This document shows, piece by piece, positions 1 through 64,000 of a stretch of 64,000 nucleotides of DNA (the stretch's first letter is position 1; each line of letters begins with the position of its first letter). The DNA is taken from NCBI RefSeq assembly GCF_028201475.1, contig NZ_CP116384.1, positions 806,001-870,000 of the forward strand. Direction: 5' to 3'. The position numbers were made by a program, and so were the translations under genes. The DNA is from Vibrio sp. SCSIO 43137 (lineage in GTDB: Bacteria > Pseudomonadota > Gammaproteobacteria > Enterobacterales > Vibrionaceae). The notes under the pieces are model-generated. The model was not told the origin of the DNA. It did no database searches and saw only the letters and a list, made by a program, of their open reading frames with translations.

Positions 1-1
1 G

Positions 2-1495
2 GCGGAACTTTATGAGTTTGAGATGCAGGATTTTCATGTCGATTACTCTATCGCCCATCCTCAGACTCAACATCTACAAATCATTATCTCATTTTATCCA
101 AGCTTTGACGGAGAAGAACTATCAGGCCGCTATAAGCGTCTTAAACCGATATGGATTGAAGATGAGTACGGACAAAAGCGTATTATCTACCGGGTAAGCG
201 CTACCCGTGATCAATATAAAATCACTACCCGTTACAGCTTTTTAGATAATCAGGGTAACCCTTTGATGTTGCATCATTCAGAAAAACTGGCTCAGGAGCT
301 AATGACCCTGCACCCTGTGATTCGCCTGCGGGATGCAAGGCGGTTTGATCGTAAAAGCATAAGTGCGAATGATGAAGTAAAGAATTCCAGAATTGAAAGG
401 AGAATCGAAAACACCTGCCGACGCTTGCTGGCTAAACCCGGCCATGTTAACAAAGGAGAAATTAAGAGCAGCCTGACCTCAATGCAGAGTCTGGTGGATC
501 ACTATTTCTCATTTAAAAATACCAGCCGTAAGAATCCGCGAAGACAACGGGACAGTCTTTTACAGACCACTACTGGCAATAACTCCGGCGGCCTTAATCA
601 GGTAATAGAAGAAACCAAAGATAACCAAACGCGGCTGCTGGTTCTTATCCTGCTTAACTCTTATCTGCAGGCGAAAGGACCCAATGAGCTTAGACGCTGC
701 GCCAGACCGATACTGATTCTGGAAGACCCGGAAGGGCGCCTTCATCCCACTCATCTTTCACGGGCGTGGAGCTTACTTCAATTGGTTCCGACCCAGAAAA
801 TACTCACCACCAACAGTGCTGATCTGCTCGCCTCTGTCCCTTTGCAATCTATTCGCCGACTGGTGCGTAAACCGGACAGAACCATTGCTAAGTCCATTCC
901 GGCAAAGTTATTGAGTAAGGATGAGGTTCGCCGCGTTGGTTTTCATATCCGTTTCCACCGCTCCAGTGCGCTGTTTGCCCGCTGCTGGTTGCTGGTAGAA
1001 GGTGAAACCGAAGTCTGGCTGTTTAACGAACTGGCTAAACTGTGTGGCTATAACCTTGCCTCCGAAGGGGTGCAGATAATTGAGTTTGCCCAATCCGGCC
1101 TTAAATCTTTGATAAAGGTGGCCAAAGCGTACGAAATTGACTGGCATGTCGTTACTGACGGTGATACCGCCGGCAAAAAATACGCCGCAACGGTGCGCTC
1201 TCAGTTGGGGAGAGACGGCGATAAGCACAGGCTCACCGAGTTGCCTGATAAAGATATAGAGCACTTCCTTTATGCCCATGGTTTTGAGCAGTTCTTTAAG
1301 GAACTGGTGAAGATCCCGCAGGATCATCCTATTCCGGCCAAGAAGGTTATCGTAAAAGCTCTTAAGAAATTTGCTAAACCTGACTTAGCGCTGGCCATTG
1401 TCTCTTACTGTGAGGAGAGAGGACCGGAGTCAGTACCAGTGTTGATTCGCTGGACACTAAAAAGAGTGATAACCATGGCAAATGGTAATACTTAA
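2..1495 (+). CDS. ybjD: OLD-family ATP-dependent nuclease, YbjD/DUF2813-like (5' end outside window)
   Basis: The reading frame is open to the left edge, so the N-terminus with the Walker A part of the ATPase is missing and the ATG at 23 is probably internal. What remains has the late part of an OLD/ABC-type ATPase (LILEDPEGRLHPTHLS, then TTNSADLLASVP near the H-loop region) and a C-terminal TOPRIM nuclease domain: the acidic motif LLVEGETE about residue 325 and the DGDTAG motif about residue 378. This is the YbjD (DUF2813) layout; family members are about 550 residues, against roughly 490 here. OLD proteins are predicted ATP-powered DNA nucleases; the cellular role of YbjD is not settled. 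The assignment is by motif, order and length. Confidence 0.8.
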   Translation, partial: AELYEFEMQDFHVDYSIAHPQTQHLQIIISFYPSFDGEELSGRYKRLKPIWIEDEYGQKRIIYRVSATRDQYKITTRYSFLDNQGNPLMLHHSEKLAQELMTLHPVIRLRDARRFDRKSISANDEVKNSRIERRIENTCRRLLAKPGHVNKGEIKSSLTSMQSLVDHYFSFKNTSRKNPRRQRDSLLQTTTGNNSGGLNQVIEETKDNQTRLLVLILLNSYLQAKGPNELRRCARPILILEDPEGRLHPTHLSRAWSLLQLVPTQKILTTNSADLLASVPLQSIRRLVRKPDRTIAKSIPAKLLSKDEVRRVGFHIRFHRSSALFARCWLLVEGETEVWLFNELAKLCGYNLASEGVQIIEFAQSGLKSLIKVAKAYEIDWHVVTDGDTAGKKYAATVRSQLGRDGDKHRLTELPDKDIEHFLYAHGFEQFFKELVKIPQDHPIPAKKVIVKALKKFAKPDLALAIVSYCEERGPESVPVLIRWTLKRVITMANGNT

Positions 1496-1546
1496 ACGGT
1501 TATTACCCTTTAAGTTAAAATAACAGCTCCGGGAAAAAACGGAGGC

Positions 1547-1575
1547 AAAAAAAAAGCATGCCAGCCGGCATGCTT
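1547..1575 (-). terminator. Intrinsic terminator of the DUF1097 gene
   Basis: Read on the minus strand, a 9-bp perfect stem (AAGCATGCC with GGCATGCTT, 4-nt loop) is followed by a run of nine T. It lies about 65 bases beyond the DUF1097 stop codon and between convergent genes. Confidence 0.8.
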
Positions 1576-1641
1576 CACTATCAAATAATCTGATAACAAA
1601 ACGGGATACTTCAAATGCGAACTGCTAACAAGCAGATCAAA

Positions 1642-2136
1642 TTAATTTGTTACTTGGCCTGAACCTTCAATCTCTTGCTTTGGGCTTTTATCTAATGCCT
1701 CTTTAAGAGCAATACCAGAAGCTTTCATCAGGTAGCCGAATACACCACCCAACAGAATAGAAGGAACAACTAACATCCACTCGCCATTGGCAGCAAACGT
1801 CGCGCAACAGCCAATAAAAGTGCCTGGAATATAAGCTAACCAACTCTTGTTGGCCTGAATACACATAAAGAAGGCAACAATAGCCGTTACCACATAACCG
1901 ATAATCTCGATATTGATTAAGGTCGACAGCTGGATAATAACCATGGCCCAGAATACGCCGGACATATTGGTGATCAGACTTGAGGCCAGTCCCTTAAGAC
2001 CGTCCTTCGGAGAAGCGAAATAACTGGTACAGCCTAAAAAGCCTGCCCATGTAATTAAACCCAGAGAAATTGATAGCCATCCCCAGATACCTGAAAGAAT
2101 GCCTGTTGTAATAGAAATTGCTAACAAGACGTTCAT
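1642..2136 (-). CDS. DUF1097 inner membrane protein, YcdZ-like
   Basis: Hydrophobic protein of about 164 residues with four to five predicted membrane segments and a conserved N-terminal block (MNVLLAISITTGILSGIWGW) that I recognise from the DUF1097/YcdZ family. An ATG at 2148 is also in frame, but it has no ribosome-binding site; the ATG at 2136 has GGTGG five bases upstream and fits the usual start of the family. Function is unknown. The gene is followed by its own terminator, and a CRP-like site lies upstream, so it looks monocistronic. The neighbouring LysR gene is on the same strand but about 160 bases further upstream. Confidence 0.75.
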   Translation of the reverse strand: MNVLLAISITTGILSGIWGWLSISLGLITWAGFLGCTSYFASPKDGLKGLASSLITNMSGVFWAMVIIQLSTLINIEIIGYVVTAIVAFFMCIQANKSWLAYIPGTFIGCCATFAANGEWMLVVPSILLGGVFGYLMKASGIALKEALDKSPKQEIEGSGQVTN

Positions 2137-2201
2137 AAGCACCACCATGTCACACGTGCGTTAAACAAGGCGGTAGTTTAATGATGAACGACTAATATTG
2201 G

Positions 2202-2217
2202 AGTGACATAGATCACT
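2202..2217. promoter_or_regulatory. Candidate CRP/FNR-family site upstream of DUF1097
   Basis: AGTGACATAGATCACT has a perfect GTGA-N6-TCAC core, the CRP half-site arrangement, 66 bases before the DUF1097 start. FNR sites share part of this pattern, so CRP and FNR cannot be told apart by eye. Confidence 0.5.
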
Positions 2218-2294
2218 TTTGTGAATGTATATAAAATTACATTTCACTGTTTTTGTGACGCAAGCGGTTAATCAACAGATTCAGGTAATATAAC

Positions 2295-3200
2295 TCAAAA
2301 TACGCTAGGCTGGCCCTGCATCATTCTCTGCCCTTCCCTCTTTATACAGTCCGCCAATGGATTTTCCGCCATATCAGCACGCCATATAAAAGAGAGAGTG
2401 CGTTCCATTTTCAGTTCCGGCACATTTAGGGCAACCAGTTTACCGCTCTCTATATATCTGGCGACATCCAGATAAGGCAGACAGGTAAGGTATGAACCGT
2501 TTGCCACCATACTTCTCAATACAGGCACGTGCTCGTACTCACGCCACACATCCAGATCAGAAATAAGATGATGAATAGAGCTATCAAAAATCTTGCGGGT
2601 ACCGGATCCTATCTCGCGCAGAACCCATTTTGCCTGTTCAAGTTGTGCCAGACTAACGGATTCACTCTTGGCAAACGGATGGTGTGCCGCTACCACAACC
2701 GTCAGATGATCCCGGCACCACACTTCCTGATGTATTCGGCTGTCGTCACAGCGCCCTTCAATAATGCCTAAGTCGTAATGGTAGTTAAGAACAGAATCGA
2801 TCACCCCTTTGGTACTTTGCACACCAAGGTTGATTCTTATTTCCGGAAAATCGTTATCAATGGTACTGATAAGGTCAGGGACAAGGTGTTCTGCCGGTGT
2901 CTGGCTGGCACCTAAACGAATCTCGCCGCTGATAAGGTGTTGCTCTACAAAGCCCAGTTCAATCTGCTGAGCGTCCTGCAACAGGCGCTTGGCCTTAGGA
3001 CGAAGCCAGACGCCCCAGTGGGTTAACGCCATTCTCTTCCCCTGACGTTCAAACAGAGGTCTTCCCAGCATCTTTTCCAGCTGGGCAAGAGACATACTGG
3101 TGGCTGACTGAGTTAACGAGAGTTTTTCCGCTGCCAGACTTACGCTTCCGCTGTCGGCCACAGCTTCAAATACGGTGAGTTGTTTAAGTGAATAACGCAT
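2295..3200 (-). CDS. LysR-family transcriptional regulator, YeiE-like
   Basis: About 301 residues. The N-terminal winged helix (LKQLTVFEAVADSGSVSLAA, then LSLTQSATSMSLAQLEKMLG) is followed by a LysR substrate domain carrying WVLREIGSGTR and LGIIEGRCDD, both features of the YeiE/CysB-like branch. The ATG at 3200 is chosen over one at 3248 because AGGAAGTG stands just before it and the family starts at this point. It is divergent from the FocA-CBS gene, the classic arrangement in which a LysR protein controls its neighbour and itself; an inverted repeat of LysR-box form lies between them. Ligand unknown. Confidence 0.87.
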   Translation of the reverse strand: MRYSLKQLTVFEAVADSGSVSLAAEKLSLTQSATSMSLAQLEKMLGRPLFERQGKRMALTHWGVWLRPKAKRLLQDAQQIELGFVEQHLISGEIRLGASQTPAEHLVPDLISTIDNDFPEIRINLGVQSTKGVIDSVLNYHYDLGIIEGRCDDSRIHQEVWCRDHLTVVVAAHHPFAKSESVSLAQLEQAKWVLREIGSGTRKIFDSSIHHLISDLDVWREYEHVPVLRSMVANGSYLTCLPYLDVARYIESGKLVALNVPELKMERTLSFIWRADMAENPLADCIKREGQRMMQGQPSVF

Positions 3201-3254
3201 AAAGACACTTCCTTGCTGCAAGATAAGCATATTGTTACATACCGACATTTGTCA

Positions 3255-3271
3255 TATCAAACTATTTGATA
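3255..3271. promoter_or_regulatory. Candidate LysR box between the divergent LysR and FocA-CBS genes
   Basis: TATCAAACTATTTGATA is a perfect 7-bp inverted repeat with a 3-base centre and contains ATC-N9-GAT, a common LysR-type recognition form. It lies about 55 bases upstream of the LysR start. Binding is inferred from form and place only. Confidence 0.5.
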
Positions 3272-3374
3272 GATCTTTTAAATATTATCAATTTTACCTC
3301 TCCATCTTCTCACCCTTAAGCTGATTACCAAGCCGGCGAACAGTTTGCCGGGATCAGAAACCTAAGGAGACTCA

Positions 3375-3428
3375 ATGACACACACACCGCAACTATGCAG
3401 ACATAACAAGCTTACTTCAGGAGGGTAA
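3375..3428 (+). CDS. Short upstream ORF (17 codons) leading into FocA-CBS
   Basis: ATG at 3375 is preceded by AAGGAG at five bases. The frame encodes MTHTPQLCRHNKLTSGG and stops with TAA at 3426, six bases before the FocA-CBS start at 3434. Its last codons (GGA GGG) form the AGGAGGG ribosome-binding site of the next gene, so translating this ORF would cover or expose that site. This suggests translational coupling or a leader peptide; whether the peptide is made is not known. Confidence 0.45.
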   Translation: MTHTPQLCRHNKLTSGG

Positions 3429-3433
3429 ATATT

Positions 3434-4855
3434 ATGTTTTCACCTTCAGAGATGATGGAGCAGGCTGAAAAGTTTGCCGTTAAAAAGGCGACCAAAAGCC
3501 CCGGCACTGTTCTTTCTCTCGCAGTGATGGCCGGGATTTTCATCGGGCTGGCTTTTCTGTTCTATATAACAGCGACGACCGGAAGCAGCGGCAGTTGGGG
3601 AGCAAACCGTGTACTTGGCGGACTTGCCTTTAGTATGGGGCTGATCCTTATCGTACTCTGCGGAGCCGAGCTCTTTACCAGCTCAGTACTGACCAGTATC
3701 AGCTGGGCCAACAAAGAGATTAGCTTCTCAGCTATGGTTAAGCGATGGGCACTTGTCTATGCCGGTAACTTTGTCGGTGCTCTGTTGCTGTTAACACTGG
3801 TTACCCTTGCAGGCCTGTATCAGCTCGACAACGGTCAGTGGGGTCTGAATGCCCTGCTTATTGCCCAGCACAAACTGCACCACACACCGGTACAAGCAGT
3901 CTCCCTCGGAATTTTGTGTAACTTGCTGGTCTGCCTTGCTATCTGGCTCACTTTCAGTAGCAGTAATGCCCTGACCAAAGCATTTTTGGTGATGTTACCT
4001 GTGGCTATGTTTGTCAGCAGCGGTTTTGAACACTGTGTTGCCAACATGTTTATGGTGCCGCTGGGCATCGTAATTCAGTCAACGGCACCTGATGCCTTCT
4101 GGGCTCAGATTGGCAGTACGCCTGCGCAGTTTAGTGACCTTAGTGTTTCTCACTTTATCAGCGCAAACCTTGTTCCGGTAACCATAGGCAACATTATCGG
4201 CGGAGCCATTTTAGTCGGTCTGACCAACTGGTTTATCTACCGTAAGCCAACTCTGAAAATCACTCAAATAAGCCAGATATCTTCACAACAACTTACTTCG
4301 TCAGTTAAGGAACTCACCATGAACACCCATTTAAATGCCCAACAGATTATGAACGCCAACCCAGTGACATTAACCGCTGATATGCCGGTAGAAGCCGCTA
4401 TAGATACACTAACTCAGCACAAAATTGACGGAGCCCCTGTGGTGACACAGTTTGGTCAGCTAATCGGCTTTTTCTCTGTGCACAATGTAATGGTTGATCT
4501 TTGGTGCAACGATTATCTTCCGCCTGCCACTCAGTTAGTTGGTGAACTGATGAGCCGCGATGTTACTGCCATCAATAGCGAAGAGTCATTGGTGAATATT
4601 GTCGAGTTTATGTCCATAGACAAAGATCAAATCTATCCAACTACTTCTATGGGGATCGCCACTCAACTAACCAGCCTTTCTCTGGAGGAGAGAGCTAAAA
4701 ATGCCAGGGTTACCCGCCCTAATATTCTTCCGGTGATCCGTAATGAGCAACTTGTCGGCGTAGTGTCCCGTCAGGAAGTGATCGGGGCCTTACGTTCTAT
4801 ATATGGCGAGAGCAGCTATCAGCAACAATCAGAAACAGAACTCGCTACCGCATAA
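3434..4855 (+). CDS. Formate/nitrite channel (FocA/NirC family) fused to two CBS domains
   Basis: 473 residues. Residues about 1-275 form a FocA/NirC-type six-helix channel (KSPGTVLSLAVMAGIFIGLA, and the GFEHCVANMFMVP motif typical of the family); residues about 295-460 hold a pair of CBS repeats (IMNANPVTLTADMPVEAAID and LMSRDVTAINSEESLVNIV). FocA alone is about 285 residues, so the cytoplasmic half is an added module. CBS pairs usually bind adenine nucleotides, which would allow gating by energy state; this is inference. The anion carried, formate or nitrite, cannot be fixed from sequence. Strong ribosome-binding site AGGAGGG; a terminator follows. Confidence 0.85.
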   Translation: MFSPSEMMEQAEKFAVKKATKSPGTVLSLAVMAGIFIGLAFLFYITATTGSSGSWGANRVLGGLAFSMGLILIVLCGAELFTSSVLTSISWANKEISFSAMVKRWALVYAGNFVGALLLLTLVTLAGLYQLDNGQWGLNALLIAQHKLHHTPVQAVSLGILCNLLVCLAIWLTFSSSNALTKAFLVMLPVAMFVSSGFEHCVANMFMVPLGIVIQSTAPDAFWAQIGSTPAQFSDLSVSHFISANLVPVTIGNIIGGAILVGLTNWFIYRKPTLKITQISQISSQQLTSSVKELTMNTHLNAQQIMNANPVTLTADMPVEAAIDTLTQHKIDGAPVVTQFGQLIGFFSVHNVMVDLWCNDYLPPATQLVGELMSRDVTAINSEESLVNIVEFMSIDKDQIYPTTSMGIATQLTSLSLEERAKNARVTRPNILPVIRNEQLVGVVSRQEVIGALRSIYGESSYQQQSETELATA

Positions 4856-4870
4856 AATTAGCAGAAACGA

Positions 4871-4898
4871 AAAAGGTGCCAACTAAAGTGGCACCTTT
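4871..4898. terminator. Bidirectional terminator between FocA-CBS and yceI
   Basis: A 10-bp perfect stem (AAAGGTGCCA / TGGCACCTTT, 7-nt loop) between two convergent genes, with A-rich and T-rich flanks that suit both directions. Confidence 0.75.
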
Positions 4899-4924
4899 AC
4901 TGTGTCTATGTTTCAACGTACAAC

Positions 4925-5494
4925 TTATTTACGCACGCCTTCAATAATCAATTCCATATCAACACTTGATATCGCTCCCATAGCTTTCATACCAAAGTCT
5001 TTAAGCTGCAGGGTTGTTGTGCCAACAAAACCAACGCGGTAACCACCCCAAGGGTCTTTGCCTTCACCGATAAACTTAGCATCGATAACGACTGGCTTGG
5101 TTTTACCGTATAGAGTCAGGTCACCAGCTACATCGATATTGCCGTTACCTTTATCCGTGATTTTAGTACTGACAAACTTAGCGTCAGGATACTTACCGGC
5201 GTCGATGAAATCAGCACTACGTAGGTGCTTATCACGCTCAGCGTGGTTAGTATCAATGCTTGTGGTATCAATAAAAACATTTACTTTAGATGAGCCAATG
5301 TCATTAGCATCATATGAGAAATCACCAGAAAACTTGTTAAAACGGCCTTTAATAAAGCTGTAACCCAAATGGCTGGCATTAAAGTTAATTGACGCGTGCG
5401 CACCTTTTGTATCGATCACGTAATCTGCTGCGTTAACGCTTAATGGCATTGCTACTGCTAATGCTAGTCCCATAGTTAAAAGTTGTTTTTTCAT
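4925..5494 (-). CDS. yceI: YceI-family periplasmic protein
   Basis: 189 residues with a clear Sec signal peptide ([22 protein letters not shown], cleavage after NAA) and the YceI lipocalin-like fold: [15 protein letters not shown] at the mature N-terminus and [16 protein letters not shown] in the middle. YceI proteins are periplasmic and bind isoprenoid or similar lipophilic molecules. It overlaps the cytochrome b561 gene by four bases (ATGA), as in the E. coli yceJ-yceI pair, so both are translated from one message. Length is normal for the family. Confidence 0.92.
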
Positions 5495-6030
5495 TTAATC
5501 GCTCCTGTCATTTTTCGTAGCGTGTCATCTTTATCAACAAAGTGATGTTTAAGCGCTGCAAGCGCATGAACCACTGCCAATCCAATCAATATAAATGCAG
5601 TGTAGTAGTGAACCTGACCTGCAATAACCGACTGATCAGCAAATAACTCACCGGCAGAAGGCACTACAAACCAATTGAAAACTTCTATACCCCGACCGTC
5701 GGAGGTAGAAATCAGATAGCCGGAAATAAACAGAACGAAAAACAGAAGATACATAACATGATGTACCGCTTTGGCTGCTATGATCTCAAGGGGCTTCCCT
5801 TCGATTTTTGGTGACGCTGTCACCAGCTTCCATGCTAAACGGAACAGAGTTACTCCGGCCAGAACTAAGCCAACGGATTTATGCCAGTGAGGTGCCACCT
5901 GATACCAGGAGCTGTAGTAAGTAAGCTCCATCATCCATAAACCGAGGGCAAACATGCCGATGATAACAATGGCAGAAACCCAGTGAAGTACTCTTGAGGT
6001 GAAATTATATTGTTTGACGACCTGTTCCAT
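5491..6030 (-). CDS. yceJ: Cytochrome b561-family protein, YceJ-like
   Basis: About 179 residues, four membrane helices, with His residues placed as haem ligands for a b561-type diheme cytochrome (VLHWVSAIV in helix 1, HWHKSVGL in helix 2, [27 protein letters not shown]). Such proteins move electrons between the quinone pool and a periplasmic partner. The ATG at 6030 is preferred to one at 6036 because AGAG stands six bases before it; the other cannot be excluded. It is coupled by a 4-base overlap to yceI. The physiological partner is not known. Confidence 0.88.
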
Positions 6031-6211
6031 ACACATCTCTGACTATTACTGAAAACATCCGGACTAAGCCCAAATGCGAATAAATCTCTTTTCAAATAGT
6101 ATTGAGCATGTATAGGTGAAGAAAAAGCGATTAAATTTGCTTAAAAACATCAATTTATTTGATGTTTTCATTTACGTTTATTTACAAATAGATAGGAAAC
6201 CTATTTCTAGA

Positions 6212-6460
6212 TTAGAGGTCGGTTTCCTGCTCAATCTGATATAACTCATCAGAAATATCCAACATTTTTCGTTCCATAACCGTTTGTGCATCCCTTACTC
6301 CCTGATTGTAGTAAACCGCGCCAAACTTGTTACTTATAAAGTCCAGCAAGAAATCTGCATCGAACTGACCTAAATCGAAATCAAGCTCCTGTTCAAAATA
6401 GTTTTGTAACTCCTGCACCATCTTCTGTTTCTGAGCAGCAGTAAAAGTAATATCGGACAT
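6212..6460 (-). CDS. DUF2164 family protein
   Basis: 82 residues, acidic, soluble. The pattern (FTAAQKQKMVQELQNYFEQE near the start, then DFISNKFGAVYYNQGVRDA) is that of DUF2164, a small family of unknown function. Upstream of the ATG lies AAGGAAAA. It stands alone, divergent from msrP, with an 85-base shared promoter region. Confidence 0.8.
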   Translation of the reverse strand: MSDITFTAAQKQKMVQELQNYFEQELDFDLGQFDADFLLDFISNKFGAVYYNQGVRDAQTVMERKMLDISDELYQIEQETDL

Positions 6461-6545
6461 AAGTTTTCCTTAGTAAAAATAATCGACTGAAATTTCTGAT
6501 CAGTTTAACGGGTCTGTAAAGCAAAGGAATAAATAAGGAAGTAAT

Positions 6546-7559
6546 ATGCTGATAAAGTCACCCAAAAGCTGGCAGTTAAAAGAGAGTCAATCCACCTCAG
6601 AGTCTGTCTATCATCAACGACGAGATGTACTAAAGAAACTTGGCTTGGTTGCAGCAACAGCGCCTGTCGCTAACCCGGCAACGGCCGGTATTTTTGATTT
6701 TTTCAGCAAGGCAGAGCCCGAAATTGCTGACAAACGTTCACCGTTAAACTTTGTTACTTCGCCCTATTCAGATCATTCCCTGACGCTGACGCCTGAGAAA
6801 AAGATACTCACCTATAACAACTTCTATGAATTTGGCACTTCTAAAAATCAGCCAGCGGAAAATGCGCAGAACTTTAAAACCGATCCATGGAGTGTTGAGA
6901 TCAGCGGAGAAGTACATAAGCCGACAACCATTGATTTCGCAGATATCATCAAAAAATTTGATATAGAAGACAGAATCTACCGTTTCAGATGTGTTGAAGC
7001 TTGGTCAATGAACGTACCCTGGCTTGGCTTTCCCCTCAGTAAACTGATCGAACTGGCCAATCCGAAAGGAAGCGCCCAGTATGTGGCAATGCAAACTTTG
7101 TATGATCCGGAACGTATGCCGGGTCAGAAAGACAGGCGTATTGGCGGTGGTATTGAGTACCCTTATGTTGAAGGGCTTACCATGGCTGAAGCTATGCACC
7201 CTCTGACGCTTGTGGCTGTCGGCCTGTACGGGAAAACGTTAGCCCCGCAGAATGGTGCTCCTCTCAGACTGGTTGTGCCATGGAAATATGGGTTTAAGAG
7301 CATTAAATCCATTGTGAAAATTAGATTGATGGAGTATCAGCCGAACACCACATGGAACAAACTGGCTGCCAACGAGTATGGCTTTTATGCCAACGTTAAC
7401 CCTCAGGTTGATCACCCCCGCTGGAGTCAGGCTTCTGAACGGTTTATCGGCAGTGGAAACCTGCTTAGTACTACCCGTCAGGATACTCTGATGTTTAATG
7501 GCTACGGCGACGAAGTCGCGTCTCTTTATAGTGGCCTTGATTTAACACGGAACTACTAA
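6546..7559 (+). CDS. msrP: Protein-methionine-sulfoxide reductase catalytic subunit MsrP
   Basis: 337 residues. A twin-arginine signal ([18 protein letters not shown], residues about 25-43) sends the folded molybdoenzyme to the periplasm. The sulfite-oxidase-type fold carries the molybdenum-ligand Cys in [17 protein letters not shown] and the cofactor-binding stretch [20 protein letters not shown]. MsrP reduces methionine sulfoxide in periplasmic proteins damaged by oxidants such as hypochlorite, taking electrons from MsrQ. It overlaps msrQ by one base. AAGGAAG ribosome-binding site before the ATG. Length matches the family. Confidence 0.96.
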
Positions 7560-8158
7560 TGAAACCGGGTAAAAAGAGCATCTGGCTGATCAAACTGGTT
7601 CTGCACCTCTGTTCGCTTATTCCGTTGGCATGGCTGGTAATTGCTACGGTAAACGGTCATCTGGGGGCAGATCCTGTTGAACAAATCACTCATTTCACCG
7701 GTAAGGGTATTTTGCATACTCTGTTTGCCAGTTTGATGATTACCCCCCTTGCAAGGTGGTTTAAGCTCGGTTTCCTGTACCACTTCCGCCGGTTGCTGGG
7801 GCTATATAGCTTTTTCTGGGCAACTCTGCATATGCTGGCCTATTTCTGGTTTGATCTGGCATGGGAATTCAACCTAATCATCGGTGAAATCACCAGCAGA
7901 AACTATTTAGTACTCGGTATGCTGTGCTGGATTCTATTGTTATTTCTGTCACTTACCTCAACTAAGGGCATGCGTTCACGCCTTGGCACAGGCTGGCAAA
8001 AGTTGCATAATTGGGTCTATGTCGCAGCCATAATCGGTCCGATACACTATTATTGGTCGGTTAAATCCGCTGTGACGGAACCATCAGTCTATATCTTACT
8101 CGCCTGCCTGTTACTGCTGGCCAGAAAAGATAAAATCCGTCGCTGGCTGGTGAGTTAA
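7559..8158 (+). CDS. msrQ: Haem-binding membrane subunit MsrQ
   Basis: 199 residues with five to six membrane helices of the ferric-reductase-like fold and conserved His in LYHFRRLLGLYSFFWATLHML and in WQKLHNWVYVAAIIGPIHYYW. It accepts electrons from the quinone pool or a flavin reductase and passes them to MsrP. The start codon overlaps the msrP stop (TAATG), so the two are translationally coupled. Length normal. Confidence 0.95.
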   Translation: MKPGKKSIWLIKLVLHLCSLIPLAWLVIATVNGHLGADPVEQITHFTGKGILHTLFASLMITPLARWFKLGFLYHFRRLLGLYSFFWATLHMLAYFWFDLAWEFNLIIGEITSRNYLVLGMLCWILLLFLSLTSTKGMRSRLGTGWQKLHNWVYVAAIIGPIHYYWSVKSAVTEPSVYILLACLLLLARKDKIRRWLVS

Positions 8159-8201
8159 TGTAAAGAATGAAGAGGTGTTCTCTTCGTTACAGGAGAGACC
8201 C

Positions 8202-8840
8202 TTGTTAAAAGATCTGGTTATTCAGTCTATTCACGACTTTCAGAAAGACTGCCTCAAGCTGTGCGAAAACCACTACCCTACGGTTCATAACCGTGGGATG
8301 AGTGAGCATCATCTGGGAAGAGCGTTTGCAAGACGAATGGCCAGTACCCTTGACCGCTTTAATCAGCCAAACCAGTTTGAAGCCATCGATACAGTGGTTT
8401 CTCCGGAGCATCCCCATCACTACCGGATCGCTTCCGGTCTCGGCACCGTCTGGGTGATTACCCATCACCTCAGCAGCGCCACATCTAAATGCAAAAATAA
8501 ACTGCTTTGTGATATCAGTGAATGGCAGGCCGAGTATGGCTATGCCATACAACCCAATGATCTTCTGGTGCTGTTAAGCGACCACTGGATTTCCCGCAGC
8601 AAACATAGCCGTGAACTTCTTGACTGGTGGATGGGCGAACTTCCCGACGATATCAATGAATATAGTCAGCAGGGAATATCCCTCTATCAAAGCCAGTCAA
8701 AATTGGTTAATGATTTGGATAACTACTTTCAGATCTCGCCCTGTTATTTACGTTTCGGTCATCCGTTAGTTCGCTCCAGTGATCAACAACTGGTCAGAAA
8801 ATATATACAACTCTATGCTATTTTGGAGTGGCAGAGGTAG
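8202..8840 (+). CDS. Conserved hypothetical protein downstream of msrPQ
   Basis: About 212 residues, soluble, no signal peptide or membrane helix. I do not recognise the family. It is rich in aromatic and His residues (SEHHLGRAFARRM, PEHPHHYRIASGLG, SDHWISRSKHSRELLDWWMG). A TTG at 8202 is taken as start because CAGGAGAG precedes it at good distance; a GTG at 8175 in the same frame has only an abutting AGAGG. It lies 43 bases after msrQ on the same strand, so it may share that message, but nothing in it points to methionine repair. Confidence 0.7.
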   Translation: MLKDLVIQSIHDFQKDCLKLCENHYPTVHNRGMSEHHLGRAFARRMASTLDRFNQPNQFEAIDTVVSPEHPHHYRIASGLGTVWVITHHLSSATSKCKNKLLCDISEWQAEYGYAIQPNDLLVLLSDHWISRSKHSRELLDWWMGELPDDINEYSQQGISLYQSQSKLVNDLDNYFQISPCYLRFGHPLVRSSDQQLVRKYIQLYAILEWQR

Positions 8841-8974
8841 GAGTTACATACGGTTAATTGTTGAAAATACAAGCATTATCAGCGATTAATTATGCGAAAA
8901 CCGTACCGCAATAGCATTTTCAGTTTTATCAATTGACAACACTTTAAGCTTCACCAAGAATGGCTCAGTTTATT

Positions 8975-8990
8975 TTCAGTCCGGACTGAA
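8975..8990. promoter_or_regulatory. 16-bp palindrome upstream of the EAL gene (candidate operator)
   Basis: TTCAGTCCGGACTGAA is a perfect palindrome 70 bases before the EAL start. A second, imperfect copy (CTTTCCGGACTAAA) follows at 8991-9004, giving two TCCGGACT units. The arrangement suits a dimeric repressor or activator. I do not know the protein. Confidence 0.5.
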
Positions 8991-9059
8991 CTTTCCGGAC
9001 TAAATACGATCGAAGCTAAACCACTTACGTAAAACTACACGCTCGGAACGTCCGTTTAT

Positions 9060-9869
9060 ATGATTTCTGGTCAGACAAAATTTGCAAGATTTATAAAAAG
9101 AGATCAGGACGGTCGTTATTATGCCAGCTATCGCGGAATGACATTATTCAGCCGCTTTCAGCCAATTTTTTCACCGTCAAAAACCGTTATCGGTTACGAA
9201 GCGCTATTGCGTGTATACGGTGCAGACGGCAGTAAAATCCGCGCAGATCACCTGTTTCAGGACGAGAGTTTAAGTTTTAATGCTAAAGCCATGGTCGACA
9301 AGCTCAGCCGTATTATTCATATTAGCAACTTCGCTAACTCCCCCTTCCGCGAGAGCCAGCTGTTTATAAACACCCTCCCCATTGCTAACGAAATCTTTCT
9401 GCAAAGCACTGCAAATACTAAACCACTGATGGATTGGCTTTCCCGTCTGGAAATCAAACCACAACAAATCGTGGTTGAACTGATTGAGTTTGCCGCAAGA
9501 AGTAACAAACGGCTTTGTAAATCGATAAAGCACCTACGCGAACTCGGGTTTAATATTGCTATCGATGACTATGGGACGGATGCTTCAAACCGGGAAAGGG
9601 TTAACCTAATCCAGCCAAACATCATTAAGCTTGATAAGTCGTTGCTGACCCTTTATACCCAAGGTGAAAAGCAAGCCATGCTTGAAGCTCTGAAGCTGTG
9701 CGCGGAGATCAACGCTCAGATAGTTGTGGAAGGGATAGAAACCGAAGAACAGTTTAACAGCCTTGCACAACTTGATATCAACATGTATCAGGGCTTCCAT
9801 CTGGCCAAACCTGAACAGCATGATGTTCAGCAGTTTGTGCCGAGTAACGCTGAACTCTCCCCGGCTTAA
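9060..9869 (+). CDS. EAL-domain protein, probable c-di-GMP phosphodiesterase
   Basis: 269 residues, almost all one EAL domain, no membrane segment. Catalytic motifs can be followed: GYEALLRVYG (EAL), FINTLPIAN (Asn), VVELIEFA (Glu), IAIDDYGTDASN (the Asp pair), NIIKLDKSLL (Lys), VVEGIETEEQ (Glu) and MYQGFHLAKP. All metal and catalytic positions seem present, so activity is likely; the DDFGTGYS loop is altered to DDYGTDASN. It would lower c-di-GMP and so favour motility. Single gene, with a palindromic candidate operator upstream. Confidence 0.88.
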   Translation: MISGQTKFARFIKRDQDGRYYASYRGMTLFSRFQPIFSPSKTVIGYEALLRVYGADGSKIRADHLFQDESLSFNAKAMVDKLSRIIHISNFANSPFRESQLFINTLPIANEIFLQSTANTKPLMDWLSRLEIKPQQIVVELIEFAARSNKRLCKSIKHLRELGFNIAIDDYGTDASNRERVNLIQPNIIKLDKSLLTLYTQGEKQAMLEALKLCAEINAQIVVEGIETEEQFNSLAQLDINMYQGFHLAKPEQHDVQQFVPSNAELSPA

Positions 9870-9940
9870 ACCAGTTGATTATTGAGTTATAGGCTTAATT
9901 GCTTTACTCTTGCGCGCTCATTTAGCAGAGTGATGTATCC

Positions 9941-10126
9941 ATGAACCGTAAGAAAAAGATCAACCAAATCCTGAAAAAGAAACAGAAAAAAGCCAACGCT
10001 AAGCTGCATAAGAGCAACAAGCCCCGCTATATCTCGAAAGCGGAGCGTGAAAAGCAGCAGGCTGAAGAGGTTCAGGAACAGCGGTTAACTCAGGCAGAAC
10101 AGCCGTCAGACCAAGACCAGGAATAG
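9941..10126 (+). CDS. DUF2986 small basic protein
   Basis: 61 residues, very rich in Lys at the start (MNRKKKINQILKKKQKKANA) and in Gln/Glu at the end. This is the pattern of DUF2986, found in Vibrio and Shewanella. No function known; the charge suggests nucleic-acid contact, which is inference. 71 bases after the EAL gene. Confidence 0.8.
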   Translation: MNRKKKINQILKKKQKKANAKLHKSNKPRYISKAEREKQQAEEVQEQRLTQAEQPSDQDQE

Positions 10127-10139
10127 CCTTCAGAAAACG

Positions 10140-10613
10140 TTACAGCAGTAGCCAGTCGTCAATGGGATTAAACTGGCTTGCAGAATCAATCAGAGATTGG
10201 GCTGTCAGCCCCTCAACCCCGTACACTTCGACCTTTTTACCGTGTTTTTCGATAATACGCTGTACAAGAAGATCAAAATCTCCGTCCCCGGATGCCAGAA
10301 CCACAACATCAGCCTGACAAGCCAACTCTATTGCGTCCAGAGTAATACCCACATCCCAGTCGCCTTTCGCCGATCCATCCTTGCGCTGAATAAAAGGTTT
10401 CAGTTTTACCTCAAAACCAATTCCGCGCAGTATGTGGTGAAACTGACGCTGCTTCTCCTGATTGCTGGCAATAGCATAGGCATTGGCTTTTATCACCTGA
10501 CGATTTGCCGTCGCCAGACGCCAGAACTCGTTGTAATCGAAGTTCCTGCGGAACTTATCCCGGGTTGTGTAGTAGATGTTTTGCACATCAACCAAAATGG
10601 CGACAGTCTGCAT
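10140..10613 (-). CDS. NYN-domain protein, LabA/DUF88 family
   Basis: 157 residues forming one NYN (PIN-like) domain. Acidic positions of the predicted metal site are visible: AILVDVQNIYY at the start, KGDWDVGITLDA in the middle and VVLASGDGDFDLLV. NYN proteins are predicted or shown ribonucleases. It ends 13 bases from the convergent DUF2986 gene and lies 44 bases downstream of the YgbA-like gene on the same strand, so the two may form an operon. Confidence 0.85.
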   Translation of the reverse strand: MQTVAILVDVQNIYYTTRDKFRRNFDYNEFWRLATANRQVIKANAYAIASNQEKQRQFHHILRGIGFEVKLKPFIQRKDGSAKGDWDVGITLDAIELACQADVVVLASGDGDFDLLVQRIIEKHGKKVEVYGVEGLTAQSLIDSASQFNPIDDWLLL

Positions 10614-10657
10614 AAATTCTCTTTATCTGTTTTATTGATGTTTGCCTGAAACAGGTG

Positions 10658-11041
10658 CTATTTGTTTTTCATTCTAAGATGCCGGTTTGAAACATTCGAT
10701 TTCGGCACTTGCGGTACTGCCCTTTTTTCATGCCTCAGATGACGGATAGCAAGAATCGGATGATGTAGTAACATTCTCGGACCGGAGTAACGCATAACCA
10801 GCCTCATCGACTCTTTCGGCTCTGGCTTATAGCAGTGTATCGGGCAGTTATTGCATGTCGGCTTAATCTGGCCGTACGGGCAGCGATCCAGTTTCGTTTC
10901 TGCGTAAAGTAACAACTCTTTACAAGCATCGCACAAACCTGACTCAGGCTTATGGTGGGCTTTACAGTAAATTTCCATCATAGCCGATACAGTTTTAAAC
11001 TCTGTCGACAATTCACCAGTCAGTATTTTGCTCTTTAACAT
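10658..11041 (-). CDS. ygbA: Nitrous oxide-stimulated promoter family protein, YgbA-like
   Basis: 127 residues with a Cys-rich core: MMEIYCKAHH, LCDACKELLLYAETKLDRCP and PTCNNCPIHCY, which could hold a metal or Fe-S centre. This is the YgbA family (named nitrous oxide-stimulated promoter). In E. coli ygbA belongs to the NsrR nitric-oxide regulon; I see no convincing NsrR site in the bases upstream here. The basic C-terminal tail (RHLRMKNK) is ordinary for the family. Confidence 0.82.
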   Translation of the reverse strand: MLKSKILTGELSTEFKTVSAMMEIYCKAHHKPESGLCDACKELLLYAETKLDRCPYGQIKPTCNNCPIHCYKPEPKESMRLVMRYSGPRMLLHHPILAIRHLRHEKRAVPQVPKSNVSNRHLRMKNK

Positions 11042-11268
11042 CCGCTTTTACCTTTAAATTTCCTCGCCGATCATACAGAATACGCCCGTAATTACTAGTA
11101 ACGTCAATTTTGCTGGTAGGTCACTCAGGTTCAGGTTAATAACCAATCGCTTTTTATAACCCAGCGTAATTTCATATATTTTTTTATATCATGTGCTATG
11201 TCCCACCAATGACGGCCATAACTTGAACTGACATGGGTCTAAAATATAGTATGCAGTCCTGATTCTAA

Positions 11269-11310
11269 TAAGCGATACGCGATTTTGTGGTAAGCGATAC
11301 GCCATTTTGT
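11269..11310 (+). repeat. Tandem 20-base repeat directly upstream of sdaA
   Basis: Two copies of TAAGCGATACGCSATTTTGT (S is G in the first, C in the second) stand at 11269-11288 and 11291-11310, 22 bases apart, ending 16 bases before the sdaA ATG. The 22-base period is two helix turns, as expected for paired regulator sites on one face. They lie in the 5' leader or core promoter. Confidence 0.6.
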
Positions 11311-11326
11311 AATAAAGAGTAAAGTC

Positions 11327-12697
11327 ATGTTATCTATTTTCGACATCTATAAAATAGGAGTCGGCCCTTCAAGTTCACACACTAACGGGCCGATGATCGC
11401 CGGATTTGAGTTTGCCGGATTAATTGCAGACCAGTTATCTGATGTACATTCTATTAAGGTTGATCTTTATGGTTCTCTTTCCCTGACAGGTAAAGGCCAC
11501 CACACAGATAAAGCCACCTTTTTGGGACTACTTGGTAACCGCCCGGATGCTATCGATATAACCGCAGCTAACCAGCTGATGAAAGAGAGTATCGAAGCGA
11601 AGAAACTGCCTGTTTCCGGCAAACACACAATAGATTTCGATTTTGAAAGCGATATCGTTTTCCACTCAGATAACCTTCCGCTGCATGAAAACGGTATGAG
11701 CATCTCAGCCTTCGACAGGCAGGGTGAACTGCTTGAGAAAGAGGTGTACTACTCAATCGGCGGAGGCTTTATTGCCACTGAAGATGAGCTCAAAAACGGT
11801 AAAAGTGACGATGAAGTCACCCTTGAGTTTCCTTTCCGCTCTGCCGAGGAGCTGCTTAAACAAGCTGAAATTCACGGTTACTGTCTTGGCGGTTTGGTGC
11901 TGCGTAACGAGCTCTCCTTTAATGCCGCTGAAACTATAGATTCCAAAGCTGACCAAATCTGGAAGATCATGTCTGCCTGTATTGAGAAAGGTCTGCAAAC
12001 CGAAGGGATTCTTGACGGCGGTCTGAATGTGACCCGTCGTGCACCGGCACTACTGAAAAAGCTGGAAGCCAACAGCGCACTGGAAAGTGATCCAATGGAG
12101 ATCATGGACTGGATTAACGTATTCGCCTTTGCAGTAAGTGAAGAGAATGCCGCCGGTGGTCAGGTTGTTACCTCCCCGACCAATGGTGCAGCAGGTGTTA
12201 TTCCGGCCGTACTGATGTACTACCATAAATTTATTAAGCAGCTTGATACTAAGCAGATTAAAGATTTTCTGGCGGTTTCCGGTGCTATCGGCATGCTGTA
12301 TAAAATGAACGCTTCTATTTCAGGTGCAGAAGTAGGTTGTCAGGGTGAGATTGGTGTCTCTTCTTCTATGGCAGCAGCAGGCCTTACTGCGCTTCGCGGC
12401 GGCAGTAACGAGCAGATCTGTATCGCAGCAGAAATCGCAATGGAGCACTCCCTTGGTATGACTTGCGATCCTATTGGCGGCCTTGTGCAGGTACCTTGCA
12501 TCGAACGTAACGCCATGGGTGCGATGAAGGCCATAAACGCTTCACGTATGGCACTTAAGAGAACCAGTAAATGTCTTATCTCTCTGGACAAGGTTATCGA
12601 CACCATGTATCAGACGGGCAAAGATATGAACAAAAAATACCGTGAGACCTCTCTTGGCGGACTTGCTGTTATTCATATTGCCCCGCCTTGTGAATAA
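11327..12697 (+). CDS. sdaA: L-serine ammonia-lyase SdaA
   Basis: 456 residues, the single-chain iron-sulfur enzyme that turns L-serine into pyruvate and ammonia. The beta domain (SIFDIYKIGVGPSSSHTNGP) opens the protein, and the alpha domain has the Cys residues that ligate the 4Fe-4S cluster: GCQGEIGVSSSMAAAG, GMTCDPIGG and VPCIERN. Length is typical of enteric SdaA. No serine permease adjoins it. Preceded by a tandem repeat and followed by a strong terminator, so it is transcribed alone. Confidence 0.97.
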   Translation: MLSIFDIYKIGVGPSSSHTNGPMIAGFEFAGLIADQLSDVHSIKVDLYGSLSLTGKGHHTDKATFLGLLGNRPDAIDITAANQLMKESIEAKKLPVSGKHTIDFDFESDIVFHSDNLPLHENGMSISAFDRQGELLEKEVYYSIGGGFIATEDELKNGKSDDEVTLEFPFRSAEELLKQAEIHGYCLGGLVLRNELSFNAAETIDSKADQIWKIMSACIEKGLQTEGILDGGLNVTRRAPALLKKLEANSALESDPMEIMDWINVFAFAVSEENAAGGQVVTSPTNGAAGVIPAVLMYYHKFIKQLDTKQIKDFLAVSGAIGMLYKMNASISGAEVGCQGEIGVSSSMAAAGLTALRGGSNEQICIAAEIAMEHSLGMTCDPIGGLVQVPCIERNAMGAMKAINASRMALKRTSKCLISLDKVIDTMYQTGKDMNKKYRETSLGGLAVIHIAPPCE

Positions 12698-12720
12698 GCA
12701 AACTAAATAGTGTTAAAAGC

Positions 12721-12752
12721 AAAACCGGGCCTGATTGCAGGCCCGGTTTTTT
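12721..12752 (+). terminator. Intrinsic terminator of sdaA
   Basis: Ten-bp perfect stem ACCGGGCCTG / CAGGCCCGGT with a 4-base loop and six T. The A-rich left flank lets it also serve the convergent small gene at 12769. Confidence 0.9.
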
Positions 12753-12768
12753 AATCTCATTTGTATAT

Positions 12769-12960
12769 TTAAAACTGAACATTCAGCCCTTTTATCAACT
12801 CTATCAGTTCATCTTCCGTTTCAGGTTCTCTGGCCAGTTCTACCTGCGGCGCTGCGCCACCACGAAGAATATACGCTTTCGTTCCGCAATGATCATAGTG
12901 ATACCAAAGCCCGTCAACACAAACATCTGTATAGCAACGTGGGTCTTTTTTTAGTTCCAT
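12769..12960 (-). CDS. Small conserved hypothetical protein
   Basis: 63 residues, soluble, acidic at the C-terminus (REPETEDELIELIKGL). It opens with MELKKDPRCYTDVCVDGLWYHYD; the Cys-aromatic pattern (RCYTDVCVDGLWYHYDHCG) looks conserved rather than random. I do not recognise a named family. AGGTAATG precedes the start. It shares the sdaA terminator in the opposite direction, which supports it as a real gene. Confidence 0.6.
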   Translation of the reverse strand: MELKKDPRCYTDVCVDGLWYHYDHCGTKAYILRGGAAPQVELAREPETEDELIELIKGLNVQF

Positions 12961-13198
12961 AACATTACCTCTTTGCTTCCCTGAACTCTTTAAGCATAGT
13001 CTTTACCCACAACTTATGTATGGAAATATTATTGTTCCCTTATAAACAATTCCGTTAGCCTCTCATTTATGCAAATTTGCTATCAATCAATTGCTTATAT
13101 AATCACCACTCAAACCAAAATAGTGCTTATACTCTATAGTTCGTTATTCTATTACGGTACTCTATGCACCAGCAGAATTTTGTATTACGAGAGCTATC

Positions 13199-14866
13199 AT
13201 GAACGCTGATTCAAAACCCTGGCTTAACAGCTACCCAGGCGACGTCCCTGTCGACGTCAATCCAGATAAATACCAAAACATCAACGAGATGTTTAAAGAG
13301 ACTTTCGCCAAAAACGCCGACAAATCTGCCTTCGTCAATATGGGACACTCTCTCAGCTATCGCGAACTGGACGAAAAAAGTACAGCTTTTGCAGCTTATC
13401 TTCAAAACGAGCTGAAGATGAAGAAAGGTGACCGAATCGCGCTTATGATGCCCAACCTGCTGCAATACCCTATTACCATCCTTGGTGCATTAAAGGCTGG
13501 CTTGGTGGTCGTAAACGTCAACCCTCTGTACACACCAAGAGAGTTGCAACACCAGCTACGAGACTCCGGTGCCAGTGCCATTGTAGCGGTAACCAATTTC
13601 GGCAATAACCTGCAAAAAGTGGTGGGAAAAACCAGCGTTAAACACGTTATTCTTACCCGTATCGGTGATGAACTGGCGCCTTATAAGCGGACTTTAGTCA
13701 ACTTTGCAGTTAAGTACGTTAAAAAGATGGTGCCTAAATACAGCTTGCCGGGAGCTATCTCTCTTAAGCGCGCATTGACTCAGGGTAAAAACCTTACCCT
13801 TAACCCGCCAAAAATAGCAGCAGATGATCTTGCCTATCTGCAATACACAGGCGGCACTACCGGTCTGGCAAAAGGGGCAATGCTGACTCACAGAAATATT
13901 ATCGCCAATGTTCTTCAGGTGTATGCCCACTTTGCCCCTAGAACACTGCTGGAAAACGAGCACGCGGTAACCCCTCTGCCTCTGTATCATATTTTCGCCA
14001 ACTCAGTGAGTATGATGCTGATTATGTTCTTTGGCGGCACAAACCTTCTGATCACCAATCCCCGCGATCTGGATGGCTTCGTTAAGGATATGAGCAAGTT
14101 CCCGTTCACCATGGTGTTTGGTCTGAACACTTTGTTTAACGGTCTTAACAATCACGCCGGATTTAAAGCACTCGACTTTAGCAAGGCAAACTTCACTATT
14201 GCCGGTGGTATGGCAACGCAAAAGCATGTTGCAGATGAGTGGCAGAAAATCACTGGTATGCCGATAGTAGAGGGTTACGGCTTAACCGAGTGCTCTCCTG
14301 TGGTCGCCGGTGGTATTCACACTCAACAGGCGTTCGTTCCATCCATTGGCGTACCTCTACCGGGAACGGAGCTACGAATTGTTGATACCGACGGCAATGC
14401 AATGCAAGCCGGTGGTATCGGTGAAATCCAGATCCGCGGCCCTCAGGTAATGAAGGGCTACTGGAACCAGCAAGCCGAAACCGATGAAGTGATGTGCGAA
14501 GATGGCTGGATTAACTCCGGCGATATCGGCCGTATGGACGATAAAGGCTTCTTTTATATCGAAGATCGTAAAAAAGATATGATTCTGGTCTCCGGGTTTA
14601 ATGTTTTCCCGACAGAAATCGAGGAAGTCGCGACTCTTCATCCTAAGATTGTTGAAGCAGCCGCTGTTGGTGTGGCAGACGAAGTCGCCGGCGAACGCGT
14701 TAAGCTGATCGTAGTAACCAGTGCACCTGTCACGGCGGAAGATATTAAAAAGCACTGCCGCCGTCACCTAACCGGCTATAAGATCCCGAAAGTGATCGAA
14801 TTCCGCGAAGAGTTGCCTAAGAGTAATGTCGGTAAGATCCTCAGACGGATGCTGAAAGATCAGTAA
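13199..14866 (+). CDS. fadD: Long-chain-fatty-acid-CoA ligase FadD
   Basis: 555 residues of the ANL superfamily, alignable with E. coli FadD along its whole length. The P-loop LQYTGGTTGLAKGAMLTHRN binds ATP, GYGLTECSP is the A5 motif, the hinge region contains DRKKDMILVSGFNVFP, and the C-terminus ends with the catalytic Lys in ELPKSNVGKILRRML. It activates fatty acids at the inner face of the membrane as they enter the cell, feeding beta-oxidation. No clear FadR operator was found in the 200 bases upstream. Monocistronic, with a terminator. Confidence 0.95.
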   Translation: MNADSKPWLNSYPGDVPVDVNPDKYQNINEMFKETFAKNADKSAFVNMGHSLSYRELDEKSTAFAAYLQNELKMKKGDRIALMMPNLLQYPITILGALKAGLVVVNVNPLYTPRELQHQLRDSGASAIVAVTNFGNNLQKVVGKTSVKHVILTRIGDELAPYKRTLVNFAVKYVKKMVPKYSLPGAISLKRALTQGKNLTLNPPKIAADDLAYLQYTGGTTGLAKGAMLTHRNIIANVLQVYAHFAPRTLLENEHAVTPLPLYHIFANSVSMMLIMFFGGTNLLITNPRDLDGFVKDMSKFPFTMVFGLNTLFNGLNNHAGFKALDFSKANFTIAGGMATQKHVADEWQKITGMPIVEGYGLTECSPVVAGGIHTQQAFVPSIGVPLPGTELRIVDTDGNAMQAGGIGEIQIRGPQVMKGYWNQQAETDEVMCEDGWINSGDIGRMDDKGFFYIEDRKKDMILVSGFNVFPTEIEEVATLHPKIVEAAAVGVADEVAGERVKLIVVTSAPVTAEDIKKHCRRHLTGYKIPKVIEFREELPKSNVGKILRRMLKDQ

Positions 14867-14888
14867 ACCTGATATTCAGCTCTGAGTA

Positions 14889-14918
14889 AAAGCCCGCTAA
14901 TTTAACAAGCGGGCTTTT
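14889..14918 (+). terminator. Intrinsic terminator of fadD
   Basis: AAAGCCCGCT pairs with AGCGGGCTTT around a 9-base loop, followed by T-rich sequence; 22 bases after the fadD stop and usable in both directions. Confidence 0.85.
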
Positions 14919-14956
14919 CATTTAAACCATGTTTACGCAAGCGACTGAGGCAGTGA

Positions 14957-15376
14957 TTAGATTGGAACCACCAAAGTCTCGATTGGCGACTTATTTATCA
15001 GCCGCTTGGAGTAAGAAATAATATTATTCCAGAAGTCATGGTGATGTCCGCAAATCAGCAGATCAAATCCATGTTCAGCAATAGTATCTTCCAGTTTGTT
15101 GCCTAAATCACCTGTACCTACCAGAAAATGACTGATGGGAAAGTCGGTATAACTACTAAAAGTTTGATACATCTCTTTTGAGCGTTCGTTTACCTGCTCA
15201 CCATCGTGCTCTTTCTGCAAGTCGATAAGTTCAGGGTAGATCTCACCATGAGTACCATCAATATGAATCAGAGAAACCTTAGCGTCCACCAGCTTTGCCA
15301 GCGATACTGCCCTGTCTACCAGTACTTTGCTCTCTTCTGACGATCCCAACGCAACTAAAATGTGTTGATAATCCAT
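14957..15376 (-). CDS. Universal stress protein, UspA family
   Basis: 139 residues, single Usp domain (MDYQHILVALGSSEESKVLV at the start, then VSLIHIDGTHG and DLLICGHHHDFWNNIISYSKRLINKSPIETLVVPI). The C-terminal G-x2-x-G-x9-G-S ATP-binding signature is not clearly present, since GHHHDFWNNIISYS replaces it, so this is the UspA-like, non-ATP-binding type. Usp proteins accumulate in stasis. It is alone between fadD and the MCP gene. Confidence 0.88.
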   Translation of the reverse strand: MDYQHILVALGSSEESKVLVDRAVSLAKLVDAKVSLIHIDGTHGEIYPELIDLQKEHDGEQVNERSKEMYQTFSSYTDFPISHFLVGTGDLGNKLEDTIAEHGFDLLICGHHHDFWNNIISYSKRLINKSPIETLVVPI

Positions 15377-15533
15377 ACAAACTCCTTCTCATTTATTACA
15401 GATTAATAATAAACAGGACACCTATAAACTGGCAATTAATGGTCCATTTTTTCTGCATATAAAACAGTAATTTGTGAAGCCATGCATTTTATTTACGCAG
15501 CACACTGCTCAGGGAGAGAGCAACAAATCAGTA

Positions 15534-16475
15534 TCAAATCACCTCAGTTTTAGCTTGCCGTGCCGTCTTACCCTCTAACTGAAGATAAGAAAGCGAATCC
15601 AGAATCTTCTCAGCCAGTCCATGGTTATCTCCTGAAAGGCTAATTGAAACTTTAGTGTCTTCTACTAAGGCTTCCATATTCTGTTTTACTCTGTTTGAGT
15701 CAGCAAGCTGCTCCTCAATTGCATCGGTAATTAACTTGGAAGAGTCCTTACTTTCCATAGAGATGGTCATCAGGTTCTGCATTCTCTCCATGGTATCTTT
15801 AGTGACTTCCGAGCTCAGTACAATCACCTCTTCCACCTCTTTCTGTTTGTTAAAGATGCTTTCAGAGATCTTGGAGATTGAGGCCATTTCAGAATCGATA
15901 CTTTCCGCTGACTGATTTGCTGTATTCGCCAACTGACGAACTTCGTCCGCCACTACGGCAAAGCCGCGCCCGTGTTCCCCTGCCCTTGCGGCTTCAATCG
16001 CGGCGTTAAGAGCCAGAAGGTTAGTCTGTGATGCAATGGCTTTGATAGAGTCAACAAGCTGAGTAACGTTGTTATTAATCTCGTCCAGAGACTCGAGCAA
16101 CTCACTAAACTGACAAATCTTCTCTTTAGAAATTACCACTTGGTCTTCAAGTTGAACCAACTTATCAATGGTCTGCTCCGCCGTGTTAGTTGTTTCACTC
16201 GAATATTGATGGCTCTGATAAGAGAGCTGTTTAATGCTCTCAGACTGCTCAATAAAGTGATTAATTAACTCAGAACTTTGCTCAATAGATTCAGCCCGGC
16301 TGCTGGAGGCTTTATGTACATTTGCCGCATTAACAAAAATATTCTGCGCATACTGAGTAGGATCATTCTGTTTAAACTGGTCAAAGCGCTGTGAGATCTG
16401 CTGTAACTCAGCAAACTGACTGGCTTCTAATTCAACATGATCATTCGACTTTCTTTTCTGGAAAAACTTCATCAT
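15534..16475 (-). CDS. Cytoplasmic methyl-accepting chemotaxis protein
   Basis: About 313 residues, no membrane segment and no recognisable sensor domain: a coiled N-terminal half (residues 1-130) then the MCP signalling hairpin with tip [20 protein letters not shown] and [15 protein letters not shown]. The ATG at 16475 overlaps the nrtS stop as ATGA; a longer frame from 16535 would overlap nrtS by over 60 bases and is unlikely. Coupled translation with nrtS suggests a link between nitrate/nitrite movement and taxis or c-di-GMP-free signalling; that is inference. Confidence 0.87.
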
Positions 16476-16714
16476 ATTCCGGCCTTTTTTCTGGACTGAA
16501 GTGTTGCAGATACACTTGCCTGAGTAGAGACACAAAACGGCACACAGTAGGTCAGCAGAATCTTAAACAAAATAGTGCTGTCTAAACCGCCAGTAAAAAT
16601 CTTATCGCCATGGTTAATAAACATAAGAATGGTGCCAACGATAAGAGAGACCTTAATCGATCGTTTTAAGATTGAAGGCTCTCGCGCCACTTTTAAGAAC
16701 TGAATCAGATACAT
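16472..16714 (-). CDS. nrtS: Small membrane protein, NrtS-like nitrate/nitrite transporter
   Basis: About 80 residues, two membrane helices: [21 protein letters not shown] and a second one, [19 protein letters not shown]. The G-T-I-L-x-x-I-N-x-G-D and TYxVPxCVS pattern matches the NrtS family, small transporters reported to move nitrate and nitrite. The ATG at 16714 has GAGG six bases upstream; a TTG at 16726 is also in frame. Overlaps the following chemoreceptor gene by four bases. Confidence 0.75.
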
Positions 16715-16958
16715 CTGCAACCTCAATGGGTAAGTTATATTTATTTTTTGTAAAACACCTTGAACAGTCGTTCACTTATAGGTTACTGGTTATCATCGCC
16801 AGATACAACTCTCTGCAAAATATAGTTAATAACCATTTCTTATATCGCCTGTACCTAACTGGTACTATCGCAAACTCCCTCTAATACGAACGGTTATCAT
16901 TTGCATTTAATCTCTATTTGCATTTTAATGGAGCTTTCGCGTAAACAGAGTAGATTAA

Positions 16959-17450
16959 ATGAATATTGAACAGTGCTGGTCATACTATATGAAAGCCGAT
17001 GAGCTCAACAAAGAAGGCCACTGGCCGGAAGCTCATCATTTGTATAACGACGTGCTCAACTATCTACCGGGGCATATCGAAGCTGCTGTCTCATCAGAAT
17101 CAACAAAGCCTTGCCAATTAATGTGCCTGTTAAATGGTTATCGCGATTCAACTATCAGCCAGTCAGAAATTCTTAATAACTTAGGTCAGCGCAAAGCGGC
17201 ATTCGAGTTATTAAATCAAACCTATGGTTATTTTCAGTTTCTTACGCTGGAATCATCATCACTGGTGAGCAGGCTTTGCTCAGAATTACATAACCATAGT
17301 GAAGAGTTATACAGGCATATCTCTGCATTCTGTATCGCTCAGCGTTCTGCAAAATGGATGCTTGAACTAAAAACCGTAGAAAAAACTCATCATCAGTTTT
17401 ATCTGTTACAGAGTAAAACGCACACACAACTATCTAAGATACTTAATTAA
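16959..17450 (+). CDS. Hypothetical protein with a tetratricopeptide-like start
   Basis: 163 residues, soluble. The first 40 residues (YYMKADELNKEGHWPEAHHL and the following LYNDVL) read as one TPR-like helix pair; the rest is helical and unrecognised. It ends 13 bases before the double ABC ATPase gene, so the two are probably co-transcribed. Nothing in the sequence shows a catalytic site. It might be a partner or adaptor of the ATPase; this rests only on position. Confidence 0.65.
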   Translation: MNIEQCWSYYMKADELNKEGHWPEAHHLYNDVLNYLPGHIEAAVSSESTKPCQLMCLLNGYRDSTISQSEILNNLGQRKAAFELLNQTYGYFQFLTLESSSLVSRLCSELHNHSEELYRHISAFCIAQRSAKWMLELKTVEKTHHQFYLLQSKTHTQLSKILN

Positions 17451-17463
17451 AATAGGTAAATTC

Positions 17464-19080
17464 ATGTCATCACTATTAACTGTGGAGAACTTATCCGTCT
17501 CTTTTTCAACTAATGACGGTCAGATTGACGCAGTAAAAAACATTAATTTCACTCTGGAGAAAGGTGAAACACTGGCCATTGTAGGCGAGTCCGGTTCAGG
17601 GAAGTCTGTCTCTACCAGTGCTGTAATGCGTCTTCTGCCACCAAATGCAATAGTGTCACCGCAATCAGAGATTTCTTTCCAGAATACCTCCTTGTTAAAA
17701 CTTTCTGAAAAACAGATGTGTGACTTCCGTGGAAACAGAATGGGTATGATTTTTCAGGAACCGATGACCTCTCTTAACCCGTTTATGCGCGTTGGTATTC
17801 AGGTTGCTGAAGCAAGGCTATGCCACCATAAAGTGACCGTTAAACAGGCCAAAGAAAAAGTACTTGAGCTATTTGAACTGGTACAACTGCCGGAACCGGA
17901 AAATGCCTACAATAAATACCCCCATGAGTTTTCAGGCGGTCAGTTACAACGCATTATGATTGCCATGGCACTGATTAATGAGCCCGATGTTTTAGTGGCG
18001 GACGAACCCACCACTGCACTGGACGTGACCGTGCAGGGAGAGGTACTCAATCTGCTTAAAGAGATTCAGGGAAAAATGGGAATGGCTATCCTGTTTATTA
18101 CTCACGACTTGGGAGTAGTAAAACACTTTGCTGATCGGGTAATTGTAATGTGTAAAGGTAATATTGTTGAAACAGGAGAGACCAAAAAGCTGTTTGATCA
18201 ACCTGTCGACGATTATACAAAAATGCTGATTAACTCCGTACCCAAAGGTGGTAAAGATCCGGACATTACTCAGGACAGCTCATTGATTTCAGCCAAAGAT
18301 ATCCGGGTTCAATTCCTGATCAAACCCGCTTTTCTTGGCAGAAAAAGCGAATATTTCGAAGCCGTTAAAGGTATCTCGCTGGAACTAAAACAGGGTGAGA
18401 CACTTGGTATTGTTGGTGAATCAGGCTCAGGCAAATCTACCTTGGGCCGTGCCTTAATAGGTTTACTTCCTTCCAGTGGCCAAATCCGTTTTAAAGGCGT
18501 TGATATGGATTCTCTGTCAAACAGAGAGAAACTGGCTCTTAAAAAAGAGATTCAGATGGTTTTTCAGGATCCTTATGGCTCCTTGTCACCTCGTATGACG
18601 GTAGGAGAAATTATCACTGAAGGTTTGACGGTTCATCAGCCGGAGCTATCCAAAGCTCAGCGAATGCAAAAAGCACGTAAAGCACTGGAAGAGGTAAGGC
18701 TGGATCCCCACTCCATAAACCGCTATCCCCATGAGTTTTCAGGAGGTCAGCGTCAGCGTATTGCAATCGCACGGGCACTCATTCTTGAACCATCCTTTAT
18801 TCTGCTGGATGAGCCGACATCTGCACTTGATCGTTCGGTTCAGCTAACGGTTATTGATCTGCTGAAAGATATTCAGAAAAAACATAAAATCGGATTTCTG
18901 TTTATCAGCCACGATCTTAGCGTGGTAAAAGCACTGTCTGATAGGGTAATAGTGATGCAGAAGGGGAAAGTGATGGAACAAGGCACAGCCGATGAAATCT
19001 TCCATAACGCTAAACATGATTACACTAAAAAGCTTATCGACGCTTCATTTGATTTAGATCTTTATTCCGAAACCGCTTAA
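17464..19080 (+). CDS. Double ABC ATPase of peptide transport type, YejF-like
   Basis: 538 residues: two complete ATP-binding cassettes in one chain. Each has Walker A (GESGSGKS, about residues 42 and 318), a Q-loop, the signature FSGGQLQRI / FSGGQRQRIA, Walker B (VLVADEPTTALD / ILLDEPTSALD) and an H-loop (TH / SHDLSV). This is the fused form seen in YejF and GsiA of the oligopeptide (Opp/Dpp) family. No permease or binding-protein gene lies nearby, so it must serve a transporter elsewhere or act otherwise. Terminated by the hairpin at 19097. Confidence 0.88.
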   Translation: MSSLLTVENLSVSFSTNDGQIDAVKNINFTLEKGETLAIVGESGSGKSVSTSAVMRLLPPNAIVSPQSEISFQNTSLLKLSEKQMCDFRGNRMGMIFQEPMTSLNPFMRVGIQVAEARLCHHKVTVKQAKEKVLELFELVQLPEPENAYNKYPHEFSGGQLQRIMIAMALINEPDVLVADEPTTALDVTVQGEVLNLLKEIQGKMGMAILFITHDLGVVKHFADRVIVMCKGNIVETGETKKLFDQPVDDYTKMLINSVPKGGKDPDITQDSSLISAKDIRVQFLIKPAFLGRKSEYFEAVKGISLELKQGETLGIVGESGSGKSTLGRALIGLLPSSGQIRFKGVDMDSLSNREKLALKKEIQMVFQDPYGSLSPRMTVGEIITEGLTVHQPELSKAQRMQKARKALEEVRLDPHSINRYPHEFSGGQRQRIAIARALILEPSFILLDEPTSALDRSVQLTVIDLLKDIQKKHKIGFLFISHDLSVVKALSDRVIVMQKGKVMEQGTADEIFHNAKHDYTKKLIDASFDLDLYSETA

Positions 19081-19096
19081 AGCAGTTATCCGAAAC

Positions 19097-19124
19097 AATG
19101 GTTGCCTTTTCAGGCAACCATTTT
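19097..19124. terminator. Bidirectional terminator between the ABC ATPase and fumC
   Basis: An 11-bp perfect stem AATGGTTGCCT / AGGCAACCATT with a 4-base loop, between convergent genes, followed by T-rich sequence on the plus strand. Confidence 0.85.
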
Positions 19125-19128
19125 GCTT

Positions 19129-20514
19129 TTAACCGGATATTCCACCTAGTGTAAGCTTAGCCGGATCCAGCAAGCGCTCTAGTTCACTTCTGTTTAGATC
19201 CGTTAACTCTTCAGCCACATCAATGACCGCCCTTCCCTCCTGGTAGGCTTTCTTAGCTATTTCTGCTGCTTTAAGATAGCCAATAACCGGGTTAAGCGCT
19301 GTCACAAGTATCGGATTTCGCTTAAGTGCTACCTCGATATTGTCGTGCCTGACGCTAAAGCTGCAGATAGCATTATCAGCAAGAGAACATGCGCTATTGC
19401 TTAGTAAATTAATACTCTCAATAATATTTAACGCCACAACTGGCAACATAACATTAAGCTGGAAGTTGCCCGACTGCCCAGCCACGGTAATGGTAGTGTC
19501 ATTTCCGATCACCTGAGCTGAAGCCATTGCAACCGCCTCGGGAATTACCGGGTTGACTTTACCGGGCATAATAGATGATCCCGGCTGTAAACCTTTAAGT
19601 TCTATCTCTCCTAATCCCGCTAATGGCCCCGAATTCATCCAGCGCAGATCATTGGCGATTTTTAGCATAGCCACTGCGGCTGTTTTTAACTGACCCGAAA
19701 GAGAAACAATAGCGTCCTGACAACTTAAATTAAAAAAATAGTTGTCGCTACTGGTAAATTTAACACTGGTCGCCTGACTGATATTGTCGGCAAACAATCG
19801 AGAAAAACCTTGCGCTGCGTTAATGCCCGTACCGACAGCTGTTCCGCCCTGAGCCAGCGCTTTTAACGACTTCAGTCTGTCTTCAATCGCCTGAACAGCA
19901 TGTTCTATCTGATACTGCCAGCCACCAAGTTCCTGTTCAAAGGTAATTGGCATCGCATCCATCAAATGAGTTCGACCCGTTTTAACTACAGATTTAAGCT
20001 CAGTTTTTTTATCATACAGAGCCCTACTGAGATGGTTGAGAGCGGGTAACAACTGCTTTTCTATCGCTAAGGCAGCACTAACCTGAATCGCCGTCGGCAC
20101 AACATCGTTACTACTCTGTCCCATATTGACATGATCATTGGGGCTAACTATATCACCCAGCTTGGTACTCGCTAATGTAGCAATAACTTCATTGGCGTTC
20201 ATATTAGAACTGGTGCCTGATCCTGTCTGATAGACATCGATGGGAAACTGCGCAATGTGCTTTCCATCGATAATTTCCTGTGCAGAATCAGCAATGCACG
20301 CCGCAATATCACCTTCCAGTAAGCCAAGCTCTGCGTTAGCCATAGCGGCAGACTGTTTGATGTAAGCAAGAGCAACAATAAACTCTTCAGGCATAGTGTT
20401 TTTACTGAACTTGAAGTTATCAATCGCTCTTTGTGTCTGAGCCTGATACAGCGCGTTGGCAGGCACTTTCACCTCGCCCATGCTGTCCTTTTCAATACGA
20501 TATTCCGTACTCAT
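19129..20514 (-). CDS. fumC: Class II fumarate hydratase FumC
   Basis: 461 residues, iron-free fumarase that interconverts fumarate and malate. It shows the superfamily signature GSSIMPGKVNPV near residue 315, the TGSGTSSNMNANEV loop near residue 98 and the substrate contact GRTHLMDAMP. It is the last gene of sodA-orf-fumC on the minus strand. An iron-free fumarase paired with a manganese superoxide dismutase behind a Fur box makes sense as a replacement set when iron is short. Length normal. Confidence 0.96.
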   Translation of the reverse strand: MSTEYRIEKDSMGEVKVPANALYQAQTQRAIDNFKFSKNTMPEEFIVALAYIKQSAAMANAELGLLEGDIAACIADSAQEIIDGKHIAQFPIDVYQTGSGTSSNMNANEVIATLASTKLGDIVSPNDHVNMGQSSNDVVPTAIQVSAALAIEKQLLPALNHLSRALYDKKTELKSVVKTGRTHLMDAMPITFEQELGGWQYQIEHAVQAIEDRLKSLKALAQGGTAVGTGINAAQGFSRLFADNISQATSVKFTSSDNYFFNLSCQDAIVSLSGQLKTAAVAMLKIANDLRWMNSGPLAGLGEIELKGLQPGSSIMPGKVNPVIPEAVAMASAQVIGNDTTITVAGQSGNFQLNVMLPVVALNIIESINLLSNSACSLADNAICSFSVRHDNIEVALKRNPILVTALNPVIGYLKAAEIAKKAYQEGRAVIDVAEELTDLNRSELERLLDPAKLTLGGISG

Positions 20515-20538
20515 ATTCGTTCCTATTGAAAATCTCGT

Positions 20539-20919
20539 TTAATCCAGTGGCGCCTGAACATACTGAAGTTGCTGCTTCAACTCCATAAAAGTAATATCAC
20601 CGTTTTCAAACTGATAGTAATAACGTTTCAAAGCCAAAAGTGGCGTGTGTATCGAGTCAAGACAAACACGCCTGAATGTTGCGGTATAGCGGGTGTTTGA
20701 TATAGCCGACAGTAGATCTGAGTACACTTTTCTTAAGTGAAGCTCACACAGAAGCGGATTCTCAGATTTTGAACCCGGCTCATGATAACTGGCAATAATC
20801 ATAGCCCAGTAGATGTAATCGGAAATCACATCCGGTTCAAAACCTTCACGGCAATGAGCGGTAGCAAATCTATCCTGAGATTTATAGAAACCGTTGTATA
20901 TCCTTGCTTGTTCAGACAT
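20539..20919 (-). CDS. Hypothetical protein between sodA and fumC
   Basis: 126 residues, soluble, no recognised domain (ARIYNGFYKSQDRFATAH near the start, then CREGFEPDVISDYIYWAMII). It lies 11 bases after sodA and 24 before fumC, so it is certainly co-transcribed. Pseudomonas aeruginosa has a Fur-regulated fagA-fumC-orfX-sodA operon; this protein may be the orfX counterpart, but I base that on context only. Confidence 0.7.
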   Translation of the reverse strand: MSEQARIYNGFYKSQDRFATAHCREGFEPDVISDYIYWAMIIASYHEPGSKSENPLLCELHLRKVYSDLLSAISNTRYTATFRRVCLDSIHTPLLALKRYYYQFENGDITFMELKQQLQYVQAPLD

Positions 20920-20930
20920 TGGAATTTCCT

Positions 20931-21536
20931 TTACATCGCAGACAAATAGTTTTGTTCTACTGCTTTCCAGTCAACCACGTTCCACCATGCATTGATATAA
21001 TCCGGACGCCTGTTTTGGTAACTGATGTAATAAGCATGCTCCCAGACATCAAGGGCAAGAATTGGCTGGCCTTTTTGTTCAGCGATATCCATCAGAGGGT
21101 TATCCTGATTGCTGGTAGACGTTATTTTTAACTCCCCGTCAACCACTACCAACCAGACAAAACCTGAACCAAAGGTATTTACAGCCGCGGTAGCGAACAG
21201 ATCTTTAAACTTGTCCAGACTACCGAAGGTTTGCTCCATTTTCTGCGCAAGTTTGCCTGATGGTTTTTCCTGAGGGTCCGGACTCATGCATTGCCAGTAA
21301 AGGATGTGGTTGTAATAGCCGCCACCATTGTTACGTACCGCCGGAGAGAGTTTTGATATTGAGGCAAAAATCTCTTCTAACGACTTGTGTTCTAGATCAT
21401 TGCCGTCGATTGCAGCGATAAACTTGTCGTAATAGGTTCGATGGTGTTTGCTATAGTGAATTTCCATGGTTTTTGCATCAATATAAGGCATTAATGCATC
21501 ATATGAGTATGGTAGTTCAGGGAACTGATGGGACAT
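20931..21536 (-). CDS. sodA: Superoxide dismutase, manganese type
   Basis: 201 residues of the Fe/Mn family. Metal ligands: His in IHYSKHHRTYYDKF, His in GGGYYNHILYW, and Asp and His in ALDVWEHAYY. The Gln in STSNQDNPL corresponds to the E. coli SodA Gln146 and points to manganese rather than iron. It destroys cytoplasmic superoxide. First gene of the sodA-orf-fumC operon, with a strong Fur box 38 bases upstream, so expression should rise when iron is low. Confidence 0.93.
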   Translation of the reverse strand: MSHQFPELPYSYDALMPYIDAKTMEIHYSKHHRTYYDKFIAAIDGNDLEHKSLEEIFASISKLSPAVRNNGGGYYNHILYWQCMSPDPQEKPSGKLAQKMEQTFGSLDKFKDLFATAAVNTFGSGFVWLVVVDGELKITSTSNQDNPLMDIAEQKGQPILALDVWEHAYYISYQNRRPDYINAWWNVVDWKAVEQNYLSAM

Positions 21537-21573
21537 AAACTTTCTCCTTTTTTGTTATCCCACTCAGCTTAAT

Positions 21574-21592
21574 GCTAATAATTATCATTTGC
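21574..21592. promoter_or_regulatory. Fur box upstream of sodA-orf-fumC
   Basis: Read on the minus strand GCAAATGATAATTATTAGC matches 15 of 19 positions of the Fur consensus GATAATGATAATCATTATC. It sits 38 to 56 bases before the sodA ATG, where it would overlap the promoter. Confidence 0.8.
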
Positions 21593-21712
21593 AATAAAAG
21601 CAAGATTCCCCCTTTATTATTTTTTTAAAATACAGTGATCCTTACATTCCGGGCGGGCGTATTGAAGGACGAATATTAAACAAAACGCTCTGATAACGGT
21701 AAGGAATGGATT

Positions 21713-22225
21713 ATGTTAAACAAAATAAAATCAGCACTTGTAGTTACTCTGGCCTCTTTTACTCTGATGGCTTGTACTTCTCACAACAGTACTGCATACG
21801 AAAAACCAATGATGAAAGATGACATCGTTGATGTGGCTGCAGGAAATGACTCTTTCACTACTCTTGTCGCAGCGGTAAAAGCAGCCGGATTAGTAGACAC
21901 CTTAAAAGGTGACGGACCATTCACCGTACTGGCACCAACCAATGAAGCTTTTGCAAAGCTGCCAGCAGGTACGGTAGAAACACTTCTTAAACCAGAAAAC
22001 CGCGATCAGCTTATCGCCATTCTTACTTACCATGTCATTCCGGGTTCAGTGCCTGCCTCTGATGTGATTAACCTGAGCAAAGCCAAAACCGTTCAGGGTC
22101 AGAACGTTGATATCAGCGTAATGGGAACCAAAGTAATGGTCGATAAAGCTCAAGTTATCGCAACGGACATCCCCGCAAGTAACGGGCTGATTCATGTCAT
22201 CGACAGTGTTATTCTGCCGGAGTAA
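21713..22225 (+). CDS. Fasciclin-domain lipoprotein
   Basis: 170 residues. A lipoprotein signal (residues 1-21, lipobox LMAC) is followed by one fasciclin/FAS1 domain: [48 protein letters not shown] ILTYHVIPG, and [21 protein letters not shown]1 domains mediate adhesion; secreted single-domain forms are common and poorly understood. The protein is expected at a membrane facing the periplasm. Ends in a terminator. Confidence 0.92.
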
Positions 22226-22250
22226 TTGATAAAGCCTGTTCAACCCAAAG

Positions 22251-22278
22251 AGCGCAACCTAAGGTTTGCGCTTTTTTC
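22251..22278 (+). terminator. Intrinsic terminator of the fasciclin gene
   Basis: AGCGCAA pairs with TTGCGCT, extended by CC/GG with one bulge, followed by six T; about 25 bases after the stop codon. Confidence 0.75.
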
Positions 22279-22305
22279 TTTATCCCTGCTGATGATTGGC
22301 AGGCC

Positions 22306-23181
22306 TTATGGTTTGAACTGGTTTTTTACAAACTCAATAAAGGCTTTTGATTTTTTCGACTGATAAATAAGTTGCGGGTAGAGCAGATATAACGAAGAGA
22401 CCTGCGAGCCGGTTTCATGCTCCAGCACAGGCGCCAGTTTGCCCTGATCTATCTCCTTTTCTACATAGTAACTTGCTATCCGCGTGATTCCTTTACCACT
22501 CAATACTGCATCTTTTAATAACCGGTTTTCGTTGGTGGAGAGCCATCCTGAAACCTTAATGTCACCACTTTCCAACGGCCAGTTACGCTGATGCATCGTG
22601 GTCAGACACTGATGTTTATCCAGATCTTTAGCCTTTACTGGTACACCGTTTTGCTGCAGGTATTCAGGCGAAGCAACCAATGGATGGTAATAGTCCCTTA
22701 GGTGATACGCCACCATATTTTCCGGCGGATTTCTGGTTGCCCTGAAAGCAAAATCAACATCGGTTTCTGATAGGTTAAATGTACGGTAGCTGGATAAAAT
22801 ATCGAAATTTACTAGCGGATATTGCTCCCTGAATGCTATGCACAGATCCTACAATATACTTTCCGCAAACATTTTTGGCGCTGTTAACCGGATTAGGCCG
22901 CTGATATCATCGGACCGCTTTAACAAGTTATTTTCAAAATCTACCACACGACGTTTTAGATCTTCTGCCTGATGCATAACCATCTCACCTTCCGATGTCA
23001 GCCGGACATTACGTGTTGTCCTGACCAGTAGCGGCATTTTAAGGGATTTTTCCAGCAATTTAATCTGTTGCGACAGATAGCTTTTTGATATGCCCAAATT
23101 GTCTGCCGCTTTGGAAAAGCTGAGTTCTCTTGCTACCTCAACAAACAACATTAGTTTCTCAATACGTTTGTAATCGCTCAT
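22306..23181 (-). pseudogene. LysR-family regulator broken by one in-frame TAG
   Basis: Read through, the frame gives about 291 residues of ordinary LysR layout: HTH (IEKLMLFVEVARELSFSKAA, SYLSQQIKLLE) and a substrate domain ending FIEFVKNQF. Codon 111 (22849-22851) is TAG; both sides are in the same frame, without a shift, and the residues after it (DLCIAFREQYPLVNFDIL) continue the family pattern, so a single base change explains the break. The first half would still make an isolated DNA-binding domain. It is divergent from the aldo/keto reductase gene, its probable target. A sequencing error is the alternative. Confidence 0.85.
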
Positions 23182-23314
23182 TCCCGTTGTCTCATAACTG
23201 TTAACTTATAGTGAATAATGATTTCATTTTTTTATTATTATCATAATAAATATCAACTATAAACTAAGGGTATCTGGCTGATTTTTTAAAGACCCTCAAT
23301 ACAAGGAACCTAAA

Positions 23315-24295
23315 TTGAATAAGCATAAACCATTACCTATTTCCAGCACCTTGCCTGAGGCAAGCAGAATTGCTTATGGCTGTATGGGCTTGGGGGGAAG
23401 CTGGAACAGTGATCCCCTGACTACTTCAGATATTGTTCAGGCGAAAGGGGTTATAGAAGCTGCACTAGAGTCCGGCATCAACTTTTTTGATCATGCTGAC
23501 ATCTATACCCGCGGTAAAGCGGAGCAAGCTTTCGGGCAGGTCATCAAACAGTCTCCAGAGCTTAGGGAGCAGATGATCATTCAGTCAAAATGCGCTATCC
23601 GTTTTGAAGATGAATCAGCACCCGGCCGTTATGATTTTTCTGCTGACTGGGTAACGGAGTCGGTGAACGGTATCCTGTCACGACTCAATATTGAAAAACT
23701 CGATGTGCTGCTTCTGCACCGCCCCGATCCGCTGGCAGAGATGGATGAGCTTGCAGAGGCTCTAAGAACGTTACAGAGTGACGGAAAGTTCGACCACCTA
23801 GGTGTGTCGAATATGAACCTGTACCAGATGCAGTTTCTGGAACATGAAGTCGGTATACCTGTGGTCGTCAATCAGCTAGAGATGAGCCTGGCAAAACTGG
23901 ACTGGCTGGATCAGGGTGTAATGTTTAACTCAGCCGGAAACAACAGTAACGATTTTATGAGCGGTACCCTCGAATATTGCCAGATGCAAGGAGTACAACT
24001 TCAGGCGTGGGGCTGTTTAGCACAGGGCAAATTTGCCGCTAAAGGGCTGGAGTCTGAAACAGAATCAGTACGTAACACTGCCCGCTATGTACAACAACTG
24101 GCTGAAAAATACTCCGTTGGTACAGAAGCAATAGTGCTTGCCTTCCTTCTTCGTCACCCGGCCAATATCCAGCCAGTGATCGGAACGACTAATATTGAAC
24201 GCATAAAGTCGTCCGCACAAGCGGTCTCAGTCAATCTGACCCGCGAAGAGTGGTACTCGCTCTATGTCGCTTCAAGGGGAGTACGCCTGCCTTAG
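23315..24295 (+). CDS. Aldo/keto reductase, YdhF-like
   Basis: 326 residues with the AKR tetrad visible: Asp and Tyr in FFDHADIYTRGKAE, Lys in IIQSKCAI, His in VLLLHRPDPL. The GVSNMNLYQM and LEMSLAKLDWLDQG stretches resemble E. coli YdhF. It is expected to reduce aldehydes or ketones with NAD(P)H; the substrate is unknown. It starts with TTG, with AAGGA seven bases upstream. It shares a 133-base AT-rich intergenic region with the divergent, now interrupted, LysR gene. Confidence 0.87.
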   Translation: MNKHKPLPISSTLPEASRIAYGCMGLGGSWNSDPLTTSDIVQAKGVIEAALESGINFFDHADIYTRGKAEQAFGQVIKQSPELREQMIIQSKCAIRFEDESAPGRYDFSADWVTESVNGILSRLNIEKLDVLLLHRPDPLAEMDELAEALRTLQSDGKFDHLGVSNMNLYQMQFLEHEVGIPVVVNQLEMSLAKLDWLDQGVMFNSAGNNSNDFMSGTLEYCQMQGVQLQAWGCLAQGKFAAKGLESETESVRNTARYVQQLAEKYSVGTEAIVLAFLLRHPANIQPVIGTTNIERIKSSAQAVSVNLTREEWYSLYVASRGVRLP

Positions 24296-24470
24296 GCTTT
24301 TAAAACTTTTCAGGCTAAGCTGATTTGACTTTTTCGGATGATCTAAATCAGCTTAGTTTCGAATAGCGTTAAACTCCCCCCTTTACATGTCACGTTTTGC
24401 AAACAATCTCGGTTCTCAATCAATACATTTCGTTTTATTCTGTTTCAGCCCTAATATATTCAGATTATAT

Positions 24471-25217
24471 ATGCGACAACTTGTTTTTTGCCTGACTATC
24501 CTGCTTATGCCGTTTATGGCATATACAAAAACTCTTACCCTTGCCACTGTTGAATGGCCACCTTTTATTGGATCCACTTTACCCGACGACGGCTATGTCA
24601 CTGCGGTATGTAAACACGCATTCGAGCGTTCAGGCTACGAGGTAAAGGTTGTTTATGTGCCCTGGAAAAGAGCGGTAAATCAAACCATTGCCGGACAGTA
24701 TGACGGAATTATCGGCGCATATAACTCAGAGGACAGAAAGCGGGATATCATTTTTTCTGATGCCATTATGAAAACAGAAGAGGTGTTTGTCAGCCGGTCA
24801 GATAACCACTCCCGATATCAGGCTAAACAAGACTTAGCGGGACAAGTAGTGGGCGTTTATCCGGGTTCAGGGGTTATTAGCGAGCTGCAACAGTTTCAGC
24901 AAGGGATGTTAACTGATGAATATTCCGGTGACGCAAGAGGCCTGCTTAAGTTAAATGCTAAACGACTGGATCTGGTTTTGATCAACCGAGACAGGTTTAA
25001 CTACCTGAAAAGTCACCACCCTGACATACGCAAGGTCGCAAGTGAGTTTAAAGAGACCAATATCCGCTTTAAAAGCTATACCCTTCACTGTGGCTTAAGA
25101 AAGTCTATGCCAGACGCACAGCAGATTATGGATAAGTTTAATCAGGAACTGCGCGGTATTATTAACAAGCATGAGTACGAGCGTTTGTTACTATTGCCTG
25201 CCCCCTATGATCAGTAA
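24471..25217 (+). CDS. Periplasmic solute-binding protein, family 3-like
   Basis: About 248 residues with a signal peptide (MRQLVFCLTILLMPFMAYTK) and a family-3 solute-binding fold: TLATVEWPPFIGSTLPDDGY, VYVPWKRAVNQTIAGQYDGI. The ATG at 24471 is chosen because it begins the signal peptide; the frame is open from 24387. No transporter genes adjoin it, so it is an orphan receptor-like protein of the kind common in Vibrio, perhaps handing a ligand to another sensor. Convergent with the REC-PP2C gene. Confidence 0.8.
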   Translation: MRQLVFCLTILLMPFMAYTKTLTLATVEWPPFIGSTLPDDGYVTAVCKHAFERSGYEVKVVYVPWKRAVNQTIAGQYDGIIGAYNSEDRKRDIIFSDAIMKTEEVFVSRSDNHSRYQAKQDLAGQVVGVYPGSGVISELQQFQQGMLTDEYSGDARGLLKLNAKRLDLVLINRDRFNYLKSHHPDIRKVASEFKETNIRFKSYTLHCGLRKSMPDAQQIMDKFNQELRGIINKHEYERLLLLPAPYDQ

Positions 25218-25273
25218 GTTAAGAAAATTACTACTCAAAACCACTCACAGAGAAACAAATTATAGGGCGTACT

Positions 25274-26941
25274 TTAGTCCAACAAATACACTGCCGACAC
25301 ACAACGCCCTCCATTTGAGTACTCCAGACTCTGGCATAGCTCTGATGCAAGTAACACACCTCGCCCGTGAGCGAGCTTGTCGTTACTTGATAGATCGATT
25401 TTATGATAATCAAACCCTTCACCATTATGCTCTACTTGCATACCCAGCTTCTGCTGTAACGGGTCGTAATCTAGTTCTAAGCTGACACAGTACTGTTCAT
25501 CCAGCTCCCTTAGCCTCTGTTCCCGAAGCTGATAAAACAGGTAAAAACCATCAGGTTGATTTTTAATATCTGACTCTAGTTTGAGTAAGCCGTGTTCAAT
25601 GGCATTGGCAAACAACTCTGACAACACAGAACAGACAAAATCCAGATGAGCACCATTAATCAGGCCTGCCAGTAACTTCCTTACTTCCGTCATGACACAA
25701 ACACTTTTTAGCACTTGCGAAGGAAAACTCAACTCGGTTTTACAGGGCACCTGACTAAAACTGCGGGACAAAGGAAGCGCCGGATCATCTGAGGAGCTGA
25801 GTAAAGGAAACTGAATAGTTAGTATGGAGAGATCATCTTCTACTGAGCGGGCTGCAAAGCTATGCACAGATTCATACAGAATTTCCATTGTGTCACCACC
25901 AGAACAGATTGCTGACTCTAGCCTGTTTTGCCCATACTGTTGCCCTTGTGGATCAGACGCCTCTATTACACCATCCGTATAACAAAGCAGTTGCTGCCCG
26001 GGATCCAGCAGCAGATGTTCTATCTCAGATTCAAACTCATCAGGCTGAAGTACACCAAGGGGCATATGAGTAGAGGTTAACTTTCGGTTTATGCTTCTGT
26101 CTTCATTGAGCAAGTAGCCGTCGGGTAAACCGCCTCCCCACCACGAAATCTCCAGACCATTGGCTTTTACTTCGAAAACACTAGCTGCCAGCATCATACC
26201 CATGGGCAGGAAACGAACCATTGCACTATTAAGTTCTTCAACAATTTCGCCCAACGCAAGTCCCTTCGATGCCATACTAAACAGAACCCGCGCAGCAGGA
26301 ATCGTTGAAATGGCCGCCGGAAGACCATGTCCGGTAGCATCGGCTATAAGTATATAGGCTCCGCCATGGGGACGGTTCGCTACCAAAATCAAATCGCCAT
26401 TAAACAGGGTCGACGGGTTTGACAAGTAACGAACACCTTCAAGATGAGAAACCTGATTGCTCATCTCTTCTTTAAGGTTACTGAAGATCGATTCTGCAAT
26501 GGCATAGTCATAGCCAACCTGATCGTGGAACTGTTTCAGCTCGTCGCGCTGCTCCTTCACTTCGTTCAGTATTTTAACAATCCGGTAGTGAGCCTGAATT
26601 TTTGCCACCAGCACGCTTCGCTCAACCGGCTTAAGAATAAAATCGTCTCCCAATGTCAGACACTGCTCGAATGAGGTACAGTCGTCCAATGCCGTCATAA
26701 AAATAATAGGAATATGTTTTTCGGCAAACTCTAAACGGATCGCCTTAGCTGTCTCAAAGCCGTTTTTCACCGGCATAAGTACATCTAACAGAATTACATC
26801 AGGCAATAGTTCCATATTGTGCATCGCCTCAACCAGACCATCTCCGTCAGCGAAAGTGGTTATCTGCTCCGCAACATTGCGAAGCAACAGGCGACATAAT
26901 TCACGGTTACTTTCATGGTCATCAACGATTACCAGATGCAT
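25274..26941 (-). CDS. Response regulator with PP2C phosphatase and RsbW-like ATPase domains (HsbR/CrsR-like)
   Basis: 555 residues in three parts: receiver domain 1-120 (Asp in DVILLDVLMP), SpoIIE-type PP2C phosphatase about 160-385 with its metal Asps in LIADATGHG, CYTDGVIEA and DDLSIL, and an RsbW-type ATPase about 420-555 (SELFANAIEHG; GRGVLLASEL). The G1 box reads EHNGEGF, with His where DxGxG has Asp, so ATP binding is doubtful. This is the layout of Pseudomonas HsbR and Shewanella CrsR, which control anti-sigma partner switching. Its antagonist-like partner is the STAS gene next upstream, and both end the chemosensory operon. Confidence 0.88.
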   Translation of the reverse strand: MHLVIVDDHESNRELCRLLLRNVAEQITTFADGDGLVEAMHNMELLPDVILLDVLMPVKNGFETAKAIRLEFAEKHIPIIFMTALDDCTSFEQCLTLGDDFILKPVERSVLVAKIQAHYRIVKILNEVKEQRDELKQFHDQVGYDYAIAESIFSNLKEEMSNQVSHLEGVRYLSNPSTLFNGDLILVANRPHGGAYILIADATGHGLPAAISTIPAARVLFSMASKGLALGEIVEELNSAMVRFLPMGMMLAASVFEVKANGLEISWWGGGLPDGYLLNEDRSINRKLTSTHMPLGVLQPDEFESEIEHLLLDPGQQLLCYTDGVIEASDPQGQQYGQNRLESAICSGGDTMEILYESVHSFAARSVEDDLSILTIQFPLLSSSDDPALPLSRSFSQVPCKTELSFPSQVLKSVCVMTEVRKLLAGLINGAHLDFVCSVLSELFANAIEHGLLKLESDIKNQPDGFYLFYQLREQRLRELDEQYCVSLELDYDPLQQKLGMQVEHNGEGFDYHKIDLSSNDKLAHGRGVLLASELCQSLEYSNGGRCVSAVYLLD

Positions 26942-26986
26942 TTAAGCTTCCTTTTTCTATACATTTATCTCAGGGCAAAAACGCTT

Positions 26987-27286
26987 TTAATCGATGGCAA
27001 ACTTCTTATCAAAGCGGGATATAGTCAGAATCTTTCGTACCTGTGGAAGCGTATTGGTAATACGAATACTGCCATCAGCATGACCAAGATAGCTGAGCAT
27101 ATTTAAAAGCATTCCCAGCCCGGCGCTATCGATATAATCAACCTTGCGTAAATCGATAACGAACTTAAACTCTTTTCTGTCTACATAGGTGTGACGAAAC
27201 TCCTGCACAAGATTAAAGCCGAAAGCACCTTCTATCTCTATAGTGACACTTTTGGCGTGCTCATCTATCACGGCTTCTACTGACAT
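26987..27286 (-). CDS. STAS-domain anti-sigma-factor antagonist (HsbA/CrsA-like)
   Basis: 99 residues, a single STAS domain. The phosphorylation loop VDYIDSAGLGML keeps the Ser used in SpoIIAA/RsbV-type switches. It lies 45 bases upstream of the REC-PP2C-ATPase gene, its predicted phosphatase, and 40 bases downstream of the MCP gene. In Shewanella the corresponding CrsR-CrsA pair controls RpoS; by analogy this pair could tie the chemosensory output to the general stress response, which is inference. Confidence 0.87.
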   Translation of the reverse strand: MSVEAVIDEHAKSVTIEIEGAFGFNLVQEFRHTYVDRKEFKFVIDLRKVDYIDSAGLGMLLNMLSYLGHADGSIRITNTLPQVRKILTISRFDKKFAID

Positions 27287-27326
27287 AAATTCTCCTTAAC
27301 ACTAATATTTACGATTGCTATCTGGC

Positions 27327-28496
27327 TTAAAAAAGCTCAACTTCCCCTTCTTCAATGGAATCCTGAGAGGCAGCTGGTTCATCTCTGTTATGGATCTGGT
27401 CGAGTAAAATTTGTAACTGTAGATTGAACTCGGCCTGCGAGTACTCACCGGCTGAGAGCTTAGCGAATAGATCCGCCACCTGTTTAACAAATCCTACACC
27501 GTACAATACGTGGTCACCCTGCTGAGTAATGATGTCAGAAAATTGCAGTGCCCGTATGCCATCAGAAACCTTGTTATTAAGGTTCTCAGCGATGGCCTTA
27601 ACCTTAGAAACCTCTTCTTCTATACGATTGTTAGTTTCCTGAACCCCCTGCAACATGGCATCCACTTTGTCCTTTGACTCTATGGCTTCTGTCATATCTA
27701 TGGTTGCCATTTCGCCAACGGTCTTATTCGCTTCATTTACCGTGTTCTGAGCAACATTAATCTCTTTCTCGATCTGACTGTTTAGTTCTTCCGCTTTTAC
27801 CGACAAGTTACGTACTTCCTGAGCAACAACGGCGAACCCTCTTCCCGCCTCACCCGCTCTTGCCGCTTCAATAGCTGCATTAAGTGCCAACAGGTTGGTC
27901 TGCTCAGACAGTCCGCGCACCTGAGCCAGCATTTTAAATACGGTATCCAGCTTTGCCGACATGTCGTGAATACTATGAACCGCTGAAATACTCTTCTCTG
28001 AAACATTCACTAAGGTATCAACAAAATGACGAATAATACGCTCAGTTCGGGGCAGAACCTGAGCAATATCGTGTTCATTTCCTCTGTTACCAAGCAGTTC
28101 GCTGATAAGGATCTCGGTGAGCTGATTTTGATTCTCAGCCAGAGACTGCAGTTCGAAAAAGCTGGCATTAAGTGTTTCAACGGACTCATCAACCACACTT
28201 CTCTGATGATTTAGGGGGACTTCTAGTTGTGACGAAAGTTGCTGAAGCAGATAACTCACCTGTTGGCTATTAAGCTCCTGAGCCTTTTCCTTTTCTGTAT
28301 TTTGCTCCTCTGCAAGATCATTCGGCTGACTGCCTGTGACAGCAGAAATAATCAGCCAGGGCAGCGCACAGGCAAACACCAGCAGCACAAGGTGCAACAT
28401 GGATGAACTGTTCACGGCAATGTAACCAAGCAGGGCTATTTGAGTCAGCACCCCTGCCAGATAAATATATCTTTTCTTTTTCTTCACTCGACTCAT
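27327..28496 (-). CDS. Membrane-anchored methyl-accepting chemotaxis protein ending in VELF
   Basis: About 389 residues. Two close membrane helices near the N-terminus ([19 protein letters not shown] and [18 protein letters not shown]) leave almost no periplasmic loop, so no outside sensor domain. The rest is a coiled coil with the MCP tip [20 protein letters not shown]. The C-terminus reads EEGEVELF, matching the end of CheD in this operon. The ATG at 28496 has AAGGAG before it; a GTG at 28514 is in frame. The V. cholerae cluster III has an MCP gene at the same place (VCA1088). Confidence 0.88.
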
Positions 28497-28521
28497 CTCC
28501 ACTCTCCTTGCCACGCAGCGA

Positions 28522-29562
28522 TTACTGTTCAGATGTCACAAGACTGCAAATTTTTCCGGCGACACTATCCAGACCGAGCACATAGTCAGCAGCGTTCATC
28601 TCGACAGCAACCCTTGGCATTCCCCATACCACAGAGGTGGCTTTGTCCTGTGCTATGGTGCGCCCTCCGGACTGCTGTATTTTAAGTAACCCCTGCGCAC
28701 CATCTTGCCCCATTCCGGTAAGGATAATACCGATAGATTTGTTACCTACGGTTTCAGCCACGCTGTCAAACATGACATCGACCGAAGGTTTATGACGGCT
28801 GACTAACGGCCTGTCGTCCCTGACGGCAATCAGTTTATCCCCTTGTCTGATCACCACCATATGCTGGTCGCCCGGAGCAAGATAAGCATGACCTTTTTCC
28901 AGAATGACTTGCTGCTCAGAGAGTTCCTGAACATGAATAGCACTATTATCATCCAGTCTTTTGGCAAAAGACGGACTGAATAGGGCGCTGATATGTTGTG
29001 TCATAACAATGGGTGGTAAACCGGCCGGCAATTGCGAAAGCACCTTTTTAATGGCTTCGGTTCCACCCGTTGAGGCGCCTATAGCAATAATGTCTGTATT
29101 GGTACATTTTCCGCTAAAGGTAACTTTTTCGGGCTGACCTGATATGTCCTCATGTACTACATTGGCTCTGGCTGCGGTTTTTATTTTCTCATTAATCTGC
29201 TCTTTATAGCTGATAATATCAGCCGTATTTTCAACAGCAGGTTTAGGGAAGTAATCAACCGCACCCAGCTCGAGTGCCGTAAGTGTGGCATCAGCACCGT
29301 GTTGAGTCAGAGTGGAGATCATGACCACAGGCATAGGCCTGAGTCTCATCAGGTTTTTCAGGAACTGGACACCATTCATTTTCGGCATCTCAACATCCAG
29401 CGTCAGTACATCCGGGTTGAGCTTTTTAATCAGATCCCGCGCTTCGTATGGATCTTCTGCTGCGGCAATAACATCCAGTTCTGGATCTGAACGAATTATC
29501 TGCGTCAGCAAAGCACGGAATACAGGAGAATCATCGACGACCAATACCTTTATCTTTTTCAT
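28522..29562 (-). CDS. cheB: Protein-glutamate methylesterase/response regulator CheB
   Basis: 346 residues: receiver domain ([14 protein letters not shown]; Asp in [14 protein letters not shown]) and methylesterase domain with the Ser-His-Asp triad in [25 protein letters not shown] and [10 protein letters not shown]. It demethylates the receptors made in this operon, opposing CheR. It overlaps cheD by one base (TGATG) and precedes the membrane MCP gene. Length normal. Confidence 0.96.
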
Positions 29563-30209
29563 CAGAACAGCTCCACATCATCGTCATGGTTTGAATGACT
29601 TTCCTTATCCAGTTTGCTGGCGTACTTGTCTTCTTCCTGCTGTACATGCCTGATCTCTGTAAAGGGTATTCTTTTCAGCCACGCTCTTCCGGAGACAGGT
29701 TCAAATACGATCTTTCTCGGTTCAATTCCGCCAAGATCATGAGCCACAACGTTAAGCTGCTCCCGCTCCACATAATTTGTAACAAAAGCAATGTTTTTTT
29801 CACCAACCATGGAGTGTCTGCCCATCATCTGGGCACCACCAAATAGCTTTACCTTGAGGTTTTCTCTTCGCGCCCCTTCATTCAGCAAGGCGTTAATCAA
29901 CAGCTCCATTGCATGGCTGCCATAACGGGACGGTATAGAGGCGTATTCATTGGGTTTCCATGAGCTCAGTTTTGACTGGGTATGAAAAGGCAACAAAAAG
30001 TGGTTCATTCCGCCAATAGCAAGATTCTCATCCCAGATGCATGCCGCAATGCAGGAGCCTAAACCAGTAACAATCAGTTCATCTTCATGTGTGCTATACA
30101 GGCCACCCGGCAGTATCTTAACCATGTGTTTCTGCTGTGTTTTGTGGAAGAACCGCCGGAAATTGCTATTACTGCGGTGAAATGTTCGTTCAGGTGTTGT
30201 CACAAACAT
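29562..30209 (-). CDS. cheD: Chemoreceptor glutamine deamidase CheD
   Basis: 215 residues. The active Cys and His are in [14 protein letters not shown] and [10 protein letters not shown], and the Thr region in [15 protein letters not shown]. CheD deamidates receptor glutamines and can bind CheC-type phosphatases. Compared with usual CheD (about 160-200 residues) there is an N-terminal extension rich in Arg and Phe and a C-terminal acidic tail, [10 protein letters not shown], whose last four residues recur on the membrane MCP of this operon. One-base overlap with cheB. Confidence 0.94.
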
Positions 30210-30227
30210 AAGGTCCCTTCCTTTGCT

Positions 30228-31070
30228 TTATAATTTCGCATAGATGGTTTTTCCTAAATGGCGGAAAATATCTGTACAGGCTCCTATGCTTTCCGAGTGG
30301 CCGATAATCAAAACACCTCCCGGTTGCAGTTGCTGGTGAAACCGTCTTATCAACGCTTCCTGCGTCTTTTTATCAAAATAGATCATCACATTGCGACATG
30401 AGATCAATTCAAAAGCGTGTTCAAACGGCCACTCCTCCAGCAGGTTAAGCTGACGAAAACGGATATGTTGCTGCAACCCTTTTGCAACTTTTATTTTGCC
30501 TGCCTGTGCTCCTTTGCCTTTAAAAAAGCAAGATGCAAGATACTGGTCTGGAATACTTTGAACAGCCTCGTCGCCATATACACCCCGACGCGCCGTTTCC
30601 AATACTTTGGTATCCAGATCCGTTGCCGTAAGAGAAACCTCAGCAAACAAGTCAAAAGCACCGGCATGATAGAGAGACGAGATGTAACTGTATGGCTCTT
30701 CCCCGGTTGAACAACCGGCAGACCAGACCCGTACACTCTGCTTCTCCTGAGCCAGCCATTTTTCAATCATTACCTGTTCAAGAAAACGAAAGTGATGATA
30801 CTCCCGGAAAAACTCGGTTTTATTGGTGGTAAGGCTGTTTATAAAGTTAACCCGTTCCTCAGCACTCTGTTCAATAATCTCTCTGTACTGTTCAAAGCGC
30901 TTAAGCTTCAGTCTCCGCATCTGACGGCTTACCCGGCCATACACCATGGTCTGTTTGCGGTCTGAAAAGTAGATCCCGGCCTGCTTATGCATAAACCACT
31001 GGATAAACTTAAAGTCCTTTTCCGTTAACTCAAACTCTCTTTGCGGCGCCAAATCCGGTGAGTCCTGCAT
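30228..31070 (-). CDS. cheR: Chemotaxis protein methyltransferase CheR
   Basis: About 280 residues: all-helical N-terminal domain, then the SAM-binding domain with VWSAGCSTGEEPYS, and CRNVMIYFDKKTQ. It methylates receptor glutamates. The ATG at 31070 overlaps the receptor stop as TGATG, as seen at other joints of this operon; an earlier start at 31085 would overlap the receptor by 16 bases. The receptor just upstream ends EWEEF, a tether sequence of the type that CheR binds in the Pseudomonas Aer2 system. Confidence 0.95.
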   Translation of the reverse strand: MQDSPDLAPQREFELTEKDFKFIQWFMHKQAGIYFSDRKQTMVYGRVSRQMRRLKLKRFEQYREIIEQSAEERVNFINSLTTNKTEFFREYHHFRFLEQVMIEKWLAQEKQSVRVWSAGCSTGEEPYSYISSLYHAGAFDLFAEVSLTATDLDTKVLETARRGVYGDEAVQSIPDQYLASCFFKGKGAQAGKIKVAKGLQQHIRFRQLNLLEEWPFEHAFELISCRNVMIYFDKKTQEALIRRFHQQLQPGGVLIIGHSESIGACTDIFRHLGKTIYAKL

Positions 31071-33436
31071 CAGAATTCTTCCCATTCGTCCCCTTCCTCA
31101 CTCGCCTTAAAGCCGGCATTAGCTACTTTAGGAGTACGGATATCCCTGACATTACTGCTTTTAGTCATAGACATCTCTTTCCGTGCAGGGGTCGATTCGA
31201 ATGTGGCGACTTTATTTTCTGACGCGAAGAAATTCATCAGATGCAACAACTGACGTCCCTCTTCTCGCAGAGACTGACTGGCGGCCGATGTTTCTTCTAC
31301 CAGGGAAGCATTTTGCTGAGTCATTTCATCCATGGTAGCGATAGCGCGGTTCATCTCATCGATGCCAGTTGCCTGATCAGAACTCGACGATGCTATCTGC
31401 GCAATGAGCTCTGTTACCTCTTTAACAGCATCAACGATTTCGTTCAGAGTTTCACCCGACTCATCGACCAGACGGGAGCCTTCATCAACTTTTTCAACAC
31501 TGTCGTTGATCAACCCTTTAATCTCTTTGGCGGCGGCTGCGCTACGTTGTGCAAGGTTGCGAACTTCTCCCGCAACAACTGCAAATCCCCGTCCTTGTTC
31601 ACCTGCCCGGGCAGCTTCTACTGCTGCGTTCAGTGCCAGTAAGTTAGTCTGGAACGCAATCTCATCGATAACGCCAATGATGTCAGCAATCTTCTTGCTG
31701 GCGCTATTAATTTCAGACATAGCAGACACCGCATGGCCTACTACTTCCCCGCCTTTGGTCGCTTTGCTTGTTGCATTCTCAGCAAGACTATTAGCATCTT
31801 TGGCGTTATCGGCATTCTTGCGCACCGTCTCCGTCATGTGCTCCATACTGGCCGCAGTTTGCTCAAGATTAGAAGCCTGAGCTTCAACACGCTGACTAAG
31901 ATCATTGTTGCCTTCTGCAATCTCCTCTGAAGCGGTCGCGACTCTTGCCGAAGACTGAGTGATCTTATCCACCATATTGCGCAGGTTGAGAATCGAGGTG
32001 TTCACCGCATCAGACAAGCGGCCAAATTCCCCTTTATTCTCATCGGACATACTGTTGTTCAAATCACCATCTGCGACCTGACTCATTACCTCAATACACT
32101 CACCCAGTGGCTGGACTATGGTGTCCAGCAAGTTGTTGATGCCGTCCCCCAGTTCTTTCATAAAACCGCTGTAGTTCTCTGTATTAATGCGTTCATTCAG
32201 GTCACCCTCTATCGCTTTCTGGATAAGGGATTCAACCTGACGCTGACCATCCTGTTGTTCGGTAATATCTACCCATTGCAAGGCAGGACCAATGTAAGTG
32301 CCCTGACTGTCATGCATAGCGATACAGGTGAGATTAAACTCCAGAACGCCGACAGCAACGTTGGAGGAGAATGGCAGCCGGTCAGGGTTAGCGATGATGC
32401 TTTGCTGATGGTTAGGATTCTTATGAAAGATATCCATCGACTGGCCAACCAGCTTAGATGCGTTGAAACCCGGGAGGAACTTTTGCAGCTCATTTTCGCG
32501 ACTGCTTAGCAGCTCCTGCAAAGAAGGGTTCAGATAAGTAATAACACCATTCTTATCCGCCATCATCAGATTGGTGGTCATACCGGCAACCGCTGAAGCC
32601 AGACGTCCTATCTCTTCTTCCTTCTTGCGCTCCTCGGTAACGTCACGCCATTCCAGTGTATTACCTATATACTCCCCTTTGGCATCACAGATAGCCGCAA
32701 CATTTAGCTCTATCTTAACCGGGCCTATATTGATATCAGTTTGGTAAGGCAGGTTACCCGGATCTGACAGCATGGTTCGCTGGTGGGCAGGATTACGGTG
32801 GAACTCATCAATGCAACGGCCCATTAGCCACTCTTCCGTAGCGGTAAAACCCGACCATACGGTTCTCATTGTCCTTTCATGCTTAGAAAAAAGAGTAATG
32901 GTTTCCTGATTAACATAGGTGATATTAAAATCACGGTCGATCATCACCATTGCCGTCTGAGCCTGATCAACGGCTGCCTGCAAGCGGGCAATTTCATTGT
33001 GCTGCTTTATTTCAGCGGTAACATCAGACCATTCGAGGGTATTTCCTACATAATTTCCCTCTGCATCAATAATGGCACCGACATTGAGTTCAATTTTGAC
33101 ATCCCTGACTGTGATAGTGGTTTTGTAAGGCAGATTAGCCGGATTCCCCAGCATCTGACGCTGATGAGACGGATTAGCATGAAAGGCATCAATACAGAAC
33201 CCCATAAGCACTTCTTCATCAGCACGAAATGACGGCCACATAGACTGAAACAGTGCCTCATGAGTCTTAAGCAGCTCCATTGATTTCTGGTTCAGATAGG
33301 TAATTTTAAAATCCCGGTCTATCATCATCAGAGCGGTCTGCGCTGCATTCAATGCGGAGAAAAGCTGATCTCTGCTGAGCCCTTTCTCTTGCTCTTCCAC
33401 CACTGCGTGCGCGGAGTTTCTGTTCCAAAATGCCAT
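31070..33436 (-). CDS. aer2: Cytoplasmic Aer2-like chemoreceptor with three PAS domains
   Basis: 788 residues, no membrane helix. Three PAS domains (about 25-140, 150-267, 275-392) each have FHxNPxHQ (His86, His213, His338) and a Trp 50 residues later (136, 263, 388), the haem-His and oxygen-contact Trp pattern of Aer2 PAS-haem domains. HAMP-like segments follow (about 395-500), then the MCP hairpin with [20 protein letters not shown], and the C-terminal pentapeptide EWEEF for CheR/CheB docking. The V. cholerae orthologue (VCA1092, Aer2) is known as a dual PAS-haem oxygen sensor; this one has one more PAS. First residues [10 protein letters not shown]; start supported by AGGTGACTC upstream. 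Confidence 0.92.
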
Positions 33437-33473
33437 GAGTCACCTCTCACTGTTTTGCTTTAGTGAATTTTTG

Positions 33474-33953
33474 TTAAGCCATACTTTCTTGTTGTATCTG
33501 TGTATCTTCGGTCTGAACCAGTTGCTTGTAATCAAACAGGGCGTCCATATTTATCAGTATCAGATCGCCATTTTCTACCCGCGCAATTCCGCGAATAAAC
33601 CCAATATCAAATCCCCCGGAAACCGGCGGCGGCGGTTTAATCTGCTCATCGGTTAGCGGATAAACTTCCGATACTCCGTCAACGATAATGCCTAGCGGGT
33701 ACATCTCCGTATTGTTTAAAACCACCACTACTGTTGTAGCGCTTATCTTTGCGGGCGTCAGACCAAACCGATGACGGAGATCGACGATAGGAACATATTC
33801 CCCCCTGATTTCCAGCACTCCAGCCATATAGTCGGGCGAGTAAGGCACCTGCCTGACAGCCGACCAGCCTCTTACTTCCCTGACATCCAGTATCGGCACA
33901 CCGTACTCTTCCTCACCCAAAACAAAGCTAAGAAACTCTTTACCTTCCGTCAT
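33474..33953 (-). CDS. cheW: Chemotaxis coupling protein CheW (second copy)
   Basis: 159 residues, one CheW domain: FLSFVLGEEEYGVPILDVREV, then YMAGVLEIRGEYVPIVDLRHRFGL, and GIIVDGVSEVYPL. It couples receptors to CheA. The ATG at 33953 overlaps the stop of the other cheW (TGATG). The two CheW proteins differ, so they may hold different places in the array. A C-terminal tail after the domain (QTEDTQIQQESMA) is acidic and unstructured. Confidence 0.94.
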   Translation of the reverse strand: MTEGKEFLSFVLGEEEYGVPILDVREVRGWSAVRQVPYSPDYMAGVLEIRGEYVPIVDLRHRFGLTPAKISATTVVVVLNNTEMYPLGIIVDGVSEVYPLTDEQIKPPPPVSGGFDIGFIRGIARVENGDLILINMDALFDYKQLVQTEDTQIQQESMA

Positions 33954-34492
33954 CAATGTCCCCTCAGGATTCGATCTATATCTAGTAGTTCTTTCGTATT
34001 CAGCAAAGACATCACTTGCTCACCGACATTAAGCAGCCCTTGTAAATAAGGTGTTACCAGAGATTCCCCTACAGGAGCATTAAGTTCTTTATCTCCCAGA
34101 CAGACCACATCACTGACGGCATCGACAACGATCCCCATCAGACGTTCGCTTTCATCAACAGAAGTACGCAGAACAATCACCACCGTGGTGGGCAGGTAGT
34201 CGCAATACCCCACCCGAAAACGCTTTCTGAGATCTACGACAGGCACAATCATGCCCCTCAGGTTAATTACCCCAAGAACATAGTCTGGTGATCGGGGAAT
34301 GGGGGTCGCGCGCTCCCAGACACGGATCTCTTCCACATCTTTTATATCTACTCCGTACAGCTCGTCAGCCAATATAAAACTGAGAAAATCGGCATTTTCT
34401 GAGCTGCCTTCAACACCGTTCTGCATCAGAAGCGCATTTGCCCGATCTACTTTCGTTTCCGGCGTTTGTGATATAGCAATAACCTGTTCCAA
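33953..34492 (-). CDS. cheW: Chemotaxis coupling protein CheW (first copy)
   Basis: 179 residues with one CheW domain (FLSFILADELYGVDIKDVEE, VLGVINLRGMIVPVVDLRKR) after a 30-residue N-terminal extension that the second CheW lacks. It starts with TTG, with AGAGGTCA directly upstream, nine bases after the cheA stop. The chemosensory clusters of V. cholerae chromosome II also have two cheW genes at this place (VCA1093-1094). Confidence 0.93.
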   Translation of the reverse strand: MEQVIAISQTPETKVDRANALLMQNGVEGSSENADFLSFILADELYGVDIKDVEEIRVWERATPIPRSPDYVLGVINLRGMIVPVVDLRKRFRVGYCDYLPTTVVIVLRTSVDESERLMGIVVDAVSDVVCLGDKELNAPVGESLVTPYLQGLLNVGEQVMSLLNTKELLDIDRILRGH

Positions 34493-34503
34493 TGACCTCT
34501 CTC

Positions 34504-36585
34504 CTATGCCGCTATTCCGTCGTGATGTGAATCAGAAGATCGCTTAAGAAAGCCGGTGATCAACCCCTGAATATCAAGAATCAGAGAAACTGAACCGTCA
34601 CCTAATATGGTTGCGCCTGATATACCTGCTACCTTGCTGTAATTAGATTCGAGGTTTTTTATCACCACCTGTTGCTGATCCAGCAACTCGTCAATCAGTA
34701 AGCCGACACGATTTCCCGCCGCCTCAACAAAACAGAGTATCTGATGGTTCAGCTCTCCGCTGGTACCCATCTCCAGCTCATCTTCAAGCCTGAGAATCGG
34801 AATGTTTTCATCCCTTAAACGATAAAGCTCAACACCTCCGGAAGCGTGCTTAATACAGGCAGGATCGATCTGCATCGACTCAACAATAGTCAGCAGCGGA
34901 ATGATATAAACTTGTTCACCCACTTTAACCAGTTGACCATCCAGTATGGCGAGTGTCAGAGGAAGGTTAATAGTGAACCGGCTGCCTTTACCCAGCTCGG
35001 ATTCAAGTTCTATCTGACCGCCCAGCTCTTCGATATTACGTCGAACTACATCCATGCCGACACCCCGGCCGGATATATCTGAAACCTCTTCAGCGGTGGA
35101 GAACCCCGGGGCAAATATCAGGTTCATAATCTGCTTATCGCTCATCTCTTCACGCCGGGTATCCGCAGCGATAACACCTTTATCAATGGCTTTGCCCCAC
35201 AGTTTGTCACAATCGATACCCGCACCATCATCACTGATTTCAATGACAATTGAGCCGCCCTGATGAAACGCATTCAGTAATACAGTTCCCTGTTCAGGTT
35301 TGCCTTTTTCAGCGCGTTCATCAGGTTGTTCGATGCCGTGGTCTATACCGTTACGAACAAGATGCACCAAAGGGTCGACAATTCTTTCCAGAACCGTTTT
35401 ATCCAGTTCGGTCTGCTCACCTTGTATCTGAAGGTCGACTTTTTTGCCTAGTCTTGCCGTCAGATCCCTAACCAATCGCGGGAAGCGGCTGAAGGCAAAA
35501 CTCATAGGCAGCATTCGGATATTAAGTACATTTTCCTGAAGGTCTTTGCTGTTCTGAAGCAACTGCTCCAGACCGGTTTTTAGCTTTTCCAGCTTATCCA
35601 TACTGAAGTCGTTACCGATTTCATTCAGCATGGACTGGGTAATCACCAGTTCTCCGACTAAGTTGATCAGGCTGTCAACTTTGTCGATATCGACCCTGAT
35701 AGAACTTACGCTGCTGTCTGCTTTGGCTGCTTTAGCAGGCGTACTTTTGTTATCTTTTGCCTGAGACTCGCCAGCGATATCTGCCGAGGGTAATGACTCT
35801 GAAACTTTCTCCTCAAATACAGGCTTGGTATCCCTTTCAGTTTGTTCATCTGATTCGGTTGCTTCCTCACTCCTCTGTTCAATAACCAGATCACACTCGT
35901 CTTCAACCCACTCAAAGATCTCTTCGATACTCTCCTTTTCTACAGTTGCGGGCAGAGTCGCCTGCCAGCTTAGGTAGCACAGTTCCTGTTCAATCTCTTC
36001 TGCTAACGGAAGTGCTTCAGTAGATACGCTGACATTACAATCACTATCCAGCTCTTTAAGCTCCCGAAGTATTCTGAGAGGGTCGTTGCCACTGAAAAAG
36101 ATCTCTTTGTGGGGAACAAAAGAGACAAACCATCGGCCGGTAGTCGTCAGTTGCTCAGGCTGCTGATCCGGCGTTTCGGAAATTGGCGCCCCGGATACCT
36201 TACTGACCAGCAACTGCAACTGAGCAGAAACCTCACTCTGCTCCGCTGTATCTACCTCATTGCCTTGTTCATGGCCTAACAGTAGTGCCATGATGCAGTC
36301 ACCACTTTTCAGTAGTAGATCGACACTAGCCGCATCCAATGAACATTGGTTATCTCGCACCAGTTCCAGATAGGCCTCAACAGTGTGAGTAAATTCGCTG
36401 ATATCAAGTAGGTTAAACGTGGCAGCTCCCCCTTTTATAGAGTGGGCCGCACGAAAAATAGTATTGATCTGCTCGTCATCGACGCAGTCAAGATCAAGAT
36501 TAAGCAGTACATCTTCCAGCACCTCAAGATTTTCACGACACTCTTCGTAGAACATCTTGCGAAGCTGTTCCATATCTAAAGCCAT
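34504..36585 (-). CDS. cheA: Chemotaxis histidine kinase CheA
   Basis: 693 residues. HPt domain with phospho-accepting His48 (FRAAHSIKGGAATF), a P2-like segment about 150-235, a linker rich in Glu and Ser, the dimerisation and kinase domains (LVRNGIDHGIE N-box, ISDDGAGID G1, GFSTAEEVSDISGRGVGMDV G2) and a CheW-like C-terminal domain (LTLAILDGQLVKVGEQVYII). All catalytic boxes are present. It phosphorylates the CheY and CheB of this operon. Length normal. Confidence 0.96.
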   Translation of the reverse strand: MALDMEQLRKMFYEECRENLEVLEDVLLNLDLDCVDDEQINTIFRAAHSIKGGAATFNLLDISEFTHTVEAYLELVRDNQCSLDAASVDLLLKSGDCIMALLLGHEQGNEVDTAEQSEVSAQLQLLVSKVSGAPISETPDQQPEQLTTTGRWFVSFVPHKEIFFSGNDPLRILRELKELDSDCNVSVSTEALPLAEEIEQELCYLSWQATLPATVEKESIEEIFEWVEDECDLVIEQRSEEATESDEQTERDTKPVFEEKVSESLPSADIAGESQAKDNKSTPAKAAKADSSVSSIRVDIDKVDSLINLVGELVITQSMLNEIGNDFSMDKLEKLKTGLEQLLQNSKDLQENVLNIRMLPMSFAFSRFPRLVRDLTARLGKKVDLQIQGEQTELDKTVLERIVDPLVHLVRNGIDHGIEQPDERAEKGKPEQGTVLLNAFHQGGSIVIEISDDGAGIDCDKLWGKAIDKGVIAADTRREEMSDKQIMNLIFAPGFSTAEEVSDISGRGVGMDVVRRNIEELGGQIELESELGKGSRFTINLPLTLAILDGQLVKVGEQVYIIPLLTIVESMQIDPACIKHASGGVELYRLRDENIPILRLEDELEMGTSGELNHQILCFVEAAGNRVGLLIDELLDQQQVVIKNLESNYSKVAGISGATILGDGSVSLILDIQGLITGFLKRSSDSHHDGIAA

Positions 36586-36641
36586 TGTGTCCCCAGCCAG
36601 TTACCTTGTTTTAATTATCTTTATCTGTTGACTTAATAAAG

Positions 36642-37001
36642 CTAAATCACGCGTTTTAACGTTTTCAGCAGCGTATCCGGATTAAAAGGTTTCACCAGCC
36701 AACCGGTCGCGCCAGCAGATTTACCTAACTGCTTTTTCTCCGCACTGGTTTCTGTGGTTAACATAAGGATAGGAATGAACTTGTATTGGGGTTTACTTCG
36801 AATCTCTTTCACTAACTCGAAGCCACCCATAATCGGCATGTTTACATCAGATATAACAACATCAAACTTGCTTGAACTGGCTTTTGTCAGGGCATCTTTT
36901 CCATTATTTGCAGTTTCAACATCGTAACCTGCGTCCTGCAACGTATGGCTTACCATCTGACGAATAGACACTGAGTCATCTACGGCTAATATTTTGGTCA
37001 T
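36642..37001 (-). CDS. cheY: CheY-type single-domain response regulator
   Basis: 119 residues, one receiver domain: acidic pair DD at 8-9, phospho-accepting Asp52 (VVISDVNMPIMGGFEL), Thr in LMLTTETS, and Lys in GWLVKPF. It begins right after the STAS stop codon (no gap), so the two are coupled. The switch-region aromatic at the Tyr106 position is Trp (TGWLVKPF), which is uncommon for flagellar CheY and agrees with an output other than the flagellar motor. F7-type clusters are not known to control swimming in V. cholerae. Confidence 0.92.
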   Translation of the reverse strand: MTKILAVDDSVSIRQMVSHTLQDAGYDVETANNGKDALTKASSSKFDVVISDVNMPIMGGFELVKEIRSKPQYKFIPILMLTTETSAEKKQLGKSAGATGWLVKPFNPDTLLKTLKRVI

Positions 37002-37286
37002 CTAGTCCTCTCCGGTTTCTGAACAGCTATCAAACAGCGTTTGTAACCCCAGAATGCTTACTGCTTCCTGAAGTTTTTCAGTGGCATTAATCAACTGAAT
37101 ATCGATCTTTTGGTGTCTGGCAGAGGTAAACAGAGAAGCAAGTAACTGAAGGCCGGCCGCATCAATACGGCTGACATTGGTTGCATCTACCTGCAACGGG
37201 GAGGAACTTTCAAGCCACGCAATATACTGTGGTTTTGCGTCGTTAACCGTGGAAATATCCAGTATCTCCGGAAGTAAACAATCCAT
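37002..37286 (-). CDS. STAS-domain protein at the head of the chemosensory operon, lacking the phospho-Ser
   Basis: 94 residues, a STAS fold, first gene of the operon. The loop reads VSRIDAAGLQLLASL: Ala stands where phosphorylatable STAS proteins have Ser, as in IDSAGLGML of the second STAS gene at the other end of the operon. It cannot be a substrate of an RsbW-type kinase at that residue. MlaB-type STAS proteins and some chemosensory partners are similar. Abuts cheY with no spacer. Confidence 0.85.
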   Translation of the reverse strand: MDCLLPEILDISTVNDAKPQYIAWLESSSPLQVDATNVSRIDAAGLQLLASLFTSARHQKIDIQLINATEKLQEAVSILGLQTLFDSCSETGED

Positions 37287-37796
37287 GAACTACCCTGTTT
37301 TTATTCTTATCTACCTAGCCTGCACTAATAATTATTAAAAGCTTAGTGCTTGATTTGAGTGTAGAAAGGAATACCGGGATAGCAAACGACATATAATCAA
37401 ACTATTGCCATAACTCTAGTTGCATAACATTGATATATACCCGTTATTTGTTTCATATCAAGATGTTAGTTTACTGTTTTGCGTCACTTTACATATGCAA
37501 TTAAATCATCAATATTTGATGCAGAGCACATTGAAATACTCCGGTAACACTTGCATTTTTTAAACTTCACTGAATTTAAATAACTACAATTTTTCCGTTC
37601 GGAGACACATTTTTTACCATTTAAGTTCAAAACGTTATATACATATTCCGCACTTAAAACCTTGTTGATATTTCAAACTTTTCAGCAGTAATAAACTCTG
37701 TCATAACATATGCACATCCATATATGCTTTCATAGATATTAGGTTGATATTTTGCTTTATGGCAATAACTTAACAATGACGCTCCGGAGACATTTT
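37287..37796. promoter_or_regulatory. Divergent AT-rich promoter region between the chemosensory operon and the LuxR gene
   Basis: About 510 bases without a gene. On the minus strand, CTACACT at 37358-37364 differs from the RpoS-type -10 CTATACT by one base and would start a message about 65 bases before the first STAS gene. Expression of V. cholerae cluster III is reported to depend on RpoS, which fits. The rest is AT-rich with several poly-T/A stretches and no clear operator. Confidence 0.5.
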
Positions 37797-38573
37797 GTGC
37801 AGCAAGCAATCAGACCCGTTTCATCTACAATGTTCCATACGGATAGTTCAGTAAGTCCACTTGCCGCTGGTGCCAACGACAAACTAGAACGTATGCTTGA
37901 ATCTCTGGTTGAGTTTGACTCTTTAGTTATTAGCGGATACCAGCGGAAACACCCGCCGGTTCAACTGTACAGTTCGAACTCTCTCCTTAGTCTCCCCGAA
38001 CACAATAATCTTAGCGCCTCTAACTATATTGACTGGATCTATTCCGAGTTTTCAAACGGATGTCATGAAGGGGTACACCATATCAACGAAATGGCCGGTA
38101 ACCATGAAATCAAAGGGACAGAAGGTGCAGATAAAGATGCCCTGGCCATTTGTGTTGGTATTGATACAGGAAAGTGGCTGGTGGTACTTCTCTACAGGGA
38201 CAAGGATCAGGCTAAGTTTACCGACAGAGATAAACACAGGATTATCACTAACTTCAGAAACATTAAGCTGCATTGCCAGCAATCATGTAACGAAATCTGG
38301 CCGGCACCGGGGTCGGATGATAAAAATAATCTCAGTACTATCATGCTACAGGCTCTGGTGAGTTTTGGCGAAGAAGCTCTCTCTCCCAGAGAACAAGAGA
38401 CAGTAACACTGGTGGTACTAGGGCTGGATAACAATACCATCGCCGGTAAGTTGGAGATTTCTGTAGAAACGGTAAAAACCCACAGACGCAGCATTAACAA
38501 TAAACTTGAAGCCAGTTCAGTCGGTGAGTTGTTCAGGAAGTTTCTTGATCACTTGCTTAAATGTAGCCGATAA
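37797..38573 (+). CDS. LuxR-family transcriptional regulator
   Basis: About 258 residues. The C-terminal 65 residues are a LuxR/GerE helix-turn-helix (LSPREQETVTLVVLGLDNNT, then IAGKLEISVETVKTHRRSIN). The N-terminal 190 residues are an unrecognised sensor region, not an acyl-homoserine lactone domain and not a receiver. The GTG at 37797 is chosen because CCGGAGA stands seven bases before it; an ATG at 37776 and a TTG at 37752 are in frame but lack a site. Divergent from the chemosensory operon and a candidate for its regulator. Confidence 0.8.
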   Translation: MQQAIRPVSSTMFHTDSSVSPLAAGANDKLERMLESLVEFDSLVISGYQRKHPPVQLYSSNSLLSLPEHNNLSASNYIDWIYSEFSNGCHEGVHHINEMAGNHEIKGTEGADKDALAICVGIDTGKWLVVLLYRDKDQAKFTDRDKHRIITNFRNIKLHCQQSCNEIWPAPGSDDKNNLSTIMLQALVSFGEEALSPREQETVTLVVLGLDNNTIAGKLEISVETVKTHRRSINNKLEASSVGELFRKFLDHLLKCSR

Positions 38574-38702
38574 AAGTTGCATATCTGGCTCATCAGCATA
38601 ATATGGACGCAAGTACCTGCTTAGATATCCATGACATAACTTTGTCATAAGCTATTGATAAGTTAGGTTTATATATTTTATCTTTTTATAGCGTCACTTA
38701 AT

Positions 38703-39167
38703 ATGGATTTTATTAAATCAACCAGATGGCTTTGGATTTTCACCCTGCTGATACTCAGCGGATGCTCATCTCCGGGCCCGATGCAGCAGCCTTATGGTCC
38801 TCTTTATACACCCGTTTTTGAACCTATTATTCTGGCGACAGTGGATGACGGTTCTGAAAAAATTCATTTTAAAGAGTGGACTACCATGTACCAAAACAAC
38901 CGGCTACAGTTTTGGGGTGTATTCTTTATCACAGACCATGGCGCTTATATGGCAAGCTGGAACACCGCCAGCTATGAGTACAACCTAAGCTACAAACTGA
39001 TGTTTAAAGATATTGATTCCATTTCGCGCGATACCGTTGAAAGGGATATGTGGCTCGATTCCAATCTTCTTGTCCTTACAGATATTGCCGGAAACTCCAT
39101 CGGCTTTGCCCTAGACAGAAAAGCCGCCGCACGGGCAATTATTATGGATGGTATGATGAGCAAATAG
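38703..39167 (+). CDS. Hypothetical lipoprotein
   Basis: 154 residues. A 20-residue signal peptide ends in the lipobox LSGCS, so the mature protein starts with acylated Cys21 (TLLILSGCSSPGPMQQPYGP). The rest, with FKEWTTMYQNNRLQFWGVFF and SIGFALDRKAAARAI, is globular and unrecognised. Alone, followed by a terminator. Confidence 0.75.
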   Translation: MDFIKSTRWLWIFTLLILSGCSSPGPMQQPYGPLYTPVFEPIILATVDDGSEKIHFKEWTTMYQNNRLQFWGVFFITDHGAYMASWNTASYEYNLSYKLMFKDIDSISRDTVERDMWLDSNLLVLTDIAGNSIGFALDRKAAARAIIMDGMMSK

Positions 39168-39204
39168 AGCGCATTGCCGGATTTAACTTAGCACTATCAA
39201 TAGA

Positions 39205-39228
39205 AAACGCCCTGACGGGTGTTTTTTT
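39205..39228 (+). terminator. Terminator of the lipoprotein gene
   Basis: ACGCCC pairs with GGGTGT (one G-T pair) around a 4-base loop and is followed by eight T. Confidence 0.7.
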
Positions 39229-39408
39229 GTATGTAAGCCATTGAGTTAACTTCTCTTCAACTAAGACAAAAATATCTAAATTCAATATTTAATTCATTAA
39301 AAGCACTTTAAGTTTTTTCAGCCACCGTTTCATGCGCTGCTATTCAAATAATCTCATCTGACCAAGCAATAAAATAACTCCCGTCCTAAAGAAAAGAGAT
39401 TAGAAAAA

Positions 39409-39684
39409 ATGATTGTTACCAACATTTCAGATGAGACCATAACCGAAACTGCCCGAATGAACTGGTTAAATTACTGGAAGCACTTCGCCCAGCGCCAGTA
39501 CTGTTATTGCTCTGAAGTGAACTGCACTGCCTACCATGATCACGGCGTGTTGGTTAAACAAAAAGGGCATAGCGAAGAGAAATTTTTTGTCGTTCCTTTG
39601 TGCAAAGAACATAGCTACGGATATCAACATCAGCTGGAAATTGATGAAAGTGTCGATGTTGTTTCCGCAGAACTGTGCTTGTAG
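39409..39684 (+). CDS. Small Cys/His-rich hypothetical protein
   Basis: 91 residues. CYCSEVNCTAYHDHGVLV and, 30 residues on, VPLCKEHSYGYQHQ form a Cys/His set like a small zinc-binding or HNH-like fold, with a WKHFAQRQ lead-in. I know no named family. GAAAAGAGATTAG precedes the ATG at a rather long distance. A strong terminator follows, supporting a real transcription unit. Confidence 0.65.
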   Translation: MIVTNISDETITETARMNWLNYWKHFAQRQYCYCSEVNCTAYHDHGVLVKQKGHSEEKFFVVPLCKEHSYGYQHQLEIDESVDVVSAELCL

Positions 39685-39702
39685 GGAGTTTTATTTAGGA
39701 AC

Positions 39703-39737
39703 AGAGCAATGAAGTTGTTTTCATTGCTCTTTTTTTC
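39703..39737 (+). terminator. Intrinsic terminator of the Cys/His-rich gene
   Basis: An 11-bp perfect stem AGAGCAATGAA / TTCATTGCTCT with a 6-base loop and eight T. Confidence 0.9.
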
Positions 39738-39743
39738 GCTTAA

Positions 39744-40526
39744 TTAAACCACCAGTTGGGAAAAGCTCAGCACTTCAGAGCTGTTGCCTGCCCTGTTATC
39801 AACAAACTGTTGTCTTGCTGACTTCTGGGTTAAACAACCATTTTTAAAAGCCGTGATATGAACTTTATCACCACGCTGAACAAAGTTTTCCTCTCCCCAG
39901 CGTGAGTAATTTGGCGCGCCGGTATATAAGATAACCTCTTGCGGATAACCACTGGCCGCTAATGCCGGTAGAATCTCTTCATACATACCTTCCTCTTTCT
40001 GATAGTTTACCTGCTCAATCACCCATTCAATTAAATCGTTACAAAACACCTTGGTATCTGCGCAGGTAACAAGAGGTGTAGTACAGTAAAACTCTCCATT
40101 TCGCTCAATAAAGGAAATCAGACTCAAGTTATCGCCGTACTTATCAGCCGTGAACTGATCGATTTCCCACCATAGGGAATGGATGCCTTTGGATTTATCT
40201 CCCCACGCCTTTCTCCGGGAGATCTTGCTGGATCCTTCAAGGCTTCTGATCGTATAGTCATTTCCGATAGTCATATGTGTAGGCGTCAGGCTTACCAATT
40301 TGCCTTTGTAATATGCAGCATTAAAGCGAATAACAAACTCAGGCTCGATATCTACGTCTGTCCCTTCATCAGGATAGTTTGCCTCTGAACAGGCAGTTAA
40401 CATCCCGGGCTTACCTTTATCTATAACAAATATGCCGTTGGGTAAACGGTGTTCTTCTACATTCTCTGCACCACTCAGGTGGCCAAAATAGTTTCCTATA
40501 ATTCCGATACATATACTGTTTCGCAT
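39744..40526 (-). CDS. Conserved hypothetical protein, possibly DUF5718
   Basis: 260 residues, soluble (start MRNSICIGIIGNYFGHLSGA; later VIRFNAAYYKGKLVSLTPTH). The fold resembles the fumarylacetoacetase-like DUF5718 family as I recall it, but I cannot verify this. It has its own AAGGTAAAG ribosome-binding site. It lies just after the citG terminator on the same strand, so it is probably not part of the citrate operon. Catalytic residues not identified. Confidence 0.6.
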   Translation of the reverse strand: MRNSICIGIIGNYFGHLSGAENVEEHRLPNGIFVIDKGKPGMLTACSEANYPDEGTDVDIEPEFVIRFNAAYYKGKLVSLTPTHMTIGNDYTIRSLEGSSKISRRKAWGDKSKGIHSLWWEIDQFTADKYGDNLSLISFIERNGEFYCTTPLVTCADTKVFCNDLIEWVIEQVNYQKEEGMYEEILPALAASGYPQEVILYTGAPNYSRWGEENFVQRGDKVHITAFKNGCLTQKSARQQFVDNRAGNSSEVLSFSQLVV

Positions 40527-40540
40527 TCTTTACCTTATAT

Positions 40541-40564
40541 AAAAACAGCCCCGCAATTGCGGGG
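40541..40564 (-). terminator. Terminator of the citDEFXG operon
   Basis: CCCCGCAATTGCGGGG, a perfect palindrome read as a stem, is followed on the minus strand by CTGTTTTTAT; 17 bases after the citG stop. Confidence 0.85.
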
Positions 40565-40580
40565 AATTAAAATTAGTGAT

Positions 40581-41513
40581 TTAAGGGAAGCAGGCATTAA
40601 GTTGAGCCAACAACCAGGTTGCAGCCAACAGATCTGCACTCCCTCCGGGACTGAGGTTTCGTTTTATCAACTCCGTGTCGAACTCAGAAACGACAAAATC
40701 AAAATCAAAGTCAGGCTTGTCAGCCTGAATAAACAACTTGTGCGCCTCACTTTGAACAAACTTTAACCCTGACATACCGCCTCTGTTTATCAGGTTAGTA
40801 TCAAAGTTTTGCGCCATCAGCGAGAGTAAAGTTTTTGATAACGCCTGCTCTTCCGACCAGCCCCGCTTTATCGATGCCAAATAAACAGGAAGGCCATAAT
40901 TAAATACAGTCGGATAACCCATGGCGGCTTCACCCCGGACACCAGTCAAACCATGTTGACGATATATTTTTTCACCGGCAGTGGTCTCTTTTCCTGACTG
41001 TGAAGCAAGATCTTTTTTGACGATTTCTGCACAGCACTCTTGGATCACTACCTTTATATCAAGAGCACTAAAACTGCCTTTGCGCCGGTATAACCAGCCT
41101 ACTGCCCCACAAATCAACCCAAGGGTAAAGATCATTCCTTTATGGGTATTTACCTTATCCGTTGCGTTAAACATAGCAACTTCGGCTTCAAGACCGACTT
41201 GTCTAAGGCAAGGCAGAAGATCAGACGCCTCAAGATGGCTGCTTTCTGCCCCGGCAGAAACAAACTTTTTCATATAGGGCCGTAATGCCTCTGAACTCAA
41301 CACAAAGGTATCGATAGTCATATCGCGGTGAGCACCGGACGAAACACAGTCCACTAAACCGGCTTTCGGGGTCAGATGAGCTTCGAGCATCATGGCGTGA
41401 TAAGCCAGATCTCCCGCGAGTTGCGCTATATTGAGTTCAGGTTTTCCGTCGGGGGATAGCTGATACAGACTGCTTTCATTCAGTAAGCAGCGAACGGACT
41501 GTCTCGCATTCAT
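40581..41513 (-). CDS. citG: Triphosphoribosyl-dephospho-CoA synthase CitG
   Basis: 310 residues, matching CitG over its length: LEAHLTPKAGLVDCVSSGAH near residue 48 and RQHGLTGVRGEAAMGYPTV in the second half. CitG makes the phosphoribosyl-dephospho-CoA precursor from ATP and dephospho-CoA; CitX then attaches it to CitD. It overlaps citX by 38 bases, last in the citDEFXG operon. In some bacteria the two are one fused chain, so the overlap is in keeping. Confidence 0.94.
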   Translation of the reverse strand: MNARQSVRCLLNESSLYQLSPDGKPELNIAQLAGDLAYHAMMLEAHLTPKAGLVDCVSSGAHRDMTIDTFVLSSEALRPYMKKFVSAGAESSHLEASDLLPCLRQVGLEAEVAMFNATDKVNTHKGMIFTLGLICGAVGWLYRRKGSFSALDIKVVIQECCAEIVKKDLASQSGKETTAGEKIYRQHGLTGVRGEAAMGYPTVFNYGLPVYLASIKRGWSEEQALSKTLLSLMAQNFDTNLINRGGMSGLKFVQSEAHKLFIQADKPDFDFDFVVSEFDTELIKRNLSPGGSADLLAATWLLAQLNACFP

Positions 41514-42021
41514 AAATCATCTCACTCATTCTCTCTTTCAGCTCTTTCAGACTATGGGTTCTGCTACGGCTGCATACCTTGGCATCACTATCGCAAATCA
41601 GGCATTTTCTACGGTCATAGCCAAGTTCTCCCCTTGATAGTATTTTTCCCTCTTTTGTAATAACGTCGATATCAAACAGGCGACCCAGAGGATGACTCTC
41701 TTCTACGGCTACCATTATCCGTTTCAACGCTTCGGCACTATCTACCTTTGCTGAAATCAACAGTTCATAGCCAGTGTCAGCACACACTTTTTCCATACTG
41801 GCTACTGATACCCCATGCTGACAACAGGCGTCTAATATCGCCTGATAACCTTGTTCAAACGCAATGGCCGAGACTTTATTCCTCTTAACGCTTCCTGCCA
41901 TATTCACGGTAAAGCTGATAAGTGGCAGTGCATTGGTCTCAAGCCAAACTTTTTGGCGTGCCGCTCTTCGCTCACGACACGCCAATACCTGCTCGAGCGT
42001 GATTTCAGGTCCGCAGTGCAA
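41476..42021 (-). CDS. citX: Apo-citrate lyase phosphoribosyl-dephospho-CoA transferase CitX
   Basis: 181 residues with the CitX motif SHPLGRLFDIDVITKEGKIL, then RRKCLICDSDAKVC and SRSRTHSLKEL. It transfers the prosthetic group to Ser14 of CitD. The start is TTG at 42021, with GGGAG at six bases, overlapping the end of citF; an ATG-type start is absent. This is the copy with all motif residues. A diverged paralogue lies at 53019. Confidence 0.93.
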   Translation of the reverse strand: MHCGPEITLEQVLACRERRAARQKVWLETNALPLISFTVNMAGSVKRNKVSAIAFEQGYQAILDACCQHGVSVASMEKVCADTGYELLISAKVDSAEALKRIMVAVEESHPLGRLFDIDVITKEGKILSRGELGYDRRKCLICDSDAKVCSRSRTHSLKELKERMSEMIYECETVRSLLTE

Positions 42022-42024
42022 CGT

Positions 42025-43557
42025 CTACTCCCTGATTTGTCTGATAACGTCAATTACAGAGCCGTCGCGATAGCGTACAAAGCCGACTACCCTGTCCGTA
42101 TACTCTATGGCTTTAGGTTTACCCGTTAACAACTCGGCCCGCTGCTGCAACTCCCTGATATCAAACAGCTCAATCCCTTCGTCTTCGAGGCGATGTTTGA
42201 TCGCTTCACGAGCCGGATTTACCGCAACACCGTGGTCTGTCACTAACACATCTATCTCGGTTCCGGGGGTCACTACATTCAACACTAAATTAACTACCGT
42301 CGGAATGCGTCCACGCACCAGAGGGGCAACAACAATAACGAGATTGGCTGAAGCGGCTGTGTCACTATGCCCGCCAGATGCTCCCCGTATGACACCATCG
42401 GAACCGGTGATGACGTTCACATTGAAATCAGTATCAATTTCAAGTGCACTTAACACCACCACATCCAGTCGTTCTACCGTGGCACCAACAGAAGAAGGAT
42501 TGGCATACTCATTAGCAGAAATCTCAATGTGCCCGGGATTGCGGGACAACGAGTCGGCTGCGTCTGAATCAAATGACTGCACATCGAGCAAAGTCTTAAT
42601 CAGGCCTTTTTCATGCATGGCAACCATGGTCGACGTAATGCCGCCTAAACCGAAACTGGCTGTCACGTTTTGTTTAACCATTTTGTCTTCCAAAAAACGG
42701 GTAACCGCCAAAGACGCGCCTCCAGATCCTGTCTGCAATGAAAAACCGTCAAAGAAGTAACCAGACTTCTCGATAACCTCTGCCGCTTTACGTGCAATCA
42801 GTAGTTCGCGTGGGTTTTTGGTCATCCGGGTTGCGTCACCGCCAATTTTGGAAGGATCGCCCACCTCATCTACCTGTACAATGGCATCGACCTGATCCTG
42901 AGAAATCGATGCCGGCGCGTTAGGGTAAGGCACTAGCTCTTCTGTCAGTACCACAACTTTGTCCGCATACTGTGCATCTATCTTTGCATAACCAAGTGAT
43001 CCACAACGGGAGCGCCCTTTAGTCGCATTGGCATTACCGAACTCGTCACAACTGGACACGCCGATAAAGGCAACATCAATATTAAGCTCTCCTGTCATCA
43101 CCAGATGTACCCGGCCACCGTGAGAGTGTATCTGAACCGGTTGTTCCATCAGCCCACGTGATATCTCATCAGCCAGCTCTCCTCGAATACCTGAGGTATA
43201 AATCTGACTCACCACACCATTTTGTATATGTTGAACCAAAGGTGAATGGATAATAGACAGTGAGCTGGAGGCCAGAATCAGGTTTTTGAAGCCCATTTCC
43301 GCAATAATATCCATCACCATATTGATGATCTTATCTCCGCCACGGAAAGAGTGATGGAAGGATATTGTCATACCGTCTTTAAGGCCGGCCGCGACAATTG
43401 CATCTCTCAGGGATTGATAAACTTTATGGTTTAAACGCTGCTCTTTATCATATATCCGTTGCGTAATTTCATGTGCGCCAACAAATGGCCGCATGTTTTT
43501 ATGGCTGTCTGCAGGGATCTCTATTTCCCGTTTAAGTGCGTTTTTTATACTTGTCAT
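42025..43557 (-). CDS. citF: Citrate lyase alpha subunit CitF
   Basis: 510 residues of the CoA-transferase-like alpha subunit, which forms the citryl-ACP intermediate by exchanging acetate for citrate on the acyl carrier CitD. Features: KDGMTISFHHSFRGGDKIIN, GELNIDVAFIGVSSCDEFGN and FSLQTGSGGASLAVTRFLED. Length matches the family. Ten bases downstream of citE. Acts in the cytoplasm under anaerobic citrate use. Confidence 0.96.
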   Translation of the reverse strand: MTSIKNALKREIEIPADSHKNMRPFVGAHEITQRIYDKEQRLNHKVYQSLRDAIVAAGLKDGMTISFHHSFRGGDKIINMVMDIIAEMGFKNLILASSSLSIIHSPLVQHIQNGVVSQIYTSGIRGELADEISRGLMEQPVQIHSHGGRVHLVMTGELNIDVAFIGVSSCDEFGNANATKGRSRCGSLGYAKIDAQYADKVVVLTEELVPYPNAPASISQDQVDAIVQVDEVGDPSKIGGDATRMTKNPRELLIARKAAEVIEKSGYFFDGFSLQTGSGGASLAVTRFLEDKMVKQNVTASFGLGGITSTMVAMHEKGLIKTLLDVQSFDSDAADSLSRNPGHIEISANEYANPSSVGATVERLDVVVLSALEIDTDFNVNVITGSDGVIRGASGGHSDTAASANLVIVVAPLVRGRIPTVVNLVLNVVTPGTEIDVLVTDHGVAVNPAREAIKHRLEDEGIELFDIRELQQRAELLTGKPKAIEYTDRVVGFVRYRDGSVIDVIRQIRE

Positions 43558-43566
43558 TGTCTTGCC

Positions 43567-44442
43567 CTACTCTTTGATACCTGATTCAGCACGTTGAAGT
43601 GTCCAGCGAGCCCTTTCGATTATCGGGCTATCTACCATTTTTCCGTTAAGTGATGCGACCCCCGAGCCTTGAGCCTCAGCCTCTTCGGCTACTTCAATAA
43701 CAGCCAACGCGTGATCCACTTCTGCCTGAGAAGGGGCAAAAACATTGTGTAGCATTTCAATCTGGCGGGGATTTATAAGGGATTTACCGTCAAAACCCAG
43801 AGATTTGATATGTTCAGCTTCGTTAAGGAAACCCTGCTCATTATTTGCATCCGAGTAAACCGTATCAAAGGCCATAATGCCTGCGGCGCGGGCAGCCTGA
43901 AGAATGGAACATCTGGCAAATAACAGCTCTGTTCCCTCGGGGGTGCGCTGAGTTCTTAAGTCTCTGACATAGTCTTCCGCACCAAGAGCAATACCGATAA
44001 GCCGCGGTGACGCTTTGGCAATTTCTACCGCATTATTGATACCCATTGCAGACTCGATAGCAGCCAGCATACGGGTACTGCCCGCCTCACGACCGAATTC
44101 CTCTTCAGCTTCAGAGATAAGGTTATCCATATCGATAACATCCTGAACCGTATCTGTTTTTGCCAGACGAACAGCATTTACGCCTGCTTTTACCACAGCC
44201 TTAACATCGTCATGACCAAACTTGGTATCCAGCCCGTTCACACGAACAATGGTTTCTATGTTCTGATACATAGGATGTTGCAACGTGTTATACACCAGCA
44301 TTCGTGCGGTATCTTTTTCACGAATGGATACGGAATCTTCCAGATCAAACATAATGGCATCTGGCGTATAGATAAATGTGTTGCTTAGCATGGCCGCGTT
44401 AGAGCCCGGTACAAACAACATACTTCTACGTAATTTTGTCAT
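43567..44442 (-). CDS. citE: Citrate lyase beta subunit CitE
   Basis: 291 residues of the HpcH/CitE family. [20 protein letters not shown] starts it; the metal-binding Asp and Glu are in [14 protein letters not shown] and [11 protein letters not shown], and the Arg of [14 protein letters not shown] motif appears as [13 protein letters not shown]. It splits citryl-ACP into oxaloacetate and acetyl-ACP. Overlaps citD by four bases (ATGA). Confidence 0.96.
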
Positions 44443-44735
44443 TTAATGTTTCTCCAGGGCATCTGTTCGGTGTTAGCGGCTCTCATTACCGCTGCCTGTA
44501 AACGGGCTCTGATTACGCAGTCCAGTGCGCCTTTGTCATCTATGGTGACGCATGCAGACTGAACACCCATTTCAGACAGTGTCTCTTCGACTACTTTAGT
44601 GATCTGCTCACTAAACTGTTTTTCTACTGAACTTGTTATGTCGATCTCCAGTGAGTCACCTTCAGAAGGCCAGACCTCGACTAAAAGGTCACTGGACTCC
44701 AGCGTTCCGGCATATGATCGCTGAGTGATTATCAT
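44439..44735 (-). CDS. citD: Citrate lyase acyl carrier (gamma) subunit CitD
   Basis: 98 residues, exactly the family length when the ATG at 44735 is used (AGGAAAC before it); the frame is open to 44864 but the extra residues resemble nothing. Ser14 in YAGTLESSD carries the phosphoribosyl-dephospho-CoA arm. [11 protein letters not shown] and [20 protein letters not shown] also match. First gene of citDEFXG. Order D-E-F as in Klebsiella. Confidence 0.95.
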
Positions 44736-45056
44736 GTTGTTTCCTCGTGAATCTCGTATTGAGTATGCTTTGAAATCTGATTCGAGGCGGATAGGCAAGA
44801 AGATTACCAATTCGTCTGTTTTTCCGGAGCCTTTGTCACTCCGGGCACTCTCTATTCTCCTCAATAGCTAAAGGCGGTTAGCGATGGCAATCAAGTTTCC
44901 GCTCAAGCTAAAAAACATTAATAGATTTAATGAATTTAATAGGCTTCAGCTGACTTTCGCCATATTCTTGCGCACGAGGATTTACTAAGAAATAAAGCGC
45001 CTTTACAGACGCTTTTGGGACAAGAGAGTTTTGAGCAAATTGGGTATTTAACAGGG
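44736..45056. promoter_or_regulatory. citDEFXG promoter region with candidate CitB site
   Basis: About 320 bases between citB and citD. It holds TTTAATGAATTTAAT (44926-44940), which recurs without change at 47600-47614. CitB/DpiA proteins are known to bind AT-rich sites before the citrate genes. No other gene is seen here. Confidence 0.5.
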
Positions 45057-45749
45057 TTAGCTCGGTTTGACATAGACACGTTCAGGCCGGCCGACCCTGC
45101 CGTGTTCATTTTCAGCGTCAAGAAAGCCACTTGATGCGCAGTACTCCAGATAACGACGGGCGGTCGTTTTACTGATCCCGACCTGTTCACCTAAACTCTC
45201 AGCGGTAAACTTAATACCGACGTTGTTAATAAACACATCTTTAATCTTATCTAGTGTCAGTTCGCCGATCCCTTTCGGCAGGGCATTTGAGGATTTATCC
45301 CGCACCTGAATGTTAAACAGGTCATCCACATGTCTTTGGCTAATATTGTCATAAGCGTTCAGGGCGCTGTAATACTTCAGATAGCGATTAAGGGTATCTT
45401 TTAAACGATCATAAGCGATGGGTTTTAAGATATAGTCGAAACAGCCACAGTGCATAGCCTCTTTTACCGTATCCATCTCACTGGCGGCAGTAACCAAAAT
45501 AACATCCGGCTTCTTTTTATTTTTTTCGGCGACGATCTCGCGTAACAGATCCACCCCTAACCCGTCCGGCAGATAGTTGTCCAGAATCACCAACTGAGGC
45601 TTGTGAACCTTTATCATGGTTCTTGCCATGTTAAGGTCGGAGGCGATTCCTACCGGGTTAAAACGGAACATCTGCCTTAGAAACTGTGCATGCAGCTCAG
45701 CGATACCCATTTCATCTTCTACAATTACAACGTCTATCAATTCCATCAT
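45057..45749 (-). CDS. citB: Response regulator CitB (DpiA-like)
   Basis: 230 residues: receiver domain (VVIVEDEMGIAELHAQFLRQ; Asp in LVILDNYLPDG; Lys in YILKPIAYDRL) and a C-terminal winged helix (AESLGEQVGISKTTARRYLE). The CitB/DcuR family partners CitA-type kinases. It overlaps the first citA by four bases. Only one such regulator is seen in the window for two CitA-like kinases. Predicted to activate the cit, oad and tct operons under anaerobic citrate. Confidence 0.94.
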   Translation of the reverse strand: MMELIDVVIVEDEMGIAELHAQFLRQMFRFNPVGIASDLNMARTMIKVHKPQLVILDNYLPDGLGVDLLREIVAEKNKKKPDVILVTAASEMDTVKEAMHCGCFDYILKPIAYDRLKDTLNRYLKYYSALNAYDNISQRHVDDLFNIQVRDKSSNALPKGIGELTLDKIKDVFINNVGIKFTAESLGEQVGISKTTARRYLEYCASSGFLDAENEHGRVGRPERVYVKPS

Positions 45750-47380
45750 CTGTTACCGTTTTTGGGAATAAAAATCGAAAATATAGTTCCTTTTGGTTCA
45801 GCGCTATCAACCAAAATCGTACCTCCGGCATTGGTGACATACCGGTTGATGAGGTAAAGACCTATTCCATGGCCTTCATTATCTGCCTTACTCGTGACAC
45901 CGCGCGTATATATTGAATCAGCAATTTGTGGATCGATACCTGTTCCGTTATCACTCACCTCAATAACGAGCTCCTTTCCGGCGTCAGTCAGCAGCAAAGT
46001 TATCACTTTATTGCTTTGCGGATTTTTCAGCGTCGCCTCAAAAGCGTTATCCAGCAAATTACCAATCACCGCTGAGAGTTCATTCGCGTCAATATTGTCC
46101 GTCAGTTCCGACAACTGACACGTAGGGTCAAACTGCAGATCCAGTCCAAGCTCTTTACTACGGGTATGTTTTCCCAGCAATAAACCAGCAATTTGATTGT
46201 TATTAATATTTTTACTTATAAAGTCGATAATTTTTTGCTTTCTGTTATTTTCACGATTAATTAATAATAGAGCAGAATCACAATCGCCTATTTCAATAAG
46301 CCCGGATATCATAGATAGCTTATTTGCATGTTCGTGACGTAATACTCTTAAATTATCGGTATACTGCTTTATCTGAGTCAGCTCTGCTGTCAGCGAGTTA
46401 ATATCATCCTTACGTCTGAAACTTACCACCCAGCCTATTAAATGTTCTTCTTCAATCATGGCAACACGGTTTGCAATAAAGGTCTTGCCGTTGAATGAGA
46501 CAATTTCATCCTTTATATTTTTGTTATAAGGCTTCTGGAAGAAAAAGTTAGTCTGAGACAGGTATTCCAGTACGCTACGGTTCTTCAGCTCATGAGCCTG
46601 TTTTTTCGTTCCTAGCATGGCAAGAGCAGTGTTATTAATCGCCAGAATTTTACCCTGCCTGTCTATTGCAATCACACCTTCGTAAACGGATTTTAAAATA
46701 GACTTTTGCAGATAAAGTGCCAGCGCTATCTGAAATGGCTCCATGCCGTTCATTTTTCGTTTTATATGGCTGGAAAAGAACCATGCGCCAATAATCGTCA
46801 GGATAAAGACAATAATAACGTCATAAGCAAATGGCTTGGCATAAAACAGAAACCATTGATCAAATCTGTTGAACAAGTAGCCGACTGATACCACACCTAT
46901 TATAGTGCCATCAGAATCAACAATAGGCGTCTTTCCTCTTACACCATACCCTAAGCTTCCCTCCCGCAGAGAGACGTATGACTCTCCTCTCTCAAGGGCT
47001 CCCGCATTGTCTCCCCCCTGCATAGGGAAACCAACTTTCTCTTTTACCGGGTGAGCTAAGCGAATACCCTCTGTATCACCCACAACAATAAAACTTGCAT
47101 CTGATAACTTGGTAAGACGATCGATCAGTTTTTCAACACCGGGAACATTTCTGGTTCTGACTTGCTTGATCAAAGCTGGATCACTGGCAATTTCTTTAGC
47201 CTGAATCAGCGCGCGGGTACCTACCTGATGCTCAATAGTATCCAGAAGAGCCGAGTGAAAGTTAGCACTCATAAAACCAAGCTGAAGTACCAACAAAGCA
47301 AAAATAAGCAGGAACACCTGCTTTCTGAACGAAAAACCAGATTTGACTTTGTCCATCAGCTGATGTGAAAACTCATTCAT
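45746..47380 (-). CDS. citA: Citrate sensor histidine kinase CitA, catalytic copy
   Basis: 544 residues: membrane helix about 20-42, periplasmic PDC/PAS sensor about 45-175 with ligand-type residues IRLAHPVKEKVG and YVSLREGSLGYGVRGK, second helix about 180-200, cytoplasmic PAS about 220-330, and a kinase core with phospho-His349 in LRHEHANKLSMISGL, N-box GNLLDNAFEATL, G1 SDNGTGIDP and G2 GHGIGLYLIN. It is coupled to citB. Together they respond to external citrate, usually without oxygen and with Na+. Confidence 0.93.
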   Translation of the reverse strand: MNEFSHQLMDKVKSGFSFRKQVFLLIFALLVLQLGFMSANFHSALLDTIEHQVGTRALIQAKEIASDPALIKQVRTRNVPGVEKLIDRLTKLSDASFIVVGDTEGIRLAHPVKEKVGFPMQGGDNAGALERGESYVSLREGSLGYGVRGKTPIVDSDGTIIGVVSVGYLFNRFDQWFLFYAKPFAYDVIIVFILTIIGAWFFSSHIKRKMNGMEPFQIALALYLQKSILKSVYEGVIAIDRQGKILAINNTALAMLGTKKQAHELKNRSVLEYLSQTNFFFQKPYNKNIKDEIVSFNGKTFIANRVAMIEEEHLIGWVVSFRRKDDINSLTAELTQIKQYTDNLRVLRHEHANKLSMISGLIEIGDCDSALLLINRENNRKQKIIDFISKNINNNQIAGLLLGKHTRSKELGLDLQFDPTCQLSELTDNIDANELSAVIGNLLDNAFEATLKNPQSNKVITLLLTDAGKELVIEVSDNGTGIDPQIADSIYTRGVTSKADNEGHGIGLYLINRYVTNAGGTILVDSAEPKGTIFSIFIPKNGNR

Positions 47381-47599
47381 AATATAATTCCGGCTTACTC
47401 TACTTTATTAAGTATACTATAGCGACCGGAAGGGATTATAATTTATATCTATAGATAAATTCATAAACAAGGGTAAACAATGTGACACTGATTTTAAAAA
47501 CTGCCATGATACATATTTAAAATAAAAAGCTCACTATAAATTAAATCTTATTCCAAATAACAACATTCAATTTTAAACAACGTTTATGACGTATATGGT

Positions 47600-47614
47600 T
47601 TTAATGAATTTAAT
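47600..47614. promoter_or_regulatory. Second copy of the candidate CitB site, upstream of citA
   Basis: TTTAATGAATTTAAT, identical to the copy before citD, lies in the 295-base AT-rich spacer between the two citA genes, about 220 bases before citA. The distance allows an upstream activator site; binding not shown. Confidence 0.4.
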
Positions 47615-47675
47615 TATTTAACCACACTGTAACTACGGAATTTAAGAAATATAAATCCATAATTGTCATTTAAAT

Positions 47676-49298
47676 TTATTTAGGAATAAAGATAGAGAAT
47701 ACTGTGCCTCTGGGAAGAACATTGTCAACCATAATGACACCGCCACTGTTGGTTACAAACCGGTTGATAAGATACAATCCGACCCCCTTGCCTGTTTCTC
47801 CTTCGGCATGACTACTACCTTTATTAAAAATCGTTGTGGCCAGTTCTGGGTCAATACCACAGCCATTATCTTTAACTTCAATCACCAGTTCCTGATCGTG
47901 ATCATTAATCAGCAATGATATTATTTTGCTGCTTTTCGGGTTTTTCAGTGTAGCTTCAAATGCGTTATCCAATAGATTACCAATGATTGCTGAAAGTTCA
48001 TTAACATCCAGTGCCTGATTAAGCTCACCTAACTGACACTGGGGCGAAAACTCAAGGGTCAATCCCAATACACGGGCACGAGACGCTTTGCCAATCAAAA
48101 TACCGGCAACCTGCTTGCATTTAATATGCTCAGTAACAAAGTTTATGGTCTCTTGTTTGCGATGTTTTTCATCATAAATATGCGATAGAGCAGACTGACT
48201 GTCACCCATTTCCAGTAAGCCTGAAATGGTTGAAAACTTATTCTCATACTCATCACGAATCGCCCGAAGGTTGTCGGTATAGAGTTTTATCTGGGTAAGT
48301 TCATTGCTTAACAGGCTTATTTCGTCTTTACGGCGGAAGCTGATCACCCAACCGGAAAGAACCTCTTTGTCATATATTGCAACGCGATTGGCTACAAAGG
48401 TGTCGCCCTTAATGCTGATTAGCTCGTCTTTCAGGTTCTCTTCATAAGGCGTATGGAAAAGAAACTGACTCTGGTTTATATAATCAGTAATTCCCTGACC
48501 ATTTAACTGTTTAGGGGATTTATCTGACTGCATCATTTCTAAAGCGGTAAAGTTTACGGTAAGAATCCGTCCCTTTTTATCGATAGCGATAATACCTTCG
48601 TAAACCGAGCGCAATATGGATTTACGCATATTGTAGGCGAACGCTATTTCAGCCGGCTCTTTTCCATTCATATTGCGTTTAATGTGGCTGGCAAACAGCC
48701 AGGCACCCACCAGCGTAATAACCAATATAATCAAGAAGTCCCACAGCAAAGGCTGGGCATACAGTAAAATCCACTCATCAAACCGCGTGAGCAAATAGCC
48801 GACAGATACAACGCCAATAATATTTCCGCCAGAGTCTATTACCGCCGATTTCCCCCGGATAGAGGTACCAAGGCTGCCTTCACTGACAGAGATATATGAT
48901 TCGCCCCTGACCAGCGCCCCTTCATTGTCTGCGCCTTGCATCGGTAGCCCCACTCTTTCTTTCACCGGATGAGAAAGACGAATACCTCTCTTATCGCCAA
49001 TCACAATAAAACTGGAATCCGAGCTCTGTCTGCGTCGCTGCGCTGTCTGTTCAATTAAAGCCATATCGTTTAAATTTAAGCTCTCAATAAGCAGCGGATC
49101 ACTGGCAATCTCTTTCGCCTGAATCAGGGCACGGGTGCCAACCTGATGTTCAAGTGACTCCATCGCAACATTGCGCAGATTGACCGCAATAAAAATCAGT
49201 TGAAGCCCCATTGAAAACAAAATAAAGATAAAAATCTTATTTCTGAAGGAGACTTCATTTTGGATTTTTGACAATAACTTCATCAGGTTTTCCCGCAT
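47676..49298 (-). CDS. CitA paralogue without the phospho-accepting His
   Basis: 540 residues, collinear with CitA: membrane helices about 22-42 and 180-200, periplasmic sensor with IRLSHPVKERVG and YISVSEGSLGTSIRGK, cytoplasmic PAS, and kinase core. At the H-box it reads IRDEYENKFSTISGL: residue 349 is Asp (GAT, 48252-48254), where CitA residue 349 is His. N-box (GNLLDNAFEATL), G1 (KDNGCGIDP) and G2 (GKGVGLYLIN) remain. It cannot autophosphorylate at the normal residue. The open, unbroken frame, AAGGAAGTG ribosome-binding site and kept sensor residues speak against decay. It is downstream of oadGAB, past a terminator. Confidence 0.9.
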   Translation of the reverse strand: MRENLMKLLSKIQNEVSFRNKIFIFILFSMGLQLIFIAVNLRNVAMESLEHQVGTRALIQAKEIASDPLLIESLNLNDMALIEQTAQRRRQSSDSSFIVIGDKRGIRLSHPVKERVGLPMQGADNEGALVRGESYISVSEGSLGTSIRGKSAVIDSGGNIIGVVSVGYLLTRFDEWILLYAQPLLWDFLIILVITLVGAWLFASHIKRNMNGKEPAEIAFAYNMRKSILRSVYEGIIAIDKKGRILTVNFTALEMMQSDKSPKQLNGQGITDYINQSQFLFHTPYEENLKDELISIKGDTFVANRVAIYDKEVLSGWVISFRRKDEISLLSNELTQIKLYTDNLRAIRDEYENKFSTISGLLEMGDSQSALSHIYDEKHRKQETINFVTEHIKCKQVAGILIGKASRARVLGLTLEFSPQCQLGELNQALDVNELSAIIGNLLDNAFEATLKNPKSSKIISLLINDHDQELVIEVKDNGCGIDPELATTIFNKGSSHAEGETGKGVGLYLINRFVTNSGGVIMVDNVLPRGTVFSIFIPK

Positions 49299-49347
49299 GG
49301 AACACTTCCTTATTTAACTGCTTTAACTTCTATTTATTATTTTTACT

Positions 49348-49380
49348 AAAAAAGGGAGAAACAGCTTCTCCCTCCTTTTT
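49348..49380 (-). terminator. Terminator of oadGAB
   Basis: On the minus strand GGGAGAA and TTCTCCC form a 7-bp stem with 5-base loop, followed by TTTTTT; it lies directly after the oadB stop and before the CitA paralogue. Confidence 0.75.
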
Positions 49381-49391
49381 ATTTGCAGCGA

Positions 49392-50696
49392 TTAACTGCC
49401 CAGCACATACTTAATCATCACACCCGCAGCGACTGCCGAGCCTATAACACCAGCGACATTTGGCCCCATGGCATGCATCAACAGGAAGTTCTGTGGATTG
49501 GCTTCAAGTCCGATTTTATTCGATACCCTTGCCGCCATAGGTACTGCCGATACACCAGCGGATCCCAACAGAGGGTTTACTTTTTCCTTGAACACTTTGT
49601 TCATCAGCTTGGCCATTAGCAAACCAGCAGCAGTGCCCACACAGAACGCAGCAATACCCAGAGCCAGAATGCCAAGAGTCTGCGGTTGCAGGAACTTGTC
49701 CGCCATCAGCTTAGAACCTACCGACAGACCAAGGAAAATGGTTACGATATTGATCAGCGCATTTTGAGCTGTGTCAGAAAGACGTTCTACAACACCGCAC
49801 TCACGCATCAGGTTACCGAAGCAGAACATACCTAACAGCGGTGTCGCTGAAGGCAATAGCATGGCAATAAGGATAAGCAGCATCAGAGGGAAGCAAACTT
49901 TCTCGATCTTGCTTACCTGACGGAGCTGTTTCATCTCTATCTTACGTTCAGCTTCTGTTGTCAGCGCTTTCATGATTGGCGGTTGGATCATAGGCACCAA
50001 TGCCATATATGAGTATGCCGCTACCGCGATAGCGCCCAGTAGTTCAGGGGCCAGCATGCTCGACACATAGATGGCTGTCGGACCATCCGCGCCACCAATT
50101 ATGCCGATAGCCGCAGCCTGAGCCACACTAAAATCCATAATGCCAAGCTGACTCAGTGCCAACGCACCTAACACGGTGGCAAAAATACCGAACTGAGCCG
50201 CTGCTCCCAGCAATAAGGTTTTGGGGTTTGCCAGTAACGGACCAAAGTCAGTCATGGCACCAACCCCCATAAATATCACCAGCGGCCCTACACCGGAAGC
50301 AATAGCTACGCTGTAGAAGGTATACAACATACCGTCGCCATACTTGTACTGTTCAGCCAGAAGGTGAAGATTCATCTTTTGCTCAGGCGTTGCCATTTCA
50401 ACGGCATGCTTTATTGCTTCAGGCGCGCTATCAGCCAAATTGAGAACAGAAGCAAACGCCTGCATAACATCGGCTTTACCCGCTAATATGGCCGCTTCCA
50501 CCGCATTCACGGCAAGGTTAGCATCGGGAAGATTAGACAAAATCCCGCCCAAACCAATAGGTACAAGCAAAAGAGGTTCAAACTGCTTCACTATCGCCAG
50601 ATAGAGAAGCACCATTCCCACCAGTATCATTATGGCCTGCCCCCACTGCAGATGCAGGAAGCCAAAATCGTTTATAAGAGCTAATGCACTTTCCAT
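49392..50696 (-). CDS. oadB: Oxaloacetate decarboxylase beta subunit OadB (Na+ pump)
   Basis: 434 residues, about nine or more membrane helices. The Na+-linked motifs can be seen: [20 protein letters not shown] and [16 protein letters not shown] (the Asp and Ser of the translocation path), and [18 protein letters not shown] at the end. It decarboxylates carboxybiotin on OadA and pumps Na+ outward. Ten bases after oadA. Confidence 0.96.
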
Positions 50697-50705
50697 GATC
50701 TACCC

Positions 50706-52499
50706 TTATGCCAACGCCAACAGTGCATCACCGACCTGAACGGCGTGACCTTCTGATACGGCTAAATGGTCAACACGACCATCTCTGGCGGCCTTAATCT
50801 CTGTCTCCATCTTCATCGCTTCGAGAATCAGCAGGGTATCACCCTCTTTTACTTCCTGACCCGCTTTTGCATGGATCTTCCAGATATTACCCGCCAGCGG
50901 AGCCGATACGGTTTCTGCATCGGCAGAACTTGCAGCCGGAGTTGGAACCGGAGCTGTTGCTTGAGAATCGGCTACAGCAAGAAGTTCAGGGTCAGCACCT
51001 TCATTAATCTGAACAACATAAGCTTTATTGTTTACATTTACCGTATACACAGCGTTATCTGAAACTGCTTTTGCCGCTTCTGGTTGTGCGCCCTCTTCTT
51101 TAGCGACAGGAACCGGTTCAAATGCATCCGGATTATTACGGTTTTCAAGAAACTTCCACGCCACCTGATCAAACAGTGCAACATTCAGTACATCATCAAT
51201 GCTGTTTTCAGATAACTTTATGCCCTTCTCTTTCGCTGTCGCTTCAACGGATTCAGTCAGTGATGCGACTTCCGGCTCAATCAAATCTGCCGGACGACAG
51301 GTTATCGGCTCGTTGCCATCCAGAACTTTAGCTTGCAGATCTTTATTTACCTCAGCCGGAGTCTGGCCATATTCGCCGCGCAGTACACCGGCAGTCTCTT
51401 TAGTGATGGTCTTGTAGCGTTCTCCCATCATGACATTAATAACCGCCTGCGTACCTACTATCTGAGAGGTTGGCGTAACCAGAGGGATAAATCCGAGATC
51501 TTCACGCACCCGTGGGATCTCCTCTAATACTTCATCAATCCGGTCGATGGCGTTCTGTTGCTTAAGTTGACTCTCCATATTGGTCAGCATTCCGCCCGGA
51601 ACCTGAGCAACTAAAATACGAGAGTCTGAGCCTCTCTGCTGACCCTCAAAGGCGTGATACTTTTTACGGACTTCACGGAAGTAAGCCGCGATGTTCTCAA
51701 TCTTTTCAATGTCGAGACCAGTGTCCCGCTCCGTTCCTTTCAGTGCCGCAACAATAGACTCTGTTGCAGGATGACCATAGGTACCACTCATTGAAGAAAC
51801 CGCTGTATCAACGCGATCGACACCAGCTTCTATCGCCTTCAGTAACGTCATATCAGCAATACCTGCCGTGGAGTGACAGTGCAGATGAAGCTCAACATCC
51901 AGCTGTTTTTTAAGGGTAGAAACCAGTTCATACGCTTCATAAGGAGACATCACACCTGACATATCTTTCAGGGCAATTGAGTTAACACCACACTCCATCA
52001 GTTGCTCAGCCACATCAACCCATGACTGCATTGTGTGTACAGGGCTGGTTGTATAACAGATGGTACCCTGTGCGTGAGCGCCCTGACGGTTAACGGCCTG
52101 GATTGCCTGCTTCATGTTTCGCACATCATTGAGTGCATCGAACACACGAAATACGTCCATACCATTGACAACAGCACGCTCTACAAACTTATCAACCACA
52201 TCGTCAGCATAATGGCGGTAACCGAGAATATTCTGCCCGCGGAATAGCATCTGTTGCTTGGTATTGGGCATGACTTTTTTAAGTTCCCGCAGGCGCTCCC
52301 AAGGATCTTCTCCCAGAAAACGAATACATGAATCAAACGTTGCACCGCCCCAGGACTCAAGAGACCAGTAGCCAATTTCATCGAGTTTGGAAGCAATAGG
52401 AAGCATGTCATCTAAACGCATACGCGTTGCAAATAGTGACTGATGTGCGTCCCGGAGCACCACATCTGTGATACCTAAAGGTTTTACTGTTTTGGACAT
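50706..52499 (-). CDS. oadA: Oxaloacetate decarboxylase alpha subunit OadA (biotin protein)
   Basis: 597 residues. Carboxyltransferase domain about 1-300 ([16 protein letters not shown]; metal-ligand HLHCHSTAG), conserved association domain, then a Pro/Ala linker and a C-terminal biotinyl domain with [12 protein letters not shown], whose Lys carries biotin. It moves the carboxyl group from oxaloacetate, made by citrate lyase, to biotin, leaving pyruvate. Middle gene of oadGAB. Confidence 0.96.
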
Positions 52500-52517
52500 T
52501 ACAAATCCCCTGTAATT

Positions 52518-52766
52518 TTATGCCTGTTGACTTAGTTTTTGTTTATGGTGATGAAGCGCGGCAGAAAGCGCGGCGACTACGCTGTCGTCTGAACTGCTGT
52601 CTGTACGGGATGGCACGGCTTTCAGCGTTTCAGTTGGCTGAAATTTAACTGCGACAGTTGAAAGCAGACGTGTCGCCCCGACGAGTAAGACAAGAAAGAA
52701 GAAAACAAACCCCATGCCTAGCAACATAAGGGTTACACCTTCCAGAATAATTGGAGTTTCACTCAT
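52518..52766 (-). CDS. oadG: Oxaloacetate decarboxylase gamma subunit OadG
   Basis: 82 residues: one membrane helix (TLMLLGMGFVFFFLVLLVGA), a hydrophilic stretch, and HHHKQK at the end, the His-rich tail that binds zinc in this family. It holds the alpha and beta subunits together. First gene of oadGAB. Confidence 0.92.
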   Translation of the reverse strand: MSETPIILEGVTLMLLGMGFVFFFLVLLVGATRLLSTVAVKFQPTETLKAVPSRTDSSSDDSVVAALSAALHHHKQKLSQQA

Positions 52767-52902
52767 TGTTTTTAACTCACTAATGATTAGAGTCCGGTGA
52801 GTTTAAAGACTGGAGCCGATTTACATCGTGAAGTTCATCATTCAATGCGTCCGGCAAAACAACTTAAATGGTGTTTATGGAGTTAATCTTGCCGCGCGGA
52901 TA

Positions 52903-52926
52903 TTTAAATGCATTAACGCCATTTAA
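52903..52926. promoter_or_regulatory. Inverted repeat between oadG and the citX paralogue
   Basis: TTAAATG (52904-52910) and CATTTAA (52920-52926) form an inverted repeat in the 252-base divergent spacer; a further TTAAATGG stands at about 52864. The elements resemble the AT-rich sequence before citD, and could be CitB sites for both promoters. Confidence 0.4.
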
Positions 52927-53018
52927 TACTCTGGAGTCATGGTGAAGTGTTTGCTGTTCCTCAGCTCAAGGGGGTTGCGATTAATACACTGTCTCTCCCC
53001 CGTTTTAAGGAGACAAAT

Positions 53019-53558
53019 ATGTCTGATTTAATCACCATCTTCCAAAAGCACCAGATCCTTCAGCAAAGAGCCAGACGACAACAGCTCTGGCTGACAGAAC
53101 ATAAATTACCCTTAGTCACCATTACTACTCATCTGCCTGACAGCATGATTCACAGTACTGCGGCGAAATCTATATTTGCCATTGGCCTTGAGTGTGCAAG
53201 AGAGGTCGTTCGCAACTCCGGTGGAACCATAATTAAACAAGAAGTGTTTAGCCTGAACTCCGACGATGAGGGGTTATTTGCTGTGGCCGGCCTGTCTGCA
53301 TCCGAGCTTAAAAAAGTAATGATCAAACTTGAGAAAAGCCATCCTCTCGGTTCAACCTTTAACTTTGACGTAATGGACCGGGACGGCATAACCATTTCAA
53401 GAAAAGCCGGAGAGTTACAACCCAGAAAATGCCTGTTATGCGACTCTGCTGCTTCATACTGCTACAACTTTTCTAAACACTCAGCTAGCGAACTAGAAGA
53501 AGTCATTATGACCCTGCTTCGCTCTTATTGTGATGAACAAAAAGAAGCCGTCGCTTAA
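53019..53558 (+). CDS. Second CitX-like protein with altered core motif
   Basis: 179 residues, aligned with CitX for most of its length: QQRARRQQLWLTEHKLPLVT, SHPLGSTFNFDVMDRDGITI, PRKCLLCDSAASYC. The CitX core GRLFDIDV is changed to GSTFNFDV: Arg to Ser and the first Asp to Asn, while the second Asp and the RKCLxCD stretch remain. ATG at 53019 with AAGGAG upstream; a longer frame from 52947 has none. Divergent from oadG, convergent with citC. It may have lost transferase activity or changed target. Confidence 0.85.
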   Translation: MSDLITIFQKHQILQQRARRQQLWLTEHKLPLVTITTHLPDSMIHSTAAKSIFAIGLECAREVVRNSGGTIIKQEVFSLNSDDEGLFAVAGLSASELKKVMIKLEKSHPLGSTFNFDVMDRDGITISRKAGELQPRKCLLCDSAASYCYNFSKHSASELEEVIMTLLRSYCDEQKEAVA

Positions 53559-53617
53559 ATGCGGAATGACAAGGGTATAGCAGCCCTTGTCTGAACAGCA
53601 GCTTGCTATCAGTCTGG

Positions 53618-54703
53618 TTATACCACCAGCTGTGGCAGCGCTTTGATTACTGCCGATTTGCGCTTGTTCTGATAAAGGGAATCTTCTTCACTAAATAACT
53701 TCTGCAAATACTCATAGGTAGTTAGCGGCACTATCTTTTTTATCTCCTCCCAGCGGTTCTGGAACAACAGGTTTCGCACTAACGAAGCAGACACCGGCAG
53801 TTCACCCTGTTCACAGCGCGGTATTTCAATTAGTGAAATTGCCGGAGAGTCGAGTACTTGTGTTGAGAGCCACTGGTGCATCTGCTGATTGTAGAAACGA
53901 GTAACTTTACAGATAGGTTCAGTCCCTACATAACGATGGGTAATAGCAAGTGCCGGCGCAATATGCTGACGGAATAGTTGTAGATCTATCGCGGTATGAG
54001 CAAAGTTAATCACGCCTTCATCTTTAAGGAAGTAACTGGGAAAGGTTGCCCTGGAAATCATATATTCTGAGCCGGGGTGAACAATTACATTTTCAAACGA
54101 TTTAACCCCTGCCTGAATCATATTCATTCTGTCGTGATAATTGAAAAATGAGCTGTCTTCCTTCACCACGAACAAGTGTAGCCAATCACACTCCTGAGAC
54201 GCTTTTTCGACAAGGTAGCGGTGACCAAGGGTGAAAGGGTTGGCGTTCATCACTATTGAGCCGATTTTTCCGCCACTGCGTCTGAGTTTAGCCAGACTGT
54301 TACAATAATTTTTAAGCCGGTTTTTACTGTTTTCCAGCAGAATCACCCGGCCTTTAACTGATGCAATCAAGTAAAATCCGGCAGCATGAAATACGTTAAA
54401 GTTTTCCGGCTTAGTATAGATAAACAGATGGTAGCGTCCCATATCATAGGCAAGCGTTACCAATTCAGTGATCAGTTTGCTGGATAAGCCATATCCCTGA
54501 TGGGATTCATCAACAGCAATTGATTTCAGCGTGTTACCGGCCAGTCCTCCGCAGCCGACAATGTTAAAATTATCGTAAGCAACGATAAAAAACTCAACGT
54601 CCACATCAACGCCCAGTCCCTTATCCATCAGAAAATCCCTAACTTTCGCCATTCTACGGCTGCTACCGTTAACTGCTTTTTGAAAACTGTATCGATCAAA
54701 CAC
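53618..54703 (-). CDS. citC: [Citrate (pro-3S)-lyase] ligase CitC
   Basis: 361 residues. A GNAT-like N-terminal domain (IVGCGGLAGNTLKSIAVDES; HQGYGLSSKLITEL) leads into a nucleotidyltransferase domain with GSIVMNANPFTLGHRYLVEK, the ATP-binding HxGH-type site, and ELPVSASLVRNLLF. It acetylates the prosthetic group of CitD with ATP and acetate to switch the lyase on. It is not in the citDEFXG operon but alone between citX2 and tctA. Confidence 0.95.
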   Translation of the reverse strand: MFDRYSFQKAVNGSSRRMAKVRDFLMDKGLGVDVDVEFFIVAYDNFNIVGCGGLAGNTLKSIAVDESHQGYGLSSKLITELVTLAYDMGRYHLFIYTKPENFNVFHAAGFYLIASVKGRVILLENSKNRLKNYCNSLAKLRRSGGKIGSIVMNANPFTLGHRYLVEKASQECDWLHLFVVKEDSSFFNYHDRMNMIQAGVKSFENVIVHPGSEYMISRATFPSYFLKDEGVINFAHTAIDLQLFRQHIAPALAITHRYVGTEPICKVTRFYNQQMHQWLSTQVLDSPAISLIEIPRCEQGELPVSASLVRNLLFQNRWEEIKKIVPLTTYEYLQKLFSEEDSLYQNKRKSAVIKALPQLVV

Positions 54704-54853
54704 TTGGGTATCTCATTATTAACTTACAGCCGAATTATTCAGAAAGTAACGTCAGAACACGTTTACTACTGCGCCAGTTTGGCCAGGTTTATCTCTTTTC
54801 TATGGCATTTATAAACTTATTCCCTAAAGCCCGGAAACAACTTGATAAAAACC

Positions 54854-54883
54854 ATAAGAGACGGCCATGAGGCCGTCTCTTAT
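54854..54883 (-). terminator. Terminator of tctCBA
   Basis: Thirteen-bp perfect stem ATAAGAGACGGCC / GGCCGTCTCTTAT with 4-base loop, followed on the minus strand by GGTTTTTATC; five bases after the tctA stop. Confidence 0.85.
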
Positions 54884-54888
54884 CTTTA

Positions 54889-56394
54889 TTATGCGGTTTG
54901 TGCTTCCGCTTTGCGTTTACGCAGCATACTTAGGATTGGCAGACCGATAGATAGTACCGTTACTGCAATAAGAACCTGTGCAACTGTTGAGTGCATAAAG
55001 ACACTTAGATCCTGATTTGAGATGCGGTACGCCTGACGGAAAGATTGCTCCATGGTTCCGCCAACAATGACTGCAAGGATCATTGGCGCAGTAGGAATAT
55101 CTGCACGCTTCATCACAACACCAGCCACCCCAAGAATAACCAGAATATAGAAGTCGACTACCGAGTTACTGATGGCATAACAGCCGATAAAGGCAAGACC
55201 AAGTACAATTGGGTACAGTACTTTAGGCGGAATAGCCAGAACCCTTACCAATGCACCCGCCAGCGGGATATTTACGATAGCCAGAATAAAGTTAGCAACA
55301 AACATACTGGCAATCAGACCCCATGCGGTTTCAGGATATTGAGTAAACAGCAGCGGACCCGGCTGAATACCCAGCATCAGAAGTGCACCCATCATTACCG
55401 CTGTGGTACCAGAACCCGGAACACCCAGTGACAGCATTGGAATCATGGCACCGATAGAGGCGGCGTTATTTGCTGACTCCGGCGCGGCAAGACCTTCGAT
55501 AGCACCTTTACCAAACTCTTCACTGTTCTTAGAAAGCTGTTTCTCGTTGTTGTAACACATCAGGGAAGCCATGGTTCCGCCGGCACCCGGTAGTGAGCCG
55601 ATAATAAAGCCGACAGGGGCACTCCTCAGGATTGGCCATTTAGAACGAGGCCAGTCATCACCTGAAATCCAGATGCGCTTAAACTTAGTCTGCGCTTTCT
55701 TAGTGCCTTTACTGAGGGAACGGAAGCTCTTAAATACTTCTCCAAGTGCGTAGATACCAATGATAACCACAAGGAAATCAACGCCTGTCTGAAGTTCTAA
55801 GTTGCCAAAGGTAAAGCGTTCAACACCCGACTGGGCATCTATACCAATGGTCGCGATGGACAAGCCGACTACCATGGATAGGAAGCCTTTGAGCATATTT
55901 CCCTTAGACATGGAAGCCGTCATAGAAAGAGCCGCAACCATCAACAAGAAGTACTCCGCAGGACCAAACTTCAGAGCAAAGCTTGCAACAGGCTCAGCAA
56001 GTAGTGTCATTAACACCGCTGCGATTGTACCGCCGATTAATGAAGCAATTGCAGACATAGCAAGAGCGGACTCTGCACGGCCTTTCATTGCCATAGGGTA
56101 ACCGTCGAACGTCGCAGCCAGAGCGGCACCGTCCCCCGGAGTATTAATCAGGATAGAACTACGGGAGCCACCAAACATGGCACCGATATAAACACCTGTC
56201 ATGGTGATCAGTGCAGCCGTCGGTCCCATAGCAAATGTCATCGGTAGCAGAACCGCAACACCCGTTGCAGGGCCAAGGCCGGGCAACATACCGACAATGG
56301 TACCCAATACGCCACCCACAGTGACAAGCAGTAAATGATATGGCTGAAGCGCAACACCAAAGCCATTCATTAAGTTAGCAAGAATATCAGTCAT
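54889..56394 (-). CDS. tctA: Tripartite tricarboxylate transporter large membrane subunit TctA
   Basis: 501 residues, eleven or twelve membrane helices. Family motifs: GTIVGMLPGLGPATGVAVLL near the start, GSLPGAGGTMASLMCYNNEK in the middle and PTAPMILAVIVGGTMEQSFR near the end. It is the ion-driven citrate permease that accepts ligand from TctC. Eleven bases after tctB; followed by a terminator. Confidence 0.95.
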   Translation of the reverse strand: MTDILANLMNGFGVALQPYHLLLVTVGGVLGTIVGMLPGLGPATGVAVLLPMTFAMGPTAALITMTGVYIGAMFGGSRSSILINTPGDGAALAATFDGYPMAMKGRAESALAMSAIASLIGGTIAAVLMTLLAEPVASFALKFGPAEYFLLMVAALSMTASMSKGNMLKGFLSMVVGLSIATIGIDAQSGVERFTFGNLELQTGVDFLVVIIGIYALGEVFKSFRSLSKGTKKAQTKFKRIWISGDDWPRSKWPILRSAPVGFIIGSLPGAGGTMASLMCYNNEKQLSKNSEEFGKGAIEGLAAPESANNAASIGAMIPMLSLGVPGSGTTAVMMGALLMLGIQPGPLLFTQYPETAWGLIASMFVANFILAIVNIPLAGALVRVLAIPPKVLYPIVLGLAFIGCYAISNSVVDFYILVILGVAGVVMKRADIPTAPMILAVIVGGTMEQSFRQAYRISNQDLSVFMHSTVAQVLIAVTVLSIGLPILSMLRKRKAEAQTA

Positions 56395-56405
56395 AATTCT
56401 TTCTC

Positions 56406-56900
56406 TTATTCAGTAAATGGTAATGGCGGAAGGCTGATGCTCAACATAGTTGAGAAGATGAAAAAGACACCCACTGCGAAAAGCAACGCAATAACCGTGT
56501 TCTTAATCCACTTCTCGGTACCACTTGTGATCGTCAGCATCGCAATCATAAACAGGAAGGTGCTTATAACATAACCAAGGTGTTCAAACAGAACCGCATA
56601 AGCGATTGAAATAATACAGGTATATAAGATCCTGCGACGATCTCCCTTCTTTACTTCATCTTCATTTATCAGTTCTTTGTAAGCGATAACGGACGCTTTA
56701 AAATTACTTTTAACCAGCAAAAGGACGCCAATTAAAATAGAAATGGCTGCAATGCCAAGTGGGAAGTAGATCGGATCCATTGGGTTACCGAATGCAGCGC
56801 GTGGCATGGTATAGGCCATATAGCCATAAACCAGACCAAAGCCCACACCAAATAAGCCTGTGAACGCATCCCAGTTAGGACGAACAGTTTTGTTTTCCAT
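56406..56900 (-). CDS. tctB: Tripartite tricarboxylate transporter small membrane subunit TctB
   Basis: 164 residues, four membrane helices (GLFGVGFGLVYGYMAYTMPR; FPLGIAAISILIGVLLLVKS), the TctB layout. It partners TctA; sequence in this family is weakly conserved, so position between tctC and tctA is the better evidence. Confidence 0.92.
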   Translation of the reverse strand: MENKTVRPNWDAFTGLFGVGFGLVYGYMAYTMPRAAFGNPMDPIYFPLGIAAISILIGVLLLVKSNFKASVIAYKELINEDEVKKGDRRRILYTCIISIAYAVLFEHLGYVISTFLFMIAMLTITSGTEKWIKNTVIALLFAVGVFFIFSTMLSISLPPLPFTE

Positions 56901-56991
56901 AGGAGTTATCCTTAAGCTGAAACAGAGCTATAAAACATTTCGATATAACAGACAGATAAGGGGTTTCCCCCTTATCTTCTCAGGTAGTTGA

Positions 56992-57984
56992 TTATTTGCT
57001 GGAGAATACTTCGTTCAGGATTTCTTTATACTGCTCGTTAGTCTTAGCAAGGAACTTATTGAACTGTTCGCTGTTTTGATAAGCATCATCCCAGCCGTTA
57101 CGGGTACGGGCTTCAGACCACTCCTGAGTTTCAGTCATCTCTTTCAGGGTCTTGTTCCAGAAAGTAACCGCATATTCAGGCATGTCTTTTGGCCCAAACA
57201 GACCACGCCAGTTTTCAAACGTGGCGTCGATGCCCTGCTCTTTCACTGTCGGGATATCAGCGATCACGCCAGAACCGATTCGCTTGTCCGCTGTCTGGGC
57301 AAGGGCACGAAGGTTTCCGCTCTTCACAAGCGAAGTAACATCACCCAGACCAGTAGAGATCAGATCAACGTGGCCACCGAGTACCTGAGCAACGGCACCA
57401 CCATCCTGGAACGAGATGTAGTCGATCTTGCTCAGATTAGGAACGCCGGCTGCTTTAGCAATCATCAGGAACTGAATATGGTCCATGGAACCGGCGGAAG
57501 AGGTACCACCAATCTTAACGCTTTTAGGATCCTTTCTAAGAGCATCCATAACCTGGTTAATAGAGGTGTATTTGGAATCTTTTGATACAACGAAAGCGGC
57601 GTAATCGGTGATAAGGCGACCAAGGGGCGTAGTATCTTTGTAGCTGAATTTGCTTGAACCGTTAAGGTTAGTCAGCAGAATCGGTGGTGAGTAAACTGAG
57701 ATAAGATTGTCTTTGCCCACTTGCGTTTGCATGTACGCAAGGTTAACAGCACCGCCGCCACCGGGACGGTTAGTAACAGGCATGTTAGATTTAACCAACT
57801 TGGTGTCTTTAAGGGTTTTTGCCACGGTACGAATGGTTAAATCCCAGCCACCACCAGCGCCGGAAGGTGCCACCATTGACAATGTTTTTGGCGGATAATC
57901 TTTCGCAATTGCATTGCTCACAGGCATTGCTGCTACTGAAGCCATCGCAGCACCAAGCATCACACTTTTCAATTTCATGTTCAT
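56992..57984 (-). CDS. tctC: Tricarboxylate-binding periplasmic protein TctC
   Basis: 330 residues with a signal peptide (residues 1-27, ending SNAIAKDYPPKTL), then the TctC fold: MVAPSGAGGGWDLTIRTVAK, PVTNRPGGGGAVNLAYMQTQ and IGGTSSAGSMDHIQFLM. It binds citrate or another tricarboxylate in the periplasm for TctAB. First gene of tctCBA. Its closeness to the lyase genes makes citrate the likely ligand. 90 bases to tctB is a rather large gap for the operon. Confidence 0.94.
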   Translation of the reverse strand: MNMKLKSVMLGAAMASVAAMPVSNAIAKDYPPKTLSMVAPSGAGGGWDLTIRTVAKTLKDTKLVKSNMPVTNRPGGGGAVNLAYMQTQVGKDNLISVYSPPILLTNLNGSSKFSYKDTTPLGRLITDYAAFVVSKDSKYTSINQVMDALRKDPKSVKIGGTSSAGSMDHIQFLMIAKAAGVPNLSKIDYISFQDGGAVAQVLGGHVDLISTGLGDVTSLVKSGNLRALAQTADKRIGSGVIADIPTVKEQGIDATFENWRGLFGPKDMPEYAVTFWNKTLKEMTETQEWSEARTRNGWDDAYQNSEQFNKFLAKTNEQYKEILNEVFSSK

Positions 57985-58160
57985 TTATTAATCCTGATTT
58001 CGTTATTGGTGAAATATCAATGCGGAGAACTAAGCTCCGCAAGCTGATGGATTAATTATTAAAAGAACAGGCTTTAGGTTATGTGATTTAAAACGCCAAA
58101 AATTTGGTCTTTAATGCGGCAAATGGTGTAAATGGTTTAAACCCCATTAGCAGCAACTAT

Positions 58161-60398
58161 CTAATGCTTGCCACAGTCACAACTTACCCTGTTCCGCCCT
58201 TCAGATTTAGACTTATAAAGGGCAGCATCGGCTTTGGTCAGCAGTTCCCGGATGCTCTTCTCTTTATTGTGGAACTCTGCCACACCAAAGCTGGCAGTGA
58301 TTTTACCGGTTTCAGGAAAGTTAAAGCTCTCAATCTCGGCTCTGAGCTTTTCGGCTACCGAAAGCATGCCCTGACAGTCGGTCTGCGGGCAGATGATCAG
58401 AAACTCTTCTCCCCCCCAGCGGCCTACAACATCATTGGCTCTCAGTTTCTCTTTTAGCAATGCAGAAAAATTGACCAGCAAGTTATCGCCGGCAATATGC
58501 CCGAGTTTGTCGTTCACATGTTTGAAGTAGTCGATATCAAGCATGATCACACCAAAGCTGGAGTGGTAGCGACGGGCTCGTTCAAACTCATCTTGCAACA
58601 CTTCGTCCAGTTTTAGCCTGTTGTAAAGGGTAGTCAGACGGTCGGTCACAGACAGTTCCTGTAATACATACTGTGCTTCTTTTAACTCCGCCAGAGCCAG
58701 TTCAGTTTTGTTCTTCTGTTTTCTTAGTGTGTAGTTCCATGAGCCGAAAATCACCATCAGGAGCGAAGCCCCCAGAGTTAACTGCCACACCAGATTATAG
58801 TCAACGGACTTAACCACCTGAACCGAAAACCATTTCTGCTGAATGGCACTATGTTCTTTCGGTGAAATAGAGCGGTAACCTTTACTCAGGGCTGATGCCA
58901 GTTCCGGCCACTGTTTCGGCGCAACAAAGTAGTAGGTGATATCACCGTAGCCAGAAGGTACGGCAAGCTTAAGGTTATCCATTCCGCCGTAGCTCATCAT
59001 ATAATTCGCTACTGCAAGGTTTCCTACATAGGCATCAACTTGTTCGCTGTTTACCATCTCCAACGCTGCCAGTGTTGAACTGGCCGACACTCTGTTGATC
59101 TCCGGGTAATCTCTTTTTAGCCAGTCGTTAGTTAAAAAGCCTTCTTCTATTACTACACTTCTTCCCGCCAAATCCGCAAGTTTAGTGATATGAAAAGCAT
59201 CCTTATTAGAAATCACCATCATAGGGAACGTTAAATAAGCATCACCGTAGCTAAACATGGACTTAAATTTAGGTGACTGAGGCAGAAATGGCAGCGCATC
59301 AAATTCCGATCTTTGATTAAGCACCATATCAAAACTATCTGATAAACTCATATCTGACAGTACAAATTCCGGCTGCAAGCCAATGTTCTTCGCCGCGGCT
59401 TTTACATAATCAACCGCTAACCCTGCCGGCTCTCCGTCGTTATCAAACTCAAAGGGGGGACGATTCGGCCTGACCCGGAAGCGGATACGATTGTGGGCCT
59501 GAATAAACTCTTTCTCTTTCTTATTCAGGCTATTGGTATTTTTCTCGTCTGAGATGCCGGAAAGCCAGCGAAGCTTCAGCTTATTCATCTCTTCTCTGGG
59601 AAAGCTCTCAGTCACTTTGTCCAGAATCGACATTAGCAGGGTGTTGTCTTTGGTTACCCCCATGTACAGCTCTGTACCGTCGGATAAATGAGCGTCATTT
59701 ATCTTGCGGGCATTGAGGTTAGTCAGCCAGTTTTCTTCTATGTGATAACTGAATGCAGGAAGGCTTCCGATAGCAGCATCGGCTTTACCTTCGGATACGG
59801 CAAAAATACCCTCTTTTGCGTTCATTACCGGTAACAACTTCATATCCGGATGTAAACGTTGCAGGTGATCTTGCAAAAACGATCGATTTATTACGGCTAT
59901 CGTTTTCCCGCCCAAATCTCTGAAGCGATCGACTTTTTCGTTTTTACGGATCACATAACCTGTGGTGTAACGGAAGTGGGCTTTAGCTGAGTACTTTATG
60001 TATTTTTCCCGCTCAGCAGTCTTCGCCATATGGGGAATAACGTCTAGCTCATTAACCATTAATTTACTAAGCAGGTGTTGCCAGTCACCGGTGACATGTT
60101 CTACCTGAACGCCTAACCGCGCACCCAACGCAGTCATATACTCCATGCTGTAGCCCTGAGCTTTTCCCTCTCTGCTAAAGGAAAACGGCTCAAAGCTCAC
60201 CACATTAGCAACCCGGAGTACCTGTTTGTCTTTCAGGTAATTTATTTCCTCTTGTGACAGCTTCTGTTGTAATTCCGGGCTTAGATGCCCCCCGTCATTA
60301 TGAGCAACAGCCTGCAACGAGACTACAAAACAAAACGTCACTGCAAAAACAAGATACCTTAGCAAACCAGTAAAGAATCCATCTGTACCTTTAATCAT
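58161..60398 (-). CDS. Diguanylate cyclase with two periplasmic solute-binding domains
   Basis: 745 residues: signal/anchor at the start (LLRYLVFAVTFCFVVSLQAV), two family-3 solute-binding domains about 50-290 and 295-535, a membrane helix about 550 (QLTLGASLLMVIFGSWNYTL), a short coiled coil and a GGDEF domain. The active site reads GRWGGEEF and the inhibitory site RAND lies five residues before it, so product feedback is likely. It should turn periplasmic amino-acid-like signals into c-di-GMP. It is upstream of tctC on the same strand, 176 bases away, and may be separate. Confidence 0.92.
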   Translation of the reverse strand: MIKGTDGFFTGLLRYLVFAVTFCFVVSLQAVAHNDGGHLSPELQQKLSQEEINYLKDKQVLRVANVVSFEPFSFSREGKAQGYSMEYMTALGARLGVQVEHVTGDWQHLLSKLMVNELDVIPHMAKTAEREKYIKYSAKAHFRYTTGYVIRKNEKVDRFRDLGGKTIAVINRSFLQDHLQRLHPDMKLLPVMNAKEGIFAVSEGKADAAIGSLPAFSYHIEENWLTNLNARKINDAHLSDGTELYMGVTKDNTLLMSILDKVTESFPREEMNKLKLRWLSGISDEKNTNSLNKKEKEFIQAHNRIRFRVRPNRPPFEFDNDGEPAGLAVDYVKAAAKNIGLQPEFVLSDMSLSDSFDMVLNQRSEFDALPFLPQSPKFKSMFSYGDAYLTFPMMVISNKDAFHITKLADLAGRSVVIEEGFLTNDWLKRDYPEINRVSASSTLAALEMVNSEQVDAYVGNLAVANYMMSYGGMDNLKLAVPSGYGDITYYFVAPKQWPELASALSKGYRSISPKEHSAIQQKWFSVQVVKSVDYNLVWQLTLGASLLMVIFGSWNYTLRKQKNKTELALAELKEAQYVLQELSVTDRLTTLYNRLKLDEVLQDEFERARRYHSSFGVIMLDIDYFKHVNDKLGHIAGDNLLVNFSALLKEKLRANDVVGRWGGEEFLIICPQTDCQGMLSVAEKLRAEIESFNFPETGKITASFGVAEFHNKEKSIRELLTKADAALYKSKSEGRNRVSCDCGKH

Positions 60399-60899
60399 TT
60401 ATTGACCACTTACTATCCGGGCTTTGCGTCTGGAAAGCCTAAAAATTCCATATCAAGGGGAGAAATACATAAAAACAACAAAATCCCCGTGCATCAGTTA
60501 TAACGACGGGGATTTGACTATGTGACGTTTTTCAGACGCCAAATTTTATCTGGTGGAAAAGTTACTCCACTCTACGCTCATGCTGTTATTTCAGTATCCA
60601 TAGTTTTATTTTCTAACCATTATGCTAACTCATTGATAATAAAGAGGCCAGAACTGATTTTACTTACTGCAGTTTTTGTAATTGATAACGACATACCCTG
60701 TCGGATTAGATTTGTTTAGGTCATTTATTGCATTAGAAACGGGAGTAATCTGGTTCTTTTTACTGGCCTATTCTGTTTTGCTAGTTTTTCTATGTTTTTT
60801 ATTAGGAAACATGCATTTCATTAGTGTTTTTCGAGTGATATCGTATTATTATCTAATAGTTAGATTGATTATCTAATATCAATATTTTATGTTCATTTT
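60399..60899. other. Gene-free AT-rich gap with one hairpin
   Basis: No convincing gene. At 60481-60515 a 10-bp perfect stem (AAATCCCCGT / ACGGGGATTT, 15-base loop) stands upstream of the diguanylate cyclase gene. The rest, up to the toxin gene, is T-rich on the plus strand, with stop codons in all frames apart from short runs; its base use is unlike the flanking genes, which suggests inserted or decayed DNA. Confidence 0.55.
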
Positions 60900-61154
60900 A
60901 TGAACAAAGTATTGTGGTCGAAAAGGGCTTTAAGACAAGCCCGGAAAATCCAAAAGCCAGTAAGACAGCTGATTGTCGAAAAAGCAAAGACCCTAGTAGA
61001 TTTTCCTAAGTGCCAAAACGTCAGGAGTCTGACCAACCATAAATATGACTATCGGCTAAGGGTTGGGCGTTATAGATTGTTTTTTAACTATGACGGTGAA
61101 ATTCGAATTGTCAGTATTGAAGAGGTTAAAATCCGCAATGAAAGCACATATTGA
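60900..61154 (+). CDS. RelE/ParE-type toxin
   Basis: 84 residues, basic. The fold pattern is clear: VLWSKRALRQARKIQKPVRQ, LTNHKYDYRLRVGRYRLFFN, and IRIVSIEEVKIR. Proteins of this kind cut mRNA at the ribosome or inhibit gyrase; which cannot be told here. Toxin comes before antitoxin and overlaps it by 17 bases, as in HigBA-like pairs. Set in AT-rich DNA. Confidence 0.88.
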   Translation: MNKVLWSKRALRQARKIQKPVRQLIVEKAKTLVDFPKCQNVRSLTNHKYDYRLRVGRYRLFFNYDGEIRIVSIEEVKIRNESTY

Positions 61155-61485
61155 TGACGTTCAAATCATCAAACAAAATGGAAAAGCCGCCTTTGCAGTT
61201 ATCCCTTATGACACCTATCTGGATTTAATTGGTGAAGAAGTTGATGTGGAAAGTGAAGTTTATATTCCTTTTGAAGTAGCCGAACTCGTGCTGATGGAAG
61301 AACTTAGCCTCTTAGCTGCATGGCGTAAACATTTAGGTTTAAGCCAATCGCAACTTGCAGAACGTATGGGCGTCACTCAAAGTACATTAAGTCAGATGGA
61401 AAAGATTAACTCTAAACCACAACGCCGGACGCTTGAAAAAGCAGCTAAAGCTTTAGGTGTTCAGCCCGAACAATTAACTGATTAA
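61138..61485 (+). CDS. Xre-type antitoxin
   Basis: About 115 residues. N-terminal half (AHIDDVQIIKQNGKAAFAVI) resembles a Phd-like or linker part; the C-terminal half is an Xre helix-turn-helix (WRKHLGLSQSQLAERMGVTQ, then STLSQMEKIN). The ATG at 61138 lies inside the end of the toxin gene. It should neutralise the toxin and repress the pair. Confidence 0.88.
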   Translation: MKAHIDDVQIIKQNGKAAFAVIPYDTYLDLIGEEVDVESEVYIPFEVAELVLMEELSLLAAWRKHLGLSQSQLAERMGVTQSTLSQMEKINSKPQRRTLEKAAKALGVQPEQLTD

Positions 61486-61514
61486 ACTCTGCCGCCACTT
61501 GCTGATTTTCAGCC

Positions 61515-61540
61515 AAAAAAAGAGCCGCATAAGGCAGCTC
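61515..61540 (-). terminator. Terminator of guaC
   Basis: On the minus strand GAGCTGC pairs with GCGGCTC (one G-U pair) around CTTAT, followed by seven T; 35 bases after the guaC stop. Confidence 0.8.
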
Positions 61541-61573
61541 AATTTCTATCGGTTTTTCCGAGTGTTTTGCCTT

Positions 61574-62617
61574 TTACTCTTTTCCGTAAACGTTGTTTTC
61601 CTGCTCTTGCACGCGGATGAATGTGGTGCGCTTAGTCAGCTCTTTAAGCTTTGCTGCGCCTACGTAGGTGCAGGTTGAACGTACGCCGCCTAAGATGTCG
61701 GAAATGGTACCGTGTACGGTTCCGCGGTAAGGGATTAGTACGGTTTTTCCTTCAGCAGCACGATACTGGGCTACACCGCCGGAATGCTTATCCATGGCAG
61801 ACTGAGAAGACATTCCGTAGAATTTCATAAACTTCTCACCGTCTACATCAACGATCTCGCCGTTAGACTCAGTATGTCCCGCCAGCATACCGCCGAGCAT
61901 AACAAAGTCCGCGCCGCCGCCAAAAGCTTTCGACACATCACCCGCACAGGTACAGCCGCCGTCACCGACAATTCTGCCACCAAGGCCGTGAGCGGCATCT
62001 GCGCACTCAATAATGGCGGACAGTTGCGGATAGCCAACACCGGTTTTCACCCTTGTAGTACAAACTGACCCCGGGCCAATACCGACTTTAACAATATCAG
62101 CGCCAGCCAATATCAACTCTTCCACCATATCTCCGGTAACCACATTACCGGCAGAGATGACTTTTTCGGGAAAAGCTTCGCGCACCTGAGAAACGTACTC
62201 CACCAAATGTTCAGAGTAGCCGTTAGCAATATCAATACAGATAAAGATAAGCTCTTCACTCAGCGCCATAATCTGCTTGGTTTTCTCAAAGTCTTCCGGT
62301 GATGTTCCGGTAGAAACCATCACATTGTTTAGCGTCTTAGAATCCGCTTGTTCAACAAACCCTTTCCAGTCGGCCACTGTGTAGTGTTTGTGTACCGCTG
62401 TCATAACGTTATGTTCAGCCAGCGCTTTCGCCATATCAAAGCTGGCTACTGAGTCCATATTGGCGGCGATTACAGGCACTCCGGACCATTGACGGCCACT
62501 ATGCTTGAAGGTAAACTCGCGGGTTAAATTTACTTGAGAACGGCTTTTCAGAGTCGATCGTTTCGGGCGAAACAGGACATCTTTAAATCCAAGCTTGAGT
62601 TCTTGTTCGATACGCAT
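61574..62617 (-). CDS. guaC: GMP reductase GuaC
   Basis: 347 residues when started at the ATG 62617 (AAGGAA upstream), the exact length of E. coli GuaC; the frame extends to 62761 but that part covers the leader hairpin and is not family-like. IMPDH/GMPR barrel: [31 protein letters not shown], catalytic Cys in [20 protein letters not shown] and [15 protein letters not shown]. It turns GMP to IMP with NADPH in purine salvage. Confidence 0.96.
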
Positions 62618-62720
62618 TGTGTAGTTCCTTGATTCATCTATTACGTTTTTAACAGCTGATTTTTGAGCCACATTGCTTTTTTTGAACGGCTTTGGCAGAA
62701 GCATTTCAAATTGCGGACAC

Positions 62721-62755
62721 AAAAAAACCGGAGCGTTGGCAGACGCTCCGGTTTT
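62721..62755 (-). promoter_or_regulatory. 13-bp hairpin with T-run at the 5' end of the guaC message
   Basis: AAAACCGGAGCGT and ACGCTCCGGTTTT pair perfectly over a 6-base loop. On the minus strand seven T follow. It has the form of a terminator but sits 104 bases before guaC, at the predicted transcription start, with no gene ahead of it on that strand. It could be an attenuator or a stabilising 5' stem. Confidence 0.65.
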
Positions 62756-62759
62756 CAAC

Positions 62760-62787
62760 ATTATAGGCAGTAAAATTAGCGGAACAA
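62760..62787 (-). promoter_or_regulatory. Predicted guaC promoter
   Basis: TATAAT (perfect -10) with TTGTTC 16 bases upstream. Transcription would start about 62752, so the message begins with the hairpin. Confidence 0.6.
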
Positions 62788-62893
62788 GTCTGATAATCTG
62801 ATTTTTTTTGTGCTATCCTCTTTTTATCTGCATATCTAAAAACCACTAACATTCATAAACTTAGGCCATTCTCTTTAAATTTCAACCCCTTAA

Positions 62894-62909
62894 GCGCAAA
62901 CGCTTGCCT
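62894..62909. promoter_or_regulatory. PurR-like box upstream of guaC and the DUF2301 gene
   Basis: GCGCAAACGCTTGCCT fits the E. coli PurR consensus ANGCAANCGNTTNCNT at every fixed position but the first. It is about 130 bases from the guaC -10 and 135 from the divergent gene, so which promoter it serves is unclear. Confidence 0.55.
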
Positions 62910-63044
62910 AAGCATTGACTAATGTTTCTTACCCACTCTGGTTGATTTGTTCTGTTTTGTCTATTACTAAGGCAATTTATAATTTTAAATTCACTATTTT
63001 CATGCCATGATCAGGATAATTTTTTCAATCAGAACAACATTTTT

Positions 63045-63554
63045 ATGGCAGATCCCCATATTGAGTCACCTATGGACTGGCTCGATCATCTTACCGTGAT
63101 TATCTATCGCCTTGGCTTTACCTTTGCCTGCCCCGTTATTGCCCTCTTACCGTGGAAAGAGCTTATTAACACCGAGAGCCTTGTTTTTGTCTGCGCTGCT
63201 ATGTGCGCCTCTTCCCTGCATATCTATATGAAGTCATTCAGGTTATTGCTGCAGATGGCTACCTGGGTCGGTCTGGTTATCGCGCTGCTTGGCTGGCCAA
63301 TGATTGGGCTGGGTGGAGCATTTATTACCCTCGGCGGGCTCTGCTTTAAAGAGTATTTCTGTTTCAGAATTCCCGGCCTGCCGTTCCAGCCACTGTTACT
63401 TGCGGCCCTCTGGTTCTGCCTGCAGTTTGAACAAATAGAAGCAGCTAAAGTGATAGCTGTAATTTGCTCTCTGCTGTTTCTGCTGGTCAGCATCGCTAAA
63501 TGGCGAATGCCGAGACACTTTGATATCGGTGATAAGAGCAAATACGAGGTATAA
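63045..63554 (+). CDS. DUF2301 integral membrane protein
   Basis: 169 residues, five to six hydrophobic segments (IIYRLGFTFACPVIALLPW; ATWVGLVIALLGWPMIGLGG; FITLGGLCFKEYFCFRIPGL). Layout and motifs agree with DUF2301 predicted membrane proteins. No known role. Convergent with the NAD(P)HX dehydratase gene, 12 bases apart, with no clear terminator between. Confidence 0.75.
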   Translation: MADPHIESPMDWLDHLTVIIYRLGFTFACPVIALLPWKELINTESLVFVCAAMCASSLHIYMKSFRLLLQMATWVGLVIALLGWPMIGLGGAFITLGGLCFKEYFCFRIPGLPFQPLLLAALWFCLQFEQIEAAKVIAVICSLLFLLVSIAKWRMPRHFDIGDKSKYEV

Positions 63555-63566
63555 GTTAAGCCAGAT

Positions 63567-64000
63567 CTATTGGTTTACCAGCTTTCTCAGATACGGGAAC
63601 AGATCACTGGCCAGCATTCCATTCTGGCCCTGTTCCGCAGCACACATATCAGCGGCAGTGGAGTGCATCCAGACACCGCCGCAGGCTGCATCAGTAAGCG
63701 ATAGCCCTTGACCAAGCAGACCGGCAATAACACCGGTAAGCACATCACCCATTCCGCCAGTGGCCATACCGGGGTTTCCGGCTGTGCAAAGGTAATGGTG
63801 TTTGCCATCAAACACCAGAGTTCCGGCACCTTTCAGCACCGCGACCCCACCGTATTTTCTCTGCAGTCGCTTAACGGCTGAAAACCTGTCCTGCTCTACT
63901 TCATCGATGGAGCAATTAAGTAACCTTGCTGCTTCTCCCGGATGAGGGGTAATGATCCTGCGGCTATTAAAATCGGGCGATTTTGCTAACAGGTTCAGGC
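63567..64000 (-). CDS. nnrD: NAD(P)HX repair enzyme, dehydratase domain (5' end outside window)
   Basis: The frame is open to the right edge; 144 codons are visible. RRIITPHPGEAARLLNCS and, further on, VLKGAGTLVFDGKHHYL and CTAGNPGMATGGMGDVLTGV are the ADP-dependent NAD(P)HX dehydratase signatures (ribokinase-like fold, YjeF C-terminal part). It turns hydrated NAD(P)H back to the active form. Whether an epimerase domain precedes it, as in E. coli Nnr, is beyond the window. Confidence 0.92.
   Translation of the reverse strand, partial: LNLLAKSPDFNSRRIITPHPGEAARLLNCSIDEVEQDRFSAVKRLQRKYGGVAVLKGAGTLVFDGKHHYLCTAGNPGMATGGMGDVLTGVIAGLLGQGLSLTDAACGGVWMHSTAADMCAAEQGQNGMLASDLFPYLRKLVNQ

Follow-up and report, generated by a model that had tools for sequence, protein, structure and literature searches.

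We identified, directly upstream of citA in Vibrio sp. SCSIO 43137, a gene for a CitA paralogue that has lost the phospho-accepting His, and we consider it very probable that its product belongs to the CitA family as a pseudo-histidine kinase maintained by selection. The gene lies in a stretch of 64,000 nucleotides (hereafter, the window) and its 540-aa product is called P. At residue 349, where CitA carries His, P carries Asp, and since this Asp349 is kept in several other Vibrio lineages, P is probably a working regulator without a kinase role. The features of the locus are collected in Table 1.

Table 1. Features of the P-citAB locus and of the second Asp-type copy (positions are those of the window unless another replicon is named)
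Feature	Position	Strand	Basis and remarks
P (CitA paralogue, Asp349)	47676..49298	-	ORF, ATG start, 540 aa; alignment to CitA; Pfam
Codon GAT, Asp349 of P	48252..48254	-	Alignment
H-box of P, RDEYENK, residues 348-354	48237..48257	-	Sequence; conservation in aligned rows
Asn353 codon of P (E/DxxT/N phosphatase motif)	48240-48242	-	Motif named after DcuS E350xxN353 (available text of PMC9429925)
sCache_3_2 periplasmic citrate-sensor domain of P, residues 48-175	48774..49157	-	Pfam; RLSHP and RGK retained
HATPase_c domain of P, residues 431-539	47682..48008	-	Pfam; core N/G1/G2 retained, lid altered
CitA, His-bearing citrate sensor kinase	45746..47380	-	ORF, 544 aa; alignment; Pfam
Codon CAC, His349 of CitA	46334..46336	-	Alignment
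CitB response regulator (phospho-acceptor position, Asp57)	45057..45749	-	ORF, Pfam; 4-base overlap of its start with the stop of citA
oadB, directly upstream of P	49392..50696	-	ORF, family search, locus comparison
Putative oadA	50706..52499	-	ORF, conserved in relatives
Small ORF in the oadG position, presumably oadG	52518..52766	-	Locus comparison
Terminator-like hairpin GGGAGAAgctgTTTCTCCC with T run, between oadB and P	49355..49375	-	Terminator scan
Candidate CitB operator TTAAATTCATTAAA, between P and citA	47600..47613	-	Motif scan
Candidate CitB operator TTAAATTCATTAAA, between citB and citD	44926..44939	-	Motif scan
Second Asp-type CitA paralogue	chromosome 2, 983053-984660 (L037:9048-10664)		Locus comparison

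P and CitA were aligned with 299 identities in 544 columns and zero internal gaps. The preliminary description of this DNA had placed His (CAC) in CitA and Asp (GAT) in the paralogue at the same residue number, and the alignment shows this to be exact: the H-box reads RHEHANKL in CitA and RDEYENKF in P. It had also reported the ATP-binding boxes and the periplasmic motifs in both proteins. We confirmed that the N box (NLLDNAFEA, 441), G1 (DNGxGI, 477), G2 (GxGxGLYL, 503), RLxHP (107) and RGK (148) stand at equal positions in the two, with the refinement that the ATP lid of P is altered. P matched sCache_3_2 with 67.5 bits (cut-off 28.4) and HATPase_c with 64.3 bits (cut-off 26.4), CitA was also above both cut-offs, and the PAS and DHp regions of P were assigned via the alignment to CitA. 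The SPOB_a-type DHp helix gave no Pfam match in P at E 0.001, and in CitA itself it reached only 25.4 bits, under its cut-off of 28.1. DpiB was the best NCBIfam match for both P (464.7 bits) and CitA (538.4 bits); as both score below the equivalog cut-off of 656 bits, this cut-off fails to separate one from the other. The best PDB matches of the P sensor were CitA periplasmic domains. P thus resembles the CitA/DcuS (DpiB) family in its sCache_3_2 and HATPase_c domains and in its best NCBIfam and PDB matches, and differs from it in having Asp for the phospho-accepting His and, across the Asp-bearing clade, in a relaxed Glu350 and ATP lid. An AlphaFold2 model of P placed residue 349 within helix 324-363 (mean pLDDT 75.3, pTM 0.36), and no conclusion was drawn from it because the local confidence was 50-67.

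To define how widespread the replacement is, relatives were collected from about 5.8 billion proteins. Among the best 120 of the 987 found at E <= 1e-80, from 7,998 candidates scored, residue 349 was His in 110, Asp in nine and Lys in one (CitA and P, aligned as separate rows as well, bring the raw column counts to H 111, D 10 and K 1). Asp is carried by P, by the second copy in the same genome, by the proteins of Vibrio sp. 99-8-1, V. hannami, V. iocasae HN007 and V. salinus, and by P0005, P0007 and P0010. Five Vibrio genomes are represented, that of the window twice, and there are three further proteins. The preliminary description had proposed a search for Asp349 in other Vibrio genomes, where it is indeed found in several lineages; with nine Asp349 proteins, it is neither a sequencing error nor an Asp found only here together with other lesions. 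A survey of 227 genomes of the genus, with at most six candidates scored per genome, read residue 349 in all 67 listed matches with at least 41% identity and nine DcuS-like proteins; Asp was found in five genes from four genomes and His in the other 71 genes. Among 296 genomes drawn from the family, matches at E <= 1e-150 were obtained in 39, of which two (44% and 46%) do not belong to the genus. No match was found with P as query against the genome contig collection, and nine records of the plasmid collection held DpiB/CitA-like matches at 39.5-39.6%. The single Lys protein, P0062, has damaged citrate-site motifs (WLFHP and RAY); judged from its sequence, its Lys349 is an independent loss of the phospho-acceptor. 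In the literature, covered by titles and abstract openings and mostly outside subscription papers, no Asp-bearing CitA/DcuS paralogue appeared among the matches listed.

The origin of the Asp lineage was studied in a tree of 53 rows, made of 50 of the 120 proteins picked for spread together with CitA, P and the CitA of 99-8-1. With all columns, the nine Asp rows fell in one clade (support 97/88), with the His349-bearing tandem duplicate (RHEHENKL) of Vibrio sp. JC009 as its sister. When residues 343-355 were left out, the support of the Asp clade was 77/21 and the duplicate clade including JC009 still reached 100/100, which makes the duplication secure. According to this tree, CitA was duplicated in tandem long ago, and the P lineage is a branch of that duplicate. 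A single His to Asp change after the duplication would be the simplest history; alternatively, Asp may have been gained twice, or JC009 may have reverted. A firm claim of a single origin was softened in view of the 77/21 support. The residue itself could matter if Asp349 were phosphorylated, or if it were a permanent mimic of phospho-His locking the dimer in one state. That Asp occurs in all nine members of the clade agrees with this, weakly, as the clade is defined by Asp349. A receiver-type acidic Mg-binding pocket is not expected on a DHp helix, however, and one codon change reaches only few residues, so that Asp349 needs no special reason. We regard such a chemistry as the least probable of the explanations considered here.

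Then, we looked at the constraint acting on the Asp copies. In five pairs of Asp genes pN was 0.16-0.25 and pS was saturated at 0.76-0.86, and for this reason the dN/dS ratio is not usable. The reading frames of the nine Asp sequences are intact. Residues N441, N445, D477, G479, G481, G505 and G507 are kept in all nine rows, Asn353 in these and in the 43 His rows alike, and the helix face formed by 345, 349, 353, 356 and 360 is invariant among the Asp rows, which vary at 343, 346, 347, 350-352, 354, 355, 358, 359 and 362. The first Gly of G2 (503) is present in only five of the nine. Glu350 is found in 43/43 His rows and in 7/9 Asp rows, including P, the exceptions being Val in P0007 and Asn in P0008 of V. 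salinus. In the ATP lid, with JC009 left out, residue 498 is Lys in 42/42 His rows and Ala in P, and residue 504, the second GxGxG position, is His in 41/42 His rows and Lys in P. Across the Asp rows this last position shows four Lys, four Ser and one gap; His504 occurs in none of the aligned Asp rows, nor in the JC009 duplicate. The kept ATP core and Asn353, set against the changed Glu350 and lid, indicate that the core of the nucleotide pocket is constrained and that some autokinase-linked features are less so. Column 349 is the sole one of 540 that is invariant within both groups yet differs between them, a partly circular result as the groups were defined by it.

P evolves faster than CitA: between the window and 99-8-1 the identity is 72.4% for P and 83.3% for CitA, and between the window and V. 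hannami 72.6% and 80.0%. The first DHp helix is 73% identical within the Asp clade and 91% within the near CitA proteins (whole proteins, 66% and 77%), and against the near CitA proteins it is 60% identical in the Asp rows and 81% in the JC009 duplicate. This lower conservation of the helix could reflect a partial release from contact with CitB. The faster rate of P in the first genome pair and the drift of lid and helix residues are what a decaying duplicate, temporarily kept without function, would show. Yet the nine intact frames, the low pN with saturated pS, the invariance of Asp349, Asn353 and the ATP core, and the retention of the transmitter in one more duplicate make such a relic very unlikely. 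The preliminary description had read the replacement as a selected loss, a view that the intact Asp frames, the low pN against the saturated pS and the second copy with Asp349 support well.

This second copy is 66-70% identical to P in TM1, TM2, PAS, DHp and CA and 44.6% in the sensor, where GLSLL and TGK replace the RLSHP and RGK of P. The citrate-site Arg and His residues were thus lost and the Asp349 transmitter was kept. Beside the gene are a LysR-type regulator and an ORF of 563 aa resembling a permease, both recognized by eye. Nothing argues better for a function of the Asp transmitter than its retention after the change of ligand site.

As to the partner of P, the preliminary description had counted a single CitB in the window, correctly. 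In the whole genome, the CitB/DcuR output domain HTH_64 gave two matches at E <= 0.001, namely CitB and a protein on the other chromosome adjoining a DcuS-like kinase, and CitB was the only close regulator found in this search. The sequence of P fits a phosphatase of CitB~P or a setter of its threshold, and would also fit a heterodimer with CitA, of either sign, or a sink for CitB~P. The preliminary description had inferred a negative control of citrate fermentation. We likewise favor, tentatively and at slightly below even chances, a negative tuning of CitB~P by P. In this mechanism, P, a tandem CitA duplicate keeping the citrate-site residues and the core of the nucleotide pocket, would be unable to autophosphorylate on His and would therefore transfer no phosphate to CitB. 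CitB~P would bind P via the unchanged face of the DHp helix, and Asn353 together with the nucleotide-loaded CA domain would lower CitB~P, so that a higher citrate level would be required before fermentation switches on.

Several properties of related sensors, taken from the accessible parts of the papers cited, are consistent with this mechanism. The residue phosphorylated in E. coli DcuS is His349, and E350xxN353 is named as its phosphatase motif; in the two-hybrid assay the H349A variant of DcuS retains 94% of DcuR binding, and its cytoplasmic part 108%, and unphosphorylated DcuS binds DcuR~P with a Kd of 28 nM (PMC9429925), so the loss of His need not abolish binding of the regulator. In CovS, E281A is a kinase mutant and T284A a phosphatase mutant (PMC7028121), and the spacing of these two residues equals that of E350 and N353 here. 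The phosphatase activity of HK853 and EnvZ is strongly stimulated by nucleotide (PMC7005713), which would explain the kept ATP pocket of P, and more sensor phosphatase leads to higher detection thresholds (PMC5897336). Other observations count against a phosphatase. A role of the catalytic His in activating water for the reaction has been proposed (PMC7005713), and its loss could thus weaken such an activity in P. In Taz, phosphatase activity falls by 98% with Lys at the second GxGxG position and by 10% with Ser (PMC5897336); by analogy, Lys504 would be unfavourable in P, with the proviso that CitA proteins have His there, not Thr. The divergence of the helix also weighs against this activity, as do MaeK, which has the motif yet showed no phosphatase activity in vitro in the text available (PMC5457438), and DivL, for which the excerpts describe neither kinase nor phosphatase activity (PMC4211667).

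DivL, which has Tyr in place of His and binds DivK~P, would rather be the model for a non-catalytic role, in which P would be a membrane-bound, citrate-controlled sink or sensor that titrates CitB~P. The hold of unphosphorylated DcuS on DcuR~P and the docking face invariant in the Asp rows are compatible with it. A pure binder would need neither Asn353 nor, presumably, the nucleotide pocket, and yet both are kept in 9/9 Asp rows; we judge a sink to be distinctly unlikely. The negative tuning of CitB~P can also be stated in a bolder form, which we hold to be rather improbable: one codon change would have produced a dedicated citrate-gated phosphatase, with Asp349 as water-activating base beside Asn353 and the ATP domain reduced to a nucleotide cofactor module, and the lineage would be becoming a sensor class of its own, the second copy with its changed ligand site feeding a second signal into the same CitB. 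That Asp349 stands in as the base is speculation.

P could also act on CitA instead of CitB, as a heterodimer partner modulating it in either direction and needing no activity of its own on CitB; the ATP domain of P could phosphorylate the His of CitA, or P could hold CitA inactive. P adjoins CitA in the window and in V. hannami, the equal lengths of their longest contigs suggest that the Asp/His pairs P0007 and P0009 and P0010 and P0049 each share a contig, and the core ATP residues of the Asp rows are all retained. As far as the available text goes, binding to CovS is how the pseudokinase RocA works (PMC7028121), and HrrS mediates the effect of an evolved ChrS pseudokinase, heterodimers being formed by HrrS and native ChrS (PMC9491836). 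In V. salinus, however, citA does not adjoin the Asp gene, and the citA-citB that was found lies on another contig and belongs to a more distant type. Moreover, the drift of residues 498 and 504 is a poor fit for a CA domain phosphorylating in trans, and no selection for or against mixed dimers is visible, the divergence of TM1 being that of the CitA control. Altogether, we find a heterodimer doubtful, though it deserves to be kept in mind. A special divergence of the TM1 of P against mixed CitA dimers was considered and rejected, as its relative identity is the same as in the control (TM1/whole protein, 45.5/58.3 for Asp against near CitA proteins and 56.3/72.2 for near against far CitA proteins).

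The gene order was compared among relatives. In loci with one CitA, oadB is directly followed by citA in 11 of 14, and citA lacks an adjoining oadB in the other three. The duplicate separates oadB from citA in three loci (window, V. hannami, JC009). In two others, 99-8-1 and V. salinus, it still follows oadB and citAB is elsewhere, which indicates that P travels with oadGAB, not with citAB. In all five of these duplicate loci the duplicate comes after oadGAB and a hairpin. This GGGAGA-loop-TCTCCC hairpin 3' of oadB was found, with a strict pattern, in 5/5 duplicate loci and in 5/14 one-CitA loci, that of V. salinus having a poorer T tail. P is probably reached through read-through or from a promoter of its own. 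As the gene after oadGAB, P may report that the pathway is already expressed, as a feedback in the negative tuning that we favor.

The 14-base sequence TTAAATTCATTAAA is exact in the two gaps given in Table 1 and occurs with two mismatches upstream of oadG (52904-52917). With up to two mismatches the window holds five matches against 1.43 expected, a number reached by 2 of 100 shuffles, and the sequence recurs with 0-2 mismatches upstream of citA and citD in loci L038, L039 and L040. The motif scan found it neither in the oadB-P gap nor in loci L037, L041, L042 and L089. As two of the five matches lie outside the cit gaps, at 37566 (two mismatches) and 39288 (one mismatch), and these four loci have none, it is a weak candidate for a CitB operator. 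Two other features of these loci were observed. In JC009 the gap between the duplicate and citA (L038:10380-10668) contains nine copies of CAACCTG. The citrate cluster of the window holds two CitX-like genes, recognized by eye, at 41476-42021 and 52947-53558; the latter is divergent, adjoins oadG and recurs in related loci.

Pseudo-histidine kinases are already known, in DivL, RocA, the evolved ChrS and, within the citrate family, MaeK, and the available parts of the corresponding papers allow a comparison. DivL of Caulobacter (Tyr550) has, like P, a histidine-kinase fold in which His is replaced throughout a family (PMC4211667). It has Tyr and controls a cell-cycle phosphorelay, whereas P retains the phosphatase-motif Asn and is closely paralogous to a kinase that shares its sensor type and is apparently live. 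RocA of group A Streptococcus, a pseudokinase like P, serves a two-component system that is complete without it (PMC7028121); it keeps its His246 and has a CA domain without several kinase residues, the reverse of P. MaeK of the Mae1 group (Lactobacillales) is a citrate family sensor with a partly disabled transmitter that keeps the E/DxxT/N motif (PMC5457438). MaeK retained His and lost ATP binding, whereas P lost His, adjoins an intact CitA and is not MaeK-like, as its CA domain has the ATP core residues. The ChrS pseudokinase of C. glutamicum, a kinase-dead sensor, alters the output of a related live system whose native sensors heterodimerise (PMC9491836), and it arose from a laboratory frameshift in the CA domain, not in a natural conserved lineage. 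HmrX was dropped as a His-less kinase, being described as a putative phosphotransfer protein (PMC11481889).

In the accessible descriptions, the natural pseudo-histidine kinases DivL, RocA and MaeK come without a nearly identical live sister alongside. Here, a His kinase, a His duplicate (JC009) and Asp duplicates coexist; they share the sensor type and one likely regulator, and their docking face is nearly unchanged. Since all three forms exist, the steps from kinase to pseudo-kinase can be tested singly. If P lowers CitB~P, it would be a natural case of two-component threshold tuning through an added kinase-dead sister sensor, akin to the threshold tuning engineered by co-expression of sensor variants (PMC5897336).
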